This document shows, in pieces, positions 1-36,639 of a stretch of 36,639 nucleotides of DNA. Under the pieces are notes generated by a model. It did not search any database. It had not been told where the DNA came from and saw nothing but the letters and a program-made list of their open reading frames with translations. The position numbers and the translations under genes are program-made. This stretch comes from an uncultured Oscillospiraceae bacterium (GTDB lineage Bacteria; Bacillota; Clostridia; Oscillospirales; Oscillospiraceae). Within the stretch, counting starts at the first letter, position 1, and each line of letters starts with the position of its first letter. The stretch lies in the NCBI GenBank assembly GCA_947625355.1, contig CANQOA010000017.1:1-36639 (forward strand). The letters run 5' to 3'.

Positions 1-590
1 AGGGCGTTGAGCTTGTGGTCCCAGATGATGTCGTTGGCCTCCTTGAGGCTGGTGCCCTCGGGGGCGGTGACCAGCTTGCTCCAGGGGGTCATGAAATCCC
101 GCACCACGGCGTCCTCCGTCATGCGGCTGACCCGGTAGTCCCGGCTGGTGACGATGCCCAAGAGCTTTCCGTTGGGGGAGCCGTCCTCGGTGACGGCCAC
201 GGTGGAGAAGCCGTTTTTCGCCTTCAGGCGCAGGATGTCCCCCAGGGTGGCGTCCGGTGTCACGTTGGAGGCGCTGACCACGAAGCCGGACTTGTGGTTC
301 TTCACCCGCGCCACCATGGCCGCCTCGTCCTCGATGGACTGGGAGCCGTAGATGAAGGACAGGCCGCCCTCCCGGGCCAGGGCGATGGCCAGGGTGTCGT
401 TGGACACGGACTGCATGATGGCGCTGACCATGGGGATGCTCAGCGTGATGGCCGGCGTCTCGCCCTTTTTGAACTTCACCAGGGGCGTTTTCAGCGAGAT
501 GTTGCCGGGCACGCACTGCTCCGAGGTGTAGCCGGGGATCAGCAGATACTCGTTGAAGGTATGGGACGGTTCTTCATAAAAATGTGCCAT
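1..590 (-). CDS. guaB: IMP dehydrogenase, N-terminal part (cut by window edge)
   Basis: Catalyses NAD-dependent oxidation of IMP to XMP, the first committed step of GMP synthesis in the cytoplasm. I translated the minus strand by hand. The protein starts [20 protein letters not shown], continues with the barrel motif [11 protein letters not shown] and the [11 protein letters not shown] segment, then enters a CBS-domain region ([11 protein letters not shown]). This is the normal order in bacterial IMPDH. About 196 codons are present; the catalytic Cys loop and the C-terminus lie beyond position 1. The ATG at 588-590 is chosen because a GGAGGT Shine-Dalgarno precedes it. A promoter sits at 670-699. 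No purine riboswitch could be recognised in the roughly 75-nt leader, only a GC-rich hairpin (626-642). Confidence 0.95.
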
Positions 591-625
591 GGGGACCTCC
601 TTGTCACACACAAATAGCAGGAACT

Positions 626-642
626 GCCGCCGGGCCGGCGGC
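626..642 (-). other. GC-rich hairpin in guaB leader
   Basis: A near-perfect palindrome (GCCGCCG / CGGCGGC around a GGC centre) lies in the predicted guaB leader, about 35 bases before the start codon. It is not followed by a U-run, so it is not an intrinsic terminator. A role in mRNA stability or translation is only inference. Confidence 0.4.
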
Positions 643-669
643 GGGAGCCTGTACAATATCTTGGGCAGT

Positions 670-699
670 ATTCTATCATGGCCCACAAGGACAAGTCAA
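670..699 (-). promoter_or_regulatory. guaB sigma-A promoter
   Basis: On the minus strand, TTGACT (694-699) is followed after 18 bp by TAGAAT (670-675) with an extended -10 TG (TGATAGAAT). This places the start of transcription near 663 and leaves a leader of about 75 nt before guaB. Confidence 0.7.
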
Positions 700-752
700 T
701 GCCGCCGGCGCATTTTCGTGGAAAGCGTAATAAAATGACACTTATTTTTAAC

Positions 753-781
753 TTGTACCGAACGGATGTATCCTATAGTAT
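753..781 (+). promoter_or_regulatory. possible promoter of the Na/Pi transporter gene
   Basis: An AT-rich stretch holds TTGTAC (753-758) and TAGTAT (776-781) with a 17-bp spacer. Overlapping TATAGT and TATACT boxes are also present, so the exact -10 is uncertain. It is the only promoter-like AT island before the start at 842. Confidence 0.35.
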
Positions 782-841
782 ATACTTGAGGGGATAGGGC
801 GTCCGCGCCGGAGAACGTTCCCCGGAAGAGAGGGGTCGGAT

Positions 842-2650
842 ATGGATCTGTTTTATAGGATCGTGTCCATGCTGGGCGGACTGAGCATGTTCCTGTATGG
901 CATGCGGGTCATGGGAGACGGGCTGAGCAGCTGCTCCGGCGGGGCCATGAAGGCGGCGCTGGAGAAGGTCACCAGCCGTCCGGCGCTGGGCTTTCTGCTG
1001 GGCGCGCTGGTCACCTGCATGATCCAGAGCTCCCACGCCACCATCGTGCTGACGGTGGGCCTGGTGGGCGCGGGGTTCCTCACCTTCCGCCAGTCCATCG
1101 GGATCGTGCTGGGCGCCAACGTGGGCACCGCCATCACCGCCCAGATCATCCGGCTCATGGACGTGCAGGCGGGCACGGGCAGCGTCCTCTACTTCTTCAA
1201 CGCCAAGAACCTGGCCCCCATGGCCCTGATCGCGGGCATCGTGCTGATCATGTTCGTGAAGCGGGGCGCCTCCAAAAACGTGGGCACCATCGCGGTGGGC
1301 TTCGGGGTGCTGTTCATGGGCCTCATCTCCATGAGCGACGCGGTCAGCTCCTTCGGCGACAGCCTCAGCCGGATGCTCACCGCCTTCGAGGGCAACTACT
1401 TTTTGGGCTTTCTCGCCGGCGCCGGCGTCACCGCCGTGATCCAGAGCTCCTCCGCCGTGATCGGCATCCTCCAGTCGGTAGCCAGCTCCGTGGGCGTGCG
1501 GTTCTGCGGGGTGTTCGCCGTGATCATCGGCGTGAACGTGGCCGACAGCATCTCCGCCTATGCGGTCAGCCGCATCGGCGCCAAGCCCGAGCAGATCCGC
1601 ACGGTCACCGTGCACGTGATCTATAACCTCTGCGCCGCGGTGCTCATCGCCCTGGCCATGACGGTGCTGCGCGCGGCGGGCGTGCTGGGCGACGGGCTGT
1701 GGTACAGCTCCCTGGACTCCGGCGGCGTGGCCAACATCCACGGCCTGTTCCGGCTGGTGCCGGCGGTGCTGCTGCTGCCCATGAGCGGGCAGTTCGCCCG
1801 GCTGGCGGAAAAGCTGGTGCCCGACAAGCCCATGGACGAGGAGGACCGGGACATCCTGGAGAACCTGCGGGAGCTGGACAGCCACCTGGTCACCAGCCCC
1901 TCTCTGGCCCTGGCCCAGTCCGCCCACCTGATCGGCCACATGGGCGACGTGGCCCTGCACAACTACGACGCCGCGCGCCAGCAGCTGTTCGAGTTCGATC
2001 CCAAGCGCACCGAGCGCATCGCCCAGCGGGAGGAGCTGCTGGACCGGATGGCCGACGCGGCCAACCAATACGTGGTGAGCCTGTCCCCCTATGTGAAGCG
2101 CGCCATCGACAACCAGGCCCAGAACTTCCAGATCAAGGCCCTCACCTGCTTCGAGCGCATCGGCGACCTGGCCCAGAACATCCAGCACGACCAGGAGCGG
2201 CTCGCCGAAAGAGGCAAGCCCCTGTCCGACGACGCCATGACGGACCTGGAGGGCACCTTCACCGTGGTGCGGGACATCCTGGCCATGACGGTGGACGTGT
2301 TCCAGTCCGACGACCTGGCGAAGGCCCGGGCCGTGGAGCCCCTGGAGGAGGTCATCGACGACATCATCGAGGTGATGAAGGCCCGGCATGTGGAGCGCAT
2401 GACCAGCGGCAGCTGCGACATGTTCAGCGGCATCCAGTATGAGAACATCCTCCAGAACCTGGAGCGTGTGTCCGACCAGTGCTCGGACCTGGCGGTATAT
2501 ATGCTGGGCCGGTCCGACGCCGCTATCTCCGGCCAGGAGCACCACTACCTGCACGAGCTGCACCACTCCGACAACGCCGCCTATCAGCGCATGTTCCGGG
2601 CCAACTACGAAAAGTATTTCCAGCAGCTGCACCTGGGCGGGGAAAAATAA
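842..2650 (+). CDS. Na/Pi cotransporter family protein with C-terminal PhoU-like domain
   Basis: Predicted inner-membrane sodium-coupled phosphate (or related anion) transporter of the NptA/YjbB type, 602 aa. The N-terminal half is a run of hydrophobic helices with the family's two inverted repeats. The first carries IQSSHATIVLTVG followed by GANVGTAIT; the second carries IQSSSAVIGILQS followed by GVNVADSIS. From about residue 345 the protein is hydrophilic and helical (LAQSAHLIGHMGDVAL, ERIGDLAQNIQH), as in PhoU-like tails. Start at 842 has a GAGAGGGG ribosome binding site. The first QSSS signature has His for Ser, and the second repeat has ADS where the family usually has IGT, so the transported ion is less certain than the fold. 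It stands alone; the next gene has its own promoter. Confidence 0.85.
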   Translation: MDLFYRIVSMLGGLSMFLYGMRVMGDGLSSCSGGAMKAALEKVTSRPALGFLLGALVTCMIQSSHATIVLTVGLVGAGFLTFRQSIGIVLGANVGTAITAQIIRLMDVQAGTGSVLYFFNAKNLAPMALIAGIVLIMFVKRGASKNVGTIAVGFGVLFMGLISMSDAVSSFGDSLSRMLTAFEGNYFLGFLAGAGVTAVIQSSSAVIGILQSVASSVGVRFCGVFAVIIGVNVADSISAYAVSRIGAKPEQIRTVTVHVIYNLCAAVLIALAMTVLRAAGVLGDGLWYSSLDSGGVANIHGLFRLVPAVLLLPMSGQFARLAEKLVPDKPMDEEDRDILENLRELDSHLVTSPSLALAQSAHLIGHMGDVALHNYDAARQQLFEFDPKRTERIAQREELLDRMADAANQYVVSLSPYVKRAIDNQAQNFQIKALTCFERIGDLAQNIQHDQERLAERGKPLSDDAMTDLEGTFTVVRDILAMTVDVFQSDDLAKARAVEPLEEVIDDIIEVMKARHVERMTSGSCDMFSGIQYENILQNLERVSDQCSDLAVYMLGRSDAAISGQEHHYLHELHHSDNAAYQRMFRANYEKYFQQLHLGGEK

Positions 2651-2663
2651 AGATAAATTATTC

Positions 2664-2692
2664 TTGACAAAACAAGAAGCATCGCTTATAAT
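2664..2692 (+). promoter_or_regulatory. perfect-consensus sigma-A promoter of asnB
   Basis: TTGACA (2664-2669), a 17-bp spacer, and TATAAT (2687-2692) match the sigma-A consensus at all twelve positions. The expected +1 is about 2699, directly at the base of the hairpin at 2700-2739. Confidence 0.9.
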
Positions 2693-2699
2693 CCACCCC

Positions 2700-2743
2700 A
2701 AGAGCAAAGACGTTCTGTACCCAGGGCGTCTTTGCTCTTTTTT
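2700..2743 (+). terminator. intrinsic-terminator hairpin between the asnB promoter and asnB
   Basis: AAGAGCAAAGACG (2700-2712) pairs perfectly over 13 bp with CGTCTTTGCTCTT (2727-2739) around a 14-nt loop and runs into a stretch of six T (2738-2743). It can terminate transcripts from the upstream transporter gene. It also lies downstream of the asnB promoter, so it could attenuate asnB. No competing antiterminator stem is obvious. Confidence 0.8.
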
Positions 2744-2768
2744 CATCAAGGGCAAGGAGAAGAAAACG

Positions 2769-4349
2769 ATGTGCGGTATCATGGGATTCACCAAACGGAC
2801 GCTGACCCGGGACGAGCTGCGGCCGTATTTTGACAGGACCTGCTTCCGGGGGCCGGATATGAGCCGGATCGAGCCGGCGGGGCCCGGCTGGCTGTGCTTC
2901 CACCGGCTGGCCATCATGGGGCTGCACCCCAACGGGATGCAGCCGTTCCACCTGGGCGGGGACATGGCGGTATGCAACGGGGAGCTGTACCTGTTCCGGC
3001 CGCTGAAGGCGGAGCTGGCGAAGGAGTATGATTTCGTCAGCGAGTCCGACTGCGAGATCATCCTGCCGCTGTACCGCAAGTACGGGCTGGACATGTTCAA
3101 AATGCTGGACGCGGAGTTCGCCATGATCCTTTACGACAGCCAGCGGGACCGGTTCATCGCCGCCCGGGACCCCATCGGCATCCGGCCGCTGTTTTACGGC
3201 CAGCTCTCCGACGGCTCCATGGTCTTTGCCAGCGAGGCGAAGAACCTGGTGGGCCTGTGCGAAAAGATCACGCCCTTCCCTCCCGGCCACTACTGGGCCG
3301 ACGGGAAGTTCGTCCGCTACGCGGACCTGACCACCGTGGACAAGTATCTGCCGGACGACATCGACACGGTGTGCCGGAACATCCGGGAAAAGCTGATCCT
3401 GGCGGTGGACAAGCGGCTGGACGCGGACGCGCCCTTGGGCTTCCTGCTGTCCGGCGGGCTGGACTCCAGTCTGGTGTGCGCCATCTCCGCCCGCATCCTG
3501 GGCAGGCACATCCGCTCCTTCGCCATCGGCATGGACACCGACGCCATCGACCTGAAATACGCCCGCCAGGCGGCGGACTGGATCGGTGCGGACCACACGG
3601 AGGTGTACATGACCCGCCAGCAGGTGATCGACGCGCTGGAGGTGGTCATCGCCATGCTGGGCACCTACGACATCACCACCATCCGGGCCAGCATGGGGAT
3701 GTACCTGTGCTGCAAGGCCATCCACGACCACTCCGACGTGCGGGTGCTGTTGACCGGCGAGATCTCCGACGAGCTGTTCGGCTACAAGTACACCGACTTC
3801 GCCCCCTCCCCGGAGGCCTTCCAGCAGGAGGCGAAAAAGCGGGTGGATGAGCTGTACATGTACGACGTGCTCCGGGCGGACCGGTGCATCAGCTCCAACT
3901 CTCTGGAGGCACGGGTGCCCTTCGGGGACCTGGAATTCGTCCGGTATGTCATGCAGGTGGACCCGGCGCTGAAGGTGAACAGCTACCACATGGGCAAATA
4001 TCTGCTGCGCCGGGCGTTCGAGAACGACCACATCCTCCCGGACGCCATCCTCTGGCGGCAGAAGGCGGCCTTCTCCGACGCGGTGGGCCACTCCATGGTG
4101 GACGACCTGAAGGAATACGCCGCGGGCCGGTACACCGACGCGGAATTCGAGCAGAAGCGCATGCGCTATGACTTCGCCCGCCCCTTCACCAAGGAGAGCC
4201 TGCTCTACCGGGAGATCTTCGAGAAATACTATCCCGGCCAGGCGGAGATGGTGAAGGATTTCTGGATGCCCAACAAGTCCTGGGCCGGCTGCGACGTGGA
4301 CGATCCCAGCGCCCGCGTCCTGGCCAACTACGGGGCGAGCGGCGTGTGA
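2769..4349 (+). CDS. asnB: asparagine synthase (glutamine-hydrolysing)
   Basis: Makes asparagine from aspartate, glutamine and ATP in the cytoplasm; 526 aa. The N-terminus MCGIMGF supplies the Ntn nucleophile Cys2. The glutaminase half has FRGPDMSR and CNGELY. The synthetase half has the pyrophosphate loop LLSGGLDSSLV, GEISDELFGYKY, and WRQKAAFSDAVGHS (the conserved lysine region). The open frame extends upstream to 2439, but the ATG at 2769 is the start: Cys must be residue 2, and AAGGAG lies at 2754-2759. It has its own strong promoter and a terminator-like leader hairpin, so expression may be attenuated. No partner gene follows; a tRNA gene lies convergent downstream. Confidence 0.95.
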   Translation: MCGIMGFTKRTLTRDELRPYFDRTCFRGPDMSRIEPAGPGWLCFHRLAIMGLHPNGMQPFHLGGDMAVCNGELYLFRPLKAELAKEYDFVSESDCEIILPLYRKYGLDMFKMLDAEFAMILYDSQRDRFIAARDPIGIRPLFYGQLSDGSMVFASEAKNLVGLCEKITPFPPGHYWADGKFVRYADLTTVDKYLPDDIDTVCRNIREKLILAVDKRLDADAPLGFLLSGGLDSSLVCAISARILGRHIRSFAIGMDTDAIDLKYARQAADWIGADHTEVYMTRQQVIDALEVVIAMLGTYDITTIRASMGMYLCCKAIHDHSDVRVLLTGEISDELFGYKYTDFAPSPEAFQQEAKKRVDELYMYDVLRADRCISSNSLEARVPFGDLEFVRYVMQVDPALKVNSYHMGKYLLRRAFENDHILPDAILWRQKAAFSDAVGHSMVDDLKEYAAGRYTDAEFEQKRMRYDFARPFTKESLLYREIFEKYYPGQAEMVKDFWMPNKSWAGCDVDDPSARVLANYGASGV

Positions 4350-4356
4350 TACGGAC

Positions 4357-4395
4357 AAAAAGGACCCCGGGGACCAAACGGTCCCCGGGGTCCTT
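4357..4395 (-). terminator. tRNA-Val terminator
   Basis: A perfect 16-bp stem (4360-4375 with 4380-4395) closes a 4-nt loop. On the minus strand it runs into five T (4361-4357). The first stem base coincides with the last A of the encoded CCA end of the tRNA. On the plus strand no T-run follows, so for asnB it would only be a 3' stabilising hairpin. Confidence 0.85.
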
Positions 4396-4470
4396 GGTGG
4401 ACGATACAAGACTCGAACTTGTGACCTCCCGCACGTCAAGCGGATGCGCTACCAGCTGCGCCAATCGTCC
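4395..4470 (-). tRNA. tRNA-Val (GAC)
   Basis: Read on the minus strand this is a 76-nt cloverleaf. The acceptor GGACGAT pairs with ATCGTCC. The D stem is GCGC/GCGC. The anticodon stem TCCGC/GCGGG closes the loop TTGACGT, giving anticodon GAC (codon GUC, valine). The T stem ACAAG/CTTGT has loop TTCGAGT. The discriminator base is A and CCA is encoded. A promoter (4483-4511) and a terminator make it a single-gene unit. Confidence 0.95.
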
Positions 4471-4482
4471 GTCAGCTTGCTA

Positions 4483-4511
4483 ATTTTAGCGCATTCTCTG
4501 TCCGTTGTCAA
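4483..4511 (-). promoter_or_regulatory. tRNA-Val promoter
   Basis: Minus-strand TTGACA (4506-4511), 17-bp spacer, TAAAAT (4483-4488). The tRNA begins 12 bases after the -10 box. Confidence 0.85.
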
Positions 4512-4540
4512 GACAAAAAATCGAAATCTTGCCAGAGAGG

Positions 4541-4564
4541 CGGCGGCGCTGAAAAGCGCCGCCG
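4541..4564 (-). terminator. hairpin after the zinc-ribbon gene
   Basis: CGGCGGCGCT (4541-4550) pairs with AGCGCCGCCG (4555-4564) around a 4-base loop, just after the stop codon of the gene ending at 4570. The following minus-strand bases (CCTCTCTGG) are not a U-run, so it would be a weak or factor-assisted terminator. Confidence 0.5.
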
Positions 4565-4569
4565 TCGGC

Positions 4570-5238
4570 TCAGTTGATGCGGATGTCGAAGGAGCGGACC
4601 GATCCGTTCACATCCACGGAGATGGTCGCCGTGTCGCCGCTGTTGCCGATGAACCGCAGCGTGGTCTCGACTCCTTCCGCCGGATCGACGGTGACCACGT
4701 TCTCATCCGAGCTACTCCAAACCGGGATGGCCACCACGTCGATGGGGAACCAGCTGACCTTGAAGTTCTGGTATACGTCGCCCTTGCGCGCGCCGAAGGA
4801 CAGGCCGGAGTAGTCCGTCACGGTCTGGTTGCCGATCCAGGTGATCTGCATGGTCTGGATGCTGGGCGCGGGCGTCGGCGTCGGCGAGGGCACCGGCGTT
4901 ATCACCGGATAGGCGGTCGGCGGCGAATCCTGCTGGGTCTGCTGCTGATTCTGCTGGACGGTCTGCTGGTCGCCCACGTCCCGGCCGACGTTGTAGGAGA
5001 CCATCACGATGGTGGCGATGATCACCGCCAGCAGCAGGATGCCGCCGATCAGCATCTGCCAGTTGACGGCCTCCGCCGCGCTCCGGGCCGCCTGGGTGCC
5101 GGGAACGGCGCTGTCCGTCTCCGGGATGGCGCTGCGGACCTCCTTTGCCTTCTTGGTGCCGCAATAGGGGCAGCGGCCCCGGAAAGCGGGATACTGCCGG
5201 TGGCAGCGCCGGCAAGTTGTATTGGGAATGAAGCTCAT
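4570..5238 (-). CDS. zinc-ribbon membrane protein with extracytoplasmic Ig-like tail, function unknown
   Basis: I do not recognise a specific family. The 222-aa protein has a cytoplasmic zinc ribbon at the N-terminus (Cys9, Cys12, Cys23, Cys26), then one membrane helix at about residues 62-80. A Gln-rich linker follows (QQNQQQTQQD), then a Pro/Thr spacer (PVPSPTPTPAPS), then a beta-rich tail of about 90 residues with WSSSDENVVTVDPAEG, typical of Big2-like Ig folds. The layout suggests a protein anchored with its tail outside the cell and the ribbon inside. Start at 5238 has AAAGGTG upstream and its own promoter. It follows ypeB on the same strand but is separated by 119 bp and its own promoter. 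Confidence 0.75.
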   Translation of the reverse strand: MSFIPNTTCRRCHRQYPAFRGRCPYCGTKKAKEVRSAIPETDSAVPGTQAARSAAEAVNWQMLIGGILLLAVIIATIVMVSYNVGRDVGDQQTVQQNQQQTQQDSPPTAYPVITPVPSPTPTPAPSIQTMQITWIGNQTVTDYSGLSFGARKGDVYQNFKVSWFPIDVVAIPVWSSSDENVVTVDPAEGVETTLRFIGNSGDTATISVDVNGSVRSFDIRIN

Positions 5239-5267
5239 TTCGGATCACACCTTTCTGTAGCAGCTTA

Positions 5268-5296
5268 ATTATAACAAAAGTTACAGAATGATACAA
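5268..5296 (-). promoter_or_regulatory. promoter of the zinc-ribbon gene
   Basis: Minus-strand TTGTAT (5291-5296), 17-bp spacer, TATAAT (5268-5273), with an extended -10 TGT directly before the hexamer. Confidence 0.75.
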
Positions 5297-5357
5297 CCCT
5301 TTTTTGCCGTTTGCATGAACTTTTTTATGAAATATTTCTTAAATTTTTCAAAAAACA

Positions 5358-6710
5358 TCAAACGGTCAGCGTTCCGGTGTCGTCCTCCAGCAGGATGAGG
5401 ATCTTTTCCTCGGCTCCCGTGAGGGCGTTGACATACAAAAGATACCGGTCCCCGGAGGCGGAGGCGCACAAAAACTCGTGGCACAGCCGCTCACGGCCGC
5501 CGGCGGTCGGGATGATGGCCAGAGCCTGCTCCTGCACCGTCAGCTCCTGGCTCACGCCCTCCCGGGCCTGCTGGGCGCTGATCTTTGCCGCCGGGATGTT
5601 CCGCTTGGTGTGGGCGCAGATATAGCCCGCCGCGTCATAGCTGGCGAGGCTGCCGTTGTCCAGGGCCACCCCCACCTTGATGAGATCGGGATAACAGCGC
5701 ACGCCGTTCTGCACATGGTGGTAATTCACCAGCAGCACGCCGCCGCTGACGGCGTGATAACTCTCCTCCAGCCCCTCGATGCCCCAGCGCGCCATATAGT
5801 CCGCCGCCCTGTCCAGGCCCTGGTCCACGGTGAAGCTCTGCTCCCCCACCGGGCGGGACGTGTCCATGGACCAGACCTTGCCGCCCTGCTTGGTCACGTA
5901 CACCGTGCACATGCCGCCGTTCACCCGGCCGGAGCAGACCCAGCAGGGCACATCGCCGCCGCACTCGCCGGACGCGTCCAGGTCGCCCTCGGCCGCCCCC
6001 AGGAACTTCTCCGCCGTCCGGGCGGCCTGCTCCCGGGTCACCTCGTCCATCCCCGCCAGGCTCAGGGGCCGGCGGCTGGTCATGGTCTCGGAGAACGGCC
6101 CGTCATAGATCAGCGTGGGCAGCTCGGGGAACTCCTGCTCCATGGTCTGGAAGCTCTCCCCCGCCAGAGGCGGGCTGCCCTCCCCGCCCTCGCCGCCGGC
6201 GGACGCCTGGTACACCTGCTCCAGGGTCATCTCGCCCGCCGCCATGCGGCTCTGCATATCCAGCAGGTTCAGCTTCATGACGGAGGCGGTCTCGGCCAGG
6301 CTCTTCAGATTCTTCAATTCCTCGTCGGAGTAGCCGCCCGCCTCCCCTACGGTCCGGGACAGGGCGTTGGCATAGTCCCCCACCTTGGCCACGAAGCTGG
6401 CGGTCTGCTCCAGCTCCCGGGAGGCATAGGGAAGCCCCTCCATGGCCATCTGGGCGGTCATGGCCCGTCCGGATATCTGGGTGCACAGCGTGCTCTCCAG
6501 CGCCGGGTCCGACAGATACTGGCTCTTTTCCAGCGCGTTGGAAAGCTCGCTCACGCTGGTCACCAGCTCCGCAAAGGAGCGCTCCGTACTGGCCCTGGCA
6601 TACCGCTCCAGGGCGTTGGCCTTGCGGGTGCCGCGCACGGCGAAGATGCCCGCCGTCAGCAGCGCCGCGGATAAAAACGTGATCACGCGGATCGTGGTCC
6701 TTCGTCTCAT
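5358..6710 (-). CDS. ypeB: spore germination protein YpeB
   Basis: Membrane-anchored partner of the cortex-lytic enzyme SleB in the spore. YpeB stabilises and localises SleB, which degrades cortex during germination. The product from the chosen start is 450 aa, the same length as the Bacillus protein as I recall it. It has one N-terminal membrane helix (about residues 7-24, VITFLSAALL), a helical region (SVSELSNALEKSQYL), and a C-terminal half of PepSY-type repeats (EVTREQAARTAEKFLGAAE, FTVDQGLDRAADYM). The frame stays open to 6767, but the ATG at 6708-6710 has AAGAGGTG in front. That ribosome site and seven T lie in the 3' arm and tail of the gltX terminator. No sleB gene is adjacent, which is unusual. 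Confidence 0.9.
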   Translation of the reverse strand: MRRRTTIRVITFLSAALLTAGIFAVRGTRKANALERYARASTERSFAELVTSVSELSNALEKSQYLSDPALESTLCTQISGRAMTAQMAMEGLPYASRELEQTASFVAKVGDYANALSRTVGEAGGYSDEELKNLKSLAETASVMKLNLLDMQSRMAAGEMTLEQVYQASAGGEGGEGSPPLAGESFQTMEQEFPELPTLIYDGPFSETMTSRRPLSLAGMDEVTREQAARTAEKFLGAAEGDLDASGECGGDVPCWVCSGRVNGGMCTVYVTKQGGKVWSMDTSRPVGEQSFTVDQGLDRAADYMARWGIEGLEESYHAVSGGVLLVNYHHVQNGVRCYPDLIKVGVALDNGSLASYDAAGYICAHTKRNIPAAKISAQQAREGVSQELTVQEQALAIIPTAGGRERLCHEFLCASASGDRYLLYVNALTGAEEKILILLEDDTGTLTV

Positions 6711-6753
6711 AAAAAAACACCTCTTCCCGGATAGCATGTCCGCAAAGAGGTGT
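6711..6753 (-). terminator. gltX terminator that also contains the ypeB ribosome binding site
   Basis: On the minus strand ACACCTCTT (complement of 6745-6753) pairs with AAGAGGTGT (complement of 6717-6725), with a further short CGGA/TCCG stem inside the loop. Seven T (6711-6717) follow, and then immediately the ypeB ATG. It is an intrinsic terminator for gltX. The 3' arm is the ypeB Shine-Dalgarno. Confidence 0.85.
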
Positions 6754-6774
6754 ATTCGCGCTGTCAATTTTTTG

Positions 6775-8247
6775 TCAGTTCAGCCGTTCGATGCCGTCCC
6801 GCATCCGGCGCAGGGTCTCGTCCCGGCCCAGGATGCGGCAGATCTCCACCGCGCCACCGGGGGTGACGGCCGTGCCGGTGACGGCGATGCGCACCGGCCA
6901 CATGAGCTTGGCGTTCTTGACCTCCAGCTTCTCGGCCAGCGCCGTGAGCGCGTCATGGATGTGCTCGTCGTCCCAGGCCGGCAGCGCCTCCAGCACCGGC
7001 AGCGCCGCCTGGAGCATGGCGAGAGCGCTCTGCTTGTCGCTCTTGGATTTTTTGTGCACATAGAGCTCCGTGTCATAGTCGGGAAGCGCATCGAAAAAGC
7101 CCAGCTTGCCGGGGATATCGGTGAGCACCTCCGTGCGCTGCTGCAGCAGCGCCGCGATGGCCGCCGGGTCGATGGCGGGATCCTTCACCGCCTGGCGGAT
7201 ATAGGGTTCCGCCGCCTTGGCGAAGTCCTCCGGGGCCATGGCGCGGATGTACTCGGCGTTGAAATAGGTGAGCTTTTCGATGTCGAAGATGGCCTGGCTC
7301 TTGGAGATGCCGGCCAGATCGAAGGCCTCCGCCAGCTCCCGGATGGAGTAGATCTCCCGCTCCCCGCCGGGGGCCCAGCCCAGCAGCGCCACGTAGTTGA
7401 CGATGGCCGCCCGCAGATATCCCTTCTCCACCAGGTCCTCATAGGAGGGGTCGCCGTGGCGCTTGGACATCTTGTTGTGGGCGTCGCGCATCACCGGCGA
7501 GCAGTGCACATATTTGGGGATGGGCCAGCCGAAGCCCTCGTAGAGCAGGTTATACTTGGGCGCGCTGGCCAGATACTCCGAGCCGCGGACCACGTGGGTG
7601 ATGCCCATCAGGTGGTCGTCGATCACGTTGGCGAAGTTATAGGTGGGCAGGCCGTCCCGCTTGATGAGCACCTGGTCGTCCAGGTCCTTGTTGGGGGCGG
7701 TCACGTCGCCGAACACCTCGTCGTGGAAGGTGGTGGTCCCCTCCTTGGGGATCTTCTGGCGGATGACATAGGGCATGCCGGCGTCCAGACGGCGGCGCAC
7801 CTCGTCGGCGGGCAGGTCCCGGCAGGGGTCGTCGGCCTTTGAAAAGCTGCCGGACTCCTCCTCGCTCTCCGTCTTGTCGCAGAAGCAGTAATAGGCGTGT
7901 CCCCGCTCCACCAGCCGCTGGGCAAAGGGCAGATAGAGCCCCCGGCGCTCGGTCTGCACATAGGGTCCCACGGGGCCGCCCTTGTCCGGGCCCTCGTCCC
8001 AGTCCAGGCCGCAGTCCACAAGGGTCCGGTAGATCACGTCCACCGCGCCCTCCACCAGCCGGTTCTGGTCGGTGTCCTCGATGCGCAGGATGAATTTCCC
8101 GCCGTAGTGGCGGGCGATGCACCAGGTATAAAGCGCCGTGCGCAGGTTGCCCACATGCATGTATCCCGTGGGGCTGGGGGCAAAGCGGGTGCGCACCTCC
8201 CCCTGGGGGATGCGCGCTTCCAGCTCGTCGAAAAACTTCTCGTCCAT
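6775..8247 (-). CDS. gltX: glutamate--tRNA ligase
   Basis: Class I aminoacyl-tRNA synthetase charging tRNA-Glu; 490 aa, normal length. The HIGH-type motif is in FAPSPTGYMHVGN near residue 20 and the KMSKS motif is KMSKR at residues 259-263, followed by HGD. DQVLIKRDGLPTYNFANV and VVRGSEYLASAPKY are characteristic of GluRS/GlnRS catalytic cores. In Clostridia without GlnRS such an enzyme may also mischarge tRNA-Gln for the amidotransferase route, which cannot be decided here. Start at 8247 has GAGGAA upstream. Its promoter overlaps that of trpS at the -35 box. No T-box leader is present; the leader is only about 25-30 nt. Confidence 0.95.
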   Translation of the reverse strand: MDEKFFDELEARIPQGEVRTRFAPSPTGYMHVGNLRTALYTWCIARHYGGKFILRIEDTDQNRLVEGAVDVIYRTLVDCGLDWDEGPDKGGPVGPYVQTERRGLYLPFAQRLVERGHAYYCFCDKTESEEESGSFSKADDPCRDLPADEVRRRLDAGMPYVIRQKIPKEGTTTFHDEVFGDVTAPNKDLDDQVLIKRDGLPTYNFANVIDDHLMGITHVVRGSEYLASAPKYNLLYEGFGWPIPKYVHCSPVMRDAHNKMSKRHGDPSYEDLVEKGYLRAAIVNYVALLGWAPGGEREIYSIRELAEAFDLAGISKSQAIFDIEKLTYFNAEYIRAMAPEDFAKAAEPYIRQAVKDPAIDPAAIAALLQQRTEVLTDIPGKLGFFDALPDYDTELYVHKKSKSDKQSALAMLQAALPVLEALPAWDDEHIHDALTALAEKLEVKNAKLMWPVRIAVTGTAVTPGGAVEICRILGRDETLRRMRDGIERLN

Positions 8248-8279
8248 ATGAGTTTCCTCACTTGTTCAAAACTCATATT

Positions 8280-8308
8280 AGCATATTTTATTCTGACCCG
8301 CTTGTCAA
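8280..8308 (-). promoter_or_regulatory. gltX promoter
   Basis: Minus-strand TTGACA (8303-8308), 17-bp spacer, TATGCT (8280-8285). Its -35 box is the complement of the trpS -35 box shifted by one base. Confidence 0.8.
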
Positions 8309-8331
8309 GGGATAACCGGATGTGTTATTAT
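8302..8331 (+). promoter_or_regulatory. trpS promoter
   Basis: TTGTCA (8302-8307), 18-bp spacer, TATTAT (8326-8331) with extended -10 TGT. The predicted leader is about 53 nt, too short for a T-box. Confidence 0.75.
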
Positions 8332-8390
8332 TATTTGCTGTAAAAAACATACCACATCGGACGGCGACCGCCGCGGAAAGTGTGAGATAC

Positions 8391-9404
8391 ATGGACGAGA
8401 AGAAAAAAGTGATGCTCTCGGGCATCAAGCCCTCCGGCGACCTGACCCTCGGCTCCTACCTGGGGGCCATCAAGAACTGGGGAGCCCGGGCCGAGACTTA
8501 CGACTGCTACTACTTCATGGCGGACCTGCACGCGCTGACCACCCGGCAGAACCCGGCGGACCTGCGCCGGCGGACGCTGGAGCAGCTGGCCCAGTATGTG
8601 GCCTGCGGGCTGGACCCGGAGAAGAACACTCTGTTCATCCAGTCCCATGTGCCCGAGCACGCCCAGCTGGGCTGGGTGCTGCAGTGCTACACCATGTTCG
8701 GCGAGCTCTCCCGCATGACCCAGTTCAAGGACAAATCCGCCAAGAACGCGGACAACATCAACGGAGGGCTTTTCGCCTACCCCTCCCTGATGGCGGCGGA
8801 CATCCTGCTCTACCAGCCGGACTACGTGCCCGTGGGGGACGACCAGCGCCAGCATGTGGAGCTGACAAGGGACATCGCCCACCGCTTCAATGGCGTGTAC
8901 GGCGACGTGTTCAAGATCCCCGAGCCCTACATCCCCAAGGTGGGCGCGCGGGTGATGGACCTTCTGGACCCCACCAGCAAGATGAGCAAGTCCGACGACA
9001 TCGGCAACGGGCGCGTGTGCCTCATGGACCCGCCGGAGGACATCGCCCGCAAGTTCAAGCGCGCCGTCACCGACAGCGAGACCGGCGAGCGGTGCGTGCG
9101 CTATGACCGGGAGATGAAGCCCGGCGTGGCCAACCTGATGCAGATCTACGCCAGCTGCACCGGCCGCAGCTTCGACGCCATCGAGGCGGAGTTCGCCGGC
9201 CACGGCTACGGCGACTTCAAGACCGCCGTGGGCGAGGCGGTGATCGAGACCCTCCGTCCCATCCGGGAAGAGGCCCAGCGGCTGATGAAGGACAAGGGCT
9301 ATCTGGAAAACCTCTGCCGCACCGGCGCGGAGAGGGCCTCCTACATCGCCATGAAGACCCTCCGCAAGGTCTATAAAAAAGTCGGCCTGGTACCGAGATC
9401 TTAA
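8391..9404 (+). CDS. trpS: tryptophan--tRNA ligase
   Basis: Class I synthetase charging tRNA-Trp; 337 aa. The N-terminus MLSGIKPSGDLTLGSYLGA is the TrpRS form of the HIGH region. Further motifs are YQPDYVPVGDDQRQHVELTR and KMSKS at residues 197-201. The frame is open from 8322, but the ATG at 8391 gives the family start (MDEKKKVMLSG) and lies a suitable distance after GGAAAG. Most homologous regions upstream of 8391 would be leader. It is transcribed divergently from gltX with a shared -35 region. No clear terminator with a T-run follows on this strand. Confidence 0.95.
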   Translation: MDEKKKVMLSGIKPSGDLTLGSYLGAIKNWGARAETYDCYYFMADLHALTTRQNPADLRRRTLEQLAQYVACGLDPEKNTLFIQSHVPEHAQLGWVLQCYTMFGELSRMTQFKDKSAKNADNINGGLFAYPSLMAADILLYQPDYVPVGDDQRQHVELTRDIAHRFNGVYGDVFKIPEPYIPKVGARVMDLLDPTSKMSKSDDIGNGRVCLMDPPEDIARKFKRAVTDSETGERCVRYDREMKPGVANLMQIYASCTGRSFDAIEAEFAGHGYGDFKTAVGEAVIETLRPIREEAQRLMKDKGYLENLCRTGAERASYIAMKTLRKVYKKVGLVPRS

Positions 9405-9421
9405 GAGACCCACACGGCGTG

Positions 9422-9454
9422 AAAAAAAGGCGTCATGTCAAAAGCATGGCGCCT
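9422..9454 (-). terminator. terminator of the small-gene trio
   Basis: AGGCGTCATG (9428-9437) pairs with CATGGCGCCT (9445-9454), with one T-G pair and a 7-nt loop. On the minus strand it runs into seven T (9422-9428). The stem includes the stop codon of the gene ending at 9433. Confidence 0.85.
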
Positions 9455-9675
9455 AACATGATGAGCAGATCCTTGTCGCCGCTCTCCCGGTACATGAGAT
9501 ACAGGATCAGCGCCATGATGAGGTCGTCCGTCTCCATGTGGATGGACTCGATCTTCCGCATCAGCGCTCCCACCGCCCCGGACAGGCCCTCCTGTTCCTG
9601 GGGCGGTTTTCGCTGCCGGAGCGGGGCCGGAGACGGCGGCGGGGACTCCCGGCGAAAAGCGCCGCTATAGGCCAT
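9433..9675 (-). CDS. small conserved-looking protein of unknown function (third of trio)
   Basis: An 80-aa protein with a Pro-rich N-terminus, a helical middle (VGALMRKIESIHM) and a strongly hydrophobic C-terminus (DDLIMALILYLMYRESGDKD then LLIMLGAMLLT). From memory, short proteins ending in such DDLLLLALIL-type segments are common in Clostridia and have no assigned role. The start ATG overlaps the 3' end of the preceding gene by 11 nt (ATGGCCTATAG), indicating translational coupling, and a terminator follows at once. It is the last gene of a three-gene unit. Confidence 0.7.
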   Translation of the reverse strand: MAYSGAFRRESPPPSPAPLRQRKPPQEQEGLSGAVGALMRKIESIHMETDDLIMALILYLMYRESGDKDLLIMLGAMLLT

Positions 9676-10033
9676 GGCCGCTCCCTCCCAGCTGCTCCAT
9701 CACCGTTCCGGCGATCCTGGCCATCCGGGCGATCTGCATGGCCCGGTCCAGCTTCTCCTGCTTTTCCGGCTTCATGTAGGGCCGCATGGCCAGCAGCAGC
9801 GCCGTGGAGCGGTTTTTCTCCCCGCCGCCGAAGTTCCGGCTCAGCGCGGAGAGCACCTTCTGGTCCAGGGCCGGTGATACCGGCGGCGCCGGAACGGCGT
9901 CCGGCCGTCCTTCCCCGCTCCGGGCGGCCGCATCCTTTCCCCCCAGCAGCTCTCCGGCCATTTTGGCCAGCTTCTCCATCTGCCCCGGGTCCGACAGCAC
10001 CGCCTCCAGCCGCGCGGCCAGATCACCGTCCAT
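9665..10033 (-). CDS. small protein of unknown function (second of trio)
   Basis: A 122-aa protein without a signal peptide or membrane helix. It has a helical N-terminus (DLAARLEAVLSDPGQMEKLA), a disordered Pro/Ala-rich middle (about residues 40-60) and a basic helical C-terminus (LLLAMRPYMKPEKQEKLDRA, then MQIARMARIAGTVMEQLGG). I recall similar short proteins in Oscillospiraceae but no function. The start overlaps the preceding gene by 11 nt (ATGGACGGTGA) and its end overlaps the next gene by 11 nt, so all three are probably translated together. Confidence 0.7.
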   Translation of the reverse strand: MDGDLAARLEAVLSDPGQMEKLAKMAGELLGGKDAAARSGEGRPDAVPAPPVSPALDQKVLSALSRNFGGGEKNRSTALLLAMRPYMKPEKQEKLDRAMQIARMARIAGTVMEQLGGSGHGL

Positions 10034-10268
10034 CCCGTTTCACCGCCTTCTCCACCTGCGCGGCAAAAGCGCGCCCCTCCGGCGTGGCCAGGATGTCCCG
10101 CAGCAGTCCGCCCAGGGCCTTCATGTCCCCCGCTCTGGCCGCGGTCTCCAGCTTTTCCCGGTCCACCCGGGCCAGCAGCCGCTCTCCCTGGGCCGAGGAT
10201 GCCAGCTTCTCCAGCGCCTGGTCCCGGTCGTTCCGGCGCACCTGGCGGGCATACTCCTCCAAGTCCAT
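10023..10268 (-). CDS. small helical protein of unknown function (first of trio)
   Basis: An 81-aa, charged, wholly helical protein (QALEKLASSAQGERLLARVD, then LGGLLRDILATPEGRAFAAQ). No recognised domain and no membrane segment. Start at 10268 follows AAGGGGGTG by a few bases. This ribosome binding site lies in one arm of a 12-bp inverted repeat (10274-10320), so initiation may be controlled. As the first gene of a translationally coupled trio, it would set expression of all three. Confidence 0.7.
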   Translation of the reverse strand: MDLEEYARQVRRNDRDQALEKLASSAQGERLLARVDREKLETAARAGDMKALGGLLRDILATPEGRAFAAQVEKAVKRDGR

Positions 10269-10273
10269 AACGA

Positions 10274-10320
10274 CACCCCCTTCGCGTGACCCATACTATG
10301 CGGGCCCTGCGGAGGGGGTG
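10274..10320 (-). promoter_or_regulatory. inverted repeat covering the ribosome binding site of the trio
   Basis: Arms 10274-10285 and 10309-10320 pair over 12 bp with one G-T pair and a 23-nt loop. On the minus strand the second arm ends GCGAAGGGGGTG and contains the Shine-Dalgarno of the gene starting at 10268. The loop holds a CATAGTAT box that could be a -10 element, so the repeat may be an operator rather than an RNA stem. Confidence 0.5.
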
Positions 10321-10342
10321 AATGGTTTTTTGCGGCCGCGGC

Positions 10343-13300
10343 TTACTTGTTCAGGTAATTGTCCAGGCGCATGAAGATGGCGGCCACCTCCGCGCGCGTG
10401 GCGCTGCTGTTGGGGTTGAAGCAGCCCTTCTCGTCGCCGGTGATGATGCCCATGTTGGCCAGGGCGCCCACCGCCGTCTTGGCATAGTCGCTGATGGAGC
10501 CGCTGTCAGAGAAGCTCTTGCTGCCGGACAGGCGCATGCCCAGGTTCTTGGTCAGGTAATTGTACAGGATCACGCAGATATCCTGCCGGGAGATGTTGCT
10601 GGAAGACCCAAAGGACGTGGCGCCGATGCCGTTGATGATCCCGTTGAGATAGGCCCACTGGGCGTAGCCGTTGCAGTAGCTGACGGAGGAACCGCTCAGA
10701 TCGGTGAAGGGGCAGACGGTGACCAAAACCTTGCCGCTGCTGGGCATGGTGCTGCGCACATAGCCGCTCTTGCCGCCGTAGCTGATTTGGTACCAGACGC
10801 CGCCGTCCTGGCTCTGACTGGCCGGCACAGTGCCGGTGATCTGCACGTACTGGCCGGCGGCCGCCAGCACCGTCACGCGGTTGGCGGTGGTGCTGGTGGT
10901 GGTGCTGCTGCGCATGTAGATATCCGTGCCCTGGGTCTGGCCCATGGTGCCCTTCCAGTTGGCGATGGTGCTGCCCGGATCGGCGTAGCGGCCCAGGACG
11001 GTGATGAACATGGCCCGGTTCATGGGGTCCTCGGGTCCAAACTGATTGCTGGACAGGCCGCTGAACAGGCCCTTGTTGCTGCAGAACGCCACGGCGTCCA
11101 CATACCAGCTGTTGGGCTGCACGTCGTCAAAGGGCAGCTTCACCTCGGCCCGGATGGTGTGGTCCGCCTTCACGTTGGAGAAGGTGTATTCCTTGATGGC
11201 GCCCTGCTTCACGCCGTCCACGCTCACGTTGCCCAGGGTATAGCCATTGGCGGAGCCGATGCGGAAGGTGACGCTGCCGCCCTCCAGGACGCTGGCGCTG
11301 CCCGCCGGCGAGATGAAGCCATAGGGGTCGTCCACCGTGATGGTATAGAGCTTGCCGCTCTTGACGGCAAAGCTGGCCACGATGCTGGGCACGCTGCCGC
11401 TCTGGGCCACGAACGCCTTGATGGTCATGCCGTCCTTCACCGTGATAGCGGTAGAGCCGGTGACCTTGCTGCTGTTCAGCGTCGGGTTGGAGCCGTCGGT
11501 GGTGTAGTAGATCGTGCCGCCGTCCAGGCTCTCCAGAGTCAGCTTTTTGCTCGGGTCGGCATAATAGACGTTGTTGCTCAGAAATACGCCGCTGCCGTCT
11601 CCCGAGCCGGCCACCTTCAGCGTAGGCGCCACGGCCATCTCGATCTGCTCGTTGAGGGGGAAGCTGTTCTCATAGCCCGGCACCACCGCCATGGCGCGGA
11701 TATTGGTGCCCTTGGAGACGGTGAACGGGCCGGTATATTTGGTACTGGAGGTGGTCGGCGCGGAGCCGTTGGTCGTATAGTAGATGACCGTGTCCTTGGT
11801 CTCGTGGGACAGGGTCACCTTCGCGGAGGCCGGGCCCGAGGCGGCCACCGTCATGGTGGGCGCGGGGGCGTAGCTCAGCTTGGCGTCGTCGGCGGGCCGC
11901 TGCACGTTGGGCCGGCTGGCGCACTTGCGCCGATAGATCTTGTAGCCCCTGTTCAGATAATAGCTGGAAAGGTAGCTCAGCTGGCCGGTATAGTCATAGC
12001 TGCGGCCGGAGATGATCTCGCCGTACACCGTCACGCGCATCTTGGAGGGCGTCTGCTCGGTGATCTCCACGGAGACCAGCTCGCCGCTGCTGTTGTAGCC
12101 CAGGTCGGTGACCAGCACCACATGCTCCGCCGTATAGTTCAGGCAGTCGCCCACCTGCAGCTTATAGAGGTTGTTCTTGTCGGGAGCGCCGATGAGCTCG
12201 GAAAAGTTCACCAGCGTGGAGCAGGTGCACCGGTACGGCAGGTCCCAGGCATAGGATACGAACCCGGAGCAGTCGCTGCCGTAATAGGGGGCGAGACGGC
12301 CGAAGGTCGAGTTGCTGGTATAGAACAGGCTCTGGGTGTCGGCCGTGGCGTCCAGGAAGCGTCCCAGGGTGATGTCCCAGCCCACATAGCCGCCTTGGGT
12401 CGCCTGGGAATACGGGACGCCCTTATAGGTCTTGCCGGCGGTGAATTCGCCCAGCGTCCAGGTCCCGTCGGTGGCCGTCACCTTGGAGCCCCAGGAGGCG
12501 TTCTGGCTGACATAGTTGCGGTCGTTGCCGCCCCAGGAATAGATGGTCTTGAGGCACTTCCATTTGACCTCGGCCATCTGCTGTGCCCGCAGGACGATGT
12601 TCTGCTGGTTGGCGGTGAGGCTCTTGGTCAGGACGGTGGAAGCGCTGACGGTGGCGATGCCGTTGTTGTTATATTCCCGCAGCACCTGCTGCTTGGCCAA
12701 ATATTCCGCCGACTCCAGATAGGCGGCCTCCGCGGACGTATCCGCGCTGGCGGCGACTGCGCCCTCCTGATGCAGCCAATAGCTCTGGAGGGAGACGCTG
12801 CCGCTGAACAGGGCGGCCAGGTCCGTCTGATAGGTCTCGCCGCCGGTGACCACCACCAGCCAGTCCCCGTCGGGATAGGCGCTGTCCACGTTGGACAGCA
12901 GATGGGTCTGCCCGGCCCAGAGATCGTAATAGAACAGCTGGCCTGTCAAAAACAGGTTGCCGTAGGGCGTGGGGATCAGGCCCTTCACGTCCGCCGGAGA
13001 CGCCAGGGTCTCCAGGAGGCCGGTGCCCATATCATAGGAGTACACCGCGCCGGACACGACCATGCGCAGCTCGTCGCCCATCACGTACATCTGCTTGATG
13101 CTGCCGCCGGCGGTATAGACGGTCTCCACCCCGCCGCCGTAGGTATCCATGCGGCAGACGATATCGTTTTCGGTGTAGTACAGCCACTGGCCGCACAGGT
13201 TCAGGTTCTTGCCGTTCGCGCCGGACAGCTGGGTGCGCGCGCCCCCCTGCTCCAGCCACAGGCCGTTTTCAAAGAAGTAGAACCGGCTGCCGTCATACAG

Positions 13301-13825
13301 CGTCCGGCCGCCGTTCAGGATAGCCGCCACGTCGTTGCCGGGCTCCGTCCAGGGCCAGTCCTTATGGACCGGCTCTTCGGCGGTCTCGGGCAGATCCTCC
13401 GGCTCCTCCGTGGCCTCCGGCTCTTCCGTGGTCCCCGGCTCCTCCACTTCGGGCGGGACCATCGGCTCGTCGGTGGGCTCCGGCGTGTTCTCCGGGGCCT
13501 CCGGCGCCGGGCTCTGCTCCGCGGGCGGCGCGATGGGCTCTTCGGTGGGCGGAACGGTCGGCTCCTCCGTGGGCTCGCTCGGCTCCTCCGTAGGCGCGGC
13601 CGGCTCCTCGGCGGGCGGCGCGGCGGGCTCGTCCGCCTGGGGAGGCGCCTCCGTCTCCGGAGCGGACTCCGCCGGGGGCGCCTCCTCCGGCAGCGGAATC
13701 GTGCCGTCCCATTCCTGAATGCTGGGGAGGTCCTCCCCGGGGCTGGCGAACACCGCCTCTTCTCCCAGAGATGCGAATATGATCAAGGCAAGCAAAAATG
13801 CTAGCGTTCTTTTCAAAACGGCCAT
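10343..13825 (-). CDS. large secreted SLH-domain protein with NlpC/P60-like domain
   Basis: Predicted cell-envelope protein of 1160 aa. Order: signal peptide (residues 1-26, LAFLLALIIFASLG); long Pro/Glu-rich spacer (about 46-152, repeats like EEPTEEPTVPPTEEP); beta-propeller-like region (about 165-330, GGRTLYDGSRFYFFENG); NlpC/P60-like cysteine peptidase domain (about 417-630) with GSDCSGFVSYAW (Cys519) and VGDCLNYTAEHVV (His568). Next come two chitobiase C-terminal-type Ig domains (about 650-720 and 740-808, IYYTTNGSAPT and IYYTTDGSNPT) and an InlB-type repeat (about 815-895). The end has SLH (899-949), SH3 (about 950-1035), SLH (1038-1095) and SLH (1100-1160). SLH domains bind secondary wall polymer, so it is probably wall-bound; hydrolysis of peptidoglycan is inferred. 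The start at 13825 follows AGGGAGG; the longer frame to 13909 would precede the signal peptide. Confidence 0.88.
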   Translation of the reverse strand: MAVLKRTLAFLLALIIFASLGEEAVFASPGEDLPSIQEWDGTIPLPEEAPPAESAPETEAPPQADEPAAPPAEEPAAPTEEPSEPTEEPTVPPTEEPIAPPAEQSPAPEAPENTPEPTDEPMVPPEVEEPGTTEEPEATEEPEDLPETAEEPVHKDWPWTEPGNDVAAILNGGRTLYDGSRFYFFENGLWLEQGGARTQLSGANGKNLNLCGQWLYYTENDIVCRMDTYGGGVETVYTAGGSIKQMYVMGDELRMVVSGAVYSYDMGTGLLETLASPADVKGLIPTPYGNLFLTGQLFYYDLWAGQTHLLSNVDSAYPDGDWLVVVTGGETYQTDLAALFSGSVSLQSYWLHQEGAVAASADTSAEAAYLESAEYLAKQQVLREYNNNGIATVSASTVLTKSLTANQQNIVLRAQQMAEVKWKCLKTIYSWGGNDRNYVSQNASWGSKVTATDGTWTLGEFTAGKTYKGVPYSQATQGGYVGWDITLGRFLDATADTQSLFYTSNSTFGRLAPYYGSDCSGFVSYAWDLPYRCTCSTLVNFSELIGAPDKNNLYKLQVGDCLNYTAEHVVLVTDLGYNSSGELVSVEITEQTPSKMRVTVYGEIISGRSYDYTGQLSYLSSYYLNRGYKIYRRKCASRPNVQRPADDAKLSYAPAPTMTVAASGPASAKVTLSHETKDTVIYYTTNGSAPTTSSTKYTGPFTVSKGTNIRAMAVVPGYENSFPLNEQIEMAVAPTLKVAGSGDGSGVFLSNNVYYADPSKKLTLESLDGGTIYYTTDGSNPTLNSSKVTGSTAITVKDGMTIKAFVAQSGSVPSIVASFAVKSGKLYTITVDDPYGFISPAGSASVLEGGSVTFRIGSANGYTLGNVSVDGVKQGAIKEYTFSNVKADHTIRAEVKLPFDDVQPNSWYVDAVAFCSNKGLFSGLSSNQFGPEDPMNRAMFITVLGRYADPGSTIANWKGTMGQTQGTDIYMRSSTTTSTTANRVTVLAAAGQYVQITGTVPASQSQDGGVWYQISYGGKSGYVRSTMPSSGKVLVTVCPFTDLSGSSVSYCNGYAQWAYLNGIINGIGATSFGSSSNISRQDICVILYNYLTKNLGMRLSGSKSFSDSGSISDYAKTAVGALANMGIITGDEKGCFNPNSSATRAEVAAIFMRLDNYLNK

Positions 13826-13880
13826 CTTTTCCTCCCTATCGCGTTCAGCGGACATGGCTTCACAACCTATAGATGGTGCT

Positions 13881-13909
13881 ACTATACCATGATTTGTCAC
13901 CATTTGCAA
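13881..13909 (-). promoter_or_regulatory. promoter of the SLH protein gene
   Basis: Minus-strand TTGCAA (13904-13909), 17-bp spacer, TATAGT (13881-13886) with extended -10 TGG. The leader would be about 50 nt. The 70 bp further upstream is AT-rich with no other feature I can name. Confidence 0.75.
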
Positions 13910-13984
13910 GGGATTCTTGCAATTATTGTTTCCGGAATGTAAATAATACCCGTGATTTTGTAATTATGTTAACAGCGCGGCTAT

Positions 13985-14012
13985 AAAAACGCCGGGGGAT
14001 CGCTCCCCCGGC
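13985..14012 (-). terminator. serC-serA terminator
   Basis: GCCGGGGGA (13991-13999) pairs with TCCCCCGGC (14004-14012), loop TCGC. On the minus strand it is followed by G and five T (13985-13989). Confidence 0.85.
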
Positions 14013-14040
14013 ATTTGATTTCGTGCGTTCGATCTTTTTC

Positions 14041-15201
14041 TCACAGCACCCGCACCCGATGGACATGGGGCACGGCGGCGATGCGCTCCGCCAGCTCCCG
14101 GCTGATGGGGCTGCCCACGTCGATGACGGTGTAGGCCACGCTGCCCCGGGCCTTGTTCTGCATGTGCTCCACGTTGATGTTCTCCCCGCCGATGATGTCC
14201 AGGAAGCTGTTGAGCATGCGGGGGATGTTCTCGTGGATGGCGCAGATGCGGGCCACGCCCTCCCGCTCCAGGGTCAGCTCCGGCATGTTGACGGAGTTGT
14301 GGATGTTGCCGTTTTTCAGGTAGTCGGCCAGCTCCTGGGCCGCCATGATGGCGCACTTCTCCTCGCTCTCAGGGGTGGAGGCGCCCAGGTGGGGGAAGGC
14401 CACCACGCCCTTGGCGCCGGCCAGCTTGGCGCTGGGGAAGTCCGTGACGTACCGGGCGGCTTTCCCGGAGGCCAGCGCGTTCAGCACCGCGTCCTCGTCC
14501 ACCAGCCCTCCCCGGCCCAGGTTGATGATGCGCACGCCGTCCTTCATCTGGGCGATGGCGGCCGCGTCGATCATGTGGTGGGTCTTTTCGTTGTGGTGGA
14601 CCTGGACCAGGATGTAGTCGCTGTCCCGCAGCAGGGTGCCCAGGTTCTCCGCGTGCTTGACGTCGCTGTGCAGATGCCAGGCCGCCTCCACGGACAGATA
14701 GGGGTCATAGCCCAGCACGTTCATGCCCAGGTTCAGCGCGCTCTTGGCCACCCGCGCGCCGATGGCGCCCAGGCCGATGACGCCCAGGGTCTTGCCCCGG
14801 ATCTCCGGGCCCACGAACGCCTTCTTCCCCGCCTCCACGGCGGCCTCCACGTCGTCGCGCCCGGCCAGGGAGTGGACCCACAGGGCCCCGCCCATCAGGT
14901 CCCGGGACGCCAGCACCAGCGAGCACACGGCCAGTTCCACCACCGCCTGGGCGTTGGCGCCGGCGGTGTTGAACACCACCACGCCCCGCTCCGTGCACCG
15001 CTCCACCGGCACGTTGTCCGTGCCCACGCCGGCGCGGGCGATGGCCAGAAGCTCCGGGTTAAAGCTCATGTCGTGCAGCTTGGCGGAACGGACCAGCAGC
15101 CCGTCGGGATCGGCGGCGTCGTTGTCCACCCGCAGGCCCCGGGCGGCCAGCACATCCAGGCCCGCCTGGGCGATATTGTTCATGGTCTTGACTTTATACA
15201 T
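14041..15201 (-). CDS. serA: D-3-phosphoglycerate dehydrogenase (short form with ACT domain)
   Basis: Oxidises 3-phosphoglycerate to 3-phosphohydroxypyruvate, the first step of serine synthesis; 386 aa. It has the substrate-binding N-terminal fold, the NAD-binding Rossmann motif GVIGLGAIG, the conserved Arg in NLGRGGLVDE and the His in PHLGASTPES. A C-terminal ACT-like domain of about 70 residues ends ISRELAERIAAVPHVHRVRV. The usual DVFxxEP segment that supplies the catalytic Glu reads YVTDFPSAKLAG here, so that Glu is absent at its normal place. From memory this YVTDFP form recurs in gut anaerobes. The start overlaps the serC stop by 8 nt (ATGTATAA), so the two are translationally coupled. 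Confidence 0.93.
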   Translation of the reverse strand: MYKVKTMNNIAQAGLDVLAARGLRVDNDAADPDGLLVRSAKLHDMSFNPELLAIARAGVGTDNVPVERCTERGVVVFNTAGANAQAVVELAVCSLVLASRDLMGGALWVHSLAGRDDVEAAVEAGKKAFVGPEIRGKTLGVIGLGAIGARVAKSALNLGMNVLGYDPYLSVEAAWHLHSDVKHAENLGTLLRDSDYILVQVHHNEKTHHMIDAAAIAQMKDGVRIINLGRGGLVDEDAVLNALASGKAARYVTDFPSAKLAGAKGVVAFPHLGASTPESEEKCAIMAAQELADYLKNGNIHNSVNMPELTLEREGVARICAIHENIPRMLNSFLDIIGGENINVEHMQNKARGSVAYTVIDVGSPISRELAERIAAVPHVHRVRVL

Positions 15202-16279
15202 GGTGCTCCACCTCGAACTTCTTCATAAATGCCGCCAGGGCCTGCACTCCCTCCATGGGCTGGGCGTTATAGAGCGACGCCCGCAGGCCGCCCACGCTCC
15301 GGTGGCCCTTCAGGTTCATCAGGCCCTGGGCCTGGGCCTCCTTGGCGAAGGCCGCGTCCAGATCCGCGTCGCCGGTGCGGAAGGTCACGTTCATATCGCT
15401 GCGGTCCTCCCGCCGGGCGCAGGGCCGATAGAGCCGGCTGTTGTCGATGATGTCGTAGATGATGGACGCCTTCTCGTGCTTGATGGCCTCCATGCCGGCC
15501 ACGCCGTCCTGGGTCTGGAGCCAGTCCAGCACCAGCCCCAGCATATAGATACACCAGCAGGGCGGGGTGTTGTACATGCTGTCCTTGTCGATCATGGTCT
15601 TATAGCTCATCATCAGCGGCGTATAGGGCGCCTCATGGCCCGCCAGGGCCTTGTCGATGAGCACCACCGTCACCCCGGCGGGGGCCATGTTCTTCTGGGC
15701 CCCGGCGAAGATCAGGCCGTATCTCGACACGTCCACCGGCCGGGAGAGGATCTCCGAGCTCATATCGCACACCAGCGGCGCGGCCGTCTCGGGCACATAG
15801 CCCCAGGCGGTGCCGTAGATGGTGTTGTTGGCGCAGTAATAAAAATACTTGGCGTCCGGGCTCAGGTCCAGCTCGGACTGGCTGGGGATGCAGGCCAGCG
15901 GCGCACGAAGGGTGTCCGCCGCCACATGGACGGTGCCGTACTTGCCGGCCTCCCTGCAGGCGATGTTGGCGAAATTGCCGGTGACGGCGTAGTCCGCCGT
16001 GCCCCCCTCCATCAGGTTCAGCGGCACCATGGAGAACTGGGCCGACGCGCCGCCCTGCAAAAACAGGATCTCGTGGCTGTCCGGCACGTTCAGGGCCGCC
16101 TTCAGCTTGGCCTTGGTGCTGTCGAAGATCTCCTGGAAGAACTTGCTGCGGTGGCTCATCTCCATCACGGACATGCCGCTGCCGTTGTAGTTGAGCATCT
16201 CCGCCGCGGCGCGCTCCAGCGCCGGGCGAGGCAGGACCGACGGTCCCGCCGAGAAATTGAACACTTCTTCCCTCTTCAT
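15194..16279 (-). CDS. serC: phosphoserine aminotransferase
   Basis: PLP enzyme converting 3-phosphohydroxypyruvate and glutamate to phosphoserine, the second step of serine synthesis; 361 aa, the usual length. The N-terminus VFNFSAGPSVLP is typical, followed by NYNGSGMSVMEMSHRS and FLQGGASAQFSMVPLNL. The PLP lysine is Lys196 in FAGAQKNMAPAG. The C-terminus has GHRSVGGLRASLYNA. It is the first gene of a serC-serA operon with an 8-nt overlap. Start at 16279 has AGGGG upstream. A promoter overlaps the end of mtaB. serB (phosphoserine phosphatase) is not in the window. Confidence 0.95.
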   Translation of the reverse strand: MKREEVFNFSAGPSVLPRPALERAAAEMLNYNGSGMSVMEMSHRSKFFQEIFDSTKAKLKAALNVPDSHEILFLQGGASAQFSMVPLNLMEGGTADYAVTGNFANIACREAGKYGTVHVAADTLRAPLACIPSQSELDLSPDAKYFYYCANNTIYGTAWGYVPETAAPLVCDMSSEILSRPVDVSRYGLIFAGAQKNMAPAGVTVVLIDKALAGHEAPYTPLMMSYKTMIDKDSMYNTPPCWCIYMLGLVLDWLQTQDGVAGMEAIKHEKASIIYDIIDNSRLYRPCARREDRSDMNVTFRTGDADLDAAFAKEAQAQGLMNLKGHRSVGGLRASLYNAQPMEGVQALAAFMKKFEVEHHV

Positions 16280-16314
16280 GGTTTTACCCCTATAAATCGA
16301 CGATATACCGTGAT

Positions 16315-16341
16315 ATTATACCTTTTCCCCGGTGTTTGCAA
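16315..16341 (-). promoter_or_regulatory. serC-serA promoter
   Basis: Minus-strand TATAAT (16315-16320) with TTGCAA (16336-16341) 15 bp upstream; the spacer is short. The -10 overlaps the mtaB stop codon region, so the -35 lies in mtaB coding sequence. Confidence 0.55.
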
Positions 16342-17611
16342 TCGGTTCCGGCCGATTCGTCACTTCGCCCAAAAGCACGTCTCCATCCACCGCCGTGATG
16401 CGCACATTTTCCACCGTCCCGCGCACGGCCTGTTCCTTGATCCGCACCGGACAGTAGTTGTCCCCGTGGCCCTCCCGGGCGTTTTCAAAGAGCACCGGCA
16501 GGGCCTTTCCCACGCAGCCGGCCAGATACGCCCGCTGGAGCCGGGCGATGACCTCTCCCGCCCGGCGCACCCGGGCCTCCTTCTCCTCCCGGGTCAGCTG
16601 GCCCGGCATGGCCGCCGCCTTGGTGCCGGGGCGGACGGAATAGGGAAAGGCGTGGACATAGAAAAAGCCGCACCGCTCCAGAAAGGCCAGCGTCTGGGCG
16701 AAATCCGCCTCGCTCTCCCCCGGAAAGCCGCAGATCAGGTCCGCCGTCAGCGCGCAGCCGGGGAACGCCGCCCGCAGCCGGCCGCATACCGCCAAAAACG
16801 CGGCGGTATCGTACTTTCTGTGCATCCGCCGGAGGGTGTCGTCGCAGCCGGACTGGAGGGACAGGTGGAAGTGGGGGCACACGTTCCCCAGCGCCGCGAG
16901 CCGCCGGCAGAACGCCTCCGTCACAGCCGTGGGCTCCAAAGAGCCCAGATGGACCCGGACATGGGGCGCGGCCTGGGCGATGGCCTCCACCGCGTCGGCC
17001 AGGCCCGGCTTTCCCGGCAGGTCCTTGCCATAGGAGGCGATCTCGATGCCGGTCACCACGATCTCGGCAAAGCCCTCCCCGGCCAGCTGCGCCGCCTGGG
17101 CGGCGCATGCCTCCAGGGGCAGGGACCGCACCCGGCCGCGGGTGTAGGGGATGACGCAGTAGGTGCAGAAGTTGTCGCACCCGTCCTGGATCTTCAGCAT
17201 GGCGCGGGTCCGGCCGGATACCGCTCCGGCGGGCAGCGGCTCGAACGCCCGCCGCTGGAAGGGATCGTCCACCATCACCGCCGGCAGGGCCTTTTCGATG
17301 GCGTCCGCCAGGGCGTGCTTATCCCCGCTGCCGAACACGATGTCCGCCCCCAGGGCGGCCACCGCCTCCGGTTCCAGCTGGGAATAGCACCCGCACACCA
17401 CCGTCAGCGCGCCGGGGTTCTGTCCCTGGAGCCGCCGGATGGCCTGGCGGGACTTGCGTCCGCTCTCCGCGGTGACGGCGCAGGTGTTCACGATCACCAC
17501 GTCCGCCTTGCTCTCCGCCGGCCGGAAGCCCCGCTCCCGCAGCAGCGTCTCCAGCGCCTGGGTCTCGTATTGATTCACCTTGCAGCCCAAGGTATACACA
17601 GCGTATGTCAT
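16316..17611 (-). CDS. mtaB: tRNA t6A37 methylthiotransferase (MtaB-type radical SAM)
   Basis: Radical SAM methylthiotransferase converting t6A37 to ms2t6A37 in ANN-decoding tRNAs; 431 aa. The N-terminal UPF0004 domain has the cluster cysteines in YTLGCKVNQYE, VNTCAVTAE and CGCYSQL. The radical SAM CxxxCxxC is Cys145, Cys149 and Cys152 (CDNFCTYCVIPYTRGR). SLQSGCDDTLRRMHRKY and DLICGFPGESEADF follow, with a TRAM-like tail (VRGTVENVRITAVDGDVLLG). TLGCKVNQ and the tail favour MtaB over MiaB or RimO. Start at 17611 follows AAGGC. It is divergent from the cysteine desulfurase gene, which could supply sulfur, but a direct link is inference. Confidence 0.92.
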   Translation of the reverse strand: MTYAVYTLGCKVNQYETQALETLLRERGFRPAESKADVVIVNTCAVTAESGRKSRQAIRRLQGQNPGALTVVCGCYSQLEPEAVAALGADIVFGSGDKHALADAIEKALPAVMVDDPFQRRAFEPLPAGAVSGRTRAMLKIQDGCDNFCTYCVIPYTRGRVRSLPLEACAAQAAQLAGEGFAEIVVTGIEIASYGKDLPGKPGLADAVEAIAQAAPHVRVHLGSLEPTAVTEAFCRRLAALGNVCPHFHLSLQSGCDDTLRRMHRKYDTAAFLAVCGRLRAAFPGCALTADLICGFPGESEADFAQTLAFLERCGFFYVHAFPYSVRPGTKAAAMPGQLTREEKEARVRRAGEVIARLQRAYLAGCVGKALPVLFENAREGHGDNYCPVRIKEQAVRGTVENVRITAVDGDVLLGEVTNRPEPIANTGEKV

Positions 17612-17616
17612 AAGCC

Positions 17617-17645
17617 TTGCCTTTTCCCATCCCGCGGATTATAAT
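17617..17645 (+). promoter_or_regulatory. cysteine desulfurase promoter (with shared -10 palindrome)
   Basis: TTGCCT (17617-17622), 17-bp spacer, TATAAT (17640-17645). The box is part of ATTATAAT (17638-17645), which also reads TATAAT on the minus strand (17638-17643) and may serve mtaB, although the minus-strand -35 (CATACA, 17661-17666) is poor. Confidence 0.7.
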
Positions 17646-17663
17646 CGTTGCGGTGATTGATGT

Positions 17664-18791
17664 ATGATCTATCTTGATAACGCGGCCACCACCCAGGTCT
17701 GCCCCGAGGCGGCGCAGGCCGCCGTGGAGGCCATGACCGGCGGTTTTGGCAACCCCAGCTCCACCCACGGTCCCGGCCGGGACGCCCGCCAGGCGCTGAA
17801 AGCGGCCCGGGAAACGGTGGCGGCCAGCCTGGGCGCGAAGCCTGAGGAGGTCTTTTTCACCTCCGGCGGCTCCGAGGGGGACAACTGGGCCCTGGAGGGG
17901 GCGTGCGCGCTCATGCGCCACAAAGGGAGGCACATCATAAGCTCCCTCACCGAGCACGACGCGGTGCGCAGGACCCTGGACCATATGCAGGCCCAGGGCT
18001 GGGAGGTCACCCGCCTGGCCCCCGGTCCCGACGGGGCGGTGTCCCCGGCGGACGTGGCGGCGGCGCTGCGGCCGGACACGGCGCTGGTGAGTCTGATGCT
18101 GGTCAACAACGAGACCGGCGCCATCACGGACATCCCCGCCGTGGCGAAGGCCATCCAGGCCGCCAAATGCCCCGCCCTGCTGCACACAGACGCCATACAA
18201 GGATACATGAAGGTGCCGTTCTCTGTCAAGAGCCTGGGGGCGGACATCGTGACAGTCTCCGGCCACAAGATCCACGCCCCCAAAGGCGTGGGGGCCCAGT
18301 TCATCCGGACCGGGGTGCGCCTGCCGCCCCTGGTGCTGGGCGGCGGCCAGGAGAGCGGCTATCGCTCCGGTACGGAGAACATGCCCGGCATCCTGGCCCT
18401 GGCCGCGGCGGTGGACGCCTATCGGGCGGACAGGGACGCCGCGCCCCGCATGGCGGCGCTTCGCCGGCGAATCGTGGACACCCTCTCCCCCGCCATCCCG
18501 GACCTGGTCCTCATCGGCGGCGGCGCGCCCCATATCCTGTGTCTGAGCCTGCCCGGCTATAAGAGCGAGGTGCTGCTCAATTACCTGGACGGGATGGGCA
18601 TCTGCGTATCCAAGGGCTCGGCCTGCAAAAAGGGCGCCCGCAGCCACGTGCTGGAGGCCATGGGCCTGCCGGCCAGGGTCATCGACGGGGCCATCCGCGT
18701 CTCCCTGGGCCGCTTCACCACGGAGGCCGACGCGGACGGGTTCTGCCAGGGGCTTCTCCAGGCGCGGGAAAAGCTCTATAAAACGCTGTAG
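17664..18791 (+). CDS. cysteine desulfurase (NifS/IscS class)
   Basis: PLP enzyme releasing sulfur from cysteine as an enzyme persulfide, for Fe-S clusters or tRNA thiolation; 375 aa. The N-terminus MIYLDNAATT is diagnostic. Other features are FGNPSSTHGPGR, FTSGGSEGDNWAL, HTDAIQGYMKVPF, the PLP lysine Lys202 in SGHKIHAPKG, and RSGTENMPG. The catalytic cysteine is Cys321 in SKGSACKKGARSHVLEAMG. No scaffold gene (iscU/nifU) or thiI is adjacent, so the sulfur acceptor is unknown and I give no symbol. The predicted leader is only about 12 nt, with GGTGAT as ribosome binding site. A strong bidirectional terminator follows. Confidence 0.92.
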   Translation: MIYLDNAATTQVCPEAAQAAVEAMTGGFGNPSSTHGPGRDARQALKAARETVAASLGAKPEEVFFTSGGSEGDNWALEGACALMRHKGRHIISSLTEHDAVRRTLDHMQAQGWEVTRLAPGPDGAVSPADVAAALRPDTALVSLMLVNNETGAITDIPAVAKAIQAAKCPALLHTDAIQGYMKVPFSVKSLGADIVTVSGHKIHAPKGVGAQFIRTGVRLPPLVLGGGQESGYRSGTENMPGILALAAAVDAYRADRDAAPRMAALRRRIVDTLSPAIPDLVLIGGGAPHILCLSLPGYKSEVLLNYLDGMGICVSKGSACKKGARSHVLEAMGLPARVIDGAIRVSLGRFTTEADADGFCQGLLQAREKLYKTL

Positions 18792-18798
18792 GCATGCA

Positions 18799-18829
18799 AA
18801 AAAGACGGGGGCGCGTCCCCCGTCTTTTT
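18799..18829. terminator. bidirectional terminator
   Basis: A perfect 13-bp stem (18799-18811 with 18817-18829) with a 5-nt loop, A-tract on one side and T-tract on the other. It serves the cysteine desulfurase gene on the plus strand and the P-loop gene ending at 18842 on the minus strand. Confidence 0.9.
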
Positions 18830-18841
18830 GTTATGCGATCT

Positions 18842-19258
18842 TTACTCCGCCAGGTATTTGGTGATCTCCGGGCCGAAGGTGCTGGGATCGGCGGAGACGG
18901 TCACGGTGAAGGTGATGCTCTCCGACTGGCCAAACTTCTCCAGCCAGGACAGGAACCCGCTCAGCTCCTCCCCGGAGGCCGGACGGATGATCTTGAACAG
19001 ATTGTCGATGAACACATGGGTGATATCAAAGTTCCCGGCGGCCAGGCCGCTGATAAAGCCCCGCATCAGATCGATGGAGTTGATGCCGTACTGAGAGGCA
19101 TGGATGAGACGGGCCTGATAGGGGATGTCGTATGTAAGGACCTTGTCCTTCTCGATGCAGATCACATCGCCGTGCTCCTCATCCACCGCTTTTCGCACCA
19201 ATTCGACCAGCTGCTTCGTTTTGCCGGTTCCTTTGAGACCCATGATCAATCTGACCAA
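18842..19258 (-). CDS. small P-loop ATP-binding protein, function unknown
   Basis: A 138-aa single-domain P-loop protein. Walker A is GLKGTGKT (residues 7-14). A hydrophobic strand ending in Asp (ITHVFID) is a likely Walker B. No helicase or AAA second domain is visible. From memory, similar ATP-binding proteins starting MVKLIxGLKGxGKTK are widespread in Clostridia with no known role. The frame extends to 19321. The TTG at 19256-19258 is proposed as start because it gives exactly this N-terminus (VRLIMGLKGTGKTK after the initiator), with GGGAG 12 nt upstream. It has its own promoter, overlapped by a large palindrome. Confidence 0.75.
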   Translation of the reverse strand: MVRLIMGLKGTGKTKQLVELVRKAVDEEHGDVICIEKDKVLTYDIPYQARLIHASQYGINSIDLMRGFISGLAAGNFDITHVFIDNLFKIIRPASGEELSGFLSWLEKFGQSESITFTVTVSADPSTFGPEITKYLAE

Positions 19259-19292
19259 GAGATCATCACGCTCCCTTCTGTGAGTTTCATCT

Positions 19293-19321
19293 ATTCTAAC
19301 ATCTTTCCCGCCGCACTGCAA
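19293..19321 (-). promoter_or_regulatory. promoter of the P-loop gene
   Basis: Minus-strand TTGCAG (19316-19321), 17-bp spacer, TAGAAT (19293-19298). The -35 lies in the centre of the 19298-19334 palindrome and one palindrome arm fills most of the spacer. Confidence 0.65.
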
Positions 19322-19334
19322 CGGGAAAGATGTT
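19298..19334 (-). promoter_or_regulatory. 13-bp inverted repeat overlapping a promoter (operator candidate)
   Basis: AACATCTTTCCCG (19298-19310) and CGGGAAAGATGTT (19322-19334) are perfect complements separated by 11 nt. There is no T-run on the minus strand after the repeat, so it does not look like a pgi terminator. Its placement across the -35 and spacer suggests repressor binding; an RNA hairpin is the alternative. Confidence 0.6.
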
Positions 19335-19467
19335 AATTTTCGGTGATTTTTTCCGTCTCCGGGGCCCCCGCGCGAATCCAGCGAAGCGAATCGCGCGGGG
19401 AAAAGGAGAAATAGCTCCGACCGATGAACGGGCCCCGCCTGCGGGGACCGTGAATCTTCGGAGCCAT
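19335..19467 (-). other. structured intergenic element between pgi and the P-loop gene
   Basis: This stretch of 130 bases folds well on paper. GCTCCGA (19414-19420) pairs with TCGGAGC (19458-19464) and encloses a 9-bp hairpin (19428-19451, loop CCTG). A second hairpin pairs CCCCGCGCGA (19366-19375) with TCGCGCGGGG (19391-19400). A 44-codon minus-strand frame (19333-19467) crosses it without a ribosome binding site. It could be a structured RNA in the pgi 3' UTR or a copy of a dispersed repeat. Confidence 0.45.
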
Positions 19468-19474
19468 TTTGACG

Positions 19475-20740
19475 TCATGTCCCTGGCTTGCCCAGCATCC
19501 GGAACATGTTCTTCTTATAGGCCTCCACGCCGGGCTGATCGAAGGGATTGACCCCCAGCATATAACCGCTGATGGCGCAGGCCACCTCGAAGAAGCACAC
19601 CAGATCCGCGAAGCCTTCCTCGTCCCGCCGGGCCACGGACACGCCCATATTGGGCACGCCGCCGGCCACATGGGCGGCCTTTACCGCCTCCATGGCCACC
19701 CGGGAGATCTCCCCAAGGCCACGGCCGGCCAGATAGTTCAGCCCGTCCGGATCGCCCATGACGAAGGGCATCTCATAGTCCCGGCGGGGCCGGTCGAAGC
19801 TGACCACCGTCTCCATCAGCGCCCGGGGGCCGTCCTGGATGTACTGGCCCATGGAGTGCAGATCGGCGTTATACTCCACGCTGGCGGGATAGATCCCCAC
19901 GCCGTCCTTGCCCTCGCTCTCGCCGTAAAGCTGCTTCCACCACTCGGCCATATACCGGAAGGAGGGCTCATAGCTGGCCAGGATCTCGATCTTTTTGCCC
20001 TTGGAATACAGGGCGTTGCGGGTGGCGGCATACTGCCAGGCGGGGTTGTCGGGGCTGCGCCGGTCCAGCTCATACAGGGCCTCCGCCGCCGCGCCCACCA
20101 TGGCGCGCACGTCGCACCCCGCCGCCGCCAGGGGCAGCAGGCCCACCGCGGACAGCACGCTGTAGCGGCCGCCCACGTCGTCGGGCACCACAAAGGTCTC
20201 GTATCCCTCTTTGTCGGCGATGGACTTCAGCACGCCCCGCGCCCGGTCGGTGGTGGCATAGATGCGCTTGCGGGCGCCCGCGCCATATTTCTTCTCCAGC
20301 AGTCCCCGGAAGATGCGGAACGCCGCCGCCGGCTCCAGGGTGGTGCCGGATTTGGACACCACGTTCACGGAGAAATCCCGGTCGCCCAGCTGATCCAGCT
20401 TATCGTTCAGATCGTCGGGGGACAGACCGGTACCGGCAAAGATGATCTCCGGTCCGTTCTTGGGCTTGATGAGCTCGATGCCGGCCCGCGCGCCCAGATA
20501 GCTGCCGCCGATGCCGATCACCACCAGCACCTCGCTGTTGTCGCGGATGCGCTCCGCGGCGGTGACGATCTGCTTGAGCTCCTCGCCCTGCACGCGGCGG
20601 GGCAGCTCGCGCCAGCCGGTGAAATCCGCGCCCGCGCCCTTTCCCTCCGCCAGGGCCCGATGGGCCTGCCCGGCGGCGCCGTAATCCGGTCCTGTGCTGT
20701 CCAGGAAGCTGAGCGCTCCGGAGAGATCGACTTTGACCAT
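19475..20740 (-). CDS. pgi: glucose-6-phosphate isomerase
   Basis: Interconverts glucose-6-phosphate and fructose-6-phosphate in glycolysis; 421 aa, near the short bacterial form. Motifs: VLVVIGIGGSYLGARAG, the phosphate-binding SKSGTTLEPA, GGRYSVLSAVGLLPLA and EYNADLHSMGQYIQDG with the catalytic His region. Start: a GTG at 20749 is in frame, but the ATG at 20740 is preceded by AAGGAG at 8 nt and gives MVKVDLSGAL, so it is preferred. It has its own promoter with a palindrome next to the -35 box, and a structured region follows the stop. Confidence 0.94.
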   Translation of the reverse strand: MVKVDLSGALSFLDSTGPDYGAAGQAHRALAEGKGAGADFTGWRELPRRVQGEELKQIVTAAERIRDNSEVLVVIGIGGSYLGARAGIELIKPKNGPEIIFAGTGLSPDDLNDKLDQLGDRDFSVNVVSKSGTTLEPAAAFRIFRGLLEKKYGAGARKRIYATTDRARGVLKSIADKEGYETFVVPDDVGGRYSVLSAVGLLPLAAAGCDVRAMVGAAAEALYELDRRSPDNPAWQYAATRNALYSKGKKIEILASYEPSFRYMAEWWKQLYGESEGKDGVGIYPASVEYNADLHSMGQYIQDGPRALMETVVSFDRPRRDYEMPFVMGDPDGLNYLAGRGLGEISRVAMEAVKAAHVAGGVPNMGVSVARRDEEGFADLVCFFEVACAISGYMLGVNPFDQPGVEAYKKNMFRMLGKPGT

Positions 20741-20801
20741 ATTCAGCACTCCTTATTTCGTATCATTCGTTGGTGCCGCGCCAGGCGGTCACTTTATTGT
20801 C

Positions 20802-20830
20802 ATTATACTCCAACGGTCAAGTTTTTTCAA
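20802..20830 (-). promoter_or_regulatory. pgi promoter
   Basis: Minus-strand TTGAAA (20825-20830), 17-bp spacer, TATAAT (20802-20807). The leader is about 55 nt. Confidence 0.75.
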
Positions 20831-20860
20831 GACATTTCCCATCAAAGTGGGGAATGTCTT
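20829..20860 (-). promoter_or_regulatory. inverted repeat abutting the pgi -35 box
   Basis: AAGACATTTCCC (20829-20840) pairs with GGGGAATGTCTT (20849-20860), 12 bp with one G-T pair and an 8-nt loop. Neither strand has a convincing T-run after it, so it is a poor terminator for dacF. It touches the -35 box and could be an operator. Confidence 0.45.
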
Positions 20861-20897
20861 TCATAAAACCCGCATTTTTACCGGTGAAATGGGGGAA

Positions 20898-22058
20898 CTA
20901 TTCCTGTTTCATCCCGATCAGCATCCCCATCAGCCGTCCGTAGACCGCCCAGAAGCCCAGCCGCTCCACCGCGTCGGCGGCCACGATGTCGATCCGGGCG
21001 AGCACCTGGTCCCCCGCCTTGACCGTGAGCGTGCCCAGGCTCTGGCCCTGGTATACCGGCGCGGACAGCTCCGGCGCCAGGTCCGTCTCATAGCTGAGCT
21101 GCTGCAGGGACCCCTTCTCCATGAGCAGGTATTCATCCCCCGTATACACCGGCTGCACGCAGTCCGCCCGGCCCAGGTGCACCCGCACCGGCGGCAGGGC
21201 CTCCCCCGGCCGCAGGGACGCCAGGCCATAGTTGGCGAAGGCGTAGTTGAGCAGCGTCCGGGCGTCCTCGAACCGCTGGGGCGAGGTCTGGCCGTGGAGG
21301 ATCACGGCGATGTACTCCACCCCATCCCGTTCCGCCGTGGCGGCCAGGCAGTACATGGCCTTGGAGGTGAACCCGGTCTTTAAGCCCGTGGCCCCCTCGT
21401 AGCCATAGATGAGCCGGTTGGTGTTGGACAGATCGAAGGCCCCGTCCCGGATGGAGTCCATCCACACGGTGGTATACTCCTTGATCATGTCGTGGGCGAT
21501 CAGCGCCCGGCTCATCAGCGCGATGTCGTAGGCGGAGGTATAGTGGTCGTCGTCATCGTAGAGCCCGGTACAGTTGGTGAAGTGGGTATCCTTCATCCCC
21601 AGCTCCGCCGCCCGCTGGTTCATCCGCTGGGCAAAGGCCTCCTCGCTGCCGGCGATCAGCTCCGCCAGGGCCACGGCGCAGTCGTTGGCGCTGACCACCG
21701 CCACGCACTTGAGCATCTCCGACACGCTCATCTGCTCCCCCGGCTCCAGCCATATCTGGCTGCCCCCCATGGAGCAGGCCGTCTCCGAGGCCGTCACCGT
21801 CTGGTCCAGGCGGATGGTCCCCGCCTCGACGGCCTCCGCCACCAGCAGCATGGTCATCACCTTCGTCACGCTGGCCGGCGGGCAGCGCTCATGGGACGCC
21901 TTCTCATAGATCACCGTGCCCGTGGACTTCTCCATCAGCACCGCGTAGGGCGCCTGGATGGTGATGGCATCCTCCGGCAGGGTATCCACCGCCAGAGCCG
22001 GCGTGGTCAGCAGGCAGGCCGCCAGCAAAAAGGATAGGATTCGTTTCACATGCAGCAA
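20898..22058 (-). CDS. D-alanyl-D-alanine carboxypeptidase (DacF/PBP5 type)
   Basis: Low-molecular-weight penicillin-binding protein trimming the terminal D-Ala from peptidoglycan stem peptides outside the cell; 386 aa. Signal peptide: KRILSFLLAACLLTTPALA. Catalytic motifs: SVTK (Ser63, Lys66) in PPASVTKVMTM, SAN (Ser123-Asn125), and KTG (Lys227) in GLKTGFTSK. A PBP5-type C-terminal domain (PVYQGQSLGTLTVKAG) and an end helix (WAVYGRLMGMLIG) follow. Start is uncertain. TTG at 22056-22058 has GGGGGTG 7 nt upstream; GTG at 22049 is too far from it; an ATG frame to 22103 would precede the signal. The ribosome binding site is inside the 3' arm of an upstream stem. In sporulating Firmicutes dacF is usually sigma-F controlled, which I could not verify here. 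Confidence 0.88.
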   Translation of the reverse strand: MLHVKRILSFLLAACLLTTPALAVDTLPEDAITIQAPYAVLMEKSTGTVIYEKASHERCPPASVTKVMTMLLVAEAVEAGTIRLDQTVTASETACSMGGSQIWLEPGEQMSVSEMLKCVAVVSANDCAVALAELIAGSEEAFAQRMNQRAAELGMKDTHFTNCTGLYDDDDHYTSAYDIALMSRALIAHDMIKEYTTVWMDSIRDGAFDLSNTNRLIYGYEGATGLKTGFTSKAMYCLAATAERDGVEYIAVILHGQTSPQRFEDARTLLNYAFANYGLASLRPGEALPPVRVHLGRADCVQPVYTGDEYLLMEKGSLQQLSYETDLAPELSAPVYQGQSLGTLTVKAGDQVLARIDIVAADAVERLGFWAVYGRLMGMLIGMKQE

Positions 22059-22067
22059 AATACAACA

Positions 22068-22093
22068 CCCCCATATCCACATGGATATGGGGG
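22068..22093 (-). terminator. stem-loop after rqcP containing the dacF ribosome binding site
   Basis: CCCCCATATCC (22068-22078) pairs with GGATATGGGGG (22083-22093), loop ACAT. On the minus strand it is followed by TGTTGTATTTTG, a broken T-tract, so it is a moderate terminator. Its 3' arm carries the GGGGGTG Shine-Dalgarno of the next gene. Confidence 0.65.
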
Positions 22094-22131
22094 CATGGCC
22101 CAAAATATGAACGCTTCCGTCCGCTTTGTCC

Positions 22132-22371
22132 TCACAGCTCCCGGTACATGGCCGGGGCGTCGGCCTTGGAGACGGTCTCCGCCAGGCTCAGCACCTCCAC
22201 CTTCGTGGCCCGCTCGCCGAAGCGGATCTCGATCACGTCGCCGATCTTCAGCTCCCGGGACGCCTTGGCCGGGGCGCCGTTGACCGTGACCCGGCCGCCG
22301 TCGCAGGCCTCGTTGGCCACCGTGCGCCGCTTGATGAGCCGGGAGACTTTCAAAAACTTGTCCAGTCGCAT
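22132..22371 (-). CDS. rqcP: S4-domain ribosome quality-control protein RqcP (YabO)
   Basis: A 79-aa RNA-binding S4 protein. The sequence MRLDKFLKVSRLIKRRTVAN closely resembles B. subtilis YabO/RqcP as I remember it. RqcP works with RqcH on stalled 50S subunits to add C-terminal alanine tails. GRVTVNGAPAKASRELKIGD is the S4 fold core. Start at 22371 has CAGGAGG upstream. It lies in the conserved order spoVB-like, mazG, hup, rqcP, but yabP, yabQ and divIC, which usually follow yabO, are missing here; a D,D-carboxypeptidase gene follows instead. Confidence 0.92.
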   Translation of the reverse strand: MRLDKFLKVSRLIKRRTVANEACDGGRVTVNGAPAKASRELKIGDVIEIRFGERATKVEVLSLAETVSKADAPAMYREL

Positions 22372-22390
22372 CTTGTCCTCCTGAAAGGCA

Positions 22391-22415
22391 AGCGGCGCGG
22401 TCCAGCCGCGCCGCT
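22391..22415 (-). terminator. hairpin between hup and rqcP
   Basis: AGCGGCGCGG (22391-22400) pairs with CCGCGCCGCT (22406-22415), 5-nt loop. It is followed on the minus strand by TGCCTTTC rather than a T-run, then the rqcP ribosome binding site. Probably a partial terminator or mRNA 3' stabiliser that lets hup be expressed more than rqcP. Confidence 0.5.
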
Positions 22416-22434
22416 AAGCCATATCCCGGGACGA

Positions 22435-22710
22435 TCAGTTCGCCACGGCGTCCTTCAGGGCCTTGCCAGCCTTGAACTGGGGGACCTTGGAAGCGGGGAT
22501 CTTGATCTCCTTCTTGGTCTGGGGGTTGCGGCCGATGCGGGCGGCGCGCTCCTTCACGTCAAAAGCGCCGAAGCCGACGATCTGGACCTTGTCGCCCTTC
22601 TGGAGCGCCGCGGTGATGGCGTCGACAGCCGCGTTGACAGCCTTCTCGGCATCCTTCTTGGACAGATCGGCCATTTCCGCCACGGCCGTGATGAGTTCAG
22701 CTTTGTTCAT
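22435..22710 (-). CDS. hup: HU family DNA-binding protein
   Basis: Nucleoid-associated protein that bends DNA as a dimer; 91 aa, the standard length. [20 protein letters not shown] and the DNA-binding arm region [20 protein letters not shown] are typical, as is [21 protein letters not shown] lies just before the start at 22710. A weak promoter-like pair (TTTGCG, then TATGAC after 16 bp on the minus strand, before the start) may give independent expression. Position between mazG and rqcP is conserved in many Clostridia. Confidence 0.95.
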
Positions 22711-22786
22711 AGTAAACCTCCTGATTTTCGACGGTCTCCCGCCTCTTTTGTGATGTCATATTCAAAGTTTGCAAAACGCAAAGCTT

Positions 22787-23584
22787 TTACAGATCTTCCA
22801 TGGCCTTGGCCTGCTGCCAAAGGGCCTCCTGGCCGGCCAGGTCCAGCTCCGGGAGGGCTCGTCCGCTCTCGGCGGCCAGCCGCTCCATCTGGGTGTACCG
22901 GCTCACGAACCGGTCGGTGGAGCCGTTGAGGGCTTTCTCCGGGTCCACGCCCAGCAGCCGGGCCAGATTCACCGCCGCCGCCAGCACGTCCCCCAGCTCC
23001 TCTTCGACCCGCTCTCCCTCGTCGATGGCGCAGTCCAGCTCTCCCAGCTCCTCGGTGAGCTTCTCCCTGGCGCCGTGCCAGTCGGGCCAGTCGAAGCCGT
23101 CCTTGCGGGCTTTCTTCTGGACCTTCTCCGCCCGCCACAAGGCCGGCAGGGCTTTGGCCACGCTGTCCATGGCCTGGGCCGTGGACTTCTGGTCCTTCTC
23201 CTGGCGCTTCACCTCGTCCCAGGTGGCCAGCACCTCTTCCGGGGTATCCAGTTCCAGCTTCCCGAACACATGGGGGTGCCGGCGGATCAGCTTCTGGCAG
23301 ATGCCGTCGCACACGTCGTCGAAATCGAACCGGCCGCACTCTGCCTCGATCTGGGCGTGAAACACGACCTGCAGCAGCAGGTCGCCCAGCTCCTCCCGGA
23401 GGTTGGCCACGTCGCCTGAGTCGATGGCGTCGGCGGTCTCATACGCCTCCTCCAGCAGATCGCGGCGGATGGACCGGTGGGTCTGCTCCCGGTCCCAGGG
23501 ACAGCCGCCCTCGCCCCGGAGGATCGCCATAATGGCGCGCAGGTCATCCAGACCGTACTTTTCTTTGTACTCAAAATTTATCAT
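22787..23584 (-). CDS. mazG: nucleoside triphosphate pyrophosphohydrolase MazG
   Basis: Hydrolyses nucleoside triphosphates to monophosphate and pyrophosphate, probably clearing aberrant nucleotides; 265 aa, with the two MazG-type halves. The metal-binding pattern EExxE...ExxD appears as LLEEAYETADAID then LREELGDLLLQVVFHA, and again as LTEELGELDCAID then VEEELGDVLAAAVN. CPWDREQTH near residue 28 is characteristic. The N-terminal methylase-like domain of Bacillus YabN is absent. Start at 23584 has AGAGGA upstream. It lies downstream of the spoVB-like gene with 67 bp between. Confidence 0.94.
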   Translation of the reverse strand: MINFEYKEKYGLDDLRAIMAILRGEGGCPWDREQTHRSIRRDLLEEAYETADAIDSGDVANLREELGDLLLQVVFHAQIEAECGRFDFDDVCDGICQKLIRRHPHVFGKLELDTPEEVLATWDEVKRQEKDQKSTAQAMDSVAKALPALWRAEKVQKKARKDGFDWPDWHGAREKLTEELGELDCAIDEGERVEEELGDVLAAAVNLARLLGVDPEKALNGSTDRFVSRYTQMERLAAESGRALPELDLAGQEALWQQAKAMEDL

Positions 23585-23651
23585 ATATTTTGGTCCTCTG
23601 CAATAGGGAAATTCAAAAAAACCGCGATCTGCAAAGGGTTTTGTACATTTT

Positions 23652-25277
23652 TCAGCGGATATGCAGCTTTTTCGCCCATTTTTCCCCTCTGGGGAACAGC
23701 TTCATGTCCTCCAGCGTGATGGCCCGCAGGGCGATGGCCATGACCGCGTATACCACTACGCCGGTCATCACCGCCACTGCGAAGGGCGCCAGGATGTTCA
23801 CCGCCCGCCCGGCCACGGTGGCGGTCACGCCCCCCATCAGCCCGTGCAGCAGGCTCCACACCGACCAGGCGGCCACCGCCATGACGGTGCAGCTGATGCC
23901 GGAGCGGCCCACGATGCGCCACAGGTTCATGGGCCGGGCCATATGCCGGGCCATGAAGAAGAGGTTGCTGCTCAGCATCACGATATAGCAGCACAGCGTG
24001 CCCAGCGGCGCGCCATAGATGTTCACGTTGGGGTTGCCCACCAGCACGCTGGTCACGACCACCTTCACCGTCCCGCCCAGCAGGATGGAGATCAGCGGCA
24101 GACGCTCGTTGCCGTTGGCCGGCAGGATGGAGTTGGTCATCAGGCTCATGGTCATGAAGTAGCAGGTGATGCCCAGCTCGAACAGCAGCAGCGGGCCCTG
24201 GCCCGTGCTCTCGGGATACAGCACCTTCATGCAGGGCTCGGCCAGCACGGCCATGCCGATGGACATGGGCAGGCACAGCAGCGTGCACATCCGCAGAGAG
24301 CTCTCGGCGATGTCGGCCGCGCCCGCGAGCTCCTTCCTCGTCCGGGCCGCGGCGACGGCCGGAACGATGCTGGACAAAAACGGCACCACGAAGGCCGACG
24401 GGACGTTATACACCGTCATAGCCTTGTCGTAGACGCCAAACAGCACCTTGGCGGCCGTGGATTCATAGCCGGCGGCGTTCTGGAGCTGGTTGAGGGTGAT
24501 CATGCCGTCCAGCAGCTGGATCACGCTCATGATCGAGGTGGAGATGGTGATGGGCACGCCGATGCGCAGCAGGTCCCATAGGATCTTCCGGCCGGAGTCG
24601 GGAACGTCCTTCGCCTCCGCGGAGGGCTTCACCCGGTACTTGCGGCGGACCTTGATCTGCATGTACAGCATGGCCGCCAGGGAGCTGACCGTGGTACCCA
24701 AAATGGCGCCGGCGGCGCACACGTCCAGGCCGTAGCCCCGGCTGGCCAGCCAACCGGCGGCGCCGAGCCCTACGATCACCTTCACGGCGGTCTCCACCAC
24801 CTGGCTGACCGCGGTGGGGATCATGTCGGCGTGGCCCTGGGCATAGCCCCGGTAGGCCGCCGTCACGCACACCAGCAGCACGCTGGGGGCCATGATGAAG
24901 ATGGACCGGGACGCCTGCACGTCGCCCGCCATCGCCGCCATCTCCGCCGGGAACAGCATCATCAAAAGAGTCCCCACGGCGCCCAGGCCCAGGAAGCTGA
25001 AGATGCCCACCCGGAACACCCGGTAGACCTGGTTCTCCCGGTCCAGGGTGTCCGACTCCGAGATGAGCCGGCTCATGGCCACCGGGAAGCCGGCGGTGGA
25101 TATGGTGAGGAAGAAGTTATAGATGCGGTAGGTCATCCCGAAGTGGGTATAGCCCTCGTTCCCCAGGATGTTCCCCAGGGGGATCTTATAGACCGCCCCC
25201 AGCACCTTCACCAGGATGATGCCGACTGTGTAGATGGCAGCGCCATGCAAAAAGTTTTGACCCTTTTTCTCAGACAT
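23652..25277 (-). CDS. SpoVB/YabM-like polysaccharide flippase (MOP superfamily)
   Basis: Integral membrane protein of 541 aa with about 14 hydrophobic helices, of the lipid-linked oligosaccharide flippase type. SpoVB acts in spore cortex synthesis and YabM is its relative in the yab cluster. FLHGAAIYTVGIILVKVLGA, YKIPLGNILGNEGY and AGFPVAMSRLISE are typical of the family's N-terminus. Its place before mazG, hup and rqcP matches the B. subtilis yabM-yabN-yabO order. Start at 25277 has GAGGAGC upstream. A sigma-E-like promoter (25307-25336) would fit mother-cell expression. Whether it is SpoVB itself or a vegetative paralogue cannot be decided from the window. Confidence 0.85.
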   Translation of the reverse strand: MSEKKGQNFLHGAAIYTVGIILVKVLGAVYKIPLGNILGNEGYTHFGMTYRIYNFFLTISTAGFPVAMSRLISESDTLDRENQVYRVFRVGIFSFLGLGAVGTLLMMLFPAEMAAMAGDVQASRSIFIMAPSVLLVCVTAAYRGYAQGHADMIPTAVSQVVETAVKVIVGLGAAGWLASRGYGLDVCAAGAILGTTVSSLAAMLYMQIKVRRKYRVKPSAEAKDVPDSGRKILWDLLRIGVPITISTSIMSVIQLLDGMITLNQLQNAAGYESTAAKVLFGVYDKAMTVYNVPSAFVVPFLSSIVPAVAAARTRKELAGAADIAESSLRMCTLLCLPMSIGMAVLAEPCMKVLYPESTGQGPLLLFELGITCYFMTMSLMTNSILPANGNERLPLISILLGGTVKVVVTSVLVGNPNVNIYGAPLGTLCCYIVMLSSNLFFMARHMARPMNLWRIVGRSGISCTVMAVAAWSVWSLLHGLMGGVTATVAGRAVNILAPFAVAVMTGVVVYAVMAIALRAITLEDMKLFPRGEKWAKKLHIR

Positions 25278-25306
25278 AGAAGCTCCTCAACAGTGCCGGA
25301 TAAACG

Positions 25307-25336
25307 AATATATGCCGGGATATCTTATAAGATGAA
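25307..25336 (-). promoter_or_regulatory. possible sigma-E-type promoter of the spoVB-like gene
   Basis: Minus-strand TTCATCTT (25329-25336), 14-bp spacer, CATATATT (25307-25314). The sigma-E consensus as I recall it is GTCATATT-N14-CATACAAT; six of eight bases match in each box. The leader would be about 22 nt. No sigma-A alternative of equal quality was seen. Confidence 0.4.
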
Positions 25337-25348
25337 CTCCCGGCAAAG

Positions 25349-25376
25349 CACAAGGGCGGCTCACGCCGCCCTTGTG
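25349..25376 (-). terminator. gap terminator hairpin
   Basis: CACAAGGGCGGC (25349-25360) and GCCGCCCTTGTG (25365-25376) form a perfect 12-bp stem with loop TCAC, 13 bases after the gap stop. The following minus-strand bases CTTTG are a short T-tract only. Confidence 0.65.
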
Positions 25377-25389
25377 GAGAAAAAGCGTC

Positions 25390-26415
<1,026 letters not shown>

Positions 26416-26482
26416 CTAAAAGTATTTTTGAACACATTCAGCGCTGCCGCCGGTATCTCTCTCCCCACGGTCAGCCGCAGTG

Positions 26483-26511
26483 ATTATACACCAATCATTG
26501 CCGTATTTCCA
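26483..26511 (-). promoter_or_regulatory. gap promoter
   Basis: Minus-strand TGGAAA (26506-26511), 17-bp spacer, perfect TATAAT (26483-26488). The leader is about 75 nt. The rest of the 293-bp gap to the next gene holds its promoter and nothing else I recognise. Confidence 0.6.
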
Positions 26512-26602
26512 GCCTTTTCAGAAAAAAAGCGTAACTTTTTTCAGGGAGCGCCGCCCGGCCGGCCGGACGGCCTCCGGAGCCGGCGGACTTTCTCATTTGG
26601 GA

Positions 26603-26631
26603 TTGCTCTTTCCGGAAGGATTTGATATGAT
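26603..26631 (+). promoter_or_regulatory. promoter of the histidine-kinase-like gene
   Basis: TTGCTC (26603-26608), 17-bp spacer, TATGAT (26626-26631) with extended -10 TGA. Confidence 0.65.
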
Positions 26632-26696
26632 ATGGTAAAAAAGACCGGCCCCGCGTCAGCGAATATGGACATGACCGGCCACATAAAAGAGAAAGC

Positions 26697-27791
26697 ATGG
26701 GTAAAGAGATGAGCATACGGCCAGAGACGATCGGAGCGCTTTTTGAGATGAGCCGTGACCCTGTCCTCGGCGTGGACGGCTGCGGGCAGGTGGTTTTCGC
26801 CAACCCCGCCGCCGTATCCCTGCTGGGCGCGCGGGCCGGCGACAGCGCCGGGGACGCGGTGCCGGAGCATGTCCTCAGCGATCCCGCCGGGGAATTCATC
26901 ACCACCGCCCAGGTGGGCGCCGCGCCGGCGAACATCTATGTCAAACGCCTGGAGGGGCTGCTCGTCTGCTCCTTCTCCCTGCTCCGCCGCGAGCCGGCGG
27001 ACGCCCGGCAGGAGCGGCTGCTGCAGGAGATGAGCTCCTGCCTGATGAACGCCCGCATGGCCATGGACGCCCTGGTGCGCCATACCAACGCCGAGGCGGA
27101 CCCGGTCACGGCGGAGACCAGCGCCATCCTGTATCAGAATTTCTTCCGCCTGCAGCGGCTCAGCCGCCACATGACCTACGCCGCCGGCGCGATACACGGC
27201 GAGCTGGCCTACTCCCCCCATGTGGTGGAGCTGGGCGCCCTGTGCCGGGAGCTGTGCGACACCGTCGCGCGCCTGACGGAGGACACCGGCATCGCCGTCC
27301 TCTTCCAGGCGGATTTCGGCATGCACCTGACCATGGCGGACAGCACCCTGGTGGAGACCATGCTGGCCAACCTTCTCACCAACAGCCTCAGCCACTGCAA
27401 GGCCGGCGACACGGTGCAGGTGGAGCTCACCCGCCAGGGCGAGCGGTTCATCATCGCCGTCCGGGACACCGGCAGCGGCATCCCGCCCGAGCGGCTGTCC
27501 GCGCTCTTCAACGGGGCCATCCCCTCCGACAGCACGGACCCCACCCTCGGCTCCGGCCTGGGGCTGCTGATCGCCCGGGGCATCGCCGAGCGCCACGGCG
27601 GCGCCGTGATCCTGGAGTCCCGGCCCGGCCAGGGCACCAGCGTGCGGGTGAGCCTTCCCTACCGCCAGTGTGACGAGATGAAGGCCCGGTGCCCCCAGGT
27701 CCAATACCGCAGCGACGGCATGGACGTGGTGCTGACGGAGCTGAGCGTGATCCTGGACCGGAGATATTATAACAAAAAGCTGTTCGACTGA
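26697..27791 (+). CDS. orphan histidine-kinase-like ATPase with PAS-like N-terminus
   Basis: A 364-aa cytoplasmic protein with no membrane helix. Residues about 5-95 look like a small PAS fold (DPVLGVDGCGQVVFANPAAV). A helical middle (LLQEMSSCLMNARMAMDALV, then NFFRLQRLSRHMTYA) sits where a DHp domain belongs, but no H-box of the HExxxP type is visible. The C-terminal HATPase is complete: N box LANLLTNSLSHC (about 225), DTGSGIPP (257) and GSGLGLLIARGIAERHGG (about 285). No response regulator is adjacent. It may be a kinase with a diverged acceptor histidine or an ATPase with another role. ATG at 26697 is used; an in-frame ATG at 26709 is an alternative. Confidence 0.75.
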   Translation: MGKEMSIRPETIGALFEMSRDPVLGVDGCGQVVFANPAAVSLLGARAGDSAGDAVPEHVLSDPAGEFITTAQVGAAPANIYVKRLEGLLVCSFSLLRREPADARQERLLQEMSSCLMNARMAMDALVRHTNAEADPVTAETSAILYQNFFRLQRLSRHMTYAAGAIHGELAYSPHVVELGALCRELCDTVARLTEDTGIAVLFQADFGMHLTMADSTLVETMLANLLTNSLSHCKAGDTVQVELTRQGERFIIAVRDTGSGIPPERLSALFNGAIPSDSTDPTLGSGLGLLIARGIAERHGGAVILESRPGQGTSVRVSLPYRQCDEMKARCPQVQYRSDGMDVVLTELSVILDRRYYNKKLFD

Positions 27792-27797
27792 AGCCTG

Positions 27798-27846
27798 GCC
27801 GCCGGGAGACCGGCGGCACGGCCATTTTCGGGGCCGCGGAGGCCCC
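27798..27846 (+). other. two GC-rich hairpins between kinase-like and MBL genes
   Basis: GCCGCCGG/CCGGCGGC (27798-27817, loop GAGA) is followed by GGGGCC/GGCCCC (27830-27846). Between them lies ATTTTC, so the first could be a weak terminator. They separate two plus-strand genes that otherwise read as one unit. Confidence 0.4.
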
Positions 27847-27864
27847 GTCAAAGGAGGGACCGAA

Positions 27865-28743
27865 ATGTATGAACTGATCCAAGCCGCGGGCCGCAGCCAC
27901 TACTTCCAGTGCCCGGCCAAGATCGGCCTGGTGCGGCTGGAGGGGGCGGACGTGTGCCTCATCGACGCCGGCTCCGACAAGGACGCCGGCCGGAAGGTCC
28001 GCCAGCAGCTGGACGCCAACGGCTGGCGCCTGGCCGCCATCTATGCCACCCACTCCCACGCCGACCACATTGGCGGGGCCAAATACCTACAAAGCCAGAC
28101 CGGCTGCCCGGTCTACGCCCCCGGCATCGAGCGGGACTTCACCTGCCACACGGTGCTGGAGCCCGCCGGCCTGTACGGCGGCTATCCCTTCCGGGAGCTG
28201 CGCCATAAATTCCTCATGGCCCAGCCCTGCGAGGCCCGGCTCCTCACGCCCCAGGATCTGCCCGCGGGCATGGAGGCCATCCCCCTGCCCGGCCACAGCT
28301 TCGACATGACCGGCTACCGGACGGCGGACGGGGTGGTGTATCTGGCCGACTGCCTGTCCAGCGCGGAGACCCTTGCCAAGTATAAGATCGGCTATCTCTG
28401 GGACGTTGCGGCCTATCTGGACACCCTGGAGCGGGTCAAGACCATGGACGCGGCCCTGTTCGTCCCGTCCCACGCCCCCGCGGCGGAGGACATCGCCCCT
28501 CTGGCCCGGAGCAACATCGACGCGGTATACGCCGTCGCCGACGCCATCGAAGCGCTGTGCGCCGAGCCCATGGCCTTCGATGGACTGCTGCGCGCGCTCT
28601 TCATCCGGTATGCGCTGACCATGACCTTCGAGCAGCACGCCCTGGTGGGCAGCACGGTCCGGTCCTACCTGGCCTGGATGAAGGACACCGGCCGCCTCAC
28701 CGCTTTCTTTGAGGACAACACGCTCCTCTGGCGCCGGGCCTGA
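27865..28743 (+). CDS. MBL-fold metallo-hydrolase
   Basis: A 292-aa metallo-beta-lactamase-fold protein. The metal motif THSHADHIGG has His63, His65, Asp67 and His68. Further ligands are likely in IPLPGHSFDMTGY and VYLADCLSS, with FVPSHAP near the C-terminus. There is no signal peptide, so it is cytoplasmic. The substrate cannot be told; glyoxalase II-like or other thioester/phosphoester hydrolases share this layout. It is not a ribonuclease J or a flavodiiron protein by length. AAAGGAGGG lies before the start. It probably shares a transcript with the kinase-like gene upstream, but two hairpins lie between. Confidence 0.85.
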   Translation: MYELIQAAGRSHYFQCPAKIGLVRLEGADVCLIDAGSDKDAGRKVRQQLDANGWRLAAIYATHSHADHIGGAKYLQSQTGCPVYAPGIERDFTCHTVLEPAGLYGGYPFRELRHKFLMAQPCEARLLTPQDLPAGMEAIPLPGHSFDMTGYRTADGVVYLADCLSSAETLAKYKIGYLWDVAAYLDTLERVKTMDAALFVPSHAPAAEDIAPLARSNIDAVYAVADAIEALCAEPMAFDGLLRALFIRYALTMTFEQHALVGSTVRSYLAWMKDTGRLTAFFEDNTLLWRRA

Positions 28744-28794
28744 CAGCCGCGGGGGTCTCGCCCGACAGATCAGGGTCTACTGAGGAGGCCATCC

Positions 28795-28956
28795 ATGAAA
28801 AAGGCGGCATTGATCTTAGGGATCATATTCTTGATATTAACATTGATCGGCGCGGCATATGTCATTATGGATCGCGGACAGGTGAATGTGGGGTATGCAG
28901 TGATCCCAGGTCTTTGGTGCATGATTTGCTTCAACTTTTACCGCCGCAGGAAATAG
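28795..28956 (+). CDS. 53-aa two-helix membrane protein, function unknown
   Basis: A short frame reading MKKAALILGIIFLILTLIGA, a loop with VIMDRGQVNVGY, then a second hydrophobic segment (AVIPGLWCMICF) and a basic end (YRRRK). GAGGAGG stands 7 nt before the ATG. Two predicted membrane helices with a positive C-terminus are typical of small membrane proteins. Codon choice (ATA, TTA, TTG) is richer in A and T than in the flanking genes, suggesting recent acquisition. I recognise no family. Confidence 0.65.
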   Translation: MKKAALILGIIFLILTLIGAAYVIMDRGQVNVGYAVIPGLWCMICFNFYRRRK

Positions 28957-29020
28957 GCGGCTTCCCCTTTTGCCGTCCCGTTCTTCCAAACCGATCCTAT
29001 CCAAGGGGGTGCAGAGCACC

Positions 29021-29500
29021 ATGGCCGCCGTTTATCTTATCTGTGGGAAACTGTGCTGCGGCAAAAGCACCTACGCAAAAACGCTGCTGGCAGCGCATAA
29101 GGCCGTCGTATTGTCGGCGGACGAGATCATGCTCGCGGTATTCGGGCTGTATGCGGGCGAAAAGCACGACGAGTATGCCGCGAACGTGCGGGCGTATTTG
29201 TTCGGAAAGTCGCTGGAGCTCATCCGGGCAGACGTCAGCGTGGTCCTCGACTGGGGCTTTTGGACCAAGGCCGGGAGAGACGAGGCGAAGGCGTTTTACC
29301 GGAGCCGTGGCATAGAATGCCAGCTGCATTATCTCGATATCGGCGACGAGGTCTGGCGGGCGCGCATAAGCCAAAGGAACCGGTCCGTCATGGCAGGCGA
29401 AACGACGGCGTACATCGTCGACAGCGCCCTTGCCGCGAAATTTGCAGCGAGGTTTGAGCCACCGTCCAAAGAGGAAGTGGACGTGTGGGTCGATGTCTGA
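29021..29500 (+). CDS. P-loop kinase-like protein (AAA_33 / zeta-toxin-like fold)
   Basis: A 159-aa P-loop protein. Walker A is GKLCCGKST (residues 9-17). VVLSADEIMLAVFG follows (the usual D in the nucleotide-kinase second strand), then VVLDWGFWTKAGRDEAK and a lid-like Arg-rich segment (WRARISQRNR). This layout is that of small ATP-dependent kinases grouped as AAA_33, which include chloramphenicol and zeta-type phosphotransferases; the substrate is unknown. The frame opens at 28970, but ATG 29021 directly before the P-loop strand, with AAGGGGG upstream, is preferred. No antitoxin-like gene is obvious; the upstream 53-aa gene is a membrane protein. Lower GC than the neighbours hints at transfer. 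Confidence 0.75.
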   Translation: MAAVYLICGKLCCGKSTYAKTLLAAHKAVVLSADEIMLAVFGLYAGEKHDEYAANVRAYLFGKSLELIRADVSVVLDWGFWTKAGRDEAKAFYRSRGIECQLHYLDIGDEVWRARISQRNRSVMAGETTAYIVDSALAAKFAARFEPPSKEEVDVWVDV

Positions 29501-29541
29501 GCAAAACTATGGGACTTTCCGCCGTCTCAAAACCGGCGGCA

Positions 29542-29572
29542 AAGAGGCGTCCTCATTCCGAGGACGCCTCTT
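29542..29572. terminator. hairpin between convergent genes
   Basis: AAGAGGCGTCCTC (29542-29554) and GAGGACGCCTCTT (29560-29572) form a perfect 13-bp stem with loop ATTCC. It lies between the plus-strand kinase gene and the minus-strand permease gene. T-tracts are only two to three bases on each side, so it is a probable but weak bidirectional terminator. Confidence 0.6.
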
Positions 29573-29604
29573 GCGCTCGTCATATCCATTTTCCCGCCCG
29601 CGGC

Positions 29605-30708
29605 TCACTGCCGGCGCAGCTCCCGGCGGGACACGTCGTCACGAATGGCCTGGTACAGCGCCGCCGTCAGCGGCACACCCAGCAGCATGCCCAGCACGCC
29701 GAACATGGCGCCGCCCACGGTGACCGCCGCCAGCACGAAGATGCCCGGCAGGCCGATGGAGGAGCCCACCACCCGGGGATAGATCAGGTTGCCCTCCAGC
29801 TGCTGGAGCACCACGATGTACACCAGGAACCAGATGGCCTGCTTGGCGGACACGGACAGGATCATGAACGCGCCCACGCCCGCGCCGATATAGGCCCCCG
29901 CCACGGGGATCAGGGCCGTCACCCCCACCAGGGTGCCGATCATGGTGGCGTAGGGCATCCGGAACAGCAGCATCCCGCCGATGCACAGGCTCCCCAATAT
30001 CACCGCCTCGGTGCACTGGCCCACCACATAGTTCCTGAAGCTCCTATTGAGCAGGCCCAGCACATACAGCACCCGGTCCCGCCACACCGCGGGCAGATAT
30101 GCGTCCAGCACCCGACGGCACTGCCGGCCCAAGGTCTCCTTGCCCAGCAGCAGATAGATGGCGAAGATGAGCCCGAACAACACCGTCACCACCCCGGAGA
30201 ACAGGCCCGACACCGCGCCCACCGCGCCGCTGACGCCGGACGCCAGGATGCCCTGGGCCTTTTCGATGAGCTCGCTCCAGTTCAGATTCGCCAGCCGCTG
30301 CTCCATATCCGCCGGGATCAGCTGCTCCGCCAGCGGCTGCTCCAGCAGCCACTCGATGGCCGCCGGCGCCTGGCCGATCAGGGCCTTGATGCAGGCGGTC
30401 AGCTCCGGCACCACCAGCAGCACCACGCCCGCCAGCACCGCCACCACGCTGAGGATCGCCCCCACCATGCACACCGGCCGCCGGGCCTTGATCAGCCCCT
30501 TGTTGGCGGTCCTGGGGAACCACAGCCGCTCATAAAAGCCCATCAGGATGTTGATCACATAGGCGATGGCCCCGCCCAAAAACAGCGGCAGGCACGCCCC
30601 CAGCAGCACGGCGATGAGCTTGGCCGCCACAGGCCAGTAGCGGATCGCCAGATACAGCACGAACGCCGTGATCCCGATCTGCAGGAATGTCCTTCTCGTG
30701 AGCTTCAT
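29605..30708 (-). CDS. AI-2E family transporter (membrane permease)
   Basis: A 367-aa integral membrane protein of the AI-2E (PerM/YtvI) family. There are about seven to eight helices, a long soluble stretch in the middle (EWLLEQPLAEQLIPADMEQR), and the conserved C-terminal block VGVTALIPVAGAYIGAGVGA, then QQLEGNLIYPRVVGSSIGLP. Family members export or exchange small solutes; autoinducer export is shown for few, so the substrate is open. The frame extends to 30780, but ATG 30708 follows AGGGAGGGAG and gives MKLTRRTF. It begins 13 bp after the stop of the S24 repressor gene and has no promoter of its own, so it is probably co-transcribed with it. Confidence 0.9.
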   Translation of the reverse strand: MKLTRRTFLQIGITAFVLYLAIRYWPVAAKLIAVLLGACLPLFLGGAIAYVINILMGFYERLWFPRTANKGLIKARRPVCMVGAILSVVAVLAGVVLLVVPELTACIKALIGQAPAAIEWLLEQPLAEQLIPADMEQRLANLNWSELIEKAQGILASGVSGAVGAVSGLFSGVVTVLFGLIFAIYLLLGKETLGRQCRRVLDAYLPAVWRDRVLYVLGLLNRSFRNYVVGQCTEAVILGSLCIGGMLLFRMPYATMIGTLVGVTALIPVAGAYIGAGVGAFMILSVSAKQAIWFLVYIVVLQQLEGNLIYPRVVGSSIGLPGIFVLAAVTVGGAMFGVLGMLLGVPLTAALYQAIRDDVSRRELRRQ

Positions 30709-30721
30709 AGGCTCCCTCCCT

Positions 30722-31396
30722 TTACAATATCCGTCCGAACACCCGCAGCTGGGCGGGCTCCGGGATGGGGATGTCCTCATAGTTGGGGTTCAGGCTGTGC
30801 AGGCTTATACCCTGGGGCCGGTCCCGGAGGATCTTGATGTAGCCGCTGCCCTGCCAGGAGAAGAGCCCCGCCTCTCCGTCCGCCACCGTGGGCGTCTGCT
30901 TCACATACACCACCTGGCCGTCGTGGTACCGGGGCTCCATGCTGTCCCCCGCCACCCGCACGGCGAAATCCGCCTGGCGCGGGGCGCCGGCCGCGTCCGT
31001 CCACTGGTAGTCCCCGTCGTCCAGAAACTGGCCGGGACCGGCGCTGGCCGCCAGGGTATAGAGCCGGATGGCCCGGCCCCGCTCCGGCTTGGGCTCATAC
31101 AGGCCGCTGCACCGCAAAAGCTCCGCGTACTCCGCCAGCTTCTGCCGGCCGACGGCGTCCAGGCCCTTTCCCAGGCCGCCGCCCATGAACTCTCCGGAGA
31201 TGTCCGCCACCTCCAGCGCCTGGCACGCCAGCAAAAACTGCCGCGCCGAGGGGAGCGTGGCGCCCTTCTCCCATTTGGAGAGCGCCTTGTCCGTGACCGG
31301 TTCCCCCAGCGCCGTCAGCCGCTGGGCCAGCTCCTTCTGGCTCAGCCCCGCCTGCTTTCGCAGCGCGGCCAGCTTTCCGCCGATGTCGTCCATCAT
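30722..31396 (-). CDS. Cro/CI-type HTH repressor with S24 (LexA-like) self-cleavage domain
   Basis: A 224-aa DNA-damage-type repressor. The N-terminal XRE helix-turn-helix (AGLSQKELAQRL, TDKALSKWEKGATLPSARQF) differs from the winged helix of LexA. The C-terminal S24 peptidase has a likely cleavage bond Ala119-Gly120 (LAASAGPG), catalytic Ser152 in VAGDSMEPRYHDG and Lys188 in GYIKILRD. Spacings of 33 and 36 residues match LexA. It is divergent from the Y-family polymerase gene, with a cluster of dyads between, so it probably represses both promoters until RecA-stimulated self-cleavage. ATG ATG at the start makes residue 1 or 2 possible; AAGGGGG precedes it. The gene continues into the permease gene. 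Confidence 0.9.
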   Translation of the reverse strand: MMDDIGGKLAALRKQAGLSQKELAQRLTALGEPVTDKALSKWEKGATLPSARQFLLACQALEVADISGEFMGGGLGKGLDAVGRQKLAEYAELLRCSGLYEPKPERGRAIRLYTLAASAGPGQFLDDGDYQWTDAAGAPRQADFAVRVAGDSMEPRYHDGQVVYVKQTPTVADGEAGLFSWQGSGYIKILRDRPQGISLHSLNPNYEDIPIPEPAQLRVFGRIL

Positions 31397-31426
31397 GGCG
31401 CGCCCCCTTCCGTTTTGGTGATTTCC

Positions 31427-31455
31427 AGTATATAGGAACAGGAGAGAAAACGCAA
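31427..31455 (-). promoter_or_regulatory. promoter of the S24 repressor gene
   Basis: Minus-strand TTGCGT (31450-31455), 17-bp spacer, TATACT (31427-31432). An AGAGAAA half-site (31443-31449) lies in the spacer next to the -35. Confidence 0.75.
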
Positions 31456-31487
31456 GAGGTTTCTCTTAATAAGAGAAATTTTCTCTT
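31443..31487. promoter_or_regulatory. operator cluster between repressor and polymerase genes
   Basis: TTTCTCTT (31460-31467), AAT, AAGAGAAA (31471-31478), T, TTTCTCTT (31480-31487) form two overlapping perfect dyads sharing the middle arm. A fourth AGAGAAAA half-site is at 31443-31450. The outer sites reach the -35 boxes of both divergent promoters. The S24 repressor encoded alongside is the obvious candidate binder. No Bacillus-type LexA box (CGAAC-N4-GTTCG) is present. Confidence 0.75.
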
Positions 31488-31514
31488 TACTTCTCCAAAC
31501 AGGCGATATATAAT
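31486..31514 (+). promoter_or_regulatory. polymerase gene promoter (leaderless)
   Basis: TTTACT (31486-31491), 17-bp spacer, perfect TATAAT (31509-31514). The expected +1 is 31521, which is the A of the start codon. Confidence 0.7.
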
Positions 31515-31520
31515 GGCCGC

Positions 31521-32741
31521 ATGAAGAGAGTCATCCTACATTCGGATATCAACAGCTTCTATGTGAGCGTGGAGCTGCTGGAGCGGCCGGAGCTGCGGGG
31601 CCGGCCGGTGGCGGTGGGCGGGGACGTGGAGGCCCGCCACGGGATCATCCTGGCCAAGAGCGAGGAGGCAAAGCGCTGCGGCGTAAAGACGGGCATGGTC
31701 CTGTGGCAGGCCCGGCAGCTGTGCCCGGAGCTGACGGTGCTGCGGCCCCACTATGAAAAATACGAGGCCGTCTCCCGTGCCGCCCGGGCCATCTACGCGG
31801 ACTTCACCGACCGCCAGGAGCCCTTCGGGCTGGACGAGAGCTGGCTGGACATCACCGGCTGCCACGCCTGGAAGGACGGCTATCTGGCCGCCCAGGAGGT
31901 CCGCCGGCGGATGCGCCGGGAGCTTGGCCTGACGGTGAGCGTGGGGGTCAGCTGGAACAAGGCTTTCGCCAAGCTGGGCTCCGACTACAAAAAGCCCGAC
32001 GCGGTGACGGAGTTCCGCCGGGACAACTTCAAAGAGCTGGTCTGGCCGCTGCCGGTAGGGGCTCTGCTGTTCGCGGGCCCCGCCTCCTGCCGGGCGCTGG
32101 GGGCCATGGGCATCCGCACCGTGGGCCAGCTGGCCCTGGCGGACCCGGAGACGCTGCGCCTGCGGCTGGGAAAGGGCGGGCTCACCCTCTATCGCTACGC
32201 CAACGGCTGGGACGAGAGCCCCGTGCGCCGGTTCGACTGCCCGCCGGAGGTCAAGAGCATCGGCAACTCCACCACCCCGCCCCGGGACCTGCACTGCGAG
32301 GCGGATGTGCGCCGGGTGATGCTGGCGCTGGCGGAGGAGGTGGCCGGCCGGCTGCGGGCGGAGCGGATGCTGGCCGGGCAGGTGGAGGTCGCGGTGCGGG
32401 ACGCGGTGAGCCTGCGCTGGACCGGCCACCAGGCAGTGCTGGACCGGCCCACGGACATCACCCGGGAGCTCTTCCAGCGGGCCATGGCCCTGTTCGACCA
32501 GCTCCATACCTGGCCGGCGGCCCTGCGGGGGCTGGGTCTGCGCACGGCGGCGCTGCGCCCCTCCGGCGGGCCGGAGCAGATGGACCTGTTCACCGACTAT
32601 GCCGCCCGGGACGGCCAGCGGCGCATCGACGCAGCGGTGGACGCCATCCGGGCCAAATACGGCAAGAAGGCCATCCGCTACCTGGGCGCCGCCAAGAGCG
32701 AGGAACTGCCCCACGAAAAATGCTCCTTCGCGGAGCGGTAA
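31521..32741 (+). CDS. dinB: Y-family translesion DNA polymerase (DinB/Pol IV type)
   Basis: Error-prone polymerase copying damaged DNA; 406 aa. Catalytic residues sit in VILHSDINSFYVSVELL (first Asp) and FGLDESWLDITG (Asp-Glu). The little-finger domain ends with GGPEQMDLFTDY, where QMDLF is a beta-clamp binding motif. Expression is probably controlled by the divergent S24 repressor through the operator cluster. No Shine-Dalgarno is visible before the ATG, and the -10 box ends only 6 bp upstream, so the mRNA is probably leaderless. The radical SAM gene follows after 21 bp with a strong ribosome binding site and is surely in the same transcript. Confidence 0.93.
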   Translation: MKRVILHSDINSFYVSVELLERPELRGRPVAVGGDVEARHGIILAKSEEAKRCGVKTGMVLWQARQLCPELTVLRPHYEKYEAVSRAARAIYADFTDRQEPFGLDESWLDITGCHAWKDGYLAAQEVRRRMRRELGLTVSVGVSWNKAFAKLGSDYKKPDAVTEFRRDNFKELVWPLPVGALLFAGPASCRALGAMGIRTVGQLALADPETLRLRLGKGGLTLYRYANGWDESPVRRFDCPPEVKSIGNSTTPPRDLHCEADVRRVMLALAEEVAGRLRAERMLAGQVEVAVRDAVSLRWTGHQAVLDRPTDITRELFQRAMALFDQLHTWPAALRGLGLRTAALRPSGGPEQMDLFTDYAARDGQRRIDAAVDAIRAKYGKKAIRYLGAAKSEELPHEKCSFAER

Positions 32742-32762
32742 AACGATCTTGAGGAGGCCGCC

Positions 32763-33629
32763 ATGCACTTTGTCAGCGCCAAGGGCATCCTGTCCGCCCA
32801 AAACGGCATGAACATCTACCGGGGATGCACCCATGGGTGCATCTACTGTGACAGCCGCTCCGCCTGCTACCAGATGCCCCACGCCTTCGAGGACGTGGAG
32901 GTGAAGCAAAACGCCCCGGAGCTGCTGGACCTGGCCCTGGCCAGGAAGCGCCGGCCCTGCATGGTCGGCACCGGGGGCATGAGCGACCCCTATATGCCCT
33001 GCGAGGCGGAGCTCGCTCTCACCCGCCGGTGCCTGGAGATCATCGCGCGGCACGGCTGCGGCGCGGCGGTCCAGACAAAATCCGACCTGGTCCTGCGGGA
33101 CATGGACCTGTTCGTCCGCATCCGGGACCGGGCCAAATGCGTCGTGCAGATGACGCTGACCACCGCGGACGACGCGCTGTGCCGGGTGGCGGAACCCAAC
33201 GTGTGCCCCACCGGCCGGCGGTATGAGGCGCTCAAAGTCCTCCAGCGGGAGGGCATCCCCACGGTGGTGTGGATGACGCCCCTGCTGCCCTACATCAACG
33301 ACACGGAGGAAAACGTCCGCGCCATCCTGGACCTCTGCTTCGACGCCGGCGTGCGCGGCGTCCTCACCTTCGGCTGCGGCCTGACCCTGCGCCAGGGCGA
33401 CCGGGAATACTACTACGCCGCCCTGGACCGGCACTTTCCGGAACTGAAAGAGGTTTACATAAAAAATTACGGCAATGCCTATGAGCTGCCCTCTCCCCGC
33501 GCGGCCCGGCTGCGGGAGCTCATCGTGACCGCCTGCCGCGCCCATCATGTCATGACCGACACCGACGAGATCTTCGCCTGGCTGCGCCATCTCCCCGATC
33601 CGTACCCGCAGATGCGGCTCCCGCTCTGA
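32763..33629 (+). CDS. SPL-family radical SAM protein
   Basis: A 288-aa radical SAM protein of the COG1533 (SplB-like) type. The cluster motif is CTHGCIYC (CxxxCxxC) in NIYRGCTHGCIYCDSRS. GTGGMSDPYMPCEAELALTR and VQMTLTTADDALCRVAEPN are typical of this group. Spore photoproduct lyase is the named member, but this protein is shorter and lacks recognisable SPL substrate features, so the reaction is unknown. Location directly after dinB, in a unit under an S24 repressor, suggests a role in DNA damage; that is inference. GAGGAGGCC precedes the ATG at 32763. The gene ends the unit; a promoter for the next gene follows. Confidence 0.85.
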   Translation: MHFVSAKGILSAQNGMNIYRGCTHGCIYCDSRSACYQMPHAFEDVEVKQNAPELLDLALARKRRPCMVGTGGMSDPYMPCEAELALTRRCLEIIARHGCGAAVQTKSDLVLRDMDLFVRIRDRAKCVVQMTLTTADDALCRVAEPNVCPTGRRYEALKVLQREGIPTVVWMTPLLPYINDTEENVRAILDLCFDAGVRGVLTFGCGLTLRQGDREYYYAALDRHFPELKEVYIKNYGNAYELPSPRAARLRELIVTACRAHHVMTDTDEIFAWLRHLPDPYPQMRLPL

Positions 33630-33654
33630 CCGGCCCGCCTCCATCCGCAATTTC

Positions 33655-33683
33655 TTGCATTTTTCCCCGTAACATGCTATATT
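33655..33683 (+). promoter_or_regulatory. promoter of the secreted protein gene
   Basis: TTGCAT (33655-33660), 17-bp spacer, TATATT (33678-33683) with extended -10 TGC. Confidence 0.75.
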
Positions 33684-33730
33684 GAAACCAGCGAGCCACA
33701 AAACGATTTTACTTGAGGAGCTGATATAAA

Positions 33731-34591
33731 ATGAAGAAGATCTCCGTTTCCCTGCTCTGTTCTCTCCTCTGCTTCCTGCTCTGCATGCCGTGCGCCGCGC
33801 TGGCGGAGGGGCTGGGCGGCTTGGGCGGCCTGATCGGCGGCCTGCCGGACCTCCAGGACACCCCCAGCGGCGATCCCGGCGTGCTGCCCGACCCGGCGGA
33901 GCTGCTGGACGACGAGGGCACGCTGTACGCCGAGGACTATAACTTCGCCCCGGATTTCATCTGCAGCGTGTACACCTACGACCCGGCGGACGACGATTTC
34001 CTCAGCGATTATCTGGACCTGGTGGAGGCCAACGGCTTCACGGCGACCGAGACCACGGTGGAGGGCTATCAGGCCTACAGCCTGGAGTACGACGACCTGG
34101 GCGCGCTTCTGCTGCCCGATTACGACGGCGTGATGATGCTGCTGGTGCAAAACGGCATCGTGTTCGGCGAGCCCCTGCCCGAGTATTACCTGCGCATGAC
34201 CTACAACGGCCGGGAGGTCCTGACGGACGAGATGGACTTCATGCGCTCCTACGACGCCTATCAGTACAAGTTCGAGTACTTCGACACCGAGCAGAGCCCC
34301 TCCTATTTCGAGATGCGCTTCCCCAAGTCCATGCGCGCCGGGGACGACTACACCTGGACGCCGGATTCTCCCCCGGAGTATCTCTACGTATATACCGGCA
34401 GCATCCTGATGAACTATCAGTCCTTTACCCGCAACGGCGAGTGGGGCGGCAGCGCAGACTACTTCCAGATGAAGATCGTCACCAAAGAAGAGACTCCCCA
34501 GGGACTGCTCATCGAGGGCCGCTTCAGCGCCGTGCTGGACTATTCCTCGATCACCATCGAGAACGGTTCCTTCCGCATCCTGATAAAGTGA
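33731..34591 (+). CDS. secreted protein of unknown function
   Basis: A 286-aa protein with a signal peptide (MKKISVSLLCSLLCFLLCMP, cleavage probably after ALA near residue 25). A Gly/Leu-rich segment (GLGGLGGLIGGLPDL) and an acidic mature part rich in Tyr, Asp and Glu follow. FEYFDTEQSPSYFEMRFPKS and a beta-rich end (LLIEGRFSAVLDYSSITIEN) suggest a beta-sandwich. No lipobox, sortase motif or SLH domain is seen, so it may be released. I recognise no family. GAGGAG precedes the start, with its own promoter and a terminator: a single-gene unit. Confidence 0.8.
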   Translation: MKKISVSLLCSLLCFLLCMPCAALAEGLGGLGGLIGGLPDLQDTPSGDPGVLPDPAELLDDEGTLYAEDYNFAPDFICSVYTYDPADDDFLSDYLDLVEANGFTATETTVEGYQAYSLEYDDLGALLLPDYDGVMMLLVQNGIVFGEPLPEYYLRMTYNGREVLTDEMDFMRSYDAYQYKFEYFDTEQSPSYFEMRFPKSMRAGDDYTWTPDSPPEYLYVYTGSILMNYQSFTRNGEWGGSADYFQMKIVTKEETPQGLLIEGRFSAVLDYSSITIENGSFRILIK

Positions 34592-34618
34592 GCTCCATAC
34601 CGTTCTTCTTTTGAGACG

Positions 34619-34652
34619 AAAAGATCTCCAGCCGAGAGGCTGGAGATCTTTT
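34619..34652. terminator. bidirectional terminator
   Basis: AAAAGATCTCCAGCC (34619-34633) and GGCTGGAGATCTTTT (34638-34652) form a perfect 15-bp stem with loop GAGA, flanked by A and T tracts. It serves the secreted protein gene and rpsU, which converge here. Confidence 0.9.
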
Positions 34653-34657
34653 ATTTC

Positions 34658-34843
34658 TTAATAATACCGCTTATGTTTGTTCTTGCGGGCCGCCTCGGAC
34701 TTTTTGCGGCGCTTGACGCTGGGGCTCTGGTAGTACTCCTTCCGCCGCAGGTCATTCATGACGCCAGCCTTGGCGCAGCTGCGCTTGAACCGCTTGAGCG
34801 CGTTATCGAGAGATTCGTTCTCTTTGACGTAGATTTCCGACAT
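34658..34843 (-). CDS. rpsU: 30S ribosomal protein S21
   Basis: Small basic ribosomal protein of the 30S platform involved in initiation; 61 aa. [20 protein letters not shown] and the tail [17 protein letters not shown] match the S21 pattern. The frame is open to 34939, but the ATG at 34843 has AGGGAGGG in front and gives the family N-terminus. A perfect-consensus promoter lies directly upstream and the -35 begins 8 bases past the leuS stop, so rpsU can be expressed independently of leuS and also by readthrough, as no terminator separates them. Confidence 0.95.
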
Positions 34844-34910
34844 TCTGTTTTCCCTCCCTCCGAATACGCCTCTAATGCTTTTTATGTGCTTTCCCTTACG
34901 GACCTTGGAT

Positions 34911-34939
34911 ATTATAAAGGTTTTATGGCCGGTTGTCAA
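34911..34939 (-). promoter_or_regulatory. perfect-consensus rpsU promoter
   Basis: Minus-strand TTGACA (34934-34939), 17-bp spacer, TATAAT (34911-34916): all twelve positions match. The leader is about 60 nt. Confidence 0.9.
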
Positions 34940-34946
34940 GAAATTC

Positions 34947-36639
34947 TTACTTTTTTGGCTTGACGATCAGATTCACCAGCCGGTCCTTCACCACAATGGT
35001 CTTGACGATCTCCATGCCCTCCAGGACACGGGCCACCTTGCCGTCGGCCTTGGCGGCCTCCACCACGGTGTCGTTGTCCGCGCCGGCAGGGACGGTAACG
35101 GTGCCCTTGAGCTTGCCGTTGACCTGCACGGCCAGCTCCCTGGTCTGCTCCACCGTCTTAGCCTCCTCGTAGGTCGGCCAGCTCTGGGCCATGGCCCGGC
35201 CCTCAAAGCCCAGCATCTCCCAAAGCTCCTCGGCGATATGGGGGGCGAAGGGGCTCAGCAGCAGGATCAGCTCCCGCATGTCCCCCCGGGAGGGCTTGGT
35301 GTCATAGAACTGGTTCACCATGGCCATCATGGCGGCGATGGCGGTGTTGAACTTCATCTCCTCGATGTCGGAGGAGACCTTCTTGATGGTCTGGTGGACG
35401 ATGCGCTCATTGGCCGGGGAGATGTCGTCCCCCTGGGGGCCGGCCTCGGCCAGGGCCCAGACCCGGTCCAAAAACCGCTTACAGCCCTTGACGGCGTTGT
35501 CGGACCAGGCGGCGGCCTTTTCAAAGTCGCCGATGAACATGATATACAGCCGCAGGGTGTCCGCGCCGTACTGGGCCACCACGTCGTTGGGGTTGACCAC
35601 GTTGCCGCGGCTCTTGGACATCTTGATGCCGCCCTCGCCCAGGATCATGCCGTGGCTGGTGCGCTTGGCATAGGGCTCCTTGGTGGGCACCACGCCGATG
35701 TCATAGAGGAACTTGTGCCAGAACCGGGAGTACAGCAGGTGCAGCGTGGTGTGCTCCATGCCGCCGTTGTACCAATCCACCGGGGACCAGTATTCCAGCG
35801 CCTCCTTGGAGGCCAGCGCGTCGGGGTTGTGGGGGTCCGTATACCGCAGGAAATACCAGCTGGAGCCGGCCCACTGGGGCATGGTGTCGGTCTCCCGCCG
35901 GGCGGGACCGCCGCAGCAGGGGCAGGTGGTGTTGACCCAGTCGGTCATCTTGCTCAGGGGGCTCTCGCCGTCGTCGGTGGGCTCATAGCTCTCCACCTCC
36001 GGCAGCAGCAGGGGCAGCTGGTCCTCAGGCACGGGCACCCACCCGCACTTGGGGCAGCTGACCATGGGGATGGGCTCGCCCCAGTACCGCTGGCGGGAGA
36101 ACACCCAATCCCGCAGTTTATAGTTGACCTTGCGGGTGCCGACGCCCTTTTCCTCCAGCCAGGCGATCATCTTCTCCTTGGCCTGCTCCACGGGCAAGCC
36201 GTTGAGGAACCCGGAGTTGACCAGCTCTCCGGTCTCGCAGTCCGTATAAGCTTCTTTTTCCACGTCGCCGCCCTTGACCACCTCGATGATGGGCAGGTCG
36301 AACTTCTTGGCGAAGTCCCAGTCGCGGCTGTCATGGCCGGGCACGGCCATGATGGCGCCGGTGCCGTAGGTGGCCAGCACGTAGTCGGAGATGAAGATGG
36401 GGATCTCGTCCCCGTTCACCGGGTTGATGGCGGCCACGCCCTCCAGGCGCACGCCGGTCTTTTCCTTGGAAAGCTCCGTCCGCTCCAGCTCGGATTTCCG
36501 GGCGGCGGCGGCCTGATAGGCGCGCACGGCGTCGGCGTTCTTGAGAAGGGGCATCCACTTTTCCAGCAGCGCGTGCTCCGGGCTCATGACCATGTAGGTC
36601 ACGCCGAAGAGGGTGTCGCACCGGGTGGTGAAGATGCGC
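34947..36639 (-). CDS. leuS: leucine--tRNA ligase, C-terminal part (cut by window edge)
   Basis: Class I synthetase charging tRNA-Leu; about 563 codons are visible and the N-terminal part with the HIGH motif lies beyond the edge. The visible part begins in the CP1 editing domain ([19 protein letters not shown], then [17 protein letters not shown]). It continues with [20 protein letters not shown], zinc-type CPKCG and CPCCG pairs, [13 protein letters not shown] and the KMSKS loop ([14 protein letters not shown]). It ends with an anticodon-binding domain ([14 protein letters not shown]) and a small C-terminal fold. The stop is followed by the rpsU promoter without a terminator. Confidence 0.96.

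Follow-up and report, generated by a model that had tools for sequence, protein, structure and literature searches.

In Francisella, the S24 repressor FddR and dinB form a divergent unit with a palindromic operator, which makes up a compact one-target network in the absence of canonical LexA. The architecture has been demonstrated by EMSA, and FddR has been reported absent outside Francisella (PMC13148647). HdiR, a phage-type S24 repressor of Streptococcaceae including Lactococcus, controls itself and umuC in lineages without LexA and responds to heat as well (PMC8565304). The non-canonical LexA proteins of Bacteroidetes are S24 repressors that control dinB/umuC and splB (COG1533) in a large regulon with operators GGA-N5-TCC and CTAA-N5-TTAG (PMC8565304). 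In several phyla, SplB-like radical SAM genes have been reported, or are predicted, to belong to SOS regulons (PMC3323433, PMC8565304, PMC3765255).

The locus described here resides in a stretch of 36,639 nucleotides (the window) that represents the entire contig C17 of a draft genome (2.1 Mb, 97% complete) of an uncultured Oscillospiraceae bacterium, the closest named relatives of which are the 'Lapin' Oscillospiraceae assemblies. A phage-type S24 repressor gene stands divergent from dinB, a palindromic predicted operator is found in the region shared by both genes and a canonical LexA is apparently missing, just as in the FddR-dinB case, but the operator differs (GTG-N11-CAC for FddR versus TCTC-N7-GAGA here), the repressor belongs to a clostridial family and a permease gene is located behind it (Table 1). 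Judged by its description, the HdiR-umuC system is similar in that a phage-type S24 repressor is set over itself and a Y-family polymerase without LexA being present; HdiR controls umuC, whereas the facing gene is dinB in our case. A non-LexA S24 repressor over a Y-family polymerase gene is also the feature shared with Bacteroidetes, though the regulon is large there and one site per genome is found here. With adjacent genes and palindromic predicted operators in their shared region, the locus qualifies as an FddR/HdiR-like unit, and on comparative grounds we regard it as a further case of the FddR-dinB/HdiR-umuC kind with a new repressor family and a new operator. It would add a clostridial family, studied in a genus apparently devoid of canonical LexA, to the lineages in which a phage-type S24 repressor is placed over an error-prone polymerase.

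Table 1. Features of the repressor/dinB locus and its neighbours (positions in the window)
Feature	Position	Strand	Basis
AI-2E family permease	29605..30705	-	PF01594, synteny
S24 autopeptidase repressor, Cro/CI-type HTH, 224 aa	30722..31396	-	PF00717 E=4e-21, HTH_31/HTH_3
Likely repressor promoter TTGCGT-N17-TATACT	31427..31455	-	sequence and genus alignment
Predicted operator O2 TTTCTCTTAATAAGAGAAA (perfect TCTC-N7-GAGA dyad)	31460..31478		footprint, shuffles, genome search
dinB promoter TTTACT-N17-TATAAT, spacer contains operator O1	31486..31514	+	promoter scan, 25/25 genus members with the pair
Predicted operator O1 TCTCCAAACAGGCGA (TCTC-N7-GCGA)	31492..31506		phylogenetic footprint, shuffles
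dinB-type Y-family DNA polymerase, 406 aa	31521..32741	+	PF00817 (IMS), PF11799 (IMS_C)
Radical SAM protein, 288 aa	32763..33629	+	PF04055, CX3CX2C, synteny, 35-member alignment

The repressor, the polymerase and the permease

Ala119-Gly120, Ser152 and Lys188 are all present in the repressor, as numbered in an earlier note on this DNA, and the cleavage bond and the Ser-Lys dyad proved invariant in 40-41 of 41 aligned relatives. Going by its S24 residues and its DNA-binding domain, the protein can be placed in the broad self-cleaving S24 class (LexA/CI/HdiR-like). An assignment as canonical LexA was rejected, because the protein reaches 22.8 bits with TIGR00498 against a cut-off of 110.95 and its HTH is of the Cro/CI type. 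LexA above the curated cut-off was found in none of the 35 genus genomes by a scan that detected B. subtilis and others as controls, and the stronger sub-threshold matches in the genus align to the S24 part of the model only. The LexA candidate of the source genome (G000:C7, L220:1249-1875) turned out to be an S24 protein carrying HTH_3; this second S24 repressor of 208 aa, whose S24 part resembles genes in several genus members, is probably phage- or element-borne.

The product of dinB combines IMS domains with the Asp, Asp-Glu catalytic residues of the Y-family (DinB/UmuC), namely Asp9, Asp105 and Glu106, which are conserved in relatives. It also features a QxxLF clamp-binding-like motif at residue 353, and comparison with the PDB led to 7yll, a DNA polymerase IV (E=2e-48).

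Close relatives of the repressor (76-97% identity) are encoded in 24 other genus genomes out of 35 searched, one of them truncated at a contig end. The divergent S24/dinB arrangement is present in all 24 and in 25 of the 35 genus genomes altogether. Elsewhere in the family it is present in about eleven further genera (at least ten): we found it at 8 of the 15 dinB loci from other genera that were read, representing seven genera, by coordinates in G052, G077 and G154, and in G028. When 394 genomes of the order were searched at E<=1e-25 and up to seven best candidates per genome were scored, the repressor matches among these candidates were confined to the same family. The comparative evidence thus lends good support to an old and conserved S24/dinB pair. 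Among the genus members lacking the pair, five encode a distantly related S24 protein (31-38% identity), and in four of these its gene adjoins one for a umuC-type polymerase, so this S24 family is linked to Y-family polymerases in such members as well; the arrangement is seen in L195:6308-8660 and in L165-L167 and L170.

A gap of 16 bp separates the repressor stop from the start of the permease gene on the same (minus) strand. The earlier note was right about the gene, the product of which scores 155 bits with the AI-2E family model PF01594 (cut-off 34.3), but counted it into an interval, 30722-33629, that does not contain it. It follows the repressor gene in all 22 other genus members whose contig extends that far and accompanies the divergent pair in none of the other-genus loci examined; the proposed tie to the repressor therefore stands within the genus and fails beyond it. 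Going by synteny, the permease is a companion at genus level only, and its expression would be expected to follow that of the repressor.

Predicted operators and a model of regulation

The control region shared by the repressor gene and dinB comprises 124 bp here and 117-132 bp across the genus. AGAGAAA dyads had been pointed out before in this region, and they resolve to a 15-bp motif, TCTC-N7-GAGA. In the alignment of 25 genus regions, a dyad such as O1 lies within the spacer of the dinB promoter, between -35 and -10, and a second dyad, TTTCTC-N7-GAGAAA, is situated 30 bp upstream. Searching 33 homologous control regions for T[CA]TC-N7-G[ACT]GA yielded 65 sites in 32 of them, a count in which the genus regions, being related, are not independent, versus 0.49 sites on average and at most 3 in dinucleotide shuffles of the same regions; the dyads are thus real. 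When the spacer was varied in T[CA]TC-Nn-G[AC]GA, a length of 7 gave 53 genus and 12 family matches, the next best spacer 11 and 2. TCTC-N7-GAGA reappears in hard-to-align control regions of other genera. G166 possesses the S24/dinB pair with zero matches to the strict motif, and the region of G028 contains relaxed dyad forms only.

The perfect 19-bp copy at O2 is the sole exact match in the genome, and a single one-mismatch site (C5:62251) was dismissed as a further operator in view of its unrelated context. A perfect match to the composite of promoter and operator occurs exactly once in each of the 25 genus genomes that contain the pair and is absent from the ten that lack it, while the few remaining matches in the 35 genomes each have two to three mismatches. 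With one such composite site per genome, the regulon probably consists of little more than this divergon. The candidate repressor promoter scores below the thresholds of the promoter scan; its AGTATA and GCAA blocks are kept across the genus. A promoter-like site, TTGACAGCTCGCTTTAAGCGAGATATAAT, was also noted in G226 (C89:2641-2669) near another S24-type gene (C89:1926-2285) and is possibly of the same design, with arms GCTC-N7-GAGC.

It appears highly probable that the locus is a divergent autoregulated switch, in which the S24 repressor controls itself and dinB via the two predicted operators. Conserved operators and synteny support this reading of the S24 repressor as autoregulatory and set opposite a Y-family polymerase gene, and to that extent the earlier interpretation. 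The repressor would bind both TCTC-N7-GAGA operators, one of them inside the dinB promoter, and would thereby shut its own gene and the facing dinB. When DNA is damaged, RecA filaments would stimulate the repressor to cut itself at the Ala-Gly bond, both promoters would open and translesion synthesis would be switched on until intact repressor re-accumulates. If the model is true, induced mutagenesis in these gut Clostridia runs at least partly through the S24/dinB switch. The motif TCTC-N7-GAGA provides a concrete operator candidate that is testable by gel shift.

Phage-type repressors can be relieved by antirepressors. It is conceivable that the repressor responds not to RecA filaments but to heat, as HdiR also does (PMC8565304), to an antirepressor or to another stress, and that induction of dinB is not a DNA-damage response. 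We hold this to be distinctly improbable: the cleavage bond and the Ser-Lys dyad are nearly invariant across the repressor family, and a translesion polymerase gene is the only regulated neighbour that has been kept outside the genus as well.

The radical SAM gene behind dinB

The radical SAM gene starts 21 bp past the dinB stop on the same strand and is equipped with an AGGAGG Shine-Dalgarno sequence; this spacing and the divergence of repressor gene and dinB agree with the coordinates given previously. PF04055 and a CX3CX2C motif at residues 22-29 place the product in the radical SAM superfamily, within a family of hundreds of clostridial members (77% mean column identity in a 35-member alignment). 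PA0069 and Rv2578c (NCBIfam) are the nearest named models and match all 35 members scanned; the protein studied here stays under both curated cut-offs (136.8/360 and 128.2/430 bits, respectively). Relative to PA0069/Rv2578c, the protein is best described on these models as belonging to a separate clostridial subfamily. A literature search for Rv2578c in combination with DNA damage retrieved no paper, and neither the protein sequence nor the 35-member profile found a sequence match in the PDB.

Membership in the spore photoproduct lyases (SPL) was rejected, as neither PF20903 nor TIGR04070 matches the protein, while the solved SPL 4fhc, used as a positive control, scores 631 and 510 bits on these models. 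Profile alignment with SPL resulted in an hhalign probability of 1.2%, which is unreliable for placing an equivalent of the H-donor C140. A fold search with an AlphaFold2 model (pLDDT 77, pTM 0.81; residues 1-44 mostly poor) returned only radical SAM proteins, among which SPL (Z 14.0) was tied with PFL-activase, lipoyl synthase and NifB. Since the SPL family models failed and the fold match was tied, 'SPL-type', as the protein had been called, is a superfamily statement only: radical SAM fold and CX3CX2C are shared with SPL, but the family models fail.

The flank of dinB can be read in 21 other genus members, in which the contig continues for some 0.7 kb or more beyond this gene; 20 of them lack the radical SAM gene at this place, and its position behind dinB is restricted to the source species and its 96% sister G213 (contig C63, evidently the same contig as record L002). 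By this distribution it is a local, lineage-specific and recent addition behind dinB. That all four genes make up one conserved damage-response cassette is therefore very improbable; they do adjoin here and in the sister species, but with the radical SAM gene missing from nearly all readable flanks and the permease missing outside the genus, synteny contradicts a conserved unit. The self-contained cassette of the earlier note does not survive this comparison, and its suggested check, co-occurrence of the four genes with the dyads, holds for the S24/dinB pair and the dyads in 25 of 35 genus genomes and fails for the radical SAM gene. Rather, units of this type are seen to acquire additional genes: the permease across one genus, the radical SAM gene in two species, and SRAP together with a radical SAM gene in a further genus.

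We give about even credence to the radical SAM gene being a passenger: as an accessory gene that moves about, it would have ended up behind dinB and be transcribed only by read-through. It is scattered through Clostridia and patchily distributed, occurring in 45 of 200 family genomes at E<=1e-30 and at high similarity in 5 of 35 genus genomes, two of them with the gene behind dinB and three, from other species, with the gene elsewhere. One of these unlinked copies was read and is preceded by a gene for an iron alcohol dehydrogenase; the other two seem to have the same coding sequence immediately upstream. The operator is absent at the loci of the other close homologues in the genus. Radical SAM neighbourhoods in general are diverse and without conserved partner, and in G222 and G224 dinB is directly followed by the gene for the 286-residue protein that comes after the radical SAM gene here. 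GC and GC3 of the radical SAM gene, on the other hand, are like those of its neighbours, which does not point to a very recent acquisition from a foreign source, and repeated linkage to S24/Y-polymerase genes also speaks against a mere passenger. A tree unites the five genus copies, but with such weak support (0.66) that it cannot separate vertical descent plus relocation from transfer.

The linkage just mentioned bears on a possible role of the radical SAM protein in the damage response, as a partner that would reverse lesions or repair nucleotides and would have joined S24/Y-polymerase units more than once. The 137 unique radical SAM loci include four with a Y polymerase within 3 kb (source lineage, G028, L007 and G106) and three with an S24 gene, G106 being the one without; the S24 model used for this count was built from sequences of the same analysis. 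In G028 (C90, L228:6-2687), dinB is divergent from an S24-SRAP-radical SAM cluster with overlapping SRAP and radical SAM genes, and the dinB/S24 gap contains the relaxed dyads TCTGATTATTTGAGA and TCTAATTTTATTAGA (TCTG-N7-GAGA and TCTA-N7-TAGA). In L007:2442-6864, a radical SAM homologue is divergent from an S24-umuC operon that consists, by eye, of genes for S24, a small protein, UmuC and a small YolD-like protein. The independent association with S24/Y-polymerase units in these two other lineages, one of them with SRAP, makes a repair role possible, and in the source species and its sister the position behind dinB implies that the radical SAM gene should be induced together with dinB. Given the SplB-like genes in SOS regulons elsewhere (PMC3323433, PMC8565304, PMC3765255), a damage-linked COG1533 gene is also less unexpected than had been thought. 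Still, a Y polymerase is nearby in only four of the 137 loci, and the 400 kb of sampled background, in which no S24/Y-polymerase linkage was seen, are too small a sample for a significant contrast. Furthermore, the family models exclude SPL, and neither the S24 operator nor the GAAC-N4-GTTC LexA box is in excess in the regions upstream of 109 radical SAM homologues, for which reason membership of the gene in such a regulon elsewhere was rejected. We therefore consider a damage-response partner rather unlikely. It is also unlikely that the protein repairs lesions in DNA or nucleotides by a new reaction and has been drawn into S24/Y-polymerase units several times, so that direct repair would be induced along with bypass.

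Homologues of the radical SAM protein were also found in a plasmid collection (17 records) and a phage collection (4 records), the best with about 60% identity. One of them, 60% identical, is encoded at MT838272.1:3827-4666; this faecal record of 5.5 kb is named 'Bacteriophage sp.', lacks annotation and may be a bacterial fragment. The protein encoded 3' of the radical SAM gene in the window (33731-34591, 286 aa) has no match in Pfam or NCBIfam; it features a signal-peptide-like N terminus, and in four genus members its gene has been retained next to either dinB or the radical SAM gene.
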